DNA from: Gammaproteobacteria bacterium
Lineage (GTDB): Bacteria; Pseudomonadota; Gammaproteobacteria; SZUA-229
Direction of reading: 5' to 3'
DNA length: 64,000 bases
NCBI GenBank assembly: GCA_030148865.1
Contig: JASBSR010000006.1
Coordinates: forward strand, 1-64,000
Translations under genes and position numbers: made by a program
The notes under the pieces: generated by a model
The model's database searches: none
Seen by the model: the letters and a program-made list of their open reading frames with translations, nothing else
Told to the model about the DNA's origin: nothing
Part shown: positions 1 through 64,000 of the stretch, in pieces
How positions within the stretch are numbered: the first letter of the stretch is position 1
Layout of the letters: every line of letters begins with the position of its first letter

Positions 1-203
1 GGTTGTTTAATCTGGTAGTGCAGCCCGCGCAGTACCCCCTTTGATGAGAGCGAATGATTGTCCTGTACGAAGTCACACTTAATGCCAGTTTCCTGCTCGA
101 ATGCCTTTTGATTATAGCTTTCATAAAAAAAACCGCGCTGATCTCCGAACACTTTAGGCTCAAGAATCAATACATCGGGAATCGCTGTTTTTATAACTTT
201 CAC
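1..203 (-). CDS. rfbC: dTDP-4-dehydrorhamnose 3,5-epimerase, N-terminal part (runs off window start)
   Basis: Reverse-strand reading from GTG at 203: [61 protein letters not shown], typical RmlC; GTGA overlap with the rmlA stop. Confidence 0.9.
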
Positions 204-1078
204 GCGTATACCGGGTTGTCTATTAAATCCAGAAGATATTTTCCATAGTCGTTCTTTAGCAATGGTTCTGCGAGCAGCTTCAGCTGTGCTTCATCGATAT
301 AATTGAGTCGGTAAGCAATTTCTTCCGGGCAGGCAATTTTCAGGCCCTGGCGTTTTTCGATGGTTTCAATATAAGACGCGGCTTCAATTAATGAAGCGTG
401 GGTTCCGGTATCGAGCCAGGCGATACCACGACCCATGATTTCTACTTCGAGTTTTCCCGTTTTGAGATATGCATTATTGATATCTGTTATTTCCAGTTCG
501 CCGCGTGCCGAAGGCTTTACCTGCGCTGCAATATCAACCACTGCGTTATCATAAAAATACAGGCCGGTCACCGCGTATCGTGATTTTGGCTTAGAGGGCT
601 TCTCTTCGATACTCAGTGCTTTTTTATTTTCGTCGAAGGCCACCACACCGTAGCGTTCTGGATCCTGAACATGATAGGCAAACACAGTAGCTCCATCTGT
701 TTTACTGGCCGCGCGTTGTAATGCATCTGAAAAGTCATGGCCGTAAAAAATATTGTCGCCGAGTATTAATGCACAGGAATCATCACCAATAAATTCTTTA
801 CCAAGAGTGAATGCCTGTGCCAGCCCTTCCGGTTTCGACTGAACCTTGTATTGAAGGTTAAGCCCCCACTGGCTACCATCTCCAAGCAATTCCTGAAACT
901 TAGGCATGTCATGCGGTGTAGATATAACAAGTATCTCGCGAATTCCAGCCAGCATTAATGTGGTCAGTGGGTAATAAATCATCGGCTTGTCATAGACCGG
1001 CAGCAATTGCTTAGAGATCACCTGCGTAACAGGATAGAGCCGAGTGCCCGACCCACCCGCAAGAATAATTCCTTTCAT
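200..1078 (-). CDS. rfbA: Glucose-1-phosphate thymidylyltransferase
   Basis: [38 protein letters not shown] nucleotidyltransferase signature. Confidence 0.97.
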
Positions 1079-1095
1079 GAAAACATAGCTCGCTG

Positions 1096-1591
1096 TTGGC
1101 AGTAGGCAGTTGGCAGCGAAAACATAGTTATTAGTTTGCAGTTGACAGACATCAGTTAAAAATACCTTAATCCAGTTTTAGTTTTATTGAATTCATTAAT
1201 CCGACTATCATAGCTGATATTTCTTTTGTTTCTGCTACCCATTGTTTTCCTTTATTTGGCGACAGATAGCCAATTTTAACTCCAATATACACCTGTGTTC
1301 TCAGTTCACCGCACGAGCCTTTTGCGTAGGATAAAAAATTCAGCGTCTCTCTATCAGAGCATCTCTCTATACCTTCGGCAATATTACTCGGGATTGACAG
1401 CCCGGATCGGGTTATCTGATCTCGGTACCCGTAATCATTCAAATTTTTTAGTGTACTGTAAACATCTGCACTTAATCCAGCAGATCGCTTCCACACCTCT
1501 AAATCTTCAAATGCCATGAAAAACTCCGTTTTTCAATTATCAGTTTTCCGTTATTAACTGCTTTTACTATGTACTGCTAACTGCCAACTGA
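1096..1591. mobile_element. Putative cassette bounded by inverted TTGGCAG-type heptad repeats, carrying a four-helix-bundle gene
   Basis: Left heptads TTGGCAG-TAGGCAG-TTGGCAG (1096-1116) and TTTGCAG-TTGACAG (1135-1148); right end ctgctaactgccaactg (1575-1591) is their inverse complement. Confidence 0.45.
1167..1517 (-). CDS. Four helix bundle protein (23S rRNA intervening-sequence protein / Avd-like family)
   Basis: [20 protein letters not shown]...[48 protein letters not shown] family pattern. Confidence 0.88.
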
Positions 1592-2650
1592 TGACTCGAT
1601 TTTTATTCCAAGTCGTTCGCGTTGATAACTACCATCCTGCACGTGCCGGCACCATTCTGCATTATCCAGATACCATTGAATGGTTTTGCGAATACCGCTT
1701 TCAAAAGTCTCTTCCGGCACCCAGCCCAGCTGGTGTTTGATTTTATCGGCGTCGATCGCGTAGCGCAGGTCATGACCCGGACGATCTGTGACATAGGTAA
1801 TCAAACTTTCGTGCGGAGCATGCTGTGCATCGGGCACCAGTTCGTCGAGCAATGCACAAATGGTTCTTACCACTTCGAGATTGGTTTTTTCGTTGTGGCC
1901 GCCGATGTTGTAGGTTTCGCCGAACTCACCTTTTTCCAGCACCAGTCTTAGCGCACGCGCGTGATCGTCAACGTGCAACCAGTCTCGCACCTGTGAGCCA
2001 TCACCATATATCGGCAGCGCTTTTCCTTCCAATGCATTCAGCGTGACCAGCGGGATGAGTTTTTCCGGGAACTGGTACGGGCCATAGTTGTTTGAACAAT
2101 TGGTTAACACCACCGGAAAACCGTAGGTGCGATGCCATGATCTAACCAGATGGTCAGATGAGGCCTTGCTGGCAGAATACGGTGAGCTCGGATCATAGGC
2201 GGTGTCTTCAGTGAAAAATCCGCTGGCTTCGAGATCGCCATAGACCTCATCGGTTGAGACATGATGAAACCGAAAACGGGATTTTCTCAGCGGCGAAAGC
2301 TCGCTCCAGTACTGGCGGCAGACATCCAGCAGATTATAGGTACCCACAATGTTGGTCATGATGAAGTCGGCTGGGCCGTCGATAGAGCGATCGACGTGCG
2401 ATTCTGCGGCCAGATGCATCACCGCATCCGGCTGCTGCTGCTCGATACAGGCCTGCACAGCTGCGCGGTCACGAATATCAACCTGCTCGAAATGATAGCG
2501 CGGGTTATTTTCAACCGCCGTCAGAGATTCAAGATTGCCGGCGTAGGTCAGCGCATCAAGATTAATAATCTCGTGATCGCTGTGCTCGATATACTGCCGT
2601 ATCACCGCAGAACCGATAAAACCTGCACCGCCGGTGACAACAATCTTCAT
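1577..2650 (-). CDS. rfbB: dTDP-glucose 4,6-dehydratase
   Basis: [52 protein letters not shown]; extended SDR. Confidence 0.97.
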
Positions 2651-2681
2651 GACAACAGCCTGTCAATGTTGAATAAAAATT

Positions 2682-2757
<76 letters not shown>

Positions 2758-2811
2758 GAAAATCTGTGGGTCTAAATGGGGTGGTGAATCTAAGGGAAGC
2801 ATCATACTATG

Positions 2812-4218
2812 TCAAGCCATCGCCTGTTCGGCGAGATGGTCGATTGCACGCCTGAGCCGTGCCAGTGTCTTAATCTTGCCCAGCACTTCCAGCGTAATAT
2901 CGATTGAGGGTGAGGAACCACCACCAGTGGTGGCCACCCGCAATGGCATGCCGACCTTGCCCATGCCAACGCCGAGTTGTTCGGCAGTTTGTTCAACAAC
3001 GCCATGTATCGCAGCTGCCGACCAGTCGTCCAGTTTTTCAAATGCTGTCAGCAAATGCTGCAAGGCATCACGAGCGCCGGGTTTCATGTGTTTCTTCGCG
3101 GCTTTCGCCTCATAGCCATCAAATTCTCGATAAAAATACAGGCTCTCATCGACCAGCGCCTGCAGCGTGTTGCAACGTTCACGTAACAGCTCGGCCACGG
3201 CTTCCATGGCAGGGCCATCGTTAATATTGATACCACGCGCACTCAAACCCGTGCGCAATGCATTTGTCAGATCGTCTGTTGGCAGCTTCATGATGTACTG
3301 CTGATTCATCCAGTGCAATTTTTCCGGATTGAATGTCGAGGCAGAGGAATTAATATCCGCCGCATCGAAAAACTCGATCATCTCGGCACGGCTGAAAATT
3401 TCCTGATCGCCGTGCGACCAGCCGAGGCGCACCAGATAATTCATCAACGCTTCCGGCAAAAAACCATCATCACGATACTGCATCACACTCACCGCGCCGT
3501 GGCGCTTGGACAAACGCTTGCCGTCCGCACCCAGGATCATCGGCACATGCGCATAGCTCGGCAACTCGGCACCGAGAGCGCGCAGAATATTGATCTGCCG
3601 CGGTGTGTTATTGAGATGGTCATCACCGCGAATCACGTGACTGATGTTCATATCCCAGTCATCGACCACCACGGTGAGATTGTAGGTCGGCACGCCGTCG
3701 GGCCGCGCGATCACCAGGTCATCCAGCTCGCGGTTATTAATCACCACCCGGCCCTTGACCATGTCGTCGATCACCACATCGCCGTTGAGTGGATTCTTAA
3801 AGCGCACCACCGTGTCATCCGCCTGGCCCAGGCCTTTATCACGACAGCAGCCGTCATAGCGCGGCTTTTGTTTGTTCGCCATCTGGATTTCGCGCAGTTC
3901 GTGCAAGCGCTGTTTCGAGCAATTGCAGTAATACGCATCACCGGAAGCGAGTAACTGCTGAATGACTTCAGCATAACGATCAAAGCGCTGGGTCTGATAG
4001 AACGGGCCTTCGTCATAATCCAGCCCCAGCCAGTCCATGCTCTGCAAAATGGCATCCACCGAGGCCTGGGTGGAGCGCTCACGGTCAGTATCTTCGATGC
4101 GCAGAATAAACCTGCCGCCCAGCCTGCGGGCAAACAGCCAGGAAAACAGCGCCGTGCGCGCACCTCCAATATGGAGATAACCGGTCGGGCTTGGGGCAAA
4201 ACGAGTACGTACGGTCAT
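2812..4218 (-). CDS. gltX: Glutamyl-tRNA synthetase
   Basis: [37 protein letters not shown] motif; start moved from the track ORF (4347) to the [13 protein letters not shown] methionine. Confidence 0.96.
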
Positions 4219-4345
4219 TTGAGTATCCAAAAATGTGCGCCTATTGTAACGGCTCGCGGCTCGCGGTGACAGTGACAGCGGTCGATCTTTGCCCATATTT
4301 GGCTTGATTCGCACATCGCCTCGCCGGCATCGGTACAATAGCGCC

Positions 4346-5440
4346 ATGCCACAACCAAAGCCATCTCACCCGCCCACTGCCGATTACCCGCAGCTCGCCG
4401 ACCAGATTAAACGCTGGGCGCGTGAACTGGGGTTTCAGCAGGCCGAGATCTGTGCCATCGAACTCGGTGAAGACGAGATCCACTTGCACAACTGGCTACA
4501 GCAGGAACGCCATGGCGAAATGGCCTATATGGCAAATCATGGGACAAAACGCAGCCGACCCGCCGAACTGGTCGCCGGCACGCTGCGGGTGATTTCGCTG
4601 CGCATGAATTACTACCCACCCAACGCCAAACTCGCCGAACAGGTACTCGACAATGCCGAACTGGCGTATATCTCACGCTACGCGCTGGGCCGGGATTATC
4701 ACAAAGTGATGCGCAAGCGTCTGCAAAAGCTGGCCGACAAAATTCAGGCGCAGGTCGGTGAATTTGGCTATCGGGCTTTTGTCGACAGCGCACCGGTGCT
4801 GGAAAAAGCCCTGGCGCAAAAAGCCGGGCTCGGCTGGATTGGCAAACACACCAATCTGATCAACCAGAAAGCCGGCTCCTGGTTTTTTCTCGGTGAGCTC
4901 TACACCGATCTGCCCCTGCCCCTTTCCACCGTCAAAAGCGAAAACCACTGCGGTAGTTGTCAGGCCTGTATCGACATCTGCCCGACACAGGCCATCGTCG
5001 CACCCTATCAACTCGATGCGCGACGCTGCATTTCGTATTTAACGATAGAGTACAAAGGCGTGATTGCAGAAGAATTTCACGCTGCCATGGGCAACCGAAT
5101 TTACGGCTGCGACGACTGCCAGCTGTGCTGCCCGTGGAATCGCTTTGCCGTACCCAGCGTGGAAGCTGATTTTGCCGCCCGCCACCCGCTGGACGCGCCT
5201 GACTTACTGGAATTATTCAGCTGGGATGAAACCGAGTTTTTACGCCGTACCGAAGGTTCGGCGATGCGCCGCATCGGTTTTGAGCAATGGCAGCGTAATC
5301 TGGTGATCGCACTGGGCAATGCGCCAGATTCAGATCAAATCAAACAACAACTCGAACGCGCACTACCGACAGCAACACCGGTGGTCGCCGAGCACATCAG
5401 GATGGTGCTGGCAAGACAGGAAAACGCCGTCCGCGAATGA
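4346..5440 (+). CDS. queG: Epoxyqueuosine reductase
   Basis: [17 protein letters not shown] and [11 protein letters not shown] 4Fe-4S motifs; QueG-like N-terminus. Confidence 0.95.
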
Positions 5441-5463
5441 ACGCTACTAAAAACTATGGGAGT

Positions 5464-5580
5464 CGTCATTCTGCCCAACATTGCCAGCTCCGGCCTGTCA
5501 TTCTGATGAGCGTTGTGTGCGAAGAAGAATCTGAAATTGCGGCGGTATAAGATCCTTCACAAAAACAGTTCAGGATGACA
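5464..5580. repeat. Dispersed intergenic repeat (GTCATCCTGAAC...GAAGGATC family), copy D
   Basis: Reverse complement TGTCATCCTGAACTG..GTGAAGGATCTTATACCGC..GATTCTTCTTCGC..CGCTCATCAGAATGACAG matches the layout of the copy at 49821. Confidence 0.7.
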
Positions 5581-5610
5581 GAACCTGCGCTCAAAACCCA
5601 AAACACCTGC

Positions 5611-5853
5611 CGCGAAATACGCAAATAACGCCAAGTTAAAACCAAACAAAAGCTATCGCGAGATTGGCGTACTTTGCGGCCAGATTTAGCATTTATTTGC
5701 GTTTATTGATACGCCTGCGTTAAAAACAGAACACTCGCCGAAAATTACGCAAAAGAAACGCGAAGTTAAAAACTAAGCGCCAGCCTTTTGCGAAATTGGC
5801 GTGCTTTGCGGCCAGATCTATCGTTCGTCATTTTATTGGCGTTCATTCGCGGA
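5611..5853. repeat. Imperfect tandem duplication of a ~110-120 bp AT-rich intergenic repeat
   Basis: Units near 5611-5720 and 5736-5853 share ACGCAAA..AACGC.AAGTTAAAA...GCGA.ATTGGCGT.CTTTGCGGCCAGAT.TA. Confidence 0.7.
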
Positions 5854-7509
5854 CTAGTTTTCATCACCAAAACGCAGCTGATAGTAGTGCTGGATCAAAC
5901 CATTGGTCGAACTATCATAATCATCCGACACGCTGCGTGTGAGTAACGTATCGTGAATATGGCCGGCAAGTTTTTTGCCATACTCCACGCCCCACTGGTC
6001 AAATGAGTTGATATTCCAGATCACGCCCTGAACAAACACCTTATGTTCGTACATGGCAAGTATTGCCCCCAAGGTTCTCGGATCAAGCTTGTCGAACATA
6101 ATCGAGTTGGTCGGTTTATTGCCTTCAAAAATTTTGTGCGGCAATACTTCTGCAATTTTTTCTGCGCTCAAACCTTCGGTTTGTAATTCCGCCAGCGCTT
6201 CGGCTTCGGTTTTACCTTTCATCAGAGCCTGGGTCTGGGCAAAAAAGTTCGCCAGCAAAACCCGATGCTGCCCGCGAAGCGGATTGCGGGTACGCGCCGG
6301 AATCATAAAATCAGCAGGCACCGGTTTAGTGCCCTGGTGCAGCAACTGAAAAAATGCATGCTGACAGTTACTACCGGTCTCGCCCCAGATAATCGGCCCG
6401 GTGAGATAATCAACGCGTTCACCCTGACGATTAATCGTTTTGCCATTACTTTCCATATCCAGCTGCTGCAAATGTGCCGGCAAACGTCGCAGATACTGGT
6501 TATAAGAAATTACCGCATGGCTCTGAGCATCAAAGAAATTGTTATACCAGATGCCGAGCATGGCGAGGATCACTGGAATATTCCTTTCCAGCGGCGTGCT
6601 TTTAAAATGCATATCCATGGCATGCGCGCCATCCAGCATTTCTTCAAACCGATCCATACCCAGATACAGCACAATCGGCAAACCAATCGCCGACCATAAA
6701 GAATAGCGCCCACCGACCCAGTCCCAGAACTCGAACATATTTTCCGACAACACTCCAAACTCGGTGGCTTTTTCTTTATTCGTGGTCACTGCAACAAAGT
6801 GTCGCGCCACAGCTGATTCATTATTGGTGACATTGACGAACCACTCGCGCGCGCTGTGCGCGTTCATCATGGTTTCCTGGGTGGTGAATGATTTCGAAGA
6901 AATAATAAACAGACACGACTCAGGTTTGACAAACTTGAGAATCTCAGTGAGATGCGTGGGGTCAACGTTCGACACAAAATGCACATTCATGCCGCGCTGA
7001 GCAAACGGTTTCATCGCATCACACACGACATGAGGTCCCAGATCAGAACCGCCGATACCAATGTTGATGACATCAGTAATCAACTCTCCGCTATAACCAC
7101 GCCAGTGGCCGCCACGCACGCGTTCGGAAAAATACCGCATTTGTGCCAGCACCCGATTCACTTTGGGCATGACATTTTCGCCATCGACCATCACCGGCTT
7201 ATTACTGCGATTACGCAGGGCCGTGTGCAGTGCGGGCCTATATTCTGAAATATTGATGGGCTCGCCGGCGAACATATTATCGCGCCAGCCTTCAACATCA
7301 GCCTCGCGCGCCAGTGCCATTAGTAAATCAAACGATTCACTGGTAATCCGGTTTTTTGAATAATCCAGTAAAATGTCACCCATCTCAGCGCTAAAGGTGG
7401 TGAAGCGCTGCGGGTCGGCTGCGAACAGAGCGCGCATGTGGGTGTTTTGTATGACCTCAAAGTGCTGCTCGAGCGCTTTCCAGGACTTCATTTCGGTTAA
7501 TTTGGACAT
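5854..7509 (-). CDS. pgi: Glucose-6-phosphate isomerase
   Basis: INIGIGGSDLGPHVVCDAM; GETGSNCQHAFFQLLHQGT; QWGVEYGKKLA. Confidence 0.97.
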   Translation of the reverse strand: MSKLTEMKSWKALEQHFEVIQNTHMRALFAADPQRFTTFSAEMGDILLDYSKNRITSESFDLLMALAREADVEGWRDNMFAGEPINISEYRPALHTALRNRSNKPVMVDGENVMPKVNRVLAQMRYFSERVRGGHWRGYSGELITDVINIGIGGSDLGPHVVCDAMKPFAQRGMNVHFVSNVDPTHLTEILKFVKPESCLFIISSKSFTTQETMMNAHSAREWFVNVTNNESAVARHFVAVTTNKEKATEFGVLSENMFEFWDWVGGRYSLWSAIGLPIVLYLGMDRFEEMLDGAHAMDMHFKSTPLERNIPVILAMLGIWYNNFFDAQSHAVISYNQYLRRLPAHLQQLDMESNGKTINRQGERVDYLTGPIIWGETGSNCQHAFFQLLHQGTKPVPADFMIPARTRNPLRGQHRVLLANFFAQTQALMKGKTEAEALAELQTEGLSAEKIAEVLPHKIFEGNKPTNSIMFDKLDPRTLGAILAMYEHKVFVQGVIWNINSFDQWGVEYGKKLAGHIHDTLLTRSVSDDYDSSTNGLIQHYYQLRFGDEN

Positions 7510-7797
7510 GATTTTTTACTTTCAGATGGTATATTGCAAAATATCGCTGCTATCCGGGCCAGTAACAAGTTGATTTTCATTAAGACTAGCTCAATTTCAC
7601 AAGTTCAGCACAAGTTTTTAAGCCCCGAGTATGCGAATTGCTGTTTTTGATTCAACAACTTATCTGCCCGGCCAGAACTCGGTGACAGGCCCACACGTAT
7701 CTCCCACCTGCGGCATGGGCTATAATACCGCGCTTTGTGGCCACCACAGCTCGGTCGAGACCGTGAACTCATACAAGATGGATTTCAAAGGTAACGA

Positions 7798-10674
7798 ATG
7801 TTAACTGATAATAAGCGCGAAATGACGACTGACAGAGCCCAGCCGAAAACCGCCGGCCTGCTCAACACCACGTCGACGGACAAACAACTGCGTGCCCGGG
7901 TCAAACTGTTCGGCAATCTGCTGGGCAATGTGCTGCTGACCCACGCCGGCGCTAAAGTCTACGATGCGGTGGAACGTCTGCGCACTGGTTTTATCAGCCT
8001 GCACAATAGCGATAATCCGCAAAAACGCGCGCGCCTGATGTCAATCATCGAGACCCTGGACGCCAAAACCCTGGCTCAGGTGGTGCGCGCTTTTAGCACC
8101 TATTTCAGTCTGGTCAATATCGCCGAAGAGGCTTCCCAACACCAGCAACGCCGCCGTCAGCTGCGCGACCACAATAAAGGCAGCAGTCTCTGGCGCGGTT
8201 CTTTCGACTCAGTGCTCGGCGAGCTAAAACGCGACCATGTTAGCGCTGAACAGATGCAGGCCCTGCTCGACGGTCTCGCCTATATTCCGGTGATTACTGC
8301 GCACCCGACCGAAGCCAAACGTCGCAGTATTATGTATGCCCTGCGCCGTATTTTTCTGACTAACGAAAAACTCAATGACACCCGACTCGGTAAGGCCCAG
8401 CGCCAGGACATTATCGACGAACTCGAAACCCATATTCAAATCCTGTGGCGCACCGATGAGGTGCGTGAAACCCGGCCACAGGTGCGCGATGAAATCAAAA
8501 ATGGTCTGTACTATTTTCGCGAGAGCTTGTTCCAGGCAGTGCCGGTTATCTACCGCAATCTTGAAGCCCGGGTGTACGATCATTTCAAGGATGCTCAGCT
8601 GACCGTGCCCAGCTTTTTACACTTCGGCTCCTGGATCGGCGGCGATCGCGACGGCAATCCTAACGTTAAACCTGAGACCACCGAACTCGCCTTACGGCTG
8701 CAATCGAAAACTGCGCTGCAGGAATATATTCGCAAGCTCACCGAAATTTTTACCCAGCTGACGCATTCCAGTCAGCTGTGCACGCCCAGTCGCGAATTTA
8801 GTGAAAGCCTGAATCAGGATGAGAATCTGCGCTTTGAAGTATTCACCACCAAACCGGCGATTTACAGCGAAGCACCGTATCGCCGCAAGATCGCGTTTAT
8901 GCGTTACCGCCTGCAGCAAAGCCTCAACCGCGTGCGTGTCCAGCTCGATGGCAACTTTGAAGCGCAGACCAGTTATAAACACGCCTACGCGTCTGAACAG
9001 GGGTTTCTCGCCGATCTGTATTTAATTCGCGACTCGCTCTACAGCCACGGCGACCACAAAATCGCTGATCTGGTACTAAAAGATTTAATTCGTCTGGTGG
9101 AATCGTTTGGCTTTTATCTGATGCAGCTGGATCTGCGTCAGGAATCCACGCGCCACAGCGATGCCGTGGCCGAAATTCTGCGGCAGCTGGATCCCGAAAT
9201 TGACTATGCCGCACTCGACGAAAATGCGCGCCTGCAACTGCTCGCCGACCTGCTCGAAAATCCGCGCAGTGATTTCACACTGGATCGTGATCGCCTCAGC
9301 GAACCGCACCAGGAAACCATGGATGTGTTCGCGGTGATGGAAAAAATGCATCACGATATCAGCCCGAATGCCTTCGGCACCTACGTGATTTCGATGACCC
9401 ATCAGGCCAGTCATATCATGGAAGTCATGTGGCTGGCATCGTTAGTCGGTCTTGCCGGCAAGAATGATCATGGCTGGTATTGCCGGATTCAGATTTCCCC
9501 CCTGTTCGAAACCATCGACGATCTCAATCACATCGAAACTGTGCTCGGGGCGCTCTACGAAAACCCGGTATACAAAGGTCTGCTGGAAGCGTCCGGTAAT
9601 TTGCAGGAAGTCATGCTGGGCTATTCTGATTCGTGCAAGGACGGTGGCATACTGGCCTCGTCCTGGCAGTTATTCGAAGCCCAGCGCAAAGTGATTGCAC
9701 TCGCCGACAAGCATCGTGTTGACTGTCGCATGTTTCACGGCCGCGGCGGCACCATTGGCCGCGGCGGCGGCCCCACCTTTGAATCCATTCTGGCGCAACC
9801 CGAAGGCACGGTGCACGGTGAAATCAAGTTCACCGAGCAGGGTGAAGTGCTGTCGAACAAATACAGCAACCCGGAAACTGCGGTCTACGAACTCACCATG
9901 GGTATTACCGGCCTGATGCTGGCGAGTCGTCACCACGTCATGCCGGGACGCACTACGACCACACCCGAACGCATGGAGATCATGCGTGAATTAATGAAAA
10001 TTGGCGAAAACAGTTATCGCGAGCTCACTGATCGCACGCCCGGTTTTCTCGATTATTTTTACGAAGCCACGCCGGTAAGCGAAATCGCGCTGATGAATAT
10101 CGGCTCGCGACCTTCACACCGTAAAAAAGGTGATCGCTCCAAAACCTCAGTGCGTGCCATCGGCTGGGTGTTCGGCTGGGCACAGGCGCGGCATACCCTG
10201 CCCGCCTGGTACGGCATCGGCACAGCTCTGCAGCAATGGTATCAGGGGGACGAAGCTCGACTGCGCATACTACAGGATCTGTACGATGAGTGGCCCTATT
10301 TCCGCGCTCTGCTGAGTAACACAGAAATGGCTCTGTACAAGGCTGACATTGTCACTGCGGAAGAATATTCAGAGCTTTGCCTTTCAGAAGACACCCGCAA
10401 ACGCGTGTTCGGCAAAGTCAAAGAGGAATATTTGCGCACCCGCGAACTGACACTCAAAGTTGCCAGAATGGGCAAGCTACTGGAAGATATTCCAGTGTTG
10501 CATCTCTCACTGATGCGCCGCAATCCCTATCTCGACCCGCTCAACCACGTGCAGATCATGCTGCTGAAACGCTACCGCGATGAAAGCCTGCCGCAGGAAG
10601 AACGCGATGAATGGCTCAACCCCTTACTGCGCAGTATTAACGCCGTCGCCGCCGGCATGCGCAACACCGGTTGA
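7798..10674 (+). CDS. ppc: Phosphoenolpyruvate carboxylase
   Basis: VITAHPTEAKRRSIM, FHGRGGTIGRGGGPT, NIGSRPSHRK motifs; 958 aa. Confidence 0.97.
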   Translation: MLTDNKREMTTDRAQPKTAGLLNTTSTDKQLRARVKLFGNLLGNVLLTHAGAKVYDAVERLRTGFISLHNSDNPQKRARLMSIIETLDAKTLAQVVRAFSTYFSLVNIAEEASQHQQRRRQLRDHNKGSSLWRGSFDSVLGELKRDHVSAEQMQALLDGLAYIPVITAHPTEAKRRSIMYALRRIFLTNEKLNDTRLGKAQRQDIIDELETHIQILWRTDEVRETRPQVRDEIKNGLYYFRESLFQAVPVIYRNLEARVYDHFKDAQLTVPSFLHFGSWIGGDRDGNPNVKPETTELALRLQSKTALQEYIRKLTEIFTQLTHSSQLCTPSREFSESLNQDENLRFEVFTTKPAIYSEAPYRRKIAFMRYRLQQSLNRVRVQLDGNFEAQTSYKHAYASEQGFLADLYLIRDSLYSHGDHKIADLVLKDLIRLVESFGFYLMQLDLRQESTRHSDAVAEILRQLDPEIDYAALDENARLQLLADLLENPRSDFTLDRDRLSEPHQETMDVFAVMEKMHHDISPNAFGTYVISMTHQASHIMEVMWLASLVGLAGKNDHGWYCRIQISPLFETIDDLNHIETVLGALYENPVYKGLLEASGNLQEVMLGYSDSCKDGGILASSWQLFEAQRKVIALADKHRVDCRMFHGRGGTIGRGGGPTFESILAQPEGTVHGEIKFTEQGEVLSNKYSNPETAVYELTMGITGLMLASRHHVMPGRTTTTPERMEIMRELMKIGENSYRELTDRTPGFLDYFYEATPVSEIALMNIGSRPSHRKKGDRSKTSVRAIGWVFGWAQARHTLPAWYGIGTALQQWYQGDEARLRILQDLYDEWPYFRALLSNTEMALYKADIVTAEEYSELCLSEDTRKRVFGKVKEEYLRTRELTLKVARMGKLLEDIPVLHLSLMRRNPYLDPLNHVQIMLLKRYRDESLPQEERDEWLNPLLRSINAVAAGMRNTG

Positions 10675-10677
10675 AGA

Positions 10678-10764
10678 CACAATGAAAAATGAACAGTGAA
10701 AAATAAAAAGCCCGGTTTCCCGGGCTTTTTATTTTTCACTGTTCACTGTTCACTTTTCATTGTC
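10678..10764. terminator. Long bidirectional hairpin/terminator between convergent ppc and panD, with GTGAACA heptads in the arms
   Basis: aaaaagcccgg-ttt-ccgggcttttt core (10706-10730) extended by GAACAGTGAAAAATA / TATTTTTCACTGTTCACTGTTC arms. Confidence 0.85.
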
Positions 10765-10766
10765 TT

Positions 10767-11147
10767 TTAAGCTACCTGCACCGGAATCTGATCGGAGGTA
10801 TGTGTAATCTTGTTGTTCTGATTGAGATACACCAGCGTCGGTTTGAAATTGCTGGCTTCGTGCTGTGCCAACTGGGCATAGGCACAAATAATCACCCGAT
10901 CACCCGGGCTGGCCTTGTGCGCGGCGGCGCCGTTGACTGAAATAATGCCACTGTTGCTTTCGGCGCGAATCGCATAGGTGGTAAAACGCTCACCATTATT
11001 CATATTGTATATATGAATCTGCTCGTACTCCTGAATCCCGGCACTATCCAGCAAAACAGAATCGATCGCACACGAACCCTCGTATTCCAGTTCGGAATGC
11101 GTGACGTGGGCCTGGTGCAATTTCGCTTTTAACAATATTAGCTGCAT
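10767..11147 (-). CDS. panD: Aspartate 1-decarboxylase
   Basis: [19 protein letters not shown] around the self-cleavage site; [25 protein letters not shown]. Confidence 0.96.
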
Positions 11148-11276
11148 GATTCAGTTCAGACGCTGTAGTGGAGGATCATGATAATCCTGATTGCCTATTA
11201 TCGGTGATTGCCGGCCCTGCTTCAACCTGACTTGTCACGGCTTTTCAACCGGTTACACCCTCAAATGGGGGTGGTC

Positions 11277-12131
11277 TCAGGCGTTTTCCAGTATGAATGG
11301 CACATTATCGATCAGCCGGATAGCGCCCAGCCGTACCGCCGCCAGCGCCACCAGCGCGGTATCGGAGGCCGCTGGCACCTGTAAATCGCGCTGCCGACGG
11401 ATCACCACATAATCCACCTCGAAACCCTGCTGCTCCAGTTCCTGGCTGGCATGAATCACCGCAAAATTAATCTCGCCGGGCTGATGAATCGCCGCCACCA
11501 GTCTGCCCAGGCAGATACTCAGGCGCACTGCAATCTGGCGTTGCTCAGCGTTTAGATAAGCATTGCGCGAACTCAACGCCAGACCATCGGCTTCGCGCAC
11601 TGTCGGCAGAGTGACAATCTTCACTGACAGATCAAGGTCGCGTACCATGCGCTGAATCACCAGACACTGCTGAAAGTCTTTCTCGCCAAAGATCGCGATA
11701 TCTGGCCGTACACAATTGAACAACTTGTTGACCACGGTAGCAACACCGGTAAAGAAACCCGGACGGTGCTCACCTTCGAGCACGTCAGAAATGCCCGGAA
11801 CCATAATGCTGGTGCAGGCGTCTTTACCCTCGGGGTACATAGCCTCGGTGCTCGGTGCAAACACACAGTCAACACCAGCGGCTTTGAGTTTGCCGCAATC
11901 GGCATCAAAACTGCGTGGATACGTGGCGAAGTCTTCCTCAGGTCCAAATTGCCCGGGATTGACGAAAATACTGACCACACAATGCTCAGCCTGAGATCGC
12001 GCTGCCTCGACCAGTGCAATATGCCCGGCGTGCAAATTGCCCATGGTAGGAACAAAAACAATCTGCTCGCCCGCTCGTCGCCAGTCGCGAGCCTGTTGTT
12101 GCATAGCGGCGATGCTATCGAGAATAATCAT
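11277..12131 (-). CDS. panC: Pantothenate synthetase
   Basis: VFVPTMGNLHAGHIALV; FGEKDFQQ. Confidence 0.96.
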   Translation of the reverse strand: MIILDSIAAMQQQARDWRRAGEQIVFVPTMGNLHAGHIALVEAARSQAEHCVVSIFVNPGQFGPEEDFATYPRSFDADCGKLKAAGVDCVFAPSTEAMYPEGKDACTSIMVPGISDVLEGEHRPGFFTGVATVVNKLFNCVRPDIAIFGEKDFQQCLVIQRMVRDLDLSVKIVTLPTVREADGLALSSRNAYLNAEQRQIAVRLSICLGRLVAAIHQPGEINFAVIHASQELEQQGFEVDYVVIRRQRDLQVPAASDTALVALAAVRLGAIRLIDNVPFILENA

Positions 12132-12149
12132 GCGGTTCGAATCGAGGGT

Positions 12150-12971
12150 TTATTCAAAACTTTGTTCGGGACTCGGAAAGTGGCCGGTACGCACGGCATC
12201 GGTGTATGCCTGTATCGCACCTGCAACACTGCCCGCATCTGAAAGAAAATTGTGAGCAAACCTGGGATTGCGCCCAGGGCTGATACCGAGAATATCGTAG
12301 AGCACCAGAATCTGGCCATCGCAGTCACTGCCGGCACCAATACCGATCACCGGAATCGTGAGTTCCTCGCTAATCTTTTTTGCCAGGGTCGCCGGCACAC
12401 ATTCGAGCAGCATCATATCGGCACCCGCATCCTGCAATACCTGCGCTTCGTGCAGCATGTGTTCCGCCGCGCTGGCCTCGCGCCCCTGTACCCGATAACC
12501 GCCGAGTTTATGTACCCGCTGCGGCTGCAAGCCAAGATGCGCGCATACTGGGATGCCGTGCGTGCGCAATGCGCTGACAATATCTTTCTGGTCTTCACCA
12601 CCTTCCAGCTTCACCATTTCTGCACCCGCCCGCTTCATAAAGCGTCCGGCATTTTCCAGTGCGGCGGCGACGGTGGTGTAACTTAAAAACGGCATATCGA
12701 CCATGAGCAGCGCATGTTGCACACCACGACGCACCAGTTGACTGTGGTACAGCATGTCGTCAACGCTGACCGGCAATGTCGTATCCAGCCCCTGCACCAC
12801 CATGCCCAGCGAGTCGCCGACCAGTACGATATCCACCTCTGCTGCATCAATGAGTTTTGCAAAACTGGTGTCATACGCGGTCAGGCAAACAATTTTTTCA
12901 CCCGCCTGTTTACGCGCCTGCAACTTACGTAGCGTAATTTTTTTAGCCGATGTTTCTGACTGCGCGCTCAT
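12150..12971 (-). CDS. panB: 3-methyl-2-oxobutanoate hydroxymethyltransferase
   Basis: LTAYDTSFAKLIDAAEVDIVLVGDSLGMVVQG; GIGAGSDCDGQILVLYDILG. Confidence 0.96.
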   Translation of the reverse strand: MSAQSETSAKKITLRKLQARKQAGEKIVCLTAYDTSFAKLIDAAEVDIVLVGDSLGMVVQGLDTTLPVSVDDMLYHSQLVRRGVQHALLMVDMPFLSYTTVAAALENAGRFMKRAGAEMVKLEGGEDQKDIVSALRTHGIPVCAHLGLQPQRVHKLGGYRVQGREASAAEHMLHEAQVLQDAGADMMLLECVPATLAKKISEELTIPVIGIGAGSDCDGQILVLYDILGISPGRNPRFAHNFLSDAGSVAGAIQAYTDAVRTGHFPSPEQSFE

Positions 12972-13642
12972 AGCACCTGCCCCGGATTAAAATAATGGCG
13001 ACCGTTGCGATTACGCAAAATGCGCTCCAGTAACAGCTGGTAATCGGCTTCGCTGTTGGCAAAATCGATATCAGTTGCGTTGACAATCAACAATGGTGCA
13101 TCTGCATACTGATAAAAGAATCGCACATAGGCATCGCTCAGACGTTGTAAGTACGCCGCTTCGATCATGTGTTCGTGGCGTATGCCGCGTTGTGCAATAC
13201 GATCGAGCAAAACTTCGACCGGCGCCTGCAAATACACTACCAGATCCGGTTTTGGCGTATCAATGGTCAGTGTGGCGTAAACCTGATTGTATAAATCGAG
13301 TTCATCTGCATCCAGCGTGAGTTCGGCGAACAGACGGTCTTTTTCGATCAGATAATCCGCCACCCGCACCGGCGCAAACATATCGTCCTGTTTAATCGCC
13401 CTGAGCTGGCGTGCGCGTTGCAATAAAAAATGTAACTGCGTGGGAAATGCCGCCACCCGTGGGTTCTCATAAAACTTTTCCAGAAATGGGTTCGCTTCCG
13501 CGCCTTCCAGCATTAAATCACTGCCAAAACTGGTCGCCAGTTTGCGCGCCAACGTGGTCTTGCCGACACCGATCGGGCCTTCGACCACGACAAAAGCGGG
13601 CCACGACTGGCTCAAAGGCAAATGGGCATTCGCCGCTGTCAT
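12968..13642 (-). CDS. Deoxynucleoside kinase family protein
   Basis: FVVVEGPIGVGKTTLARKLA P-loop; start placed at MTAANAHLP overlapping the folK stop. Confidence 0.88.
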   Translation of the reverse strand: MTAANAHLPLSQSWPAFVVVEGPIGVGKTTLARKLATSFGSDLMLEGAEANPFLEKFYENPRVAAFPTQLHFLLQRARQLRAIKQDDMFAPVRVADYLIEKDRLFAELTLDADELDLYNQVYATLTIDTPKPDLVVYLQAPVEVLLDRIAQRGIRHEHMIEAAYLQRLSDAYVRFFYQYADAPLLIVNATDIDFANSEADYQLLLERILRNRNGRHYFNPGQVL

Positions 13643-14148
13643 ACAATGTCTCCAACAAATTGCAGGCCATTCTCGGGGCACTGCGCCAGCAATGCCGAAA
13701 GCTTACCATGCCCCGGAATCACCAGCTCCGGATTAAGCCGCGCCAGCGGATAGAGCACAAACTCACGTTCGCTGATGCCAGTCTGTGGTACCTGAAGATC
13801 CTGTTCTTCGATAATACGTTCACCAAACAGCAGAATATCCAGATCAATCAGCCGCGGCCCCCAGTGACGTTCGCGAACGCGACCCATGGTATGTTCAATC
13901 TGCTGCAGCGCGCCGAGCAACGCCAGCGGTCGCAGGCGAGTTTCGAACTGCACCACTGCGTTAATATAATCCGGCTGGTCCTGCGGTCCCATGGGCTTGC
14001 TAAGAAACAGGCCCGAGTCGGCGAGAGAATGACTCGCGGGCAATTGTTGCAGCGCGGCAAGCGCCTGCTGAATATTACCTGCGGGATCCGCAAGATTGCT
14101 ACCGAGACCGAGATAGACCGTCTCGTCAGCAGCCAGCAAATGATTCAT
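13639..14148 (-). CDS. folK: 2-amino-4-hydroxy-6-hydroxymethyldihydropteridine pyrophosphokinase
   Basis: VYLGLGSNLADPAGNIQQAL; RHWGPRLIDLDILLFG; start at MNHLLAADE. Confidence 0.94.
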   Translation of the reverse strand: MNHLLAADETVYLGLGSNLADPAGNIQQALAALQQLPASHSLADSGLFLSKPMGPQDQPDYINAVVQFETRLRPLALLGALQQIEHTMGRVRERHWGPRLIDLDILLFGERIIEEQDLQVPQTGISEREFVLYPLARLNPELVIPGHGKLSALLAQCPENGLQFVGDIV

Positions 14149-15626
14149 GCTCGCGGCGGACGCCGGCGACGCCGGCGTCCGGGGCGGTTGCGGGTGGTAG
14201 CTGCATGCGTGTCGGTATCCCCCGACCCGGCAGGCGACGGTTTTGGTCCGACCTGAATTTGTGTCCACCAGTCGCAGTCGTCCTGTACCGGCTCGCCAGC
14301 TTTCGCGCGCAGACATAAAAAATCGTAACCGGCGCGAAATTTGGCATGTTCCAGCACTGCCTGCATGCGTTTGCCTTTGCGATAAGCAAAGCGTGTTTGC
14401 AGCGCCCAGATGTCGCGCATCACCGTAGTGAAGCGTTTCGGAATAGAAACACAGCGTACCTGTTCAGTCAGCAGGCTGGTGGCGGCTTTTTGAATCGCGA
14501 TTGAATACGGTAAACCTTCATCAACACGTTTTTGCGCGATCTGTTGCAGTTCTGGCCAGAGCAGTGCCGCAAACAGAAACGCCGGTGTGATCGGCTGGTC
14601 GTTCTGCACGCGGTTGTCCGTGCTTTGCATCGCCAGTTCGAGAAATTTGCTGGTCACCGGGTCAGCCAGATGATCGACCACCGAAGGAAACAAATACTGC
14701 AACAAGCGATATTCGCGTAGCCCCTGCAAACTAGTTTCGGCATGTCCCGAATGAAACAGCTTGAGCGCTTCTTCGTAAAGTCGTGCCGCCGGGATATCGA
14801 GCAATAATGAACCCTGATCATAAATAAAATCACGACAGCTTTCGTCGATGCTAAATCCCAGCTTGGCAGAAAACCGTACCGCGCGCAGCATGCGCACCGG
14901 ATCTTCACGATAGCGCATTTCGGGATCACCAATCAAACGCAAACGTCGCTGCTGGATATCTTCCATGCCACCGACAAAATCGATCACGCTGAAATTGGAA
15001 ATATCGTAATACAGCGCGTTGGCACCAAAATCACGACGCCAGACGTCTTCGCTGATATCGCCATACACATTATCGCGTAGTATCCGGCCTTCAGCATTCT
15101 GGCGTGCAGCGGCGGAATTGTCGTGTGCGGCACGAAAAGTCGCGACTTCGATAATCATGCGACCGAATTGCACGTGCGCGAGGCGAAAGCGCCGCCCGAT
15201 CAAACGGCAGTTACGAAACAGATCGGCGACTTCCTCAGGCGTCGCATCGGTGGCCACATCAAAATCTTTCGGTACACGTTTGAGCAATAAATCACGCACC
15301 GCACCACCCACCAGGCAGGCTTTGAAACCTGCCTTGTTGAGTCGATACAGTACTTTGAGGGCAGCATCATCTATCTGGGTGCGGGAAATGCCGTGTTCCG
15401 CACGTGGAATAACGCGCAGTTGTTTATGGTGCTGAGTTTCGTTAAGCGATATAGCCACCGGATGCGGTGCGCGCTGCGTATTGGATGTTCGGTTTCTGGA
15501 ATTTCTCTTCGAACTGGAACCACCCTGTTTTTTGCGCTCGCCCCGGCTGGTCTGATTTCTGGCTGTGCTTCCACCACCGTTTTTACTCGTGACACCGAGT
15601 ACGCGATTTTTAAGCCAGCCTAGCAT
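14145..15626 (-). CDS. pcnB: Poly(A) polymerase I
   Basis: AYLVGGAVRDLLL-type motif (ACLVGGAVRDLLLKRVPKDFDVATDATPEEV); RRDFGANALYYD; ATGA overlap with folK. Confidence 0.94.
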   Translation of the reverse strand: MLGWLKNRVLGVTSKNGGGSTARNQTSRGERKKQGGSSSKRNSRNRTSNTQRAPHPVAISLNETQHHKQLRVIPRAEHGISRTQIDDAALKVLYRLNKAGFKACLVGGAVRDLLLKRVPKDFDVATDATPEEVADLFRNCRLIGRRFRLAHVQFGRMIIEVATFRAAHDNSAAARQNAEGRILRDNVYGDISEDVWRRDFGANALYYDISNFSVIDFVGGMEDIQQRRLRLIGDPEMRYREDPVRMLRAVRFSAKLGFSIDESCRDFIYDQGSLLLDIPAARLYEEALKLFHSGHAETSLQGLREYRLLQYLFPSVVDHLADPVTSKFLELAMQSTDNRVQNDQPITPAFLFAALLWPELQQIAQKRVDEGLPYSIAIQKAATSLLTEQVRCVSIPKRFTTVMRDIWALQTRFAYRKGKRMQAVLEHAKFRAGYDFLCLRAKAGEPVQDDCDWWTQIQVGPKPSPAGSGDTDTHAATTRNRPGRRRRRRPPRA

Positions 15627-15662
15627 TGAAACATTCCAGATATGTGTATAAAAGCATTTGCA

Positions 15663-16352
15663 TCATTGTATGGGTTTGTGCACCAGAGTTAAGCCATCGC
15701 CAATCGGTACCAGACTCCTGAACACACGCGTGTCCTGCATAATGCGCTGATTCAGACGGCGAATCGCGCGGGTACCGGGATTATTGTTTTCCGGGTCGGC
15801 AACATCACCAGACCACAGGGTATTATCCACTGCAATTAGTCCGCCGGGGCGTAATAATTCCAGTGACTGTTCGTAATAGGCTTCGTAGTTTTGTTTATCT
15901 GCATCGATAAAAACAAAATCAAAACACCCTGCCTCGCCGGCATCACGCAATTCCTGCAGCGTGTCCAGCGCAGCTTGCAGGCGAAAATCGATACGCGACT
16001 CCAGGCCTGCCTGAGCCCAGTATTTCTGTGCAATTTGCGTCCATTTTGGTGACGCATCGCAGCATACCAGGCGACCCTCCGCCGGCATCGCGCTGGCAAT
16101 GCAGATCGAACTGTAACCGGTGAAAGTACCGATTTCCAGCGCCCGCGTTACTCCCAGCAAACGCACCAGCAGCGACATGAACTGACCCTGCTCGGGTGAA
16201 ATCTGCATCACGGAAAATTCCAGGGTCGCGGTTTCTGCGCGCAACGCCTGTAACAGCGCGGACTCAGCGACACCGACCGACAGCATATAGTCGTACAGCC
16301 GGTCATCTATAGACAGGGTGCGATTGCTCAAACCACAAACTCCGGGACTCAA
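15663..16352 (-). CDS. Class I SAM-dependent O-methyltransferase (caffeoyl-CoA OMT-like)
   Basis: ALEIGTFTGYSSICIASAMP; FDFVFIDADKQNYEAYYE; VDNTLWSGDVADP. Confidence 0.9.
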   Translation of the reverse strand: MSPGVCGLSNRTLSIDDRLYDYMLSVGVAESALLQALRAETATLEFSVMQISPEQGQFMSLLVRLLGVTRALEIGTFTGYSSICIASAMPAEGRLVCCDASPKWTQIAQKYWAQAGLESRIDFRLQAALDTLQELRDAGEAGCFDFVFIDADKQNYEAYYEQSLELLRPGGLIAVDNTLWSGDVADPENNNPGTRAIRRLNQRIMQDTRVFRSLVPIGDGLTLVHKPIQ

Positions 16353-16453
16353 TACCAGGCGGGTGTTAAATGGATGCGCTGAGGGCGCAGAACCTGGGCG
16401 AAATCATAACAAAAAACAGCAGCTTATACAGCACAGGATGGGCTTTTTTAGGC

Positions 16454-16900
16454 TCAGGCCAGCTTTGGTAAGGCTCCGGTGGCGCGATAATGCCGGTAAT
16501 CAGCAAGAATCTGGCCATGATCGAAGGCCAGCACCAGATCGAGTGGATCGCCTCCGAGCTGATCCACCCCATAAATGGCAACCTGCGCGGCATCGTCCGC
16601 TGCCACCGGTTCACCGCGAGCCTGTGCAATATAGACCAGCCCCACAGTATGCCCGCGCGGGTCACGAGCCGGCTCGGAATAACAGCCCAGCAAACAATTG
16701 AGCTCGACCCGCAAACCGGTTTCCTCCTCAGCCTCACGCCGGGCGGCATGTTCAACGCTCTCGCCGACATCGACGAAGCCCCCTGGCAGGGCCCAGCCCG
16801 GGGGCGGATATTTACGTTTGATCAGCACGATCGGGCGCTGCGCGCGATCGACCAGTTCGATAATAATGTCGACCGCGAGTTCAGGCGTTTTGGGTCGCAT
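16454..16900 (-). CDS. NUDIX hydrolase
   Basis: GGFVDVGESVEHAARREAEEETGL Nudix box. Confidence 0.93.
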   Translation of the reverse strand: MRPKTPELAVDIIIELVDRAQRPIVLIKRKYPPPGWALPGGFVDVGESVEHAARREAEEETGLRVELNCLLGCYSEPARDPRGHTVGLVYIAQARGEPVAADDAAQVAIYGVDQLGGDPLDLVLAFDHGQILADYRHYRATGALPKLA

Positions 16901-17283
16901 CAGCGCTCCTGTTTAAAGCGAATGATATGGCGGCGTTGCTGTTTGTTCGGTCGCCCTGCGGTTTGAGGTGAGGCCAGTGCCGCCAGTTTTTGCTGTGCCC
17001 GCAGCTCGGCACGCGCTTTCATGCTGGCCTCGCTCTCACCATACAGGGTCTGCGCAATGCTCGCTGGCCCGCGACGCTCGGCCAGCGCCAGCACGGTGAC
17101 ATCATACTGAAATCCGGCACGCTGAATTTGCAGCACATCACCGGTGTGTAGTGATCGTCCAGGTTTGACCCGTTGACCATTGAGGTGCACTTTGCCGCCA
17201 GAGACTGCCACACTCGCCAGTGGTCGGGTTTTAAAAAACCGCGCCGCCCACAGCCATTTATCGAGTCTAACTGATTTATTCAT
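16900..17283 (-). CDS. hslR: Ribosome-associated heat shock protein Hsp15 (S4 domain)
   Basis: VRLDKWLWAARFFKTRPLASVAVSGGKVHLNGQRVKPGR; basic C-terminus. Confidence 0.92.
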   Translation of the reverse strand: MNKSVRLDKWLWAARFFKTRPLASVAVSGGKVHLNGQRVKPGRSLHTGDVLQIQRAGFQYDVTVLALAERRGPASIAQTLYGESEASMKARAELRAQQKLAALASPQTAGRPNKQQRRHIIRFKQER

Positions 17284-17344
17284 CGGCGCATTCTAGCTGT
17301 AGCTGCAGTGCAACTAAAAGATAGCGGGCAGTTGGCAGCTGTAT

Positions 17345-18340
17345 TTATAACGCGACCGCAATCGCGATCACACCCAGCAGATACCACCACCAGCTCGTAC
17401 CTTCTTCTTTCTCTTTTTTCTTTTCTTCAACCGCTATTTTAACCACTGGCTTTGGTGTGACTGGCTCGAACACGCCGGGCGCAATTGTTTTATCCTCTGG
17501 CAAAGTGTCTGGCAGTGGAATGTAAAGTTGATTACCTTTGGCCACCGTGGTCGTACCAGCGGCGTTCTGCACATCGACCAGACCTTTTATCACCTGCAAG
17601 AATAGACCGTCATCATTGGTATCAATCGTGCCACCACAACCTTTGGACTGAAACACACGCAAGGCATATTCAGTACCACGCACGCCGACACTGGCAATCG
17701 GGGTTTGCAGCTCGTATATATCTTCGACCATTTTGCCGATTTCACCGCTGACTTTGCGCAGACTGCCCTGCAATAACTTAAGGATACTGCGTCGATCTGC
17801 ATTCTTTATCTGATATTCTTCGATCACCATAATACTAAAACAGCGCAAATCAAGTTTTGCGTTATCAACCATACTGAGACGCAAAAAACCATCCTCGCCT
17901 GTAATCAGCTTGTCCCCAACATAAACTTTATCACCTGCAACCAGCTGGCGCGTCACCTTATCCTGACCGACCGCGATTACGCGACCATCGACTCGCATCA
18001 CAGAGCCAACGGGTTTTAGCACCTGCCTGGATTTTGCCTTGCCCGGCAGTGTCAGACGCACACCCGCTTTCATGCTGGCCTCATCTCCGTTGATAAAGGC
18101 CGCCCGATTGAGGTGGACAATTTCCCGACGAATCTGCGGCCAACGTGCTTCCTGGCCGGGATATAGCCGACGCACGATATTATGTAAGGTCTGACCCGGC
18201 TGGACATACAGGAAGCGCACTTCAGCCTTGATATCTGAAATATCGGTCGCAGCTGCGTTATCAAACACTAATATAGCTGCCACTGACAGCAACAGTGAAC
18301 ACAAAATGTGTGTAGGACGACGATTGAAGATTTGCATCAT
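17345..18340 (-). CDS. FecR domain-containing protein with LysM-like N-terminal region and C-terminal TM segment
   Basis: FLYVQPGQTLHNIVRRLYPG; VDGRVIAVGQDKVTRQLVAGDKVYVGDKLITGEDG; TPIASVGVRGTEYALRV; C-terminal WWWYLLGVIAIAVAL. Confidence 0.85.
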   Translation of the reverse strand: MMQIFNRRPTHILCSLLLSVAAILVFDNAAATDISDIKAEVRFLYVQPGQTLHNIVRRLYPGQEARWPQIRREIVHLNRAAFINGDEASMKAGVRLTLPGKAKSRQVLKPVGSVMRVDGRVIAVGQDKVTRQLVAGDKVYVGDKLITGEDGFLRLSMVDNAKLDLRCFSIMVIEEYQIKNADRRSILKLLQGSLRKVSGEIGKMVEDIYELQTPIASVGVRGTEYALRVFQSKGCGGTIDTNDDGLFLQVIKGLVDVQNAAGTTTVAKGNQLYIPLPDTLPEDKTIAPGVFEPVTPKPVVKIAVEEKKKEKEEGTSWWWYLLGVIAIAVAL

Positions 18341-18396
18341 AGTAAAAAATACCCGAGTATTAGCGCTCTCGTTTGCTTGCGCAGTATAGCCGGATG
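18331..18396 (-). promoter_or_regulatory. Putative promoter/leader of the FecR-domain gene (repeat copy 1)
   Basis: CATCCGGCTATACT (-10-like) ...GCTAATACTCGGGTATTTTTTA...ATGATGCAAA; ~88% identical to 22213-22278. Confidence 0.5.
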
Positions 18397-18692
18397 CGCT
18401 AACTCCAGTCTTACTTTTCGTCGAAAGCGCTCACGACGCATTATCAACCTGCCAGCACTGTATGACAAAGTTTTACCCGGCGTTACCTGCCTTACTTTTA
18501 TATAATTCTGATCTGAATGGCACTTAACTTAAGCGTAACAAGATTGGGGAGTCTTCCTTTCGGTATGTGTTTGGCCGAAATCCATTGGTTTGAACAGTGG
18601 ATCCTCGCCAGAAGCATGCAGGGATGACGAGGATATCCTTGATATGCTCTTAAGCAGGGGCCATTCAATTCTGATCGTTCTTTTTTTGCGTA

Positions 18693-21600
18693 TCAATTGA
18701 GACCCCAGGCTGAGTCTTTCAACCACGAATCCAGCTGATCCACAGGCATCGGATGCGCCATGTGATAACCCTGCGCAAGATCACAGCCCAGCGACCTAAG
18801 CATGTCCATGGTCGCCTGATCTTCCACACCTTCGGCAACCACTTTTAGCCCCATGTTTTGCGCAAGCTCGATGGTCGAACGCACAATGACAGCATTATCA
18901 TCATCACTGATGATGCCAAACACAAAGGTCTGATCAATTTTCAGTTCGTCTACCGGCAGTTTTTTCAGATAGGCCAGCGACGAATAACCCGTACCAAAAT
19001 CATCAATCGATAGTTTAAATCCTGCTTCGTGTAATTGCGTAAGCACTTTCAAGGCCGCTTCTGGACGCGACATCACTGCTGATTCAGTGACCTCGAAGGT
19101 AAGCTGCGCAGGACTGACATCGTGCCTCTTGAGCAAACGCATAACATTATCCAGCAATTCGGAATCGAGCAAATTGCGGGTAGACAGATTAACCGCAATC
19201 GTGAGATCAATGGCCGCTCTGGACCAGCGCTTGAGTTGTAACACCGCCTCTTCCAGCACCCAATGGGTGAATGGACGAATCAATCCTGTTTGCTCGATCA
19301 CCGGTATAAAATCAGCCGGCGAGATTACGCCTTCAATCGAATGTGGCCAACGCGCCAGAGCCTCAACACTGCTGACCCGACCGCTAGTAAGATCAATTTT
19401 AGGCTGGTAATACAGCGCCAGTTCTTTCTGCTGTATCGCCTGGCGCAGTTCACCCAGCAGCTTTAATTTACGCAGACTGTAGGGCTCATTTCCTGGCTTA
19501 TAGATACTGAAACCCCCGGCCTCATTTTTTGCGACTTGCATGGCGATATCCGCATGCTGCAGGAGCATATCTGGCTCGTCACCATGATCCGGGTACAGTG
19601 CGACACCCATCGCTGTTTCAATTTCGAGAGAGACATCATCGACCACCACCGGCGCTTCGAACATCATCTGGATCTTGCCTGCTGCCACAACCACCTGCTT
19701 GCAGCCGACTCTCGGCATGACAATAACGAACTCGTCTCCCACCAGACGCGCCACAGTATCAGACTTGCGCAAGTTCTCCTGCAATCGAGTAGCGACTTCG
19801 CACAGGACGATATCGCCCGCACCGTGGCCAAGAATGTCATTGACTTCGCGCAGGCGTACCACATCAATCGTCAGCACTGCCAGGGGCAAAGCTTCACGAC
19901 GCGCAATTTTCAGCGCATGTTTCAACCGATCCAGGAATAAAGTGCGATTAGGCAAATTAGTCAAATTATCGTACAAAGCTTTGTGTTCCAGCTCAGCGAT
20001 ATAACGCTTGCGCTCACTGATGTCCTGGGCAATCGCGATAAACACAGGCGGTGTTTCTGCACTGGAAAATTGCAGGCGCATCTCTACCGGATAATGGCTA
20101 CCATCTTTGCGTCGATGCATAATCTCAAAGCTCGCCATTGGCTTTTCACCTCGACGCAAGGGTCCAAGCAGAGCTTCAAATTGTTCAGTGGTAAGGTTCG
20201 GCTTCAGATCTAGCGGTGTCAGGCATTTTATCTCATCCAGAGAATACCCCAGATTCTGACAGGCACCTTGACTGACATCGATAAAATGCAGCGTGGCTGC
20301 ATCAAACACATAAAGTTCATCCCATGAATTCTCCAGAATGCGCCCCATCCTCACCGAGAGCATTTCGGCCTGTTTGCGTTCAGTAATGTCAGTCAGCACA
20401 CCGTATATCACGGTCGCCTGACCGAGCGTATCTCTATTTATGCGAGCACGATTCTCGAAGTAGCGAAATATTTTTCCAGACGCATGCCAGATCCGGTATT
20501 CAAGACTAATGCTGTCTTTGCCTTTATCCATCGCATACTGTATTCGCGTAATGACCCGCTGCCGGTCTTCATCGTGAATGCTCGCAAGCCATCGTTTGGG
20601 ATCAGCGATACACTCTTCTGGCGTGAAGCCCAAGATTCGGGTTAACGCATGGCTGACATAGGTGGGATTAAAGTCATTGGACGCTGTGGCCGTGTAGATA
20701 ATATCTGGCACAGTTTCTAATACATCTCGAAGATGACTCTCGCTCGCGCTCAGCAAATCTCTGGCTTGCGTGGCTTCGCTGTCACGTTGTTCCAGAGCTA
20801 CGGCCATCTGGTTGAATTCACGACCAAGCTGCGAGAGTTCATTGCTGCTGTCAGAAATTTTGACCCGCGCATCTAACTGTCCCGATGCCACCTGTCGCGT
20901 CACCGCCAGTAACTCTCTGACCTGCTTCAAAACCAGGGCATAACTGCCGTACCATGCCAGCAGCAACATGAGTACCATCACCACTATGAGGATGCTCAGG
21001 TTTCGCAGCACAACGGCATTTGCCTCGGCATACACCACAGCACTTGGAATATCAAAACTAAGATAAATCTCTTTGCCGCCCGGCAAATCAGACAGACGCC
21101 TGAAGGTGTAAAATCGGTCCACCCCGTCGAGATCAGTCACTTTGGCTGTACCAGTGCCACCAGCCGCATGCAGAGCTTTGACAAACTCAGCCGTTGCCAC
21201 CGAAGAGCCGATCTGGGCGCCTGATTCAGGATAACGCGCGAGCAAGGTCTGTGTTGAGTAATCAATCACCCTGACCACACTTCCCACCGGCAATGCGTAC
21301 TCAGCCACCTGCCGGTTAATCCAGCTCAAAGGCAAGGAGGCGAATAGCACAGCTTTTAACTGTTTCTGGTCACCGAGAACCGGGTAGGAAAATACCAGCA
21401 CTGCGGTTTTGGTGATACGACCAATCCGGTAATCACCAATGGAAAAATCCTGGTTGTGCAAGGCACGTTTAAAAAAAGCAAAATTTTTGGCATTAATCGC
21501 CTGTTGAAAAGGCACCCCACTGCAGACCACGTCACCATCTGGACGTACCACACCCAGGTTGGCATAGACCCCGACCTCACCCAGCAGCTTCCCCAGAAAA

Positions 21601-21863
21601 CTATTGCAACCGGCTATATCATCATTCTGAATTTGCGGAACTTTGGCCAGCACAGAGAGTAACTGGCGCGTTTCATTCACCAGACGCTGCTGTTCATTAA
21701 CCGCCCTGATCACAAGCTGCGCAGCGTCCTGCTGAACATCATCAGCAGCGCGATTTCGCAATTCGAATCCCGCGTAAATCAGCAAAATAAGCAACGGGAT
21801 GACACCGGCAAGCACGAGCAATATAAGACGTACTCGCAAGCTGGAGAAAACCATGGTCTTCAT
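18693..21863 (-). CDS. Membrane-bound PAS/GGDEF/EAL c-di-GMP protein
   Basis: N-terminal TM and periplasmic sensor, HAMP, two PAS, [14 protein letters not shown] (GGDEF), SVEALARW and [24 protein letters not shown] (EAL). Confidence 0.93.
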   Translation of the reverse strand: [1056 protein letters not shown]

Positions 21864-21945
21864 CTAGAAATTCCCGGTCGCATAATAGTTATCAGATCAC
21901 AGACTAAAAAAACCGGACACAGACATTGCCGTAAGGAGCTGAGCA

Positions 21946-22059
21946 ATGTTTCATCCAGACCATATTATCGCAACAGCGCTATATCATGCCCTGCTGCTTC
22001 TTATAGCTCAAGGCCAATTGACTGACACAGTAAAATCATCAAACCTGAATGCAGTCTAA
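21946..22059 (+). CDS. Possible 37-aa small hydrophobic protein
   Basis: AAGGAG then 6 nt then ATG; MFHPDHIIATALYHALLLLIAQGQLTDTVKSSNLNAV*; divergent from the GGDEF/EAL gene. Confidence 0.25.
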   Translation: MFHPDHIIATALYHALLLLIAQGQLTDTVKSSNLNAV

Positions 22060-22212
22060 TTTAATTCAAATCACACAGACCGCAGCATTAGCAACAGCTC
22101 TACCACATTCCTCTGGAGTTGCTGGCGGCCTTGTTCCCGAATCTCCTCTTCAGGACAAAACCTGACTCATAAATAATAAAAAGCACATAATACGCCGTTT
22201 CAACAAGTGAAG

Positions 22213-22278
22213 GTTTGCATCATAATAAAAAATACCCGAGTATTAGCACTCTCGATTGGTCGGGGAGTATAGCCGGAT
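22213..22278 (-). repeat. Second copy of the FecR-gene promoter/leader, followed by a truncated MMQTFTC* reading frame
   Basis: 66-nt alignment with 18331-18396 with about 8 mismatches. Confidence 0.6.
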
Positions 22279-22363
22279 GTGATGGTTCTAGCCCTGCATT
22301 TCGTCGGACACTCAATCTTGCAGGCTGCTTACAACACATGATCCCTATACAACTGAAAATTTC

Positions 22364-22923
22364 ATGGAACAATTATTTACTGTTGAACACCTGGTCAGTC
22401 TAAGCATGCTCATAATCGTGCTCGGCGGCGGCGTATTGATTATTTATACGGCCACCAAAGAGATTTTTCACATGATCAGCATTGACGAGCTTGAAGATGA
22501 AACGCAAGACAGTCAATCGTCGCCAAAATCATATTCTGGATCGTAGCAATGAATCTGGTGTTCTCATTCGACTCAATTCTCAGTGCGATGGCCTTGAGCA
22601 ATGTCTTTACGGTAATGGCAACCGCCATCGTGATTAGCGACATACTCATGATCTAGCTATCAGATCATGTCGCTGAATTTTTACAGAAGAATCGCATGTA
22701 TGAAGTGCTTGGCCTGTTCATCCTGTTCGTGGTTGGTATAATGCTGCTCCCGGAAGGTGGTCATCCCGCACACATGGAATTATTTGGTGAACAGATTACA
22801 CCAATGAGCACCACCACTTTCTATTTTGTCATTATCGTGCTAGTACTGACCGATCTGGTACAAACGCGTTACAGGAGAAAAATAATGGCACGCAAACAAT
22901 TACAATCGCAGACTGCTACATAA
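22364..22923 (+). pseudogene. TerC-family integral membrane protein, decayed (5' truncated, one frameshift, one in-frame TAG)
   Basis: Frame 1: LGGGVLIIYTATKEIFHMI; frame 2: KIIFWIVAMNLVFSFDSILSAMALSNVFTVMATAIVISDILMI-TAG(22654)-LSDHVAEFLQKNRMYEVLGLFILFVVGIMLLPEGG..ITPMSTTTFYFVIIVLVLTDLVQTRYRRK. Confidence 0.82.
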
Positions 22924-22936
22924 CCACACACCAAGC

Positions 22937-23824
22937 ATGGGCTGCAAAATACTGACCATCTTAGCGCTATTTATAGTGCTCGCCCTGCTCTGGCTAAGCA
23001 GCGATCGACTTGCGCTATTCGTTGCGAACTCACTCGCTCGACTCGACAACTATCATGTCAGAAAAAATATCGGTTATGGTAAGCATCAGAACCACAGGCT
23101 GGATGTTTACACGCCAGATCAATCAGTGAATGCATCACAAAGCAAGCCCGTCGTCATTTTCTTTTACGGTGGCTGCTGGGGCGCATGCCAAAGTTATGAC
23201 AAAGGCGATTATGCCTTTGTCGCGCAAGCCTTCTCGTCACTCGGGTATATCACTGTCGTACCGGACTACCGTCACTACCCGGAATTTCTGTTTGAAGATA
23301 TCATGGCTGACACTATCAGCGTGGTGCACTGGGTAGAAAACAATATTGCCGACTTCGATGGCGATGCCAGACGAATTGTACTCGCGGGACACTCATCCGG
23401 TGCGCATCTCGCTGCCATGCTAACACTGGATGAATCCCGGCTTCCGGTCTCCAGCCGTATCAATATTGCAGGCTTTGTCGGACTTGCTGGCCCCTATGAC
23501 TTTTACCCATTCACCGAAAATTATCAGCCCACCCTGTTCGGCCCGGAAGAAAATTACCCACGTTCGCAACCTGTCAACTTCATGACCGGTAAAAAACCCG
23601 CCATGCTACTGCTCTATGGTAATAACGATACCCGGGTCAAGCCTGTCAATATCGAAAGCCTGACCATAGCAGCGATGGATGCGGGCAGCGAGGTTGAATC
23701 ACACCGTTATGATGGTATTGATCACGCTGGTATTCTGGCAGCGCTCTCGCGACCGCTACGCGATAAACGGCCCGTCATGTCTGACATTGCGCGTTTTACT
23801 GATATGGTGTTGAACTGCAACTAG
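22937..23824 (+). CDS. Alpha/beta hydrolase (esterase/lipase-like)
   Basis: VVIFFYGGCWGACQSYDKGDY oxyanion region; VLAGHSSGAHLAAML nucleophile elbow; N-terminal TM/signal. Confidence 0.85.
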   Translation: MGCKILTILALFIVLALLWLSSDRLALFVANSLARLDNYHVRKNIGYGKHQNHRLDVYTPDQSVNASQSKPVVIFFYGGCWGACQSYDKGDYAFVAQAFSSLGYITVVPDYRHYPEFLFEDIMADTISVVHWVENNIADFDGDARRIVLAGHSSGAHLAAMLTLDESRLPVSSRINIAGFVGLAGPYDFYPFTENYQPTLFGPEENYPRSQPVNFMTGKKPAMLLLYGNNDTRVKPVNIESLTIAAMDAGSEVESHRYDGIDHAGILAALSRPLRDKRPVMSDIARFTDMVLNCN

Positions 23825-23860
23825 ACTCATAGTTACATTTTTGTATAAGCATCCTGAAGT

Positions 23861-24445
23861 ATGGCTAAAATATTTTCGTTCTGGCGCCGCAGCAAATTAA
23901 ACCCGTCAGGTTTCGAAACCCTGGTGGCACCGCATATCGAACCGCTGTATCGTCTCGCCTACCGATTTTGTGGGACACAGCACGATGCCGAAGATCTGGT
24001 GCAGGAGCTTTTAACCCGACTCTACCCAAAACATCAGGAACTCGCTGGCATCGAACAGCCCGGCCCGTGGCTAAAAAAATCGCTGTATCACCTGTTCATT
24101 GACGACAACCGACGCGACATACGCTCGCCGGTATCGCTAATGGAGGATATAGGCCTTGATCTTGATTCCACCGCCTCGGACCATCGCGATCCGCAGCACA
24201 ATCTGGAACGTGATATGAGCTACCAACATCTTGAAAAAGCCCTGCTCACATTGAGCCTCGAACAACGTAGCCTGATTGCGATGCACGATATGGAAGGCTA
24301 CAGCCTGCCGGAGCTCGCAGCCATGCTGGAGACGCCGCTGGGCACCCTGAAATCCCGCCTGCATCGCGCTCGCGCCCGCCTGCGCGCGCAGCTGAGCCAG
24401 GGATCAGTAGACGATCTTGAGCAAACCGGCAGCAATGAAAAGTAG
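23861..24445 (+). CDS. ECF-family RNA polymerase sigma factor
   Basis: LYRLAYRFCGTQHDAEDLVQELLTRLYP (sigma2); MHDMEGYSLPELAAMLETPLGTLKSRLHRARARLR (sigma4). Confidence 0.93.
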   Translation: MAKIFSFWRRSKLNPSGFETLVAPHIEPLYRLAYRFCGTQHDAEDLVQELLTRLYPKHQELAGIEQPGPWLKKSLYHLFIDDNRRDIRSPVSLMEDIGLDLDSTASDHRDPQHNLERDMSYQHLEKALLTLSLEQRSLIAMHDMEGYSLPELAAMLETPLGTLKSRLHRARARLRAQLSQGSVDDLEQTGSNEK

Positions 24446-24535
24446 ACCCGCGCCCACCAGCTGGCAGAATCATTCGCAATAGCTGGAACCTTTTTGCCAC
24501 CCCGTTCGTGTAATGGGATAACAGAGGATAAAACC

Positions 24536-25222
24536 ATGCAATGCTCTGAGTTTCTAACACAAATCGACGATTGTATCGACAGCCAGCCAGGTGAAGATGT
24601 GCGCACCGCAGTGAGCGCACATCTTGAACACTGTGCTAACTGTCGAAATCGCCTGGATGAAGCTCAAAACTTGCGTGAGATGCTCAGAGACATGCCTGTC
24701 CCTGCGCCCTCAGCGGGCTTTGCTGCACGCGCCCTACGACAGGCTGCCGTGGCACATACAGTAAATCGTGTTCCCCGGCGCAGGATGATGTTCGCATCCG
24801 GCGCTGCGGCCACACTGCTCGCTGGTGTTGTGCTCTGGTTTATAACGGGTATTCATGACCCGCAGGTCGAATCCAATGTGGTACCACAACAGCAACTGGC
24901 GGAAGTAAAACTCCAGTTGCAGGAAACACGCCACATCAGACTCGGCTTTAACGCGCCGACCGATATGCAACGAGTTCTTGTGTCACTGGAATTTCCAGAA
25001 CACGTCGAACTGGAAAAATATCCCGGTCGGAAACAGATTGCCTGGTATACCAATCTGTACAAGGGTGACAATGTATTAAAATTACCACTGTCAGGCCTGA
25101 AAACCAGCAAGGGCAAGTTTATCGCCCGCGTTAGTTCAGGACAAACCAGCAGTGAAATACATATCAACCTTGATGTAGAAGCGCCGGGTGTAACCACTAT
25201 CAATGGTCCGTTAGCGGCCTAG
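24536..25222 (+). CDS. Anti-sigma factor with N-terminal zinc-finger (zf-HC2-like) and one TM helix
   Basis: HLEHCANCRNRLDEAQNLREML; TM GAAATLLAGVVLWFITGI; directly downstream of the sigma gene. Confidence 0.82.
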   Translation: MQCSEFLTQIDDCIDSQPGEDVRTAVSAHLEHCANCRNRLDEAQNLREMLRDMPVPAPSAGFAARALRQAAVAHTVNRVPRRRMMFASGAAATLLAGVVLWFITGIHDPQVESNVVPQQQLAEVKLQLQETRHIRLGFNAPTDMQRVLVSLEFPEHVELEKYPGRKQIAWYTNLYKGDNVLKLPLSGLKTSKGKFIARVSSGQTSSEIHINLDVEAPGVTTINGPLAA

Positions 25223-25250
25223 ATGTCAAATACTTTCAGGAGTAGCGACT

Positions 25251-25742
25251 ATGAAAAAATTTAATCTCACCACGCTTGCCATCGCCTGCATGCTGGCTCT
25301 GGGTAGCGCCCAGGCGCAATCCGTAGAAACAGCTGATTCAGCAGAAGTCAAAATCACGCTGCTCAACGACTCATCGGCAAACACATCTGACAGTGTAGAC
25401 GTCCAGCACGAAATCCAGTTGCCTTCTGTAGCAGAAATCGAAGACCCTGCTGATGCACCACCTGAAGTTGCTGAAGCACCTGAGGTCGCCGAAGCTGCTG
25501 AACCGCCAGAGGCTGCTGAAACTCCAGAGATTGAAGACACGAATGACGCCACTGAATCTGTCGATACGCCAGATGTGGAAGACGCGAATGAAGCCGTAGA
25601 AGAACATGAAGAAATCGAAGCGCCAGAAGTTGACGAGGCCAACGAAGCCGCAGAGGCTGCTGCCGAAGCGGCAACCGATGCTCGTGAAGAAGTTGAAACT
25701 CCAGAAGCACCGGAAGTTCCTGAAGCGCCTGAGCTTAACTGA
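25251..25742 (+). CDS. Secreted, highly acidic low-complexity protein (E/A/P-rich)
   Basis: Signal peptide MKKFNLTTLAIACMLALGSAQAQ, then EAPEVAEAAEPPEAAETPEIED..-type repeats; nearly no basic residues. Confidence 0.75.
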   Translation: MKKFNLTTLAIACMLALGSAQAQSVETADSAEVKITLLNDSSANTSDSVDVQHEIQLPSVAEIEDPADAPPEVAEAPEVAEAAEPPEAAETPEIEDTNDATESVDTPDVEDANEAVEEHEEIEAPEVDEANEAAEAAAEAATDAREEVETPEAPEVPEAPELN

Positions 25743-25795
25743 AGTTCAAAGTAAAGAAACCTGCTGTACAGATTAAGGCTGTTACTCGATAGCCC

Positions 25796-25829
25796 TCCCA
25801 TCCTCAATTTAATTGAGGATGGGATTTTT
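25796..25829 (+). terminator. Rho-independent terminator
   Basis: TCCCATCCTCAATTTAATTGAGGATGGGATTTTT perfect stem plus T run. Confidence 0.9.
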
Positions 25830-25918
25830 GTATACCGGATAAATACTATCGCGTAATACAGCAACATTCACCAGCATGTATTTGTACAGCAAATGCAACA
25901 AAGGACTAAATAAAAATT

Positions 25919-26872
25919 ATGAGGACACACTCTCGTAACAATAACCACTATCGAATAAAGTGCATCGCAATAACAGGTTTGCTTTGGTGTAGCACCACGG
26001 CAGCGGACACCAGCCCTGACTGGACAGGGCTGGTATCCGCATCTATGGGTCGCGACAGCAACGTTACCTTAAGTGACAACAGCAATATTATCAGCAGCAA
26101 TATCAGCGATAGCTTTATCAATACACTGGGCGCTACAGGTCGCTACCTGACGGGCAACCGCAGCGATGGCGTCCGAATCGACGGTGTGTTCTATTTACGA
26201 AAATACCAGACACAAAATAGTTTTGACTTTAGCCTGGTCAATGCCGGTGTCGCCTATCATAAAAAACTCGGCGACTGGCATGGCCGTTTTGGCACCAAAT
26301 ACAGTCACATCGAATTTGGTGGCGCCCCCTACCAGGACATATACGACCTGACCACTGAAGGCCGTCGCAAGTTCAGTAAAGCTGCCGAACTGCGCATTCG
26401 CTATCGCTACAGCGATATTAATGTGCTAAGCCCTCAATTCAATAACACAGATGGTAATCGTCATCGACTGAATATTGAAGGCCGCTTCAAGTCCGGAGAC
26501 AAGCGCTATCGCCTTGCCTGGCGGGCTGAAACAAACAATCTTAACGATAGCCAAACAGCCACAACTTACACCAGTAGTTCAACTGTTCGCAATAGAGTCC
26601 GCGCAAGTGCAAAAATTCCTTTAACTGATAAATGGAGCAGCAAGCTGGACCTACGCTGGCGCAACAGCCGCTACAAAGATGATAACGTAACCTCAACTAC
26701 CCGAGTTCGTCGTAATGATGACCGCATTACAGCAAAAGCGGTGTTGAATTATCATTTAGGCAAAAAAACAGGGCTATACGCTGACTACACTTACACCAAT
26801 AATAATTCGAATATCAGCACCTATCAGTATCATCGCAATGTGATTAGCACAGGTCTGAACTATCTATTTTAA
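25919..26872 (+). CDS. Predicted outer-membrane beta-barrel protein
   Basis: Signal sequence, alternating amphipathic strands, C-terminal ...RNVISTGLNYLF aromatic terminus. Confidence 0.75.
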   Translation: MRTHSRNNNHYRIKCIAITGLLWCSTTAADTSPDWTGLVSASMGRDSNVTLSDNSNIISSNISDSFINTLGATGRYLTGNRSDGVRIDGVFYLRKYQTQNSFDFSLVNAGVAYHKKLGDWHGRFGTKYSHIEFGGAPYQDIYDLTTEGRRKFSKAAELRIRYRYSDINVLSPQFNNTDGNRHRLNIEGRFKSGDKRYRLAWRAETNNLNDSQTATTYTSSSTVRNRVRASAKIPLTDKWSSKLDLRWRNSRYKDDNVTSTTRVRRNDDRITAKAVLNYHLGKKTGLYADYTYTNNNSNISTYQYHRNVISTGLNYLF

Positions 26873-27198
26873 GAAACCCTGCCACCTGAAGACCCTCCCA
26901 CAACAACCAATCATCATTCTACTTTCCATTGGTCATGGCTGGTGGGCCATGGTCTCAATTTAGCAATCTAAGCTATGTTAAAAACAATGAATAAATCGAC
27001 CCGGATCACTTTCTCGAAAGCTGGCTGAACTCAGAACCAAACAGCTTAACACCGCCTGCACTACATCATGAAAATCTGGCACTAAGAGAATTATGAGTTG
27101 TCGAACTCATCATAGCTGCGGTAGCTCGGGTAGCGCTGCTGTGGTTTTAGTTCGGGGCATGGCCCCAGCACACTGTTCGTTTCACGAGTACATATAAG

Positions 27199-27525
27199 AT
27201 GCGATTGGTCTATCGAGCCGGAGATATATCCGAAGCCCATATCATAGTCGGTTTGCTGGCGACACACGGCATAGAAGCTCATATCGGTGGGCATTATCTG
27301 CAGGGAGGCGTGGGTGATCTTGCGGCGATGAATTTTGCGACCATACACGTGGCGGATGAAGACGTTGATCTCGCGATGTCTGTGATTGCTGACTATGAGA
27401 GCACCGATGCTCAGCCAGCTCACTCGGAACAGAAGAAATCGAGCATTTTCACTTCGCCATTATTCATCCTGGCGATTTCGGTAGTCATGATACTGATACT
27501 GGCGATACTACTGAACGATCAATAA
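27199..27525 (+). CDS. DUF2007 domain-containing (putative signal-transducing) protein
   Basis: MRLVYRAGDISEAHIIVGLLATHGIEAHIGGHYLQGGVGDL..IHVADEDVDLAMSVI; C-terminal TM helix. Confidence 0.8.
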   Translation: MRLVYRAGDISEAHIIVGLLATHGIEAHIGGHYLQGGVGDLAAMNFATIHVADEDVDLAMSVIADYESTDAQPAHSEQKKSSIFTSPLFILAISVVMILILAILLNDQ

Positions 27526-27534
27526 AATGTAGTC

Positions 27535-27734
27535 ATTCACACCTGATCTGAGATCATGATATACACTGACATCATAACGGTTATAAAAACCCTGCTGCAG
27601 GTTGCCGGGCCTTTTGTGTGAGGCAGGATGACACCGCCCCAGCCTGTCGTGGTGATGAGCGCTTTTGGCGAAGAAACATCCAGGGTCACCGCGGTATACC
27701 ATCCTTCGCTCGCTGTGGTTCACGGCATTTTTTC
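27535..27734. repeat. ~200-bp dispersed repeat, copy A (inverted relative to 59406-59610)
   Basis: Shares TTCACACCTGATCTGAGAT..ATAACGGTTATAAAAA.CCTG.TGCAGGTTGCCGGGCCTTTTGTGTGAGGC.GGATGACACCGCCCCAGCCTGTCG..GAGCGCTTTTGGCGAAG..TCCAGGGTCACCGCGGTATACCATCCTTCGCTCG.TGTGGTTCACGGCATTTTTT. Confidence 0.9.
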
Positions 27735-27910
27735 TCTACACACTCTGCGGTTTCGCTTTTAAATAATCCTGTGTAATTCGCCTTACTGATGATACCCTCC
27801 TGGTTGACAAGAAAAACATCTGCCGCAAAGTCCGCGAAATAAACCATGCAAGCATCCGTCTATTTGCGCAATTCGCGGCTAGCTTCTAACTTTGTCTGCA
27901 GTACGCTTTT

Positions 27911-29830
27911 CTACGCTCCTAGTAAACGATTCACCCGTTTGACGAACTCTGCCGCATCTTCAAGTTGCTCACCCGCAGCCAGTTGCGCCTGTTCGAATAA
28001 CAAATGCGACCAGTCTTCAAACTGACCGTCGTCTTTCATGTCGTGCAGCTTCTGTACCAGTGGGTGCGAAGGGTTCAGCTCCAGTACTGGTTGAGCTTTC
28101 GGCGCATATTGTCCAGCGGCCTGCAGAATCTGCTGCATCTGTGGCGTCATATCGTGCGCACCCAGCACCAGACAAGAAGGAGAATCAGTCAGACGTTGTG
28201 AAACGCGGGCATCGGAAATTGTTTCACCCAGTGCTTTTTTGATACGCTCGATAACATCGCCATACTCTTTGTCGGCTTTTTCCTGTGCGACTTTCTCCTC
28301 AGTATCATCGACCTCGCCCAGATCGAGATCACCCCGCGCCACCGACTGCAAATGCTTGCCGTCGAACTCTGTCAGGTGAGACACCAACCACTCATCAACA
28401 CGATCACTGAGCAATAAGACTTCGATGCCTTTTTTACGGAAAACTTCGAGATGCGGGCTGTTTTTCGCGGCCTTGAAGGTGTCCGCAGTGACATAGTAAA
28501 TCTTGTCCTGGCCCTCTTTCATACGCGTCACATAATCGCCCAGAGATACTGTCTGATCCGCGACACCAGTTTCAGTACTGCTAAAGCGCAGCAATTTTGC
28601 GATGCGCTCCTTGTTGCTGTGATCTTCGATCGGGCCTTCTTTCATCACCTGACCAAAGTTTTTCCAGAACTGAGCATAGTCTTCCGGCTTATCTTTGGCC
28701 ATGCTTTCCAACAGGCCAAGAATCTTTTTCACCGAGGCACCACGAATGCGATCAATGGTTTTATTTTTTTGCAGAATCTCGCGCGACACATTCAGCGGCA
28801 AATCATCAGAATCAACGACGCCTTTGATGAAACGCAAATAAGTCGGCATTAACTGTTCGGCATCGTCCATAATGAAAATACGTTTCACATAAAGCTTGAT
28901 ACCACGCTTGTGGTCACGCTCATAGAGATCAAACGGTGGGTTTTTTGGAATATAAAGCAGGGAAGTGTAACTCTGGTTACCTTCAACCTTGTTGTGCACC
29001 CAGCTTAGTGGGTCTTCAAAATCCATACTGATCTGTTTATAGAATTCTTTATATTCTTCATCTTTGATGTCCTTGCGATCACGCGCCCATAATGCTGAAG
29101 CACTGTTCACGCGTTCGTATTCGGGCGCTTTTTCTTTCTTGTTCTCTTCCTGATCCTCGTCCTTATCATCGCTGCCGAAATCGGATTTCAGCATCATCAC
29201 CGGCAAAGAAATATGATCAGAGTATTGTTTAATAATATGACGCAGGCGGAAGTTGTCGGCGAATTCGATCTCGTCGTCTTTCAGATGCACAATAACTTCA
29301 GTGCCACGCTGCTCTTTTTCGGTGTTCTCCAGGGTAAAACTGCCGTGGCCGTCAGATTCCCAGCGCACGGCTGCATCAGCCGCAGTACCGGCACGGCGCG
29401 TGATCAGTGTGACTTTATCCGCCACAATGAAGCTGGCATAAAAACCAACGCCAAACTGGCCGATCATCTGTGAATCTTTGGCCTGGTCGCCGGTGAGTTT
29501 TTCCAGAAATTTGCGCGTACCCGAACTGGCGATGGTGCCAATATTCTCGATCACTTCGTCACGTGACATACCTATGCCGTTATCGCGAATCGTGACTGTT
29601 TTTGCGTCCTTGTCGAAATCCACAATAATCTTTAGCTCGGCATCGCCCGCAAATAAATCCGCATTCGCCAGTGCTTCAAAACGCAGCTTGTCGCAGGCAT
29701 CGGACGCATTCGAGATCAACTCGCGGAGAAATATCTCCTTGTTCGAGTACAGCGAGTGGGTCATCAGATGCAGAATCTGGCGCGCTTCGGTCTGGAATTC
29801 CAGGGTTTCTTTGGCGGCTTTCACGCTCAT
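27911..29830 (-). CDS. htpG: Molecular chaperone HtpG (Hsp90)
   Basis: [44 protein letters not shown]. Confidence 0.97.
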
Positions 29831-29974
29831 GGGTAAACTCCAAATAGCTTTAAAAATGAATAATTTCAGTGACTAACTGATTGCTAGTCAGTGCATATGG
29901 GGGCACTAAGTTAAAAACTCAAGTCAGGTGGGGGCAAAAACCGGAGGGCCTTGCGGTTTCAGCCAATACGAGGT

Positions 29975-31141
29975 TCAATCCACCATTGGCAGCATCAGCC
30001 GGCGGCTATCGGCAATAACTTCGCGCTCGGGCAAATGCGGTTTCAGGCTCTGCACCAGTTTTTCTGCCGTCGCACGATAAGCAGTGAGCTTGCCGCCGAG
30101 TATGCTCACCACCCGTGGCTGGGTAGCATCGTCGCGCACAAACACTGCATCACGCGATCTAGTGAAGGCAGCACCCTCACCTGCGGGCAGCACGCGCAGA
30201 CCGGCAAAGCTTGCCTGCACATCGGAAATCGTCATGTTTTGCTGAAAATAGTGATTGTAGATTTCCAGTAAATAGCAAACTTCGGCATCAGTGGCGGTCA
30301 CGCCGGCGGGATCACCCTCAAAATCTGTCTCTGTGGTCCCCACCATAACCTGGTCTTTCCACGGCAATACGAATACGGCGCGTCGATCACCGGGTGATTC
30401 CAGATAATAGGGATGCGAAACTTTTCCGGGCAGTACAATATGCGCGCCCTGCACTAGTGCTATCGGCAAACCCCCAACTGCGGTTAAGCGATAGTGCACC
30501 TCACTCACCCAGGGGCCTGTGGCATTAATCACGACTGCCGCGCGCAGGCTATGTGCATGACCATCGCTCTGGTATTGCACGGCTATACCTTCGGCATCAC
30601 GCACCCCACGTTGCACACTAGTGTTGTATCGGATTTCTGCGCCCAGTGATAATGCCGAAGCCAGCACTGCCCGAGTTAAGCGAGCATCATCGGTCTGGGC
30701 ATCGCAATAACTGAATACTGCTTCCAGATCATCAGTGCGCAGGTCATCCAGCAGCGGCCAGTGCTTTTTCTGCACACGGTGATAGTCACGACCACTGAAC
30801 AAAGAATATAACCACAGGCCAATTGCAATCTTCCATGGTCGCCGACTGGTAGATTTGTACACGGGTATATAAAAGCGTTTCAGTTTAACCAAGTGTGGTG
30901 CATTGCTGAGTAACAGGGTGCGTTCACGCAAACACTCTTTCACCAGCGAAATTTCTGCCGATTCCAGATAACGTAGCCCACCATGGATGAGCTTTGAAGA
31001 TTTTGAAGAAGTGCCCTGCGCAGCTTCGGCGTATTGTTCCAGCAATAGCACACGGTAGCCTGCTGCGCTAGCCGCCTGTGTAACACCCGCACCATGAATC
31101 CCGGCACCGATGACTACATAGTCATATTGATTTTCAGTCAT
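29975..31141 (-). CDS. glpD: FAD-dependent glycerol-3-phosphate dehydrogenase-like oxidoreductase (short, ~389 aa)
   Basis: YDYVVIGAGIHGAGVTQAASAAGYRVLLLEQ; GTSSKSSKLIHGGLRYLE; start at MTENQYDY. Confidence 0.82.
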   Translation of the reverse strand: MTENQYDYVVIGAGIHGAGVTQAASAAGYRVLLLEQYAEAAQGTSSKSSKLIHGGLRYLESAEISLVKECLRERTLLLSNAPHLVKLKRFYIPVYKSTSRRPWKIAIGLWLYSLFSGRDYHRVQKKHWPLLDDLRTDDLEAVFSYCDAQTDDARLTRAVLASALSLGAEIRYNTSVQRGVRDAEGIAVQYQSDGHAHSLRAAVVINATGPWVSEVHYRLTAVGGLPIALVQGAHIVLPGKVSHPYYLESPGDRRAVFVLPWKDQVMVGTTETDFEGDPAGVTATDAEVCYLLEIYNHYFQQNMTISDVQASFAGLRVLPAGEGAAFTRSRDAVFVRDDATQPRVVSILGGKLTAYRATAEKLVQSLKPHLPEREVIADSRRLMLPMVD

Positions 31142-31880
31142 AACGGCAGGCATAGCGGCGCAGAAGCTCATCCTGCAAAAGTTCACCAACGTGGTCAGTT
31201 TCTACGTGAGCAATTCCCCGTTCGCTCCAGGCCAATGCCAGTTCTGCACTTTGCACGCCATATAATATCCACTGCCAGTCACCCTGCCAGACTTCATCAG
31301 TATTGATTTTTCGCTGATGACAGATTAAAAAATTCGGCTGCAATTTCACTGCAATTTTTTGCTGCGCGCTGTCATATTGGTGCAGCACCCAGCCAGTACG
31401 TATGCCGCCGCACTGTTTCACCTTTTTTATCGCAGCTTCACTGAACGATATAATCACGCACTGCGCGCTGTGTGGCGAGATCATGTCACACAGTTTGGTC
31501 ATCACTTGCTCAACGCCCCAGTGTGCCAGACTTTCTTCCTTGACTTCGATCAGCGCAATCAAACCACGACAACAGGCGATAAAATTCAGCATCTGTTGTA
31601 ACGACGGTATTTTTTCCGGCATATATTTTTCAGCAAAACGTGTTGCTTCATGCGCGCTGTATTGCTGCAGGTTAGCCAGGCTATGATCAAACACTGAGAT
31701 ATCAACTCCGCAGGTGCGCTGTAAATTATCATCGTGGATCACTGCAAATTCACCATCGGCGCACATTTGCACATCGAACTCGATGCCGCAGGCACCAGCA
31801 GCAATGGCAGCACGCGCCGCGAGTAAAGTATTTTCAGGGTAAAGCGCGGAATACCCACGATGCGCAACCAGCTTTATCAT
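31134..31880 (-). CDS. Glycerophosphodiester phosphodiesterase family protein
   Basis: VAHRGYSALYPENTLLAARAAIAAGACGIEFDVQMCADGEFAVIHDD. Confidence 0.92.
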   Translation of the reverse strand: MIKLVAHRGYSALYPENTLLAARAAIAAGACGIEFDVQMCADGEFAVIHDDNLQRTCGVDISVFDHSLANLQQYSAHEATRFAEKYMPEKIPSLQQMLNFIACCRGLIALIEVKEESLAHWGVEQVMTKLCDMISPHSAQCVIISFSEAAIKKVKQCGGIRTGWVLHQYDSAQQKIAVKLQPNFLICHQRKINTDEVWQGDWQWILYGVQSAELALAWSERGIAHVETDHVGELLQDELLRRYACRYD

Positions 31881-31882
31881 TT

Positions 31883-33289
31883 TTATTCTTCCTGAGCTGT
31901 GATGAGTGCCTGCAACACTTCCATCGCCGTATCATAACGCGACTCCAATGCCGAGTCATACTCGGGTTCAAACAGCTCGAACTCAGCTCCCGCCTGCCAG
32001 TGCGGCGGCTGCCCTGCCGCCAGCCATGCTATACCGCGCGCACTGGCTTCGCGAATGTTACCGCGTTCAACCACCAGACCGCTGAGATTCGCCAGTTTCT
32101 GACACAGTACATCCAGATTCGACAAACCGCCGCTGAGGCGCAGGCGCGACAGCTCGCATTCAGCACGCATCAACACAAGATTGGCCTGCAACATAAAGAC
32201 TACGCTCTCCACTACGCCTGCGATGCGCTGCGCGGGCGAGAGTTCGTGGTCGAGAAAATGTGGCGTGATTCCGCCATGCCACCAGGGCGACCCCAGACCG
32301 TCGACGGTATTAATATAAATCGGAGGTGTTTTAATCTCTGCCAACCAGTCGACAATATGCGCACGTGAATCAGCGATGCTATATTGTTCTGCCACCCACG
32401 CCAGCGCACTGCCGGCACCATTGATCGTAGCTTCACGCATCCAGGTAATGTCGCTGGCACCGGAAACCGCAATCCCGCTGAGCTGTTTGCGACTGGGGTG
32501 ATAGCGCTGCAGCGCGCGCATAATAAAGGCACCCGTACCGAGATTGATCCGCGCCGTAGCCTCAGCCATTGCCCCAGCGCCAAATAATGCCGCATTTTGA
32601 TCACCACTGACCGCGGTGACAGGAATCTCGTGTCCACGCAGCGACCCATAGTGATGACACACGGGCCTGACATCCGGTAACAGCTTTGGATCAACAGCAA
32701 ACCAGTCACACAGCTGGGGCGACCAGTCGAGTTGTTCAAGATCGAACAACTGGGTGCGCTGTGCATTGCAATGGTCAACCAGATAGGGCTGCTGTTCCAG
32801 CAAATGGAATAATACATAACTCACCAGCGGTGAAAATCGGTCGCTATGCTGGCTGGATGCGTCGCCGGCAAGATAATGCAGCTTGCTGGCACCGTAATGC
32901 GCTGACAAGGGCAGGCCGGACAGGGCCTGAATTTCATCGGCGTGCATTGCCAGTCGTGCCAGTGCAGAATTCGCACGCGTATCCTGCCAGCTCAGCGCCG
33001 GGGTGCAGGCAACACCCTCTTTGCACCAGCCAAGAACGGTGGAGCGTTGCGTGGCGAGGCCACAGGCGCAAATGTCATGGTCGCGCGTCTGCTGCAAAAC
33101 ATCGCGCACTACTGTGGTGACACTGGTTCGCAGTGCCCCGGCAGACTGTTCGACACGACCACCATGCATGCGCTGCAAGCCAACTTCGACCACAGATTTT
33201 GCCACTTCCTGGCCATCGGCATCGAACACAATCGCACGACTGGCGTGCGTGCCCTGATCGATTGCCAGCACACTAGACAGTGGTGACAC
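31883..33289 (-). CDS. FGGY-family carbohydrate kinase (glycerol kinase-like)
   Basis: VLAIDQGTHASRAIVFDADGQEV; GDQNAALFGAGAM; RLSGGLSNLDVLCQ; GTG start proposed at 33289 (track ORF begins 33376). Confidence 0.86.
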   Translation of the reverse strand: MSPLSSVLAIDQGTHASRAIVFDADGQEVAKSVVEVGLQRMHGGRVEQSAGALRTSVTTVVRDVLQQTRDHDICACGLATQRSTVLGWCKEGVACTPALSWQDTRANSALARLAMHADEIQALSGLPLSAHYGASKLHYLAGDASSQHSDRFSPLVSYVLFHLLEQQPYLVDHCNAQRTQLFDLEQLDWSPQLCDWFAVDPKLLPDVRPVCHHYGSLRGHEIPVTAVSGDQNAALFGAGAMAEATARINLGTGAFIMRALQRYHPSRKQLSGIAVSGASDITWMREATINGAGSALAWVAEQYSIADSRAHIVDWLAEIKTPPIYINTVDGLGSPWWHGGITPHFLDHELSPAQRIAGVVESVVFMLQANLVLMRAECELSRLRLSGGLSNLDVLCQKLANLSGLVVERGNIREASARGIAWLAAGQPPHWQAGAEFELFEPEYDSALESRYDTAMEVLQALITAQEE

Positions 33290-33749
33290 CCTCGTGCGCC
33301 AGTAATTCAAACTTGATACTATGAATCGGGCCAGAGGTGTTTCCGGAATAGCCGCCAATACCGCTGGCGGCGACAATCCGGTGACAGGGAACGATTAATG
33401 GCACAGGATTCTGCCGACAGGCATTACCGACAGCACGCGCTGAAGTGTTGAGTCGGGCGGCCACTTCACCATAAGTTTTAACCTTGCCATAACGCACTGT
33501 CAACAACTCCCGCCAGACGCTGTTCTGAAAATCCGTGCCCCGCATATTCAGTTTGACCTCGAATCTCTGACGCTCACCAGAAAAATACTGCCTGATTTGC
33601 TGCACAATACTTTTTGCCAGCGGTGATCTCGGCTGAATCGATTTTGCACTCTGCGAAATAAAATCAATTTTTACCAACTGATTGTTTTCCAGCACCAGCG
33701 CAAAATGCGCAAAGGGTGTTTTTACACTGGCCTTGTACTGCGGTTTCAT
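33273..33749 (-). CDS. ogt: Methylated-DNA--protein-cysteine S-methyltransferase
   Basis: NPVPLIVPCHRIVAASGIGGYSG active-site PCHR. Confidence 0.95.
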   Translation of the reverse strand: MKPQYKASVKTPFAHFALVLENNQLVKIDFISQSAKSIQPRSPLAKSIVQQIRQYFSGERQRFEVKLNMRGTDFQNSVWRELLTVRYGKVKTYGEVAARLNTSARAVGNACRQNPVPLIVPCHRIVAASGIGGYSGNTSGPIHSIKFELLAHEGVTTV

Positions 33750-35809
33750 GATTTGGCTGCGTGCGCAACTTTCTCGGCGTTGCGCAACAGTTCGATTTGT
33801 TGCATCGCCTGCCTGATCCAGGTGCGGCGAGTTTTATTGGCTGTCATCGCCAGCAACTCGTCGTACATAGTGTACGCGTCATCAAATAATCGGGCTTTGG
33901 TCAGAGCATCGGCGGCTTTGAAGCGTGCTGACTGTGACCAGGGATCGGACATGGTGGGATCAACAGCACGCGCTGACATTAAATACAGCCACGCAGATTG
34001 CGCATAGCGTTTCAGCGCATAATTTGATTCAGCTTTCCAGAAATATAACTCGCGCTGATATTTTGCATCCAGCCATTCATATTTCATCAGGGCGAACAAG
34101 GCCAGTGCTGCTTCGTGCTGCTCCACTGCCTGCAGATCAAACACCACCTGCAAATACTGGTCGAGCATAGCAGAATCAAGTTTCGTGAGTTTTTCAACTG
34201 CCTGGCGCAGCACGTTCACGCCGGCAGCATAATCACCTTCGAGCACCAACACCCGCGCCTTGCGCATGCGCCAGGCAAACGGGTTTTTATCTTCGGGTGG
34301 TTCTTGCAGACTCAGCATGAGGCGCGCCGCCAGTCCAATTTGACCGCTGGTCAGCGTATAGTCGACAAGACGGAAGCGCACGTCTTCCGGTAGCATTTCC
34401 AGCTTCTGGATGCGGGGACTGTCTAAATACAGTCGACTGATAATCTCCATGCCATTGTCGTTTCTCGATACCAGATCCAGCAATTCGCGGTAAGCCATAT
34501 CACGTGTTTTGGCGGCATGTGCATTAAGCGCGAGCACTGCGTAGAGTCCGCTCGCGCGTATCGGTGACTTGCTGTGAATTTTTCTCGCCAGACTGCCCCA
34601 GCCGGCATCGTCCCCGACCAGTAATTTATTCTCATTGCCGGTGGCCTGTCCGATAGCTTCGTACAGCTGCCATAAATCATCAGCATCAACCGGACTCGCT
34701 GAATCCAGCACATTGGCAGAATGCCCCAGCGCCAGCATTCTTTCCAGCGCGATGCAGGCCTTGCCGCGGTGATGCATCAATTGCTCGCGTTCATAGATCA
34801 CATAGTTATACGCCCAGACCTCGTTTTTACTCAACGGCGGTTTCGCATCTGCTTTGGGTTTTTTAACTTTCAGGCGACGTTCGTTCGCCGCCAGTTCCGC
34901 CTCTGCGGCTTTCACCACAGAGTAAGCCGCTTTCGGGTTTGCACGCACACTGGCCAGCATGGACAGGGCCTTTGCAACATCATCCGATGAATCCGCGAGC
35001 AGACTAATGACTTCTTTGTAGCGCGAGGTGCGCAGCAACACCCGCGCCTGCAGTAATTTCCACTCTTCGCCATTGGCTATATTAGTCGCAGCGTAATCCT
35101 GCTGATATTTTTGCAACGCTTTCCGGGCATCAATCACATCGTCGAGCTGCAAATACGCGCGCACAATCAACTGGCGCAGCACGACATTGGTAGCCGCATT
35201 ATCCACACCCCCGGGCTGATTCCACAACAACAGCCGCGCTTTCTGCAAAGCAGCTTCGGGTTGTTTCAGCTGCAGATGCGCCACCACCTGCTGGCCAATA
35301 AACCACTGACTGATCCGCTCGGTAATTTGCTTGCCTGAAACAGCTTTTGCCAGTAGCGCATTACTGCGCGTTAACAACTGCTGCCAGCGACCGCTATCGG
35401 CGAGCAATACCATGCGTTTATTTTCGAAGGCGTACCAATCGGGAGAATATTCCGGCCAGCGTTTTTGTTCGTCATCAAGCAGGCGCAATGCCAACGATGA
35501 CATCCCCAGCGCCACCATCTCATCGAGCTGCGCCAGTGACTGAAACGCTATCGCAGAATCTGGCACCGCTTGCATCTGTGTAGCCGATGAATGACTGCCG
35601 GCAGCGGCGTTCGCTCGCGCGGGTTGCTGCAATGGAACCGTGTGTGAGGATGCCGATTGGCTGGCTGCAGATTCTTCGGCGGCGGGTTTTTTCGACTGGG
35701 TCTGCAATGTGGTCGATGGCGCTTGAATTGCAGCATCCCCAGCCAGCTCGGCAGCATCGAGACTGAGACTGGTGAATAACAGACTACAGATCAGAACAGA
35801 TCTGCGCAT
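33746..35809 (-). CDS. Secreted/periplasmic TPR-like helical repeat protein
   Basis: Signal peptide MRRSVLICSLLFTSLSLDAA; multiple helical-pair repeats; ATGA overlap with ogt. Confidence 0.65.
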   Translation of the reverse strand: MRRSVLICSLLFTSLSLDAAELAGDAAIQAPSTTLQTQSKKPAAEESAASQSASSHTVPLQQPARANAAAGSHSSATQMQAVPDSAIAFQSLAQLDEMVALGMSSLALRLLDDEQKRWPEYSPDWYAFENKRMVLLADSGRWQQLLTRSNALLAKAVSGKQITERISQWFIGQQVVAHLQLKQPEAALQKARLLLWNQPGGVDNAATNVVLRQLIVRAYLQLDDVIDARKALQKYQQDYAATNIANGEEWKLLQARVLLRTSRYKEVISLLADSSDDVAKALSMLASVRANPKAAYSVVKAAEAELAANERRLKVKKPKADAKPPLSKNEVWAYNYVIYEREQLMHHRGKACIALERMLALGHSANVLDSASPVDADDLWQLYEAIGQATGNENKLLVGDDAGWGSLARKIHSKSPIRASGLYAVLALNAHAAKTRDMAYRELLDLVSRNDNGMEIISRLYLDSPRIQKLEMLPEDVRFRLVDYTLTSGQIGLAARLMLSLQEPPEDKNPFAWRMRKARVLVLEGDYAAGVNVLRQAVEKLTKLDSAMLDQYLQVVFDLQAVEQHEAALALFALMKYEWLDAKYQRELYFWKAESNYALKRYAQSAWLYLMSARAVDPTMSDPWSQSARFKAADALTKARLFDDAYTMYDELLAMTANKTRRTWIRQAMQQIELLRNAEKVAHAAKS

Positions 35810-35833
35810 TAGACTTTTTCTGGGCACAAATAA

Positions 35834-35866
35834 AAATGGCTCATGGAGGTTAACCATGAGCCATTT
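35834..35866 (-). terminator. Hairpin between rplS and the TPR gene, terminator-like on the minus strand
   Basis: AAATGGCTCATGG-N7-CCATGAGCCATTT perfect 13-bp inverted repeat, followed on the minus strand by a T-rich tract. Confidence 0.75.
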
Positions 35867-36045
35867 GAGTGTAAACCGCAAGATTAGTTTGAAAACTCGG
35901 CGCTAGCCCGGGTTTTCGTGGCACTTGGATGCGCCACCATTTTTGATCGCTAAGCAGCGAGCAAAAATGAAGCACGGAGGAAAATCGCATTTTGTTCAGT
36001 GCTTGCTCTGATAATTCATGGAGGAATTAGTCAGAGCGTCTTAAA

Positions 36046-36390
36046 TCACAGTTTTTCTTTAATACGTGCTGCCTTGCCGGTGAGACCACGAATGTAGTAC
36101 AGCTTGGCACGACGCACTTTACCACGGCGTTTTACTTCGATATCTGCCACCACGTGGCTGAAAGTCTGGAACACACGCTCAACACCTTCGCCGTGCGAAA
36201 TTTTGCGCACGGTGAAAGCAGAGTTGAGACCGCGATTGCGCTTGGCGATGACCAGACCTTCAAACGCCTGCAGACGTTCACGTTCACCTTCCTTGACACG
36301 CACCTGAACCACCACGGTATCACCGGGATAGAACTCAGGCACTTTGCGGCTCATCTGTTCCGCTTCCAGCTGTTGAATAATGTTGCTCAT
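36046..36390 (-). CDS. rplS: 50S ribosomal protein L19
   Basis: [46 protein letters not shown]. Confidence 0.98.
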
Positions 36391-36411
36391 TGTCGTACTC
36401 CGCTTATGCGT

Positions 36412-37158
36412 TTACTGTTGCACCTGTTCCTGCTGAAACTCGGCGAGTAATTTTTTTTGCTCTGCGTCCAGTTGCAGCGCGTTTAACAAATCCGGTCGTC
36501 TTAACCAGGTTCTCCCCAATGACTGCTTCAGCCGCCAGCGGGCAATCTCGCTATGGTCACCACCGAGCAAAACCTCGGGCACCACTTGTGAATCGATGGC
36601 TTCAGGCCGCGTGTAGTGCGGACAATCGAGCAGGCCATTCATAAATGAATCCTGCTCTGCCGATGCATCATCACCCAGCACGCCGGGGAGCAAACGACTC
36701 AGGGCGTCGATGACAACAGCTGCGGCCAGTTCACCACCGCTGAGCACGTAATCACCGAGCGACCATTCGGCATCGACCTGCTGCGCAATAATGCGCTCAT
36801 CAATACCTTCGTAACGGCCAGCGATCAAAATTAAATCCTGATCGACAGCCGCGGTCTCTACCAGTCGCGACTGCTGCAAAACTTCGCCCTGCGGACTCAG
36901 ATAAATCACCTGAGTGCCGGGCCGTGCTGCCGCGCGCGCGGCATTAATCGCGTCGTTCAAAGGCTGCACTTTCATCAGCATGCCGGGGCCACCGCCATAC
37001 GGCCGGTCGTCCACCGTGCGGTGTTTATCCAGCGCATAATCACGCGGATTCCAGCAGCGCAGGCTGACCGCGCCCTGCTTCAGCGCGCGACCCAGTACAC
37101 CATGTGTACACAGGCCGTGGATCATTTCCGGGAACAGCGTGATGACATGAAAATTCAT
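36412..37158 (-). CDS. trmD: tRNA (guanine-N1)-methyltransferase
   Basis: [39 protein letters not shown]; start corrected to 37158. Confidence 0.97.
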
Positions 37159-37165
37159 CGCAGTC

Positions 37166-37690
37166 TCAGTCGCCACCTTCGATCCAGCTCGCATCCCAGT
37201 CGACCTGAATCTCGCCTTTGTCGAGATCGACCTTGAGCACACTGTGCTGCATCACCCAAGGAATCAGGTACTGCTGTTCACCTTTCACCACCAGTACATC
37301 ATTGGCGCCGGTTTCCAGTAAACCGCTGACTTCGCCCAGCAGCGCGCCATCTCTGCCAAGTACGCGTAGCCCGATCAGGTCTCGCCAGAAGTATTCATCT
37401 GCTTGCAGCGCTTCCAGCTGGCTGCGGACAATCCCGATCTCGCTGCCGGCGAGGAGCCGCGCGGCATCGCGATCGTCTATAGCTTTCAGTTTTGCAATCA
37501 CGGTTTTGGCCTGATTGCGCGCGGCCTCGATCTCGACTTCGCGCCAGCCCCGGCTGCTCTGGCGCAACAGCCAGGGATTGTAATCGCCTATGGCATCGCG
37601 TGGCTCGGTCCAGGAATACAGTTTGACCCAGCCTTTGACGCCAAACACGCCGGTGATTTTGCCGACAACAATAATGTCATCTGCGGCCAC
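37166..37690 (-). CDS. rimM: Ribosome maturation factor RimM
   Basis: [44 protein letters not shown]. Confidence 0.96.
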
Positions 37691-37703
37691 CGGGGCAGCT
37701 GTC

Positions 37704-37958
37704 TTAAACAGCAGTGTTGGTCTGTGCTTGTTTCAGCAGGCTTTTCACGCGCTCAGAAGTCGATGCGCCGACGCTCATCCAGTGTGATGCGCGTGCCAGA
37801 TCCAGCGTCAGACGCTGTTCGCCACCGCGGGCGTTCGGGTTGAAATAGCCCAGACGCTCGATATAGCGACCGTCGCGTGAGGTGCGCGAGTCTTTCACGT
37901 CGATGTGATAGAACGGGGCTCTTTTACTGCCGCCTCTGGATAAACGAATGGTGACCAT
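37704..37958 (-). CDS. rpsP: 30S ribosomal protein S16
   Basis: [41 protein letters not shown]. Confidence 0.97.
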
Positions 37959-38100
37959 GTCTTCTCTCAAATAAGTATCGGGTTCAGGCATACCCAAAGA
38001 GGGCTTACCCGCAAAAAGCAGGGTATTCTACGCGATTTTTTTTCAATAGGAAACGCTTACAGCCGGCTTATTTACTGAGCTGCGGCGATTTTTTTCAGGC

Positions 38101-39474
38101 TCAGAATCCGGGGCCACCGGGGCCCATGCCGGGGGGCAGTGTGCCCTGCATGCCGCGCATCATCGCTGCCATGCCGCCTTTGGACATCTTTTTCATCATT
38201 TTCTTCATCTGCAGCTGCTGTTTCATCAGTCGATTGACATCCTGTACCTGCAAGCCGCAGCCGCTGGCGATGCGCTTTTTGCGCGAGCCTTTGATGATAT
38301 CGGGAAACGCTCGCTCTTTCGGGGTCATGGAATTGATAATCGCGATCATACGGCGGATTTCGCGGTCATTGACCTTATCCTTGATCTGCGCCGACATTTT
38401 ACCCATGCCCGGCAGCTTGTCGATCAGGCCTGACATGCCGCCCATATTCTGCATTTGCTCAAACTGGTCCTTGAGATCGTTGAAATCGAAGCTCTTGCCC
38501 TTCTTGACCTTTTTCGCCAGTTTCTCGGCCCTGGCGAGGTCGGTTTTCTGCTGCACCTCTTCGACCAGCGAGAGCACATCGCCCATGCCGAGAATACGCG
38601 AGGCAACGCGCTCGGGGTGGAAAGCTTCGAGTGCATCGACTTTTTCGCCAGCACCCATGAATTTGATCGGCTTGCCGGTGATCTGGCGAATCGACAGCGC
38701 AGCACCGCCGCGGGCATCACCATCGGTCTTGGTCAGCACCACGCCGGTGAGCGGCAAGGCCTCATCGAAGGCCCTGGCGGTGACCGCGGCATCCTGACCA
38801 GTCATGGAGTCGACCACGAACAAGGTCTCGACCGGTTTCACCGCAGCGTGAATCTGCTGGATTTCGCCCATCATCTCAGCATCGATATGCAAACGACCGG
38901 CGGTGTCGACCAGCACCACATCGATATAGTGGCGGCGGGCATAATCCAGCGCTGCCTGCGCGATCTCGGTGGGTTTCTGATCGATACTGCTGGGGAAGAA
39001 TTCAGCATCCACCTGACCCGCCAGGGTTTTCAGTTGCTCGATCGCCGCTGGACGATAGATGTCACAACTGACCAATAGCGATTTTTTCTTGTGGCGCTCG
39101 CGTAAATGTTTCGCCAGCTTGGCCACGGTGGTGGTCTTACCCGCGCCCTGCAGGCCGGCCATCAGAATCACCGCCGGTGGCTGTGCCGCCAGATCCAGCG
39201 CCTCATTGTGCGCGCCCATGACCGTGACCAGCTCGTCGTTGACGATGCGGATGAACACCTGCCCGGGATCAAGGCTGGTTAGCACTTCCTCACCCAGCGC
39301 TTTTTGCTTCACCTCGGCGATGAATTCACGCACCACGGCGAGCGCAACGTCGGCTTCAAGCAGGGCACGACGCACATCGCGCAGCGCGTCTTCGATATTG
39401 GCTTCGGTTAAGCGACCCTGACCTTTAAGTTTCTGGACGGTACTGGCAAGTCTTTCGCTGAGATTGTCGAACAT
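38101..39474 (-). CDS. ffh: Signal recognition particle protein Ffh
   Basis: MFDNLSERLASTVQKLKGQGRLTEANIEDALRDVRRALLEADVAL; GLQGAGKTTTVAKLA; M domain. Confidence 0.98.
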   Translation of the reverse strand: MFDNLSERLASTVQKLKGQGRLTEANIEDALRDVRRALLEADVALAVVREFIAEVKQKALGEEVLTSLDPGQVFIRIVNDELVTVMGAHNEALDLAAQPPAVILMAGLQGAGKTTTVAKLAKHLRERHKKKSLLVSCDIYRPAAIEQLKTLAGQVDAEFFPSSIDQKPTEIAQAALDYARRHYIDVVLVDTAGRLHIDAEMMGEIQQIHAAVKPVETLFVVDSMTGQDAAVTARAFDEALPLTGVVLTKTDGDARGGAALSIRQITGKPIKFMGAGEKVDALEAFHPERVASRILGMGDVLSLVEEVQQKTDLARAEKLAKKVKKGKSFDFNDLKDQFEQMQNMGGMSGLIDKLPGMGKMSAQIKDKVNDREIRRMIAIINSMTPKERAFPDIIKGSRKKRIASGCGLQVQDVNRLMKQQLQMKKMMKKMSKGGMAAMMRGMQGTLPPGMGPGGPGF

Positions 39475-39528
39475 GGGGATTTTTGCTGATGATGATTTAT
39501 TTTGGAGGGGGCATTATACAGTGTTGGG

Positions 39529-39627
39529 GTGGGTGCGCGCACCCACGGGCGCGAGTAGGGTGGTTTGCGAACTCTGACATTACCTGTATTGATATATCGT
39601 GGCAGTGGGTATTCGCACCCACGGGCG
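39529..39627. repeat. Two hairpin-forming GTGGGT...ACCCACGGGCG units in direct orientation
   Basis: GTGGGTGCGCGCACCCAC perfect palindrome at 39529-39546 and GTGGGTattcgcACCCACGGGCG at 39605-39627. Confidence 0.7.
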
Positions 39628-39706
39628 AAGCACTTTCTTTGTCTACAGCAACAAAGACAATGCCGCCCAAACAGCATGCGGCACCATGCCCGCTGTTTAT
39701 TACGGC

Positions 39707-40372
39707 CTACCGCCCCTTGAGATAGCGGTTATCGTCGAAGGTGCTGACCCACTCTGGCCGGTAGACCACGAACATGCTCATCAGCATTCCGGTAATGAAT
39801 GCTTCCGGATACATGGTGAGCAAGGCATAACGCGTATAGTCATGCCAGACCTCCGCCGCAGGATAAACATCACTGACGACGTAGACGATGGTGGTGGCGA
39901 AAACCGCGCTAGCGACAGCGAACGCGGCACCGAAGAAGGCATTGAGAAAGATATAAACAAAGAAGTTGTTGGGCAAACATCGGTCGACGATGCGAAAAAT
40001 GCTGAAGCTTATGGCCGCTGGCACCACCGCCAGAAGAAGCGTCTCAATCGGCAATGCCGCCCACCCGCTTCCAGCCAGGATCATGTGCGCCACCAGCACG
40101 ATAAAGATACCCAGGATCGCGAACGCCCAGCCGAACATGAGTGTCAGCAGAGTGGTGCCGAGCAGATGGATCGACAGACCGTCGATCACACCTGCCTTTT
40201 CCATCCAGATCACCATGACACCGACTACCATGCCGAGAAGGATATTGAGCGCCTGACTGTCGCGCAGGTGGTACCAGGGCGCACGCCAGATCGCGATCGC
40301 CATAGCGATCGCGAACAGCGACCAGGTCATGATCTGTGCGGCAAGGGAAAAATGACTAACGAGGATATTCAC
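39707..40372 (-). CDS. Energy-coupling factor ABC transporter permease-like membrane protein (COG3235/CbiM-like)
   Basis: Polytopic; NILVSHFSLAAQIMTWSLF..WRAPWYHLRDSQALNILLGMVVGV; GTG start proposed (track ORF starts 40441). Confidence 0.7.
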   Translation of the reverse strand: MNILVSHFSLAAQIMTWSLFAIAMAIAIWRAPWYHLRDSQALNILLGMVVGVMVIWMEKAGVIDGLSIHLLGTTLLTLMFGWAFAILGIFIVLVAHMILAGSGWAALPIETLLLAVVPAAISFSIFRIVDRCLPNNFFVYIFLNAFFGAAFAVASAVFATTIVYVVSDVYPAAEVWHDYTRYALLTMYPEAFITGMLMSMFVVYRPEWVSTFDDNRYLKGR

Positions 40373-40521
40373 TGTGGTACTTTTAATACGGAGTGTGAAA
40401 TTATAACGCGTGGAGAGTGTGCGCATATGCACTTTCGTCATTCACACGAAACACCACACAATGTCATCCCCGAAGGTGTGTACCGGGGGTCTAGTACCTT
40501 GTTATCATAATCATTAATCGG

Positions 40522-41235
40522 TCATAAGGGGTCAGAGCCCTTTACTGATACTGACTTACTCGGTCGCCCTCGCCTTGCCTGACCAACTTTACATTTAAGC
40601 CTGGCTTCTACTTTTTTTCTGAAATGGTCATTTCCAAGTGGCGTACCTGTTTGCCATGCCGCACGAATATGATCTAGTTCTTTCACATCCACATGTGCTT
40701 TGAATAAGTCCTTATAGACTTCCTGTCGTTGCTGCCTGGTACGACCAAGAGCCAGATACTGGGGGTGCGCCTGTATCAGCGCGTCTGGCCTTCCCTGCCT
40801 ATTGGTTCGATAACTGCTCCATCGATAGGCGCCGGGTGATTTAACCATGTTGGCGCGCACAGGATTAAGTTCTATATATCGCATACATCCCAATAAATAC
40901 TCGGCATCCTGGATCAGGTTCGCCTTGTAACGCCCCTCCCAGAGGGTTCCGCTGGTTCCATAGGTATGATTGATGTAGGGCACATAGCACCTCCCTACGT
41001 ACTGCATCATTAAGCTGATGCTGTCTCGTCTGGCCGGAGTGGCAAGAATATGGATGTGATTGGTCATCAATACATAGGCGTGGATAGTGCAGTCATAACG
41101 CTCTGCAGCTTCTTTCAGCCATTCTAGATATGCTAAATAATCCGCATCTTCAAAGAATACAGGCTCACGACTGTGGCCACGTTGCACTATGTGAGCAGGC
41201 ACATCGGGTAGATAGAATCGGGGTTTCCTGGGCAT
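40522..41235 (-). CDS. REP-associated tyrosine transposase (RayT, Y1/IS200-like)
   Basis: MPRKPRFYLPDVPAHIVQRGHSREPVFFEDADYLAYLEWL; AYVLMTNHIHILATP HUH motif; WEGRYKANLI. Confidence 0.93.
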   Translation of the reverse strand: MPRKPRFYLPDVPAHIVQRGHSREPVFFEDADYLAYLEWLKEAAERYDCTIHAYVLMTNHIHILATPARRDSISLMMQYVGRCYVPYINHTYGTSGTLWEGRYKANLIQDAEYLLGCMRYIELNPVRANMVKSPGAYRWSSYRTNRQGRPDALIQAHPQYLALGRTRQQRQEVYKDLFKAHVDVKELDHIRAAWQTGTPLGNDHFRKKVEARLKCKVGQARRGRPSKSVSVKGSDPL

Positions 41236-41371
41236 CTGCTCTTCGCATTGGCTAACCAGGTTTAACCTTACATTAGGGTGGGTTGCCTGTAAAGAAAGGG
41301 CTCTGACCCCTTATTATGTTACTTATTATGGGGTGGGTTGCCTGTAAAGAAAGGGCTCTGACCCCTTATTA
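40527..41371. mobile_element. RayT element with 19-bp inverted terminal sequences
   Basis: TAAGGGGTCAGAGCCCTTT at 40527-40545; exact inverse complement at 41295-41313 and again at 41350-41368. Confidence 0.8.
41276..41371. repeat. 41-bp direct duplication at one end of the RayT element
   Basis: GGGTGGGTTGCCTGTAAAGAAAGGGCTCTGACCCCTTATTA at 41276-41316 and 41331-41371. Confidence 0.95.
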
Positions 41372-41494
41372 CAGCGAGCATAAGCTGGCCGACTCCGGTA
41401 CCGGCATTGATCAGAATATCGCCATTGATCAAAAACGAGGTGGTGACCACCCCTTGCCGATACCGCCGCTGCACCCCAGCACACGTACTTTCAT
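41372..41494 (-). pseudogene. 5' remnant of an MBL-fold metallohydrolase / class II cNMP phosphodiesterase-like gene, truncated at the RayT end
   Basis: Reverse strand MKVRVLGCSGGIGKG then, in another frame, VVTTSFLINGDILINAGTGVGQLMLAV. Confidence 0.65.
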
Positions 41495-41635
41495 GCGCTC
41501 AACCTTTAGAACATTTGTCCGTGTGATGCTAACATGCGGCTTTGCGCAGCAGTCTGGACACACATGAGCATTATTGTTTTTTTGTGCACAGCTGCACATT
41601 GCCAGCCTACACCAGAAAGAACAGTATAAGCCACG

Positions 41636-42448
41636 ATGACGAATCTTATAGCCGCCCTGATCGCGATCTCATTCTACCTGATCTGCACCCTCGCCCTGCT
41701 GCTACGCCTGCGACAACACGCACCCGTGCTCGCGCTGGGCAAGACCGCAGCCCTGATCCCCGGCTTTCTGGCGCTGGCGGCCCATATTTTCACCCTCGAA
41801 CAGGGTATGGTCAGCGTGGACGGGGTCAATTTTGGCTTTTACAATGCCCTGTCCCTGATCGCGGCGTTTATTACTCTGTTCACGCTGATTTCGGCACTGC
41901 GTCATCCGATAGAAATGCTGAGCATACTGGTGATGCCGATAGCTGCACTCAGTATCGCGGTCGATATGTCGGCACAATCCAGTCATTTATTACCGCCCGG
42001 CAGCTCCGGGGGTTTGATTTTTCATGTCCTGACCTCGCTGCTCGCCTACAGTATTCTGGCACTGGCCGCGCTGCTCGCGATTGCGCTCTCGATTCAAAAC
42101 CGTTTTCTGCACAGCCACCAGCCCGGCGGGCTGATACGTTTCCTGCCGCCGTTGAAAACCATGGAATCTTTGCTGTTCGAAACCATCGTCATTGGCTTTA
42201 TCTTTCTCAGCATCTCGCTGATCAGCGGCCTGATGTTTCTGGAGAACATGTTCGCCCAGCACCTGGTGCACAAAACCATATTGTCAATCCTGGCCTGGTG
42301 TGTGTTCGCCGTGTTGTTGCTCGGACGCTGGTTATTGGGCTGGCGCGGGCGCACGGCAATACGCTGGACTCTCGGCGGCTTTATCAGTCTGATGCTGGCT
42401 TATTTTGGCAGCAAGTTCGTGTTAGAAATTATTCTGCGCAGCAGCTAA
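41636..42448 (+). CDS. ypjD: CcsA/YpjD-family inner membrane protein (cytochrome c assembly-like)
   Basis: Polytopic; HVLTSLLAYSILALAALLAIALSIQNRFLH; LISGLMFLENMFAQHLVHKTILSILAWCVF. Confidence 0.88.
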   Translation: MTNLIAALIAISFYLICTLALLLRLRQHAPVLALGKTAALIPGFLALAAHIFTLEQGMVSVDGVNFGFYNALSLIAAFITLFTLISALRHPIEMLSILVMPIAALSIAVDMSAQSSHLLPPGSSGGLIFHVLTSLLAYSILALAALLAIALSIQNRFLHSHQPGGLIRFLPPLKTMESLLFETIVIGFIFLSISLISGLMFLENMFAQHLVHKTILSILAWCVFAVLLLGRWLLGWRGRTAIRWTLGGFISLMLAYFGSKFVLEIILRSS

Positions 42449-42505
42449 TCGCTGCGCAGCCGGATCTTTCACTGCGGCCTTTTCTTTACTAACCAAGAGC
42501 TCATC

Positions 42506-43825
42506 TTGAACGATATCCCCTTAAGCATTCTGTTCGCCATTCTCGGTTTGCTAATTTTGTTGTCCGGATTTTTTTCCGGTTCCGAAACTGCACTCATGAC
42601 ACTCAATCGCTATCGCATGAAAACCATGGCGGAAAATGGCCACCGCGGCGCCATTCTGGCACGACGTTTATTAAAACGCCCGGATCGTTTGCTCGGCTTA
42701 ATTCTGCTCGGTAATAACTTCGTGAATATTCTGGCATCATCCATTGCCACGGTTATCGCCCTGCGCCTGCACGGCGAGGCCGGCATCGCCATCGCGACGT
42801 TTATTCTCACCTTTGTCGTGCTGGTGTTCGCCGAAGTCGCACCCAAGACCATGGCAGCACTGCGCCCGGAACGTGTCGCCTTCCCGGCGGCGTACATCTA
42901 CACCCCGTTGTTAAAACTGCTATACCCGTTTGTCTGGCTGGTGAATGCGATCGCTAATCGCCTGCTGGGTTTAATCGGCATCAATCCCGAAGACGGCCAC
43001 AAGGAAACCATCAACACCGAGGAAGTGCGTGCAGTGGTCAACGAAGCCCGTCATCTGATGCCAAAAACGCACTCGGACATGCTGCTGCGCATTCTTGATC
43101 TGGAAAACACCAGTGTTGAAGATATTATGATTCCACGCAGTGACATCACGGGTATTGATCTCAACGAAGACTGGAATGATATTGAACGCCAGATTTCCAA
43201 TAGCCAGCGCACGCGTGTGCCGGTGTTTAACGACAGCATCGATAACATCGTCGGCATGCTGCATATCCGCAAAGTACTCAATTTACTGGCGCGCGATGAA
43301 CTCGATCTCAACACGCTGAACACGCAGCTGCGCGAACCCTATTTTATTCCAGAAGGCACACCACTCACCCAGCAACTGATCAATTTTCAGAAAAACCGCC
43401 GTCGCTCCGGGCTGGTGGTGGATGAATACGGCAGCATCATGGGTCTGGTCACGCTGGAAGATATTCTGGAAGAAATTGTCGGCCAGTTCACCACCGATTC
43501 ACCCACACGCAACACCTCGATACATTTACAACAAGACGGCAGCTATTTAATCGATGGCAGCACGCACATTCGCGAGATTAACCGCAGTCTTGGTATCGTG
43601 TTACCCACTGACGGGCCCAAAACACTCAATGGTCTAATTCTCGAACACCTGGAAATGATTCCTGAACCGGGTACCAGTTTAATGATCGCTGAAGTACCAA
43701 TCGAAATTATCCGCAGCACGAGTAATGCTGTGCAAATGGCAAAATTAACCCCGCTGAATGAAAGCAATGAAGCCGATAACAGCGCCAGCACTACTGCCAG
43801 CACAATCACTGTGGACAAATCATAA
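42506..43825 (+). CDS. HlyC/CorC (CNNM/CorB)-family transporter, TTG start
   Basis: LLILLSGFFSGSETALMTLNRYRMKTMAENGHRGA; EDIMIPRSDI; CBS and CorC_HlyC domains (VVDEYGSIMGLVTLEDILEEIVG). Confidence 0.93.
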   Translation: MNDIPLSILFAILGLLILLSGFFSGSETALMTLNRYRMKTMAENGHRGAILARRLLKRPDRLLGLILLGNNFVNILASSIATVIALRLHGEAGIAIATFILTFVVLVFAEVAPKTMAALRPERVAFPAAYIYTPLLKLLYPFVWLVNAIANRLLGLIGINPEDGHKETINTEEVRAVVNEARHLMPKTHSDMLLRILDLENTSVEDIMIPRSDITGIDLNEDWNDIERQISNSQRTRVPVFNDSIDNIVGMLHIRKVLNLLARDELDLNTLNTQLREPYFIPEGTPLTQQLINFQKNRRRSGLVVDEYGSIMGLVTLEDILEEIVGQFTTDSPTRNTSIHLQQDGSYLIDGSTHIREINRSLGIVLPTDGPKTLNGLILEHLEMIPEPGTSLMIAEVPIEIIRSTSNAVQMAKLTPLNESNEADNSASTTASTITVDKS

Positions 43826-43826
43826 A

Positions 43827-45197
43827 ATGGCGAAAGCAAAAACGCTTTACGCCTGTAGCGCCTGCGGTGCCAGTCACAATAAATGGTCGGGCCAGTGCGG
43901 CGACTGCGGTGAATGGAATAGCCTGATCGAAAGCGTGGCCGCCAACACTCACAAACGCGCAGGCTTTGCCGGCAAGTCCGGACACTCCAGTGTGCAGCGA
44001 CTGGACGATGTTGCGGCGGTCGCCGAAACTCGCATTTCCACTGGCATCGGCGAACTCGACCGGGTGCTCGGCGGCGGCCTGGTGCACGGCTCGGTAACGC
44101 TGATCGGCGGCAACCCGGGTATCGGCAAATCCACCCTGCTGACACAGACCCTCGCCACCCTCGCCGACAAGCTGCCCTGTTTGTATGTCACCGGCGAAGA
44201 ATCCCTGCAACAGGTGAGTCTGCGCGCGCATCGGCTGGGACTTTCCGGTAAAGATTTACAGCTGCTGTCAGAAACCTGCGTCGAAACCATTACCACCCTG
44301 GCCATGGAACACAGGCCGCGGATCATGGTGATCGATTCAATCCAGACCATCTACACCGAGACGCTGCAGTCGGCGCCGGGCTCCGTGGCGCAGGTACGCG
44401 AAAGCGCCGCGCAATTAGTGCGCTTCGCCAAACAGACCAACACCGCTTTATTTCTGGTCGGGCACGTCACCAAAGAAGGCACTCTCGCCGGACCGCGTGT
44501 GCTCGAGCACATGGTCGATACCGTGCTCTATTTTGAAGGCGATCAGGGTGAACGCTATCGCATTATTCGCGCCATCAAAAATCGTTTTGGTGCGGTCAAT
44601 GAGCTCGGTGTCTTCGCCATGACCGAAGCCGGATTAAAAACCGTGAGTAATCCCTCAGCAATTTTTCTCTCGCGCCACGAAACCCCGGTCGCCGGCAGCA
44701 TTATCACCGTCACCCGTGAAGGCAGCCGACCCTTGCTGATCGAGCTACAGGCGCTGGTCGATGACTCACACGGCTCGAATCCGCGCCGGGTCAGTCTTGG
44801 TCTGGATCCCAACCGGCTCAACATGCTGCTCGCGGTGATGCACCGCCACGGCGATATCGCGATGTACGATCAGGATGTATTCATCAATGTGGTCGGTGGT
44901 GTCCGCGTTTCCGAAACCGCAGCCGACACCGCACTGGTGCTGGCCGCACTGTCCAGCTTTCGCGATAAACCACTGGCCAACGACTGTTTCACCTTCGGCG
45001 AAATCGGCCTCGCCGGTGAAATCCGCCCGGTCACTAATGGTCAGGAACGGCTGCGCGAAGCCGCTAAACACGGTTTTAAACAGGCGATTATTCCCAAAGC
45101 CAATATGCCCCCGAAAAGCGAACGTATCGAAGGCTTAAAACTGATCCCGGTACAACGTGTCAGCGAACTCATGGACGCTGCGATTAATTTAGATTAA
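43827..45197 (+). CDS. radA: DNA repair protein RadA
   Basis: YACSACGASHNKWSGQCGDCGEWNSL zinc finger; GGNPGIGKSTLL; KNRFG; start corrected. Confidence 0.97.
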   Translation: MAKAKTLYACSACGASHNKWSGQCGDCGEWNSLIESVAANTHKRAGFAGKSGHSSVQRLDDVAAVAETRISTGIGELDRVLGGGLVHGSVTLIGGNPGIGKSTLLTQTLATLADKLPCLYVTGEESLQQVSLRAHRLGLSGKDLQLLSETCVETITTLAMEHRPRIMVIDSIQTIYTETLQSAPGSVAQVRESAAQLVRFAKQTNTALFLVGHVTKEGTLAGPRVLEHMVDTVLYFEGDQGERYRIIRAIKNRFGAVNELGVFAMTEAGLKTVSNPSAIFLSRHETPVAGSIITVTREGSRPLLIELQALVDDSHGSNPRRVSLGLDPNRLNMLLAVMHRHGDIAMYDQDVFINVVGGVRVSETAADTALVLAALSSFRDKPLANDCFTFGEIGLAGEIRPVTNGQERLREAAKHGFKQAIIPKANMPPKSERIEGLKLIPVQRVSELMDAAINLD

Positions 45198-45204
45198 ATT
45201 TGTG

Positions 45205-45307
45205 CCCCCAGATGAACGCAGATAAACACGGATTATTTGTATGCGCCAGCGGCGCACTAATTAAAAACAACATTTTTTAGCGGCGTTCATCTGCATTCAT
45301 CTGTGGG
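45205..45307. repeat. Intergenic inverted repeat (AGATGAACGCAGATAAAC family)
   Basis: CCCCCAGATGAACGCAGATAAAC at 45205-45227 and GTTCATCTGCATTCATCTGTGGG at 45285-45307. Confidence 0.85.
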
Positions 45308-45414
45308 CTAATCTGCTTTTAACGTCGCAACAGGATGCCAGCCGCGCTAGCAACTTGCCAGCACGCGGATTGTCGGCTAACGTACCGTCCCCACTGCCTG
45401 AAGCGGAGCTTGTT

Positions 45415-45648
45415 ATGGCTGCCAAAAAATCGCTGAACTTTGAAAAAGCCCTCGCCGAGCTGGAACAGCTGGTAGCGGAAATGGAAAACAGTGAACTCAG
45501 CCTGGAAGACAGCCTGAAACGCTTCGAAAAAGGCATCGCGCTCACCACCGAATGCCAACAGGCATTGCAAAAAGCCGAGCTCAAGGTCACTGAGCTGGTG
45601 GAAAAAAGCGGCCGTATTCTGGAAAAAAATTTCGAGCTCGATGACTGA
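45415..45648 (+). CDS. xseB: Exodeoxyribonuclease VII small subunit
   Basis: LNFEKALAELEQLVAEMENSELSLEDSLKRFEKGIALTTECQQAL. Confidence 0.96.
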   Translation: MAAKKSLNFEKALAELEQLVAEMENSELSLEDSLKRFEKGIALTTECQQALQKAELKVTELVEKSGRILEKNFELDD

Positions 45649-46553
45649 TGTCCGCCGACCAGCCGTTTAAGGCGAAGCTGACTCGCTATCAGCAGCGCAT
45701 TGATGCCGCGCTCGACCGTTGCCTGCCCAGAGATGATCCCCCGGAGCACAATCTCGCCGAAGCGATCCGCTATTCGGTGCTCGGCGGTAGCGGCAAACGC
45801 ATTCGCCCGGCCATGGTCTACGCTGCGGGTGAGGCCATCGGCGTCGATAGCGCCAGTCTCGATGCGCCCGCCTGTGCGGTGGAAATGATCCACGCCTACT
45901 CGCTGATTCACGACGATCTGCCAGCGATGGATAACGATGATTTGCGCCGCGGTCGCGCCACCTGTCATCGTGCTTTTGACGAAGCTACGGCGATTCTCGC
46001 CGGTGATGCCCTGCAGGCGCTGGCCTATGAAATTCTCACCGATGGTCACTACACCAGACTACCGCTGGAAACCCGCATCGCCATGCTACGCCTGCTCACC
46101 CGCGCCAGTGGTGCGCATGGTATGGCCGGCGGCCAGGCGGTGGATCTGGCGTCGGTGGGTATGCAGCTCAATCTTGTCCAGCTTGAGGCCATGCACCGGC
46201 TGAAAACCGGAGCCCTGATCCGCGCCAGCATTTTACTGGGTGCGATGTGTAACCCCGAAGTCAGCAGCGCTGAATTCGATATGCTCGACAAGTATTCACA
46301 ATGTATTGGTTTATCCTTTCAGATTGTAGATGACATTCTCGATATCATCGGCGACACTGAAACTCTGGGCAAACCACAGGGGTCGGACATGGCACAGGCA
46401 AAACCTACCTACCCGTCAGTACTCGGCATTGAGGCATCAAAACAGCGCGCGCTGGATCAGCACGCACAGGCACTGGCACACATTGCGCCCCTGGGGGCAC
46501 GCGCGCAGAGCCTGCGAGAACTTTCCAGCTATATTGTCGAGCGTGAATTCTAA
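45648..46553 (+). CDS. ispA: Farnesyl diphosphate synthase
   Basis: [37 protein letters not shown]. Confidence 0.96.
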
Positions 46554-48442
46554 TGCCGCCGAGCAATACCAACAGTCACCGCCCGCTGCTGGAGCGTATC
46601 GACACGCCCGCCGACCTGCGCCTGCTCAGCGAAGTCCAGTTACCGCAACTGGCGCGCGAACTGCGCAGCTATTTACTGGCGAGCGTCGCCAGCACCGGCG
46701 GCCATCTTGCTGCCGGTCTCGGCACCATCGAACTCACCATTGCTCTGCACTATGTGCTCAACACCCCACAGGATCATCTGATCTGGGATGTGGGGCATCA
46801 GACCTATCCCCACAAAATTCTCACCGGGCGCAAACAGGGTATGGCCAGCCTGCGCCAGCGCGGCGGCATCGCTGGCTTTCCGAAACGTAGCGAAAGCGAA
46901 TACGACGCCTTCGGCACCGGCCACTCCAGCACCTCGATATCGGCAGCACTGGGCATGTGCATTGCCGACCGGCACAACGGACGCAATAAAAAATCCGTGG
47001 CCGTGATCGGTGACGGCGCAATGACGGCGGGCATGGCCTTCGAGGCATTGAACCATGCCGGCGACAGTGACGCCGATCTGCTGGTGATTCTGAACGATAA
47101 CGACATGTCGATTTCAGCCAATGTCGGCGGTTTGTCTAACCATCTCACGCGGTTATTATCGGGCAGTCTGTATTCGACCATACGCGAAGGTGGCAAACGC
47201 GTGCTGGGCAACCTGCCGGGGCCGGTGCACGAACTCGCCCGTCGTACTGAAGAACACGTCAAAGGCATGGTGGCACCGGGTACTATGTTTGAAGAACTGG
47301 GCTTTAATTATTTTGGCCCCATCGATGGTCATGACCTCGACACGCTGATCCCCACGCTGCGCAATCTCACTCAGCTACGCGGGCCACGATTTCTGCACGT
47401 GGTGACGCGCAAGGGCAAGGGCTATTTCCCGGCCGAAGATAATCCCAGCAAATATCACGGCGTAGGATCCTTCGACACTTCCACGGGTGAAGCCCATCAG
47501 AGTGCGACCACCGACATTCCTACTTATACTCATGTTTTCAGCGACTGGCTGTGTGACATGGCCGCCGCCGATGAACGCCTGGTCGGGATTACGCCAGCGA
47601 TGCGTGAGGGTTCGGGGCTGGTGAAATTTTCTCAGCGCTATCCCGAACGTTATTTCGACACTGGCATTGCCGAGCAGCACGCGGTAACACTGGCCGCAGG
47701 CATGGCCTGCGAAGGCCTGAAACCCGTGGTCGCTATTTACTCGACGTTTTTACAGCGTGCCTACGATCAACTGATTCACGATGTTGCGCTGCAAAATTTG
47801 CCGGTGCTATTTGCCATCGACCGCGCCGGTCTGGTCGGTGCCGATGGTCCCACCCACACCGGTGGCTACGACATCAGTTTTATGCGCTGCATCCCCAACC
47901 TGGTATTGATGGCACCGGCAACGGCCAGCGAAGCCCGCGCCATGCTCACCAGTGGCTTTTTGCACGATGGACCCTGCGCGGTGCGTTACCCGCGTGGCGC
48001 AATTCACGGCAAACCACCCGGATCAGATCTGCAGGCCATCGATTTCGGCAAAGCCGAGCTCTGCCGTGAAGGCAAAACCATCGCCCTGCTGGTATTCGGC
48101 ACCCTGCTGCACGAAGCGCGCGAGGTCGCCGAGCAGCTTGATGCTACGCTGGTGAATATGCGTTTTATCAAACCACTGGACACCACCTGTATCAACCAGG
48201 TCTGCGCCCGCCACGAGCTGATTGTCAGCATCGAAGACAATGCTATCGCCGGCGGTGCTGGCAGCGCGGTCAGCGAATATCTTGACCAGCAGGGCTGTAC
48301 TATTAAACGCCTGCACCTGGGCTTCCCCGACCGCTTTGTCGAACACGGTGAAACCGGCGGATTGCTGACTGAATGGGGACTGGACACGGCTGGCATGCTG
48401 GCACGTATTCGCGCCTACATAAATGATGAATTGCTTATATAG
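46553..48442 (+). CDS. dxs: 1-deoxy-D-xylulose-5-phosphate synthase
   Basis: [57 protein letters not shown]. Confidence 0.97.
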
Positions 48443-48492
48443 CCGGATTCCATTAAAATCCGACTGTTTTACTCAAGTATTCCCTTGCACCT

Positions 48493-48882
48493 ATGGCCGC
48501 ACAATATCAGCTGAAAGTTGTCACCGAATTTGCCTCTGCGCATACCCTGCGCGGTTACCCGGGTGCCTGTAGCCGGATGCACGGTCACAACTGGAAACTT
48601 GAACTCGAAGCTATCGCCACCACCCTCGATAAGATCGGCATGGCGGTTGACTTCAAACAAATGAAAAATGCCGCCAATGCCGTTGGGGATGAACTCGACC
48701 ATCGTTATCTCAATGATCTCGAGCCCTTCAGGGAAATCAATCCAACCGCCGAAAATATCGCCGCGTACATGTTTAAAGAAATATCGTCACGACTCAACAG
48801 TGACACCATTCGGGTGAGCGCAGTGACCTTATGGGAAACCGATCGCGCCTGTGTTAGATACAGCGAAGAGAGCCAATTATGA
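48493..48882 (+). CDS. queD: 6-carboxytetrahydropterin synthase
   Basis: [49 protein letters not shown]. Confidence 0.93.
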
Positions 48883-49712
48883 ACGATGTGATAGATTCCG
48901 GACCGGATGCTAAACCGACTGAAGTCGAGGACATGGTCGATGTGCAAAGCAGTCACGACCACCGCGCCATCAATATTGACAAGGTGGGCATCAAGGATAT
49001 TCGCCACCCCATACAGGTAAAAGATCGTGAAGGCAACCTTCAGCACACGGTGGCGAATTTCAACATGTATGTCGCCTTGCCAAAAGATTTCAAAGGCACA
49101 CACATGTCTCGTTTCGTGGAAATTTTAAATAACCACGACTGGGAAATCACCGTCGATTCGTTCAAGGTGATGCTCTCAGAAATGACTGCTCTGCTCGATG
49201 CTGAAACCGGTCATATCGAAATGAAATTTTATTTCTTCATCAATAAAAAAGCACCCGCTTCCGGGGTGCGCAGCTTGATGGACTACGAAGTGACCTTTAT
49301 CGGCGAACGCGCCAAAGGCAAAAACAATATTACAATTCGTATTGTTGTGCCTGTGACCAGTCTTTGCCCATGTTCGAAGAATATTTCTGATCGCGGCGCA
49401 CATAACCAGCGCTCGCATGTTACGGTCGAAATTTGCACTGAAGATTTTATCTGGATTGAGGAAATCATCGACATCGTCGAGGCGCAGGCGTCGTGTGAAC
49501 TCTATGGCTTACTGAAACGCCCGGATGAAAAAGTGGTTACTGAGCGCGCCTACGATAATCCGAAATTCGTCGAAGACATGGTGCGTGACGTTGCTGCCAA
49601 ATTTAACAGTGACAAGCGCGTGCTGGCTTACAGCGTGGCATCAGAAAACTTCGAGTCGATTCATAATCATTCCGCTTACGCATTGATCGAAAAAGACAAA
49701 CGTAAGTCCTGA
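48879..49712 (+). CDS. folE2: GTP cyclohydrolase FolE2 (type IB)
   Basis: [30 protein letters not shown]. Confidence 0.95.
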
Positions 49713-49820
49713 TAATCGAAAGTCAATATTTAGTCCGAAAATGAGCGCTAATGTAAATAATATGTAATGGACAACATCCGATCATACAGATTGATTATCA
49801 GTATCACAGAGCGGAACAGC

Positions 49821-49942
49821 GTCATCCTGAACAACAGTGAAGGATCTTATACCACTGTGGTACCCGATTCTTCTTCGCCAAAAGCGCTCATCACAATGAC
49901 AGAATAAACTGTTGTCATCCTGAGCCGCTTTTGCGAAGGATC
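49821..49942. repeat. Dispersed intergenic repeat (GTCATCCTGAAC...GAAGGATC family), copy C
   Basis: GTCATCCTGAACAACAGTGAAGGATCTTATACCAC..GATTCTTCTTCGCCAAAAGCGCTCATCACAATGACAG..GTCATCCTGAGCC..GCGAAGGATC. Confidence 0.8.
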
Positions 49943-49997
49943 GGACACCTCGCTGCTCACACGGGCTTCTCGGTACCGCTATTACTCCAAGACTTAC

Positions 49998-51185
49998 TTA
50001 CTGCAGCTCCAGCGCCAGACGACGGCGGAATTCTCCGGCCTGGACACTGCTTGCCGGTGTTCCATCGAGATCGAGAATAGACAGTTTTACCTTGTGCCTG
50101 CCTTCTTCGGCGAGCGCAATCTTGAACTGTGAACCCGCTTCATCACCTGAGTTATCACCAACACTGTTGAACCACTTCATCAACCAGCTGGATTCTGCAA
50201 TTTCATCGCGCTCTTCTCCAGCAGGTGCCGGTGGCTTGAGTTTTTCCAGGGCAACCGTGTACTCATGTTGCTCGGCATTGGTGTCGACAATATTTGCATT
50301 GAGACGATCAAGCGCCTGACGAGTACGCGGCCAGGCATCATCCAGGGCTTCGTTCAGATAAAGGTTTGGGTTAAGGCTCGTGAATTCAGTCGAGTCCGGA
50401 CTATCATCTGATGGTGGCATACTGACGCGTGATGCATAGGGCTTATAATTCGCCAGCGCCAGTTTTGCCTGTGCCGGGTCGAGACCGAGATACAGCGCCA
50501 GTCGGCTGAGAATTTCCTGCTCCAGACCGGGCTCGTTGCAGCGTGAACGCCAGCCCAGATATCCATTTTCTTCCTGCAACACCTGTTCCATACCGGAGTG
50601 GCTGACATAGACGCGAGACTTGTTGGCGGCCCCGGCTTCGGGCTGTACCCGCATGCGAAACTTGTCCATCCGTTCCGGTTCAACTTTGTTAAACACTTTA
50701 TCCAGCCAGCCAGCGTCAGGGTTTTCCTGAAACTGGCTCACCCAGTCAGTTTCAATACTGCCAAGTAAGGGTTTCGAGTTCACCAGAGGAACGCCTTCGT
50801 TGTCCCAGAATGCCTCAAGACGCGGCCATAACTGTCTGGCATTGTCGTTCACTTCTAACCAGATCAGCCCGTGATCAGATTTCATCTCGACACCCTTCAG
50901 CGCTGGCAGCACAGGAGTCGAAGCCGCTGCGGCGACAACAGCATCAGCGTTATTGTCGAGCTTGCCCAGATGCTCGGTATCGGTTTTAAACCTGGCCATC
51001 GCGTCATCAGTCGGCTTCGGCACCGATAACTGCTGAGTCTTCGCTGGTTGAGTTAAATCCGGTGGTAGTTCGAGTCGAGTGTAATAGTCGGCATCCAGAT
51101 ATTCCTGGCGACGTTCATCACCATCTGAGCTACAGCCAACGATTGCCGTGACAGCCACCGCAACCAGTATATATTTCAACCGCAT
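49998..51185 (-). CDS. bamC: Outer membrane protein assembly factor BamC
   Basis: Lipobox AIVGCSSDGDERRQEYLDADYYTRLELPPDLTQP; directly downstream of dapA. Confidence 0.9.
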   Translation of the reverse strand: MRLKYILVAVAVTAIVGCSSDGDERRQEYLDADYYTRLELPPDLTQPAKTQQLSVPKPTDDAMARFKTDTEHLGKLDNNADAVVAAAASTPVLPALKGVEMKSDHGLIWLEVNDNARQLWPRLEAFWDNEGVPLVNSKPLLGSIETDWVSQFQENPDAGWLDKVFNKVEPERMDKFRMRVQPEAGAANKSRVYVSHSGMEQVLQEENGYLGWRSRCNEPGLEQEILSRLALYLGLDPAQAKLALANYKPYASRVSMPPSDDSPDSTEFTSLNPNLYLNEALDDAWPRTRQALDRLNANIVDTNAEQHEYTVALEKLKPPAPAGEERDEIAESSWLMKWFNSVGDNSGDEAGSQFKIALAEEGRHKVKLSILDLDGTPASSVQAGEFRRRLALELQ

Positions 51186-51203
51186 GAATACACCCCAAAT
51201 AAA

Positions 51204-52091
51204 TTAAAGAACACCAGCCTGTTGCAATGCTTCGCGCACCGGTCGGTGATATTGTTCGGCCAGTACGGCCAGCGGCAAACGGATCGCGGTGTTGATCAGG
51301 CCCATTTCTGCCAGCGCCCATTTCACCGGGATAGGATTGGCTTCCAGGAACAGGTTTTTGTGCAAACCTGTCAAAGTTCGATTGATCCGCTCGGCATTGG
51401 CGCGATCCCCTGCCAGTGCAGCAGCGCACATCTCGGCCATGGCTTTGGGCGCGACATTATTGGTCACCGAAATCACACCATGACCACCGCGCAACATAAA
51501 CTCCATACCAGTATCATCATCACCACTGAACAGATCAAACTCCGTGATGCCTGCTGCCGAGAGTTTCGACTGAATTTCCTGCAAACGGTTCAAATCCCCG
51601 GTGGCCTCTTTGACCCCGACAATATTAGGCACAGCAGCCAGTTCAACGACTGTATCAGCCAGCATGTCGCAGGCAGTTCGACCCGGCACATTGTAAAGAA
51701 TCTGTGGAATATCAATCGCTTCGGCGATGGTGCGATGGTGCAGCACCAGACCGCGCTGCGGCGGTTTGTTGTAGTAAGGCGTTACCAGCAAACAGGCATC
51801 AGCACCGCCGTCTTTGGCGCAGCGGGTGAGCTCGATGGCCTCCCAGGTGGAATTGGCGCCGGTGCCAGCGATCACCGGGATACGCCCCGCAACCAGCTCG
51901 ACCGTGCGACGCATGACTTCGCAGTGGTCGCTCATGTTCAGGGTTGCAGATTCACCCGTGGTACCCACACTGACGATCGCCGCTGTGCCATTGGCGATAT
52001 GAAATTCGACCAGCCGGGCCAGGCTTTCATAATCCACACTGCTATCGGGGTGCATCGGCGTGACCAATGCGACCATACTGCCTCGAAACAT
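51204..52091 (-). CDS. dapA: 4-hydroxy-tetrahydrodipicolinate synthase
   Basis: MFRGSMVALVTPMHPDSSVDYESL; GTTGESATL; YYNKPPQRGL; YNVPGRTACDM. Confidence 0.97.
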   Translation of the reverse strand: MFRGSMVALVTPMHPDSSVDYESLARLVEFHIANGTAAIVSVGTTGESATLNMSDHCEVMRRTVELVAGRIPVIAGTGANSTWEAIELTRCAKDGGADACLLVTPYYNKPPQRGLVLHHRTIAEAIDIPQILYNVPGRTACDMLADTVVELAAVPNIVGVKEATGDLNRLQEIQSKLSAAGITEFDLFSGDDDTGMEFMLRGGHGVISVTNNVAPKAMAEMCAAALAGDRANAERINRTLTGLHKNLFLEANPIPVKWALAEMGLINTAIRLPLAVLAEQYHRPVREALQQAGVL

Positions 52092-52307
52092 AGGTCAGAC
52101 ACTCAGGATTGGCGAGACTCGTCGGCGCGCAGCGACACTGGCTGCGTGGTGCCAAGCCCCTCGAAAAAGGTGGCGCACAGTTAAGCAATTTTCACACCTT
52201 ATTTCAATGAAAACCGCACTCTCGAAGAACTTCTGTGTAATTTCCAGCAAGCACAAAACCAGCAGCTATACTTAAGATACCATTTTTATCAACACAGATC
52301 GAACACT

Positions 52308-52676
52308 ATGAACCACAGCCAGATCAACGCCGAACGCCGTAGCTACAGCCGGGTTCCGTTTCAGGCCGAAGTCCTCATGCAAAGCGGTGACGAAGAATGG
52401 AGCTGTAATTTACTGGATATCTCACTCAAAGGCATGCTGGTCGAGCCGCCGGATAATCTCAATGTCGACACCCGCAACCCCTGCGCGGTGGCGCTGTTTC
52501 TGGGTGAAGACGCTTCGATCCACGCCCGCGTCAAAATCACCCATACCAGCAATGGCCTCTGGGGCCTGCAGTGGAAGCACATCGACATCAACAGCCTGAA
52601 ACACCTGCGCCGCCTGCTCGAGCTCAACCTCAACGACCCCAGTCTGCTCAGTCGCGAACTCGTCGACCTCGGTTGA
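52308..52676 (+). CDS. PilZ domain-containing protein
   Basis: ERRSYSRVPFQAEVLMQSGDEEWSCNLLDISLKGMLVE (RxxxR..D.S.kG PilZ signature). Confidence 0.92.
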   Translation: MNHSQINAERRSYSRVPFQAEVLMQSGDEEWSCNLLDISLKGMLVEPPDNLNVDTRNPCAVALFLGEDASIHARVKITHTSNGLWGLQWKHIDINSLKHLRRLLELNLNDPSLLSRELVDLG

Positions 52677-52798
52677 GCACCGGGCGACGACCAGCGCCCT
52701 GCACTGACATAGCCTCAACGCTGCACAACACCTTGTGCTGGTGTACCCGCATTGTTTAGACTTTAAGTTCTCTGAATCACCCGAGTCGTTTCCCCACC

Positions 52799-53323
52799 AT
52801 GGCTGATCAAATGGTAATCACTGCGCTTGGCGCAGACCGCCCCGGCATTGTTGACGAACTCAGCAAGGCACTCTACAAACAGAGTCTCAACATCGAAGAC
52901 AGTCGCATGAGCAGCCTTGGCGGCAGTTTTGCGATTTTGTTACTGGTCACAGGCAGTGCCCAGGCGATCGCTGAATTCGGCAACACGATTACGCAGATCG
53001 AGACCGAATTAAAAATGCGCTTACTCTTCAGAGTCAATCAGCCGAGCACAACCGGTACCACGCTGGTTCCCTATCTGGTCGAAGTCGTCGCGATGGATCA
53101 TCCTGGTATTGTCCACACACTCGCCAGTTTTTTTTCCCGCCGCCAGATCAATATTGTCGATCTCGAAACCGATTCATATCCAGCACCGCATACCGGCACA
53201 CCAATGTTTTCAATGTCAATGACCATCGGCGTACCTGCTGACGTCTCGATCAAAACCTTACGCGGTGAATTTATCGACTACTGCGACGAACTCAATATCG
53301 ACGCCAGCTTGACCAGCGCATAA
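52799..53323 (+). CDS. gcvR: ACT-domain protein, glycine cleavage system regulator GcvR-like
   Basis: MVITALGADRPGIVDELSKALYKQSLNIEDSRMSSLGG; second ACT VVAMDHPGIVHTLASFFSRRQINIVDLETDSYPAPHTGTPMF. Confidence 0.88.
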   Translation: MADQMVITALGADRPGIVDELSKALYKQSLNIEDSRMSSLGGSFAILLLVTGSAQAIAEFGNTITQIETELKMRLLFRVNQPSTTGTTLVPYLVEVVAMDHPGIVHTLASFFSRRQINIVDLETDSYPAPHTGTPMFSMSMTIGVPADVSIKTLRGEFIDYCDELNIDASLTSA

Positions 53324-53346
53324 CACTTTAAACAGACATTAAATCC

Positions 53347-53814
53347 ATGAACAACATCGGTAAAAAAATCAAAAATTTCAAACTGCCCGCCACCAGTGAC
53401 AAAACCATCAGCCTGAGCGAACTCAGGGGCAAAAACATTGTGCTGTATTTTTACCCAAAAGACAGCACCCCCGGCTGCACCACCGAAGGTCAGGATTTTC
53501 GCGATGCGAAAGCCAAATTTAGTCGGCAGAACACGGTTATCCTCGGCGTGTCACGCGACAGCATAAAATCGCATGAAAATTTTAAGGCTAAACAAAAATT
53601 TAATTTCGATTTATTGTCCGATGCCGATGAGCAACTGTGCAAAGACTTCGATGTCATCAAAATAAAAAACATGTACGGCAAACAGGTGATGGGTATTGAG
53701 CGCAGTACATTTTTGATCGACACTAAAGGTGTGCTCAGGCAGGAATGGCGCAAGGTCAAAGTCAAAGATCACGTCGCCGAGGTGCTGGACGCTGTCAAAA
53801 TGCTCAACCGGTAA
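53347..53814 (+). CDS. bcp: Thioredoxin-dependent thiol peroxidase (Bcp-type peroxiredoxin)
   Basis: NIVLYFYPKDSTPGCTTEGQDFRD. Confidence 0.95.
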   Translation: MNNIGKKIKNFKLPATSDKTISLSELRGKNIVLYFYPKDSTPGCTTEGQDFRDAKAKFSRQNTVILGVSRDSIKSHENFKAKQKFNFDLLSDADEQLCKDFDVIKIKNMYGKQVMGIERSTFLIDTKGVLRQEWRKVKVKDHVAEVLDAVKMLNR

Positions 53815-53872
53815 TTCAATCACCTGAACTGATTCAGGCCTGATTCGTTAATACCCACATGGAAGCGATGCT

Positions 53873-54892
53873 ATGAAGCGTATCATTATGTGTGCCGACG
53901 GCACCTGGAACCGACCCGAGGAAGATCTCAGTAAAGATTTTCCGACCAATGTATTAAAAATCGCACGCGCGATTTCGCCAATGGCCCGCGACAGTGTGCC
54001 ACAGGTGGTGTTTTATGACTGGGGCCTGGGCTCCTATCACGACAACGTCACGGGCGGCGCGTTTGGTGCTGGTATTGATAAAAATATCGCCGATCATTAC
54101 CGGTTTATCGTACAAAACTACCACGCTGGCGACGAGTTGTATTTTTTCGGGTTTAGTCGCGGTGCTTACACCGTGCGCAGTCTCGCCGGTTTAATGAACA
54201 ACTGCGGAATCCTCAAACGTGAATACGCCAGCCGGATTCAGCAGGCTTATGATGTTTACAAAAACCCCGAGAGACACCCCGATGACGCGTTTTCTGTCGC
54301 CTTTCGTAAAAAATATGCGGGTGGTGAAAAACGCCAAATTCACTTTATTGGAGTCTGGGATACCGTCGGCGCGCTCGGCATTCCGCTACGCATGCTCGGC
54401 TTTCTCAACGAAAAACATGTGTTCTATGATACCAAGATCGGCCCCAATATCAGCATCGCGCGACACGCGCTCTCGATTGATGAATTGCGTAAAGATTTTG
54501 CAGCCACGATCTGGAAACCACGCAGCGGCATGGATTTGCAGCAGGTCTGGTTTCCCGGGGTACACGCCGATATCGGTGGCGGTTATCCACCGGGACCCGA
54601 GGGCGAATCGCTGTCGGATATTGCATTGCAGTGGATGATACAACAGGCGCAAACCGCCGGGCTGGAATTCGAATCGCATTTAATTCGGGCAATGAAACCC
54701 GTGGTGACGGCTGAAAAACACAACGAGTACAGCGGCTTTTTCAAACTCATGGGCAGCAAAGAACGCACCATTTTAAAAAGCACCGATCTGCACATCAGTG
54801 CGCAACAACGCTATCAGACTAATTCAAAATATCGACCGGAAAATCTTGAAAAATTTGTTGATAAATACGGCTGGGTCAATCTGGTCGAATAA
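53873..54892 (+). CDS. DUF2235 domain-containing alpha/beta hydrolase-like protein
   Basis: IIMCADGTWNRPEE; YFFGFSRGAYTVRSLAGLMNNCGIL; PGVHADIGGGYP. Confidence 0.9.
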   Translation: MKRIIMCADGTWNRPEEDLSKDFPTNVLKIARAISPMARDSVPQVVFYDWGLGSYHDNVTGGAFGAGIDKNIADHYRFIVQNYHAGDELYFFGFSRGAYTVRSLAGLMNNCGILKREYASRIQQAYDVYKNPERHPDDAFSVAFRKKYAGGEKRQIHFIGVWDTVGALGIPLRMLGFLNEKHVFYDTKIGPNISIARHALSIDELRKDFAATIWKPRSGMDLQQVWFPGVHADIGGGYPPGPEGESLSDIALQWMIQQAQTAGLEFESHLIRAMKPVVTAEKHNEYSGFFKLMGSKERTILKSTDLHISAQQRYQTNSKYRPENLEKFVDKYGWVNLVE

Positions 54893-54919
54893 AACCGCTG
54901 CACCGCAACATGGCTTCGT

Positions 54920-55519
54920 ATGGAATATATAGCCGCCGCCTTTGTCTTCGGCCTGGCTGGCGGGCTCAATCCCGGTGTGCTCAGTATTTTTGTGCTGCAC
55001 CAGATCCTCAAGCACGGTAACCGTGCCGGCCTGCTCGCCAGCTTTGCACCCTTTGTCTCCGACGGGCCGATTATTCTCGCCGTGTTACTGCTGCTCTCCA
55101 GCACGCAACATCTCGACACTGTGCTCATGCTGCTCTCTGTCGCTGGTGCGACTTATCTGTTTTATCTCGCGCTCAGTCTCTGGCGCGGTGTCGATGTCGA
55201 TGCCCCGGACACACGATCAACACCAGCCTCATTTTTAACTGCGGTGAAAGTGAATCTCTTGAATCCAGCGCCATATATGTTCTGGGCGACTGTCGGCAGC
55301 GCCTATCTGTTGCGCGGCAATACCCTGCAGGCCGCCAGCTTTGTGGTGGTGATGCTGGCCACTCTGGCGCTCAGCAAATTCGCGCTGGCAAAGTCTATCG
55401 CCATGCTCGGTGCGCGCTTCAACCCCCGTATTCAGGCCAGTATCCTCAAAATACTCTCCCTGCTATTACTGGTATTTGCACTGCGCCTGCTGTTTCAGGC
55501 CTGGAAGATGGCCGCCTAA
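54920..55519 (+). CDS. LysE family translocator
   Basis: FGLAGGLNPGVLSIFVLHQILKHGNRAGLLASFAPFVSDGPIILAVLLLL; VNLLNPAPYMFW. Confidence 0.88.
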   Translation: MEYIAAAFVFGLAGGLNPGVLSIFVLHQILKHGNRAGLLASFAPFVSDGPIILAVLLLLSSTQHLDTVLMLLSVAGATYLFYLALSLWRGVDVDAPDTRSTPASFLTAVKVNLLNPAPYMFWATVGSAYLLRGNTLQAASFVVVMLATLALSKFALAKSIAMLGARFNPRIQASILKILSLLLLVFALRLLFQAWKMAA

Positions 55520-55601
55520 AGCCACCGTGGCGGGGCTTTCCTCCACCGCAACAGCGAATCCACACTAGCGCGCAACAAACCAGACATATCCCCAAATGTA
55601 T

Positions 55602-55620
55602 ATGAGAATCGTTTGCATTT
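55602..55620 (+). promoter_or_regulatory. Putative Fur-box-like operator upstream of the porin
   Basis: ATGAGAATCGTTTGCATTT; 10/14 to the 7-1-7 TGATAATnATTATCA pattern by eye, near TTGCAT/TACAAT promoter-like elements. Confidence 0.45.
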
Positions 55621-55688
55621 AGATTTGCATTATGTACAATGCACCCATCAATCACTAACTACTAATGACTACCCCGGAGAGATACATC

Positions 55689-56801
55689 ATGTTACGCACC
55701 GCTCTATCGGCTGCCATCCTCGGCAGCCTCACTGCTATCCCGACTGCTACACTGGCAGCAGTCTCCGATGCTGAATTCAAGGCGCTGCAGGAGCAGCTCA
55801 ATACGCTCGCAGATCAGGTCGATAACAACAGCCGTTCAGCCAGCAATACCCAGGTCGGCGGTTACGGTGAAATGCACTATAACAATGTCGAAACCAGCAC
55901 CGGTCGTAACAAACAAATCGATTTTGAGCGTTTTATATTGTTCGTCGACCACCAGTTCAGCGACAGCATCCGCTTCATCTCTGAGACTGAAATTGAGCAT
56001 TCCATCGCCGGCGAAGGTCAGAACGGTGAAATCGAGATCGAACAGGCCTATATCCAGATGGATTTGAATGACAGCACCCAGCTCAACGCCGGTCTGTTCA
56101 TGCTTCCGGTGGGTATCATCAACGAATCACACGAACCGAACATTTTTTATGGTGTCGAGCGTAACCCGGTCGAGCAATACATTGTTCCTGCCACCTGGTG
56201 GGAAGGCGGCACCATGTTGTCAGGAAACTTTGCCAGCGGTATCAGCTACGATCTGGCAGTGCATAGTGGCCTCGCTGTTGACCCAGCCCAGGTCAACATT
56301 CGCGGTGGACGCCAAAAAGTCTCCGAAGCCAAAGCTAACAACTGGGCGATGACCGGCCGCGTGCGTTACACCGGTATTGCAGGGCTGGAGCTATCGGGTA
56401 CCTTGCAATTACAGGACGACATCACCCAGAACAGCAGCGACAATGTTGGAGGTGCCACACTGCTCGAAACCCATGTAGTCTGGAACAGCGGCCCAACCAC
56501 CGTCAAAGCACTGTACGCACGCTGGAATATCGACGGTAGTGCTGCCAAAGCTCTGAGTAAAGATGTTCAGGACGGCGGCTATGTCGAAGCCGCATACAAA
56601 CTCAATGCAAACCACGGCGTCTTTGCCCGCCACAATGTGTGGGACAACGGTGGCGCTGGTAATACCAAAAAAACCCAGAGCAACATCGGCTATAGCTACT
56701 GGCCGCACGAAGATGTCGTCTTCAAAGCCGACTACCAGACACAAGAAAGTAACAATGTTAAATATAATGGATTCAATCTTGGTGTTGGCTACCAGTTTTA
56801 G
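55689..56801 (+). CDS. Porin-like outer membrane protein
   Basis: Signal peptide; coiled coil SDAEFKALQEQLNTLADQV; GGYGEMHYNN beta-barrel; C-terminal FNLGVGYQF. Confidence 0.88.
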   Translation: MLRTALSAAILGSLTAIPTATLAAVSDAEFKALQEQLNTLADQVDNNSRSASNTQVGGYGEMHYNNVETSTGRNKQIDFERFILFVDHQFSDSIRFISETEIEHSIAGEGQNGEIEIEQAYIQMDLNDSTQLNAGLFMLPVGIINESHEPNIFYGVERNPVEQYIVPATWWEGGTMLSGNFASGISYDLAVHSGLAVDPAQVNIRGGRQKVSEAKANNWAMTGRVRYTGIAGLELSGTLQLQDDITQNSSDNVGGATLLETHVVWNSGPTTVKALYARWNIDGSAAKALSKDVQDGGYVEAAYKLNANHGVFARHNVWDNGGAGNTKKTQSNIGYSYWPHEDVVFKADYQTQESNNVKYNGFNLGVGYQF

Positions 56802-56834
56802 AAAAACTCCTGCTGATCTAGCATCAGTATTTAT

Positions 56835-56860
56835 GCGGGGCACTACGCCCCGCTTTTTTT
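56835..56860 (+). terminator. Rho-independent terminator after the porin
   Basis: GCGGGGC-ACTAC-GCCCCGC followed by TTTTTTT. Confidence 0.92.
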
Positions 56861-56887
56861 GTTGCTGAAATGCTAGTATTGCCCGCC

Positions 56888-57415
56888 ATGAATAATCGTT
56901 TTTACCTGTTTCTGCTCTGCTGCCTGTTGCCCGCCGGCAATCTCATAGCTGGAGGTGTTTATCAGGAACCCGATGCCTTCATTCAGGAAAGCTTTCCGGG
57001 AGCCAAACCCGAGGCCAAAATATTCTGGCCCAGCGCCGAACTGAAACAGAAAATAGAGCGCGTTCTTGGTCACGCCTACCAGAGCTTACGCATACGCTAC
57101 TGGCAGACTGGGCAACGCACTGCCTGGATCCTCGAAGAAATCGGCAAGGACAAGCCCATCACCACCGGCGTGCTGATCAATCAGCATAAAATTGAAAAAA
57201 TTCGTGTGCTGGTATTTCGCGAAAGCCGCGGCTGGGAAGTCCGCCACGGATTTTTCACCGAACAGTTCGATAACGCGACACTGGATAAAGACCTACAGCT
57301 TGACAGACACATCGACAATATTTCGGGCGCGACACTGTCAGTGAATGCCCTGGAAAAAATCGCCCGCCTCGCCCTGCTTCTGGAACAACAGGTGACTGCA
57401 GATGACCAACCGTAA
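56888..57415 (+). CDS. Exported FMN-binding (FMN_bind) domain protein
   Basis: Signal peptide MNNRFYLFLLCCLLPAGNLIAGG; DNISGATLSVNAL flavinylation motif. Confidence 0.87.
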   Translation: MNNRFYLFLLCCLLPAGNLIAGGVYQEPDAFIQESFPGAKPEAKIFWPSAELKQKIERVLGHAYQSLRIRYWQTGQRTAWILEEIGKDKPITTGVLINQHKIEKIRVLVFRESRGWEVRHGFFTEQFDNATLDKDLQLDRHIDNISGATLSVNALEKIARLALLLEQQVTADDQP

Positions 57416-58181
57416 GCCAAAACGCATGACTGCTTTTCTCTGGCACCGCCGTGTCGGACTGCTGGCGATAGCACTGGTCATCACCCTCGCCATCACCGGC
57501 ATCATGCTCAATCACACCGAAGACTTTAAACTGGATAAAACTTTTGTTGATTCAGCACTGGTCCTCGACTGGTACGGGCTGGAACCGGAAGGTGAACCTG
57601 TGAGTTTTTCTGTGCCTGGCCACTGGATCAGCCAGTGGCAGAAAGAAATATTTTTTGATGATCGCATCATCACCAGTAACGACCAGACACTGCATGGTGC
57701 GATTCACAGCCACGAATTTATTGTGCTCGCCTTCGATCACGAACTGTTGTTACTCACCAACAAAGGTGAACTGGTGGAACGCATTCCTACCAGCATCAGT
57801 TTTAAAAAAACCGTGCGCCTGGGGGTCAAATACCAGCGTCCGGTAATCGAGACTGAAGATGCCATACATTATATCGCCGACGAACATATCATTGACTGGG
57901 ATGTGGTCAGCGACGATGACATCGTCTGGTCAAACCCCGTCGCTATACAGAATGGCCAGCGCGAAGCTCTGTTGCGTGCTTTTCGCGGAAATGGTTTGAA
58001 TCTGGAACGTGTGATTCTGGACCTGCACAGCGGCAGAATCTTCGGCCACTACGGTATTTATCTAATGGACGCTGCCGCCATCGCCCTGCTCTGGTTATCA
58101 CTCAGCGGTTTGTGGGTATGGTGGAGCCGCCGACAAAAACAGAAAACCAAAAAACACTATCGTAAACACCATCGCAGCTAA
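57402..58181 (+). CDS. PepSY-associated TM helix domain protein
   Basis: FLWHRRVGLLAIALVITLAITGIMLNHTEDFKL; C-terminal IALLWLSLSGLWVWWSRRQKQK; overlaps the FMN_bind gene. Confidence 0.83.
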   Translation: MTNRKPKRMTAFLWHRRVGLLAIALVITLAITGIMLNHTEDFKLDKTFVDSALVLDWYGLEPEGEPVSFSVPGHWISQWQKEIFFDDRIITSNDQTLHGAIHSHEFIVLAFDHELLLLTNKGELVERIPTSISFKKTVRLGVKYQRPVIETEDAIHYIADEHIIDWDVVSDDDIVWSNPVAIQNGQREALLRAFRGNGLNLERVILDLHSGRIFGHYGIYLMDAAAIALLWLSLSGLWVWWSRRQKQKTKKHYRKHHRS

Positions 58182-58344
58182 CATTAGCTCTCACAAAACA
58201 GCGACCCCACAGCCATGTGAGCAACTGACAGGGAATACAATCTTCACAATCACCAGGCGGTGTTGGCTGAAGCAAACCCACAGAATGCGTTGCTTCACGA
58301 GGCATTAGTCCACTGCGTTCGTTAGACCCCTGCCTCTTTGCCTG

Positions 58345-59313
58345 TCAGCCAACCAAAAGAACCTTTCCGGGGCAGTGTGTTTCATACACGGTATGGATTG
58401 CTTCTTGAATCCGAGACAGGCTGAAGCTATCGATCACAGGCAGCAGCTCGGGGTGATCTGAAAGTATTTCCCAGAGCTCCTGTTGCGCTGTTCCCAATTG
58501 CTCTTGTGTTGTGTTGTTCAGCCAGCCATCTATACCAAACCCTTGCCATATCATGTTCTTATAGAGAAGGCGCGAAGCTTTGAGAGTGATATCGCCGTCG
58601 TCGAGGATGCCGTAGGAAATTAAACGCCCTCTCGGTTCCAGAGCATCTATCAAAGCCAGGGAAGTTGGTCCTCCAACGGCATCAAGAATAGCGTAAAAAA
58701 GCCCATTCTTGACAACATCCTGCAATACCCCGTCTACAGTCGTTCCCTGGGCAATCATTTGACTGTTGTCACCGTCCAGTATCGAGTAGCCCGACCCTTC
58801 ACGTACGAGCAACGTTGCCTTCAACCCCTTGCGCTGGGCCAGCCTGGCCAGGATGCGCGCAACCACTGAGCGCCCGGCAGTAATCAGAATGCGAGAGGAC
58901 TTGGGTAGATCGCACTCGGCAAGCAGTCCCCAAGCAGTGAGGGGATTTAGTGCAAACTGACTCGCAATTGTGTCAGGTATTCCTGACGGTACAGGGTAGA
59001 CACGTGATGTTGCGGCGACCGCGAACTCTGCCCATGCTCCTGGGCTACGGAATGCAACACGCACTCCCGGTTTGAGGCTGGTCACCTCAGTGCCACAAGC
59101 GACAATAGTTCCAACCCCTTCAAGTCCGGCTATTTGCGGGAACACGGGTTTTATTCTGTAGCGCCCGCCAATGAAGAGAAAGTCGGCAGGCTGAATTGGC
59201 CTTGCAGCGACTTGAATTAAAACCTGGTCTTGATTGGCGATAGGGGAAGAAATATCACGCACGACGAGAACATCCTCGGGTCGCCCTGACTGCTCGAAAA
59301 TTACAGCTTGCAT
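58345..59313 (-). CDS. Zinc-type/MDR alcohol dehydrogenase or quinone oxidoreductase family protein
   Basis: MQAVIFEQSGRPEDVLVVRDISSPIANQDQVLIQVAARPIQPADFLFIGGRY; AGLEGVGTIVACG. Confidence 0.87.
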   Translation of the reverse strand: MQAVIFEQSGRPEDVLVVRDISSPIANQDQVLIQVAARPIQPADFLFIGGRYRIKPVFPQIAGLEGVGTIVACGTEVTSLKPGVRVAFRSPGAWAEFAVAATSRVYPVPSGIPDTIASQFALNPLTAWGLLAECDLPKSSRILITAGRSVVARILARLAQRKGLKATLLVREGSGYSILDGDNSQMIAQGTTVDGVLQDVVKNGLFYAILDAVGGPTSLALIDALEPRGRLISYGILDDGDITLKASRLLYKNMIWQGFGIDGWLNNTTQEQLGTAQQELWEILSDHPELLPVIDSFSLSRIQEAIHTVYETHCPGKVLLVG

Positions 59314-59405
59314 AGATGCAGACTCCTGAATTGTAGTAATCACCATCCGATCGTACAGATCGGATATCGGGTTCTGTTACCGGCTACCATTGGGGATCGA
59401 CCAGT

Positions 59406-59610
59406 AAAAAATGCCGTGAACCACAACGAGCGAAGGATGGTATACCGCGGTGACCCTGGATTCTCCTTCGCCAAAAGCGCTCGACAGGCTGGGGCGGTGT
59501 CATCCGGCCTCACACAAAAGGCCCGGCAACCTGCAACAGGATTTTTATAACCGTTATAATGCCGGTGTATATCATGTCGCATACCTCATAATCTCAGATC
59601 AGGTGTGAAC
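59406..59610. repeat. ~200-bp dispersed repeat, copy B (inverse of 27535-27734)
   Basis: Near-identical over its length to the reverse complement of copy A. Confidence 0.9.
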
Positions 59611-59899
59611 TACTACACCTGAATGGCTAACCTGATGATATGAGGCTTGTACATTCTCATATCTTTTGCAATACACCACCCCACCATACTCCCTATTATG
59701 AGAATATTGGGGAAAAGAGGACTTGCATAAGGAGATACCAAGGTCAAACGAATCGTTAACTGGTTTTTTTAATTGCCCCCTTCGACCCAGCCGAGGAAGC
59801 CGCAACCAATGGGGCGTTTTCCACTACAGCTGTCTGAGCGTAATGGCACTTACTTAAGCACAGAGCGGCGGTATCGTTGGGGTGGGGTACGAGTCAAGG

Positions 59900-61134
59900 A
59901 CATAGGTTACACTTTTATCGTGATATAGGGCACCGAGCGCCCTTTGATATCCCGCTCATTAAAATGTCCAATAGTTACCGGGCCAAAATACACTTGCCAA
60001 TGGCCGTCATCTATCTCTTCGAGTCCAACATTCTCATCTTTTAGTAAGTGTGACACGTATACCCTCTTGTTACGCCAGTACACCGCGCCGTTGGTACTGA
60101 CCTTGCGCACTTCATAGTAACCGGGATACACCATCTCCGGTAAACGCTCTGGATACAGTCGTAATGACGCACTGTATTGCGATGCAGGGGTGTGTTGATC
60201 GAGCGCTTCGTGCGGCCGTTCTTCATTGTATTCATGACAAAATGCATCAAAGCGTTGCTGTTGACCACGCATGCTACGTGACGGTGGACGGGTGGCTACT
60301 TGTTTTAATGTTCGGTGCATGCGTTCATGCCGTCCATTCTGCTGCGGTTTACCCGGCTCGATACGTTCGAGCATGATGCCCAATTTGACCCACCGTAACG
60401 ACAGTTGTGACAGACCACCGCGCGCGGTACTGGCGAACGGCACGCCATTATCTGATCGAATACGCCCTGGCATCCCGTATTCTCGAAATACATGGATAAA
60501 AGCTGCCCTGGTCTCTTTGAGACGAGGCCCCTTGAGTGCGTCACACGCGTACAAGTAGCGACTCTGATGATCCATCACGGTGAGTGGATAACACCACTGG
60601 CCGTCACCTAATTTGAACTGGTCTTTGTAATCGACACTCCATAGCTCATTAATCTGATGCACCGGGGCAAACGGTTGCGGACAGGGTGATACGCGGCGCT
60701 TGCGCCGACGTGATTGAACCAGACCAGCACGGTTGAGGATATTATAAATTGTGCTTTTTGATGAGATCACTTCGTTGGGGTAACGCTGCGCCGGCAATGC
60801 CTGCAGCTTCTTCGCGCCAGGCGTCGTTTGATATTGCTGGCGTAGCTCGATAATGCGCTGCACCATGCGGTAGGGGGTTTGCGTGTGGCTATGCGCCGGG
60901 CGGCGACTGCGCTCATTCAAACCGTCCAACCCAGACTGCTCAAACCGCTCGATCCATTTATACCCGGTCTTGCGGCTGATGCCGTACTGCGTACATAAGT
61001 CCGTAAAACTGGATAACTGACGCAGATAATCTGCGATGAACAAAATCTTTTGCTCCACAGGTCTCACCTCTTTCCAGGGCATAGGCACCTCCTTATCTCG
61101 GTGCCTACAGATTACGAAAATCTGTTACCTATGT
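59900..61134. mobile_element. IS481-family insertion sequence
   Basis: Terminal ACATAGGTTACA (59900-59911) and TGTTACCTATGT (61123-61134) inverted ends around the transposase. Confidence 0.85.
59907..61088 (-). CDS. IS481 family transposase (intact ORF)
   Basis: N-terminal HTH (LCTQYGISRKTGYKWIERFEQSGLDGL), rve DDE core NELWSVDYKDQFKLGDGQ..PLTVMDHQSRYLYA..RSDNGVPFAS..GKPQQNGRHERMHRTLK. Confidence 0.94.
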   Translation of the reverse strand: MPMPWKEVRPVEQKILFIADYLRQLSSFTDLCTQYGISRKTGYKWIERFEQSGLDGLNERSRRPAHSHTQTPYRMVQRIIELRQQYQTTPGAKKLQALPAQRYPNEVISSKSTIYNILNRAGLVQSRRRKRRVSPCPQPFAPVHQINELWSVDYKDQFKLGDGQWCYPLTVMDHQSRYLYACDALKGPRLKETRAAFIHVFREYGMPGRIRSDNGVPFASTARGGLSQLSLRWVKLGIMLERIEPGKPQQNGRHERMHRTLKQVATRPPSRSMRGQQQRFDAFCHEYNEERPHEALDQHTPASQYSASLRLYPERLPEMVYPGYYEVRKVSTNGAVYWRNKRVYVSHLLKDENVGLEEIDDGHWQVYFGPVTIGHFNERDIKGRSVPYITIKV

Positions 61135-61366
61135 ATATAACCCGTACCCCGACCTTTCTTTTGGTGTCTTTTCTTTGGCCACACAAAAAAAGACACTCGC
61201 CAGCAAGGCGAAATGAAATGCAACAGTGTACTCCAGAAGATCCAGTAAACACTAAGCTCTCTCTTACATATTGATGTTGAGTTGCGCGTGGCTAACCCAA
61301 CCCATACACTGGTCACATAAAAAAACACTTCTAGTGCTACGAACAGTAAACGTTTTTACTCTGCTG

Positions 61367-61792
61367 TTAGTTGCGTTCAGCTTCGAGAACCAGCACGGGC
61401 CGCCCTCGTTTGCGACGAAGATGATTGATCAATCGAAGCGTGGCACCCCGGGACACAAGCCAGCGTTCAAGTTGAAACTTGCCCGGGAAATTCATCAACG
61501 CAAGTCCCAACATAATCATCAACACCCCCTGCCCCGGCAACACCAGCAGAAGAATACCCACGAGAACGAAGGCACCACCGAGCAGATTCTTCACGATTAT
61601 TAACAATAACCATACGACTGGCGAACGTTGACGAATCTTGTATGTTCCGGAACGTTTGCGGGCGGCAAAATAGTCTGCCGGAATCCGAACCACCAGCCAC
61701 GGGACCAGCGCCAGTGCCACCACAAAAGTTACGAGAGAAATGCCCGCCAGCCACAAAAAGGCGGTCTCATATGTCTGAATTAATTCGAGCAT
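61367..61792 (-). CDS. Small inner-membrane protein, PGPGW-like
   Basis: LLGGAFVLVGILLLVLPGQGVLMIMLGLALMNFPGKFQLERWL. Confidence 0.6.
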   Translation of the reverse strand: MLELIQTYETAFLWLAGISLVTFVVALALVPWLVVRIPADYFAARKRSGTYKIRQRSPVVWLLLIIVKNLLGGAFVLVGILLLVLPGQGVLMIMLGLALMNFPGKFQLERWLVSRGATLRLINHLRRKRGRPVLVLEAERN

Positions 61793-61883
61793 CTATGCCT
61801 GCCAGCCATGATGAAAACTAAGCAGACTCAGGCACATAAATGAAGTTCAGCTATCACGTGCGTGCCGCGTGTTTTTTTCACGT

Positions 61884-62945
61884 TTAGCTGTCAGCGACTC
61901 GGCTGACAGACGGCCAGGCATTGATCACCGCCTGCACCAGCGTCGCCAGCGGAATGGCGAAGAACACACCCCAGACTCCCCAGAGACCACCAAACACCAG
62001 TACTGAAATAATGATTGCCGCCGGGTGCATGTTCACCACTTCGGCGTAGAGTAAGGGCACTAACACATTGCCATCTAAAAACTGCACGCCCAGATAGGCG
62101 ATCATGACATAGAAAAAATCCGGGCTCGCACCCCACTGGAACCAGGCGATCATCACCACCGGAATGGTCACCGCCACCGCACCGACATAAGGAATAATCA
62201 CCGACAGACCAACGAACAGACTGAGTGTTGCGGCGTAATTCATATCCATGATGGCCAGCGGAATGAACGTGGTGATACCAACAATGACAATCTCCAGCAT
62301 TTTACCGCGAATGTATTTCGCCATTTTGCCGTCAACATCCTTCCAAACCTGCGATGCCAGCTGGCTATCATTTGGCAAAAACCGTGTAAACCAGTGCAGA
62401 ATCTGGGACTTGTCCTTGAGCAGGAAAAATACCAGCAGCGGAACCACCACCATGTACACCAGCAAGGTGAATGCATTAACGACAGAACCAAGTGATAACG
62501 ACACCAGTTTTTGCCCGATCTTGACCAGTTCAGCATTGAAACTTGAGAGCATTTCATTAATCTGGCTTTCGGGAAACACCGGATAATTCGCCGGTATCGA
62601 CAGAATGAGTTGCTGAATTTTGTTCAGAATTTGCGGGAATTCGTGGATAAACTGCGAGAGTTGCTGTGACACCAGCGGGATTAAACCAAACAGCAACAGG
62701 GCCACACTGGCGACGAATACCAGAAAGCTGATAATCACTGCCGCCAGTCTCGGCATACCGGTGCGACACAAAAGTTTTACCAGGCCTTCGAGCACGTAGG
62801 CGATAACCAGCCCGGCAAGCACTGGTGCCAGCAGGCCGCCCCAGAGCAGCACAATGGCCGTGCCAATGACAATAAACAACGCAAGTATAACCACTTGCGG
62901 ATCCGAAAAGTTTTTGTCGTACCAGGCGCGAAGATACCCGATCAT
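61884..62945 (-). CDS. AI-2E family transporter (PerM-like permease)
   Basis: WGGLLAPVLAGLVIAYVLEGLVKLL; IPYVGAVAVTIPVV; LVFGGLWGVWGVFFAIPLATLVQAVINAW. Confidence 0.93.
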   Translation of the reverse strand: MIGYLRAWYDKNFSDPQVVILALFIVIGTAIVLLWGGLLAPVLAGLVIAYVLEGLVKLLCRTGMPRLAAVIISFLVFVASVALLLFGLIPLVSQQLSQFIHEFPQILNKIQQLILSIPANYPVFPESQINEMLSSFNAELVKIGQKLVSLSLGSVVNAFTLLVYMVVVPLLVFFLLKDKSQILHWFTRFLPNDSQLASQVWKDVDGKMAKYIRGKMLEIVIVGITTFIPLAIMDMNYAATLSLFVGLSVIIPYVGAVAVTIPVVMIAWFQWGASPDFFYVMIAYLGVQFLDGNVLVPLLYAEVVNMHPAAIIISVLVFGGLWGVWGVFFAIPLATLVQAVINAWPSVSRVADS

Positions 62946-63295
62946 TTATGTTGTTCGATCAAGCTGACGTAAAATTTTTCAAACAAAATTTGCATATCAT
63001 CGATCACTTCTTTGGAATCGCGGCCATTGACCATATGCTCGGTCATCAATGAAGATGCTGCAGAAAACACCGACATGCTTTCGATCATCGGGTAGGTTTG
63101 TTTTAAACGCTTGATGGCACCGACCACGGTTTCTTTCTCGGGCCGCGGAACCGGTAGCGGTTCGCCAATATCCTGTTTTACCAAACCACCTTTTGCCTGC
63201 AAAAATTCTGCAAACTGCAACAACGTATTCTGGCGTTCGGCGTCCAGGGTTTCAAAAATCTCAAGCAGTGACTGGCTCGACGAAGACCCGCTCAT
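62942..63295 (-). CDS. Conserved hypothetical protein
   Basis: ATGA overlap with perM; MSGSSSSQSLLEIFETLDAERQNTLLQFAEFLQAKGG. Confidence 0.65.
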   Translation of the reverse strand: MSGSSSSQSLLEIFETLDAERQNTLLQFAEFLQAKGGLVKQDIGEPLPVPRPEKETVVGAIKRLKQTYPMIESMSVFSAASSLMTEHMVNGRDSKEVIDDMQILFEKFYVSLIEQHK

Positions 63296-64000
63296 ACGCT
63301 GGCCTGAATGTCTTTGCAAAACTGCTGAGCAAAACTCAGGAGCTCATCTGCGGCGCGCGATTTAAACTTGTAGCGCTGACGCACGAATGAGAACGGGCGC
63401 TCCAGTTTTGGCGATAACTCAACAGCAACCAGTGTGCCTAATTTGAGCTCTTTATGAATCGTCGAGCGCGACACGATCGACAGCCCCATACCCGCCTCAA
63501 CCGCCCCTTTGATCGCTTCCGGGCTACTGAGTTCGAACAGCACACTCAGGCTCTCGTTATTGCCGTGCAGCTCTACATATTTGAGAATGACTTCCTGGGT
63601 ACCCGAACCCTGCTCACGACTGATAAACGGGTGCTGCACAATGTCTTTCACCCGCAGCGACTCCGCTTTTGCTAATGGATGATCCGTCGCCATGATCACG
63701 ACCAGCTGATCCATACTACAGGCTTCGACAATCAGATTCTTATTGTTCACCGAGCCTTCGACAATACCAAGATCAATGACATTATTTTCCACCATGGTAA
63801 CAATATCTTCGGTATTGGATTCTTTCAAGCTGATGCTGACCTCGGGGTGTTTGGCATTGAATCGGCCAATCAGCGTCGGCAGCATATATTCAGCAATCGT
63901 AGTACTCGCCCCCAGCGCAACCCCACCACTGACATCTCCGGTGATTTCGGTGATACTCATGGTCATGTCTTCGTAGAGCTGGAGGATGCGCTCGGCATAG
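63292..64000 (-). CDS. LysR-family regulator substrate-binding domain (5' part outside window)
   Basis: Open frame continues to the window edge (YAERILQLYEDM TMSITEITGDVSGGVALGASTTIAEYMLPTLIGRFNAKHPEVSI). Confidence 0.9.
   Translation of the reverse strand, partial: YAERILQLYEDMTMSITEITGDVSGGVALGASTTIAEYMLPTLIGRFNAKHPEVSISLKESNTEDIVTMVENNVIDLGIVEGSVNNKNLIVEACSMDQLVVIMATDHPLAKAESLRVKDIVQHPFISREQGSGTQEVILKYVELHGNNESLSVLFELSSPEAIKGAVEAGMGLSIVSRSTIHKELKLGTLVAVELSPKLERPFSFVRQRYKFKSRAADELLSFAQQFCKDIQASV

Follow-up and report, generated by a model that had tools for sequence, protein, structure and literature searches.

The DNA analysed here, referred to as the window, is a stretch of 64,000 nucleotides from a gammaproteobacterial draft genome of 2.68 Mb. 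An earlier note on it had described five codirectional genes, and analysis of the open reading frames confirmed that all five are present at 22937-26872. The genes and the signals lying between them are as follows.

22937..23824, + strand: membrane-anchored BD-FAE alpha/beta hydrolase (PF20434, 92.4 bits), outside the conserved unit.
23861..24445, + strand: ECF sigma factor with regions 2 and 4_2 (PF08281, 47 bits; PF04542, 36.5 bits).
24485..24511, + strand: predicted promoter GGAACCTTTTTGCCACCCCGTTCGTGT, autoregulated by sigma; 24 nt separate its end from the anti-sigma start.
24536..25222, + strand: class I zinc-finger anti-sigma with the motif HLEHCANC, one transmembrane segment and a periplasmic beta-rich domain; its profile matches RsiW (5wuq, E=2e-9), DdvA and RsrA.
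25251..25742, + strand: secreted acidic protein with a signal peptide, the core VKITLLND..HEIQLP and a 105-residue E/D/A/P-rich tail.
25796..25824, + strand: intrinsic terminator-like hairpin (13-bp stem followed by TTTTTG) between the secreted-protein and barrel genes.
25919..26872, + strand: outer-membrane beta-barrel, BBP2_2-like (PF10082, 27.8 bits), without the N-terminal TPR domain of most relatives.

The earlier note had staked its reading on the acidic and barrel genes being conserved beside the sigma pair, and a gene-neighbourhood check across 60 non-redundant anti-sigma loci found that they are. The sigma gene adjoins the anti-sigma gene in 58 of these loci. Sequence reaches more than 2 kb downstream in 56, and 52 of them have a barrel gene there in the same orientation; in one locus (L078) the barrel gene is adjacent and convergent. 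Flanking genes vary between genomes while the order of the four genes stays. Two Sulfuriflexus-type loci, L003 and L004, have the four genes in the same order as the window, with an MFS-like gene before them and metW/metX-like genes after them (named by eye), in contrast to the hydrolase and the DUF2007 gene that bound the cluster in the window. The proposed layout of five genes was therefore reduced to four (sigma, anti-sigma, secreted protein and barrel), because the hydrolase is missing from its position in the relatives examined. Neither L003 and L004 nor any other locus inspected has it upstream of sigma, where the gene varies, and the hydrolase was ruled out as a fifth member. Carriers numbered 24 among 96 relatives in a search with the sigma protein; with the anti-sigma profile they numbered 39 of 369 genomes of the class, in 33 of 272 genera, or about a tenth of the sampled gammaproteobacterial genomes. 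These comparisons support the view that the sigma pair, the secreted protein and the barrel form a real and widely conserved module. No established name or function for it was found in the literature covered.

The pairing of an ECF sigma factor with an anti-sigma, claimed from the letters alone, was confirmed by domain matches as well as by adjacency. The sigma factor (194 aa) is short and contains regions 2 and 4 only, with PF04542 and PF08281 above cutoff and TIGR02937 at 71.7 bits against a cutoff of 42.9. For the anti-sigma, ATG 24536 is the most likely start, in preference to TTG 24494, which falls inside the predicted promoter. As proposed, it is a transmembrane protein with an HxxxCxxC motif: HLEHCANC at residue 29 and a single transmembrane segment. 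Its zf-HC2 score of 21.4 bits lies just under the cutoff of 22.2; the C, H, C and C are invariant in 25 relatives, and a profile built from its relatives matches ChrR in the PDB in addition to the three proteins listed above. The motif and the domain similarity place it among the class I zinc-binding anti-sigmas (ASDI/ZAS), and binding and inhibition of the sigma factor are predicted. DUF3379 was matched by 4 of the 25 anti-sigmas, and the periplasmic domain had no clear Pfam match. SigW-RsiW and other class I systems resemble the module in the HxxxCxxC domain, the transmembrane anchor and the ECF partner; the module differs in its periplasmic domain and in a fixed downstream pair of secreted protein and TPR-barrel.

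A candidate promoter motif, GGAACC-TTTT followed by CGTGT at a fixed distance of 22 nt from the first G, stands directly before the anti-sigma gene. It was common to the 27 loci first examined, a few of which match weakly. In the full locus set, 50 sites precede the anti-sigma gene and 31 second copies precede sigma, in about half of the loci; same-strand matches elsewhere amounted to 11 in 635,262 positions, and the reversed motif gave 4. Because some of the same loci had been used to define the scoring motif by eye, independent support comes from a strict genome search (a 13-base match), which returned 47 matches in 45 carrier genomes, mostly at the cluster, against 1 for the control. The sole strict match in the window genome is the site at 24485-24511, so the predicted regulon is the module's own operon; no other sigma targets were found there by the strict search, and allowing one mismatch added 1 site against 1 in the control. 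Both the acidic and the barrel gene lie downstream of the predicted sigma-dependent promoter, which agrees with their proposed place in the regulon. As far as sequence comparison goes, regulation through an autoregulated promoter is well supported.

In 39 loci the site falls at least partly within the 3' end of the sigma ORF: 28 sites lie fully inside it and 11 partly. The embedded site mostly translates to (M/V/R)EPFxxxxRV, and two other frames are also used (DGTF, EGTV, GNLF). That the same DNA is read in three frames argues that the promoter rather than a peptide is conserved, and does so more strongly than the invariance of GAA and CGT in 50 of 50 sites, which partly reflects site selection since the score weights GGAAC and CGT. 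Judged from these sites, the conserved entity at the sigma 3' end is DNA, a predicted promoter, and not peptide. No earlier report of a promoter embedded in sigma coding sequence across a family was found in the part of the literature covered. A sigma-dependent promoter for an anti-sigma gene has a precedent in rshA of C. glutamicum, which has such a promoter of its own, apart from that of sigma, as predicted for the module (PMC3489674). SigH-RshA differs in its large disulphide/heat-stress regulon and has no secreted protein or barrel, whereas the module promoter is predicted to serve both.

The size of the regulon also bears on the possibility of an outer-membrane or periplasmic stress circuit, RpoE-like in kind, in which the barrel would act as a stress porin and the secreted protein as a chaperone or ion buffer of the periplasm. 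Such a circuit would suit a membrane-bound anti-sigma with a periplasmic domain and a regulon made of a barrel and a secreted protein. General envelope-stress regulons are unlike the strict regulon here, which is one site at its own operon and holds no chaperones, proteases or BAM genes, and this explanation appears unlikely.

The secreted protein of the window (163 aa, pI ~4.05) has a signal peptide, and its mature part consists of 63.6% E/D/A/P and 33.6% E+D with only 2 K+R. The window has 175 open frames that are 100 codons or longer, and none of the others encodes a product with D+E above 24%. The composition described in the earlier note thus stands, and polyacidity as the defining trait does not, because what is conserved is a short N-terminal core, and a few relatives have tails that are neutral or basic. 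In the relatives, the signal peptide is followed by the core [DE]-[VI]-T-[IM]-x-[VMI] ... I-x-L-P, in short form about VT[IM]xV…IxLP, and then by a variable low-complexity tail. Tails are acidic (D+E more than twice K+R) in 41 of 51 proteins; 4, L078 among them, have neutral or basic tails, which does not fit a strictly electrostatic role. Acidity was ruled out as the family's defining feature. When profiles were built from one half of the 26 seeds, the other half and additional loci were matched at the expected position only, the few matches "elsewhere" being same-strand stop-to-stop frames that merely start further upstream; some held-out matches were weak (E above 0.01), and near-relatives could fall on both sides of the split. 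The core of the window protein was not recovered by the family profile and is seen by motif only. Its putative membership in the family rests on position, signal peptide and the motif halves VKITLLND and HEIQLP.

Strict terminators follow the secreted gene in 9 of 47 loci and are absent from the control stretch. In the 78 nt after this gene, the folding z score against dinucleotide shuffles is below -2 in 19 of 35 loci, against 5 in the control stretch, which is coding and not intergenic; a search of Rfam gave no match. With a terminator between the two genes, more secreted-protein mRNA than barrel mRNA is expected, and we infer that such an excess would be the ratio expected for a cargo and its exporter. 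The terminator before the window barrel gene could also be taken to mean that the genes are chance neighbours, with a functional link between sigma and anti-sigma alone. This is extremely improbable, as the conservation of the order across many families with variable flanks, under a shared promoter, already refutes it.

The outer-membrane beta-barrel named in the earlier note is borne out by BBP2_2 (PF10082), which the 317-residue window protein matches at 27.8 bits against a cutoff of 23.7, over the C-terminal third of the profile only. It is 51-53% identical to the L003 and L004 barrels. In most relatives the barrel follows a signal peptide and about three TPRs; among 16 full-length barrels of this type, TPR was matched in all 16 and BBP2_2 in 14. 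An N-terminal TPR domain is present in 48 of 52 barrels, the four without it being those of the window, L003, L004 and L059. The TPR domain is, by this distribution, a normal feature of the barrel that was apparently lost in the window clade. The idea that loss of the TPR domain goes with loss of the secreted core was given up, because the two-strand motif, judged by eye, persists with a longer linker in the TPR-less clade. XrtB EpsL and TIGR03016 PEP-CTERM outer-membrane proteins scored below the NCBIfam cutoffs (26.7 vs 90.85 and 24.8 vs 275 bits). Structure models built from three sequences per protein gave 13 strands for the barrel at low confidence; with pLDDT of 46-49, Foldseek matches to generic barrels were excluded as evidence.

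FecIRA also joins a sigma factor, a membrane anti-sigma and an outer-membrane barrel in one locus, and a polyacidic protein could bind divalent cations. Sensing of a metal or surface ligand of the FecIRA type, with the acidic protein as a Ca2+/metal ligand, is nevertheless very unlikely. The module barrel is small, BBP2_2-like and not a TonB-dependent receptor; no match to a TonB plug, nor other sign of FecIR-type metal signalling, was found in the window barrel, and basic or neutral tails in some relatives are incompatible with obligate cation binding.

A closer likeness is offered by type XI secretion (TXISS) and its Slam proteins (DUF560, e.g., NilB-NilC; PMC8406197), in which a periplasmic TPR domain and an outer-membrane barrel are encoded beside a small secreted partner. 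In NilB, small TPR deletions cause colonization defects that are relieved by deleting the whole N-terminal domain (PMC8406197), and NilB without this domain parallels the TPR-less window barrel. The Slam domain SlipAM (PF04575) gave no match to the window barrel in a Pfam search and weak ones in 2 of 16 relatives, the best at E 7e-4, with L049 scoring 19.7 bits against a cutoff of 22; the window barrel differs further in having no N-terminal TPR. In contrast to Slam cargo, the secreted protein is a short core with a low-complexity tail and has no C-terminal 8-stranded barrel. Because of these differences in SlipAM and in the cargo barrel, TXISS is the best functional analogue by analogy and not by identity: the module may work like it and is not proposed to be it.

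The module is perhaps best described as a self-contained, autoregulated surface-signalling operon whose secreted protein would be carried by the TPR-barrel or act as its partner, a reading given about an even chance of being correct. That the TPR-barrel itself exports the secreted protein across the outer membrane, or is its partner at the surface, is held with slightly less than even confidence. By analogy with its families, the ECF sigma factor would be held at the inner membrane by the RsiW-like class I zinc-binding anti-sigma, and a periplasmic signal read by the beta-rich domain would release it, probably through regulated proteolysis. Free sigma would then use the GGAACC-TTTT/CGTGT promoter. 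Since this promoter stands before the anti-sigma gene, activation would co-induce the factor's own inhibitor, giving negative feedback, together with the secreted protein; the barrel would follow by readthrough of the terminator, which is probably leaky. In this reading the conserved core would serve as recognition element and the charged tail as passenger. Cargo would exceed barrel because of the terminator, and secreted protein left unexported or unbound in the periplasm could be the signal for the anti-sigma. A more specific and quite tentative proposal is that of an undescribed, ECF-controlled system for outer-membrane secretion or display, in which the TPR-barrel exports the VT[IM]xV...IxLP-core protein and the periplasmic domain of the anti-sigma senses the cargo, with feedback coupled to export. 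As the window barrel has no TPR and the core of its secreted protein is missed by the profile, the partnership between the two may have changed in the window clade.

Sites of the motif also occur away from the cluster in some genomes. A strict motif precedes a complete pgaABCD operon in G364 (identities by NCBIfam), and a near-consensus motif precedes pgaA in its sister G264. Others lie before an EAL-domain gene in G016 and, in Sulfuriflexus, before a small Tat-signal-like protein followed by a PqqD-type/HprK-like protein. A hydrolase 38% identical to that of the window lies near another motif site in Sulfuriflexus. Further strict sites were found before DUF5666/DUF4382 lipoproteins and before a second sigma pair. 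For some genera, such placements hint at a connection with surface polymers or the matrix. With the promoter before a pga operon in one genus, the main rival to the export reading is a matrix module, in which the TPR-barrel would be a polysaccharide porin of the PgaA/EpsL kind, and the polyanionic protein would serve a (poly)cationic polymer as matrix component or counter-ion. The PgaA-like layout of TPR plus barrel and the weak similarity to TIGR03016/EpsL, along with BBP2_2, are in line with such a role. However, PgaA has ~800 residues and sits with PgaBCD, the cluster has no polysaccharide synthase, and no TIGR03939 match for PgaA was found in the window genome or among the module barrels. 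Co-occurrence of PgaA with the module was not significant (4/39 vs 14/330, p=0.11), and no motif was found near pgaA in G117 or G352. PNAG as a general output was ruled out on the basis of this co-occurrence and the missing PgaA of the window genome, and a matrix role is considered possible though rather improbable.

The descent of the cluster in the window genome may differ from that of its host. The window shares 62% (sigma), 53% (anti-sigma) and 51% (barrel) identity with L003, and its sigma factor is 61% identical to that of L004 and at most 47% identical to those of its own family. HtpG shows the reverse, with 66-80% identity to its own family and 63-64% to Sulfuriflexus, which suggests lateral transfer of the cluster; ancient paralogy is also possible. 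In a tree of sigma and anti-sigma, the window, L003, L004 and L059 form one clade with full support.

If the proposed module is real in function, a promoter would be defined, a regulon predicted and partners named for testing in a widespread gammaproteobacterial ECF system that includes two uncharacterised families, the core-containing secreted protein and the periplasmic domain of the anti-sigma. The conserved C-terminal sigma "motif" MEPFxxxxRV would be promoter DNA translated as protein, which could mislead protein-level annotation as well as the trimming or expression of ECF genes.

The whole cluster at window 23861-26872, from the sigma gene to the barrel gene, is nearer to that of Sulfuriflexus, a member of a different family, than to those of the genome's own family. 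HtpG of the same genome shows the opposite pattern, and this disagreement in descent suggests that the cluster was likely acquired by lateral transfer.

Upstream of the neighboring hydrolase gene lies one further feature:

Window 22364-22923, 5' of the hydrolase: TerC-family membrane gene, apparently broken.

The region matches TerC weakly in two places, which do not share a frame, and it contains an in-frame TAG stop; a pseudogene or else an assembly error could account for this.

Among the loci compared, L078 holds an unusual member of the secreted-protein family:

L078 5680-5988: secreted-protein family member with a strongly basic, not acidic, tail.

Lysine and arginine comprise 36% of this tail, and aspartate and glutamate 4%. 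A TPR-barrel gene is convergent to it. The sigma of this locus is adjoined by a putative lipoprotein resembling those of L129 (genome G117) and L130 (G035), where the same promoter motif is followed by lipoproteins with DUF4382 and/or DUF5666 domains. In the Sulfuriflexus locus L137 (5117-8298), a second motif site is followed by genes for a small Ser/Pro-rich, Tat-signal-like protein, for a protein of the PqqD-type/HprK-like kind, for a DUF3833 lipoprotein, and for a hydrolase with 38% identity to that of the window.

The promoter motif of the sigma also stands before a complete pgaABCD operon in genome G364 (L136:338-6715), and likewise 5' of pgaA in its sister species G264 (L139). A motif copy lies ~950-980 nt 5' of the sigma gene in G016 (L051/L131) and G007 (L052). 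In G016, this distant copy precedes an EAL-domain gene that stands directly 5' of the sigma.

One genome carries a second copy of the sigma/anti-sigma pair, with two promoter sites (L142, G336:C1:2131500-2138500). The periplasmic domain of the module anti-sigma also occurs outside anti-sigmas, since a membrane protein in L090 (6027-6722) and L091 has this domain without the zinc finger and without a sigma, with LemA-like genes nearby.
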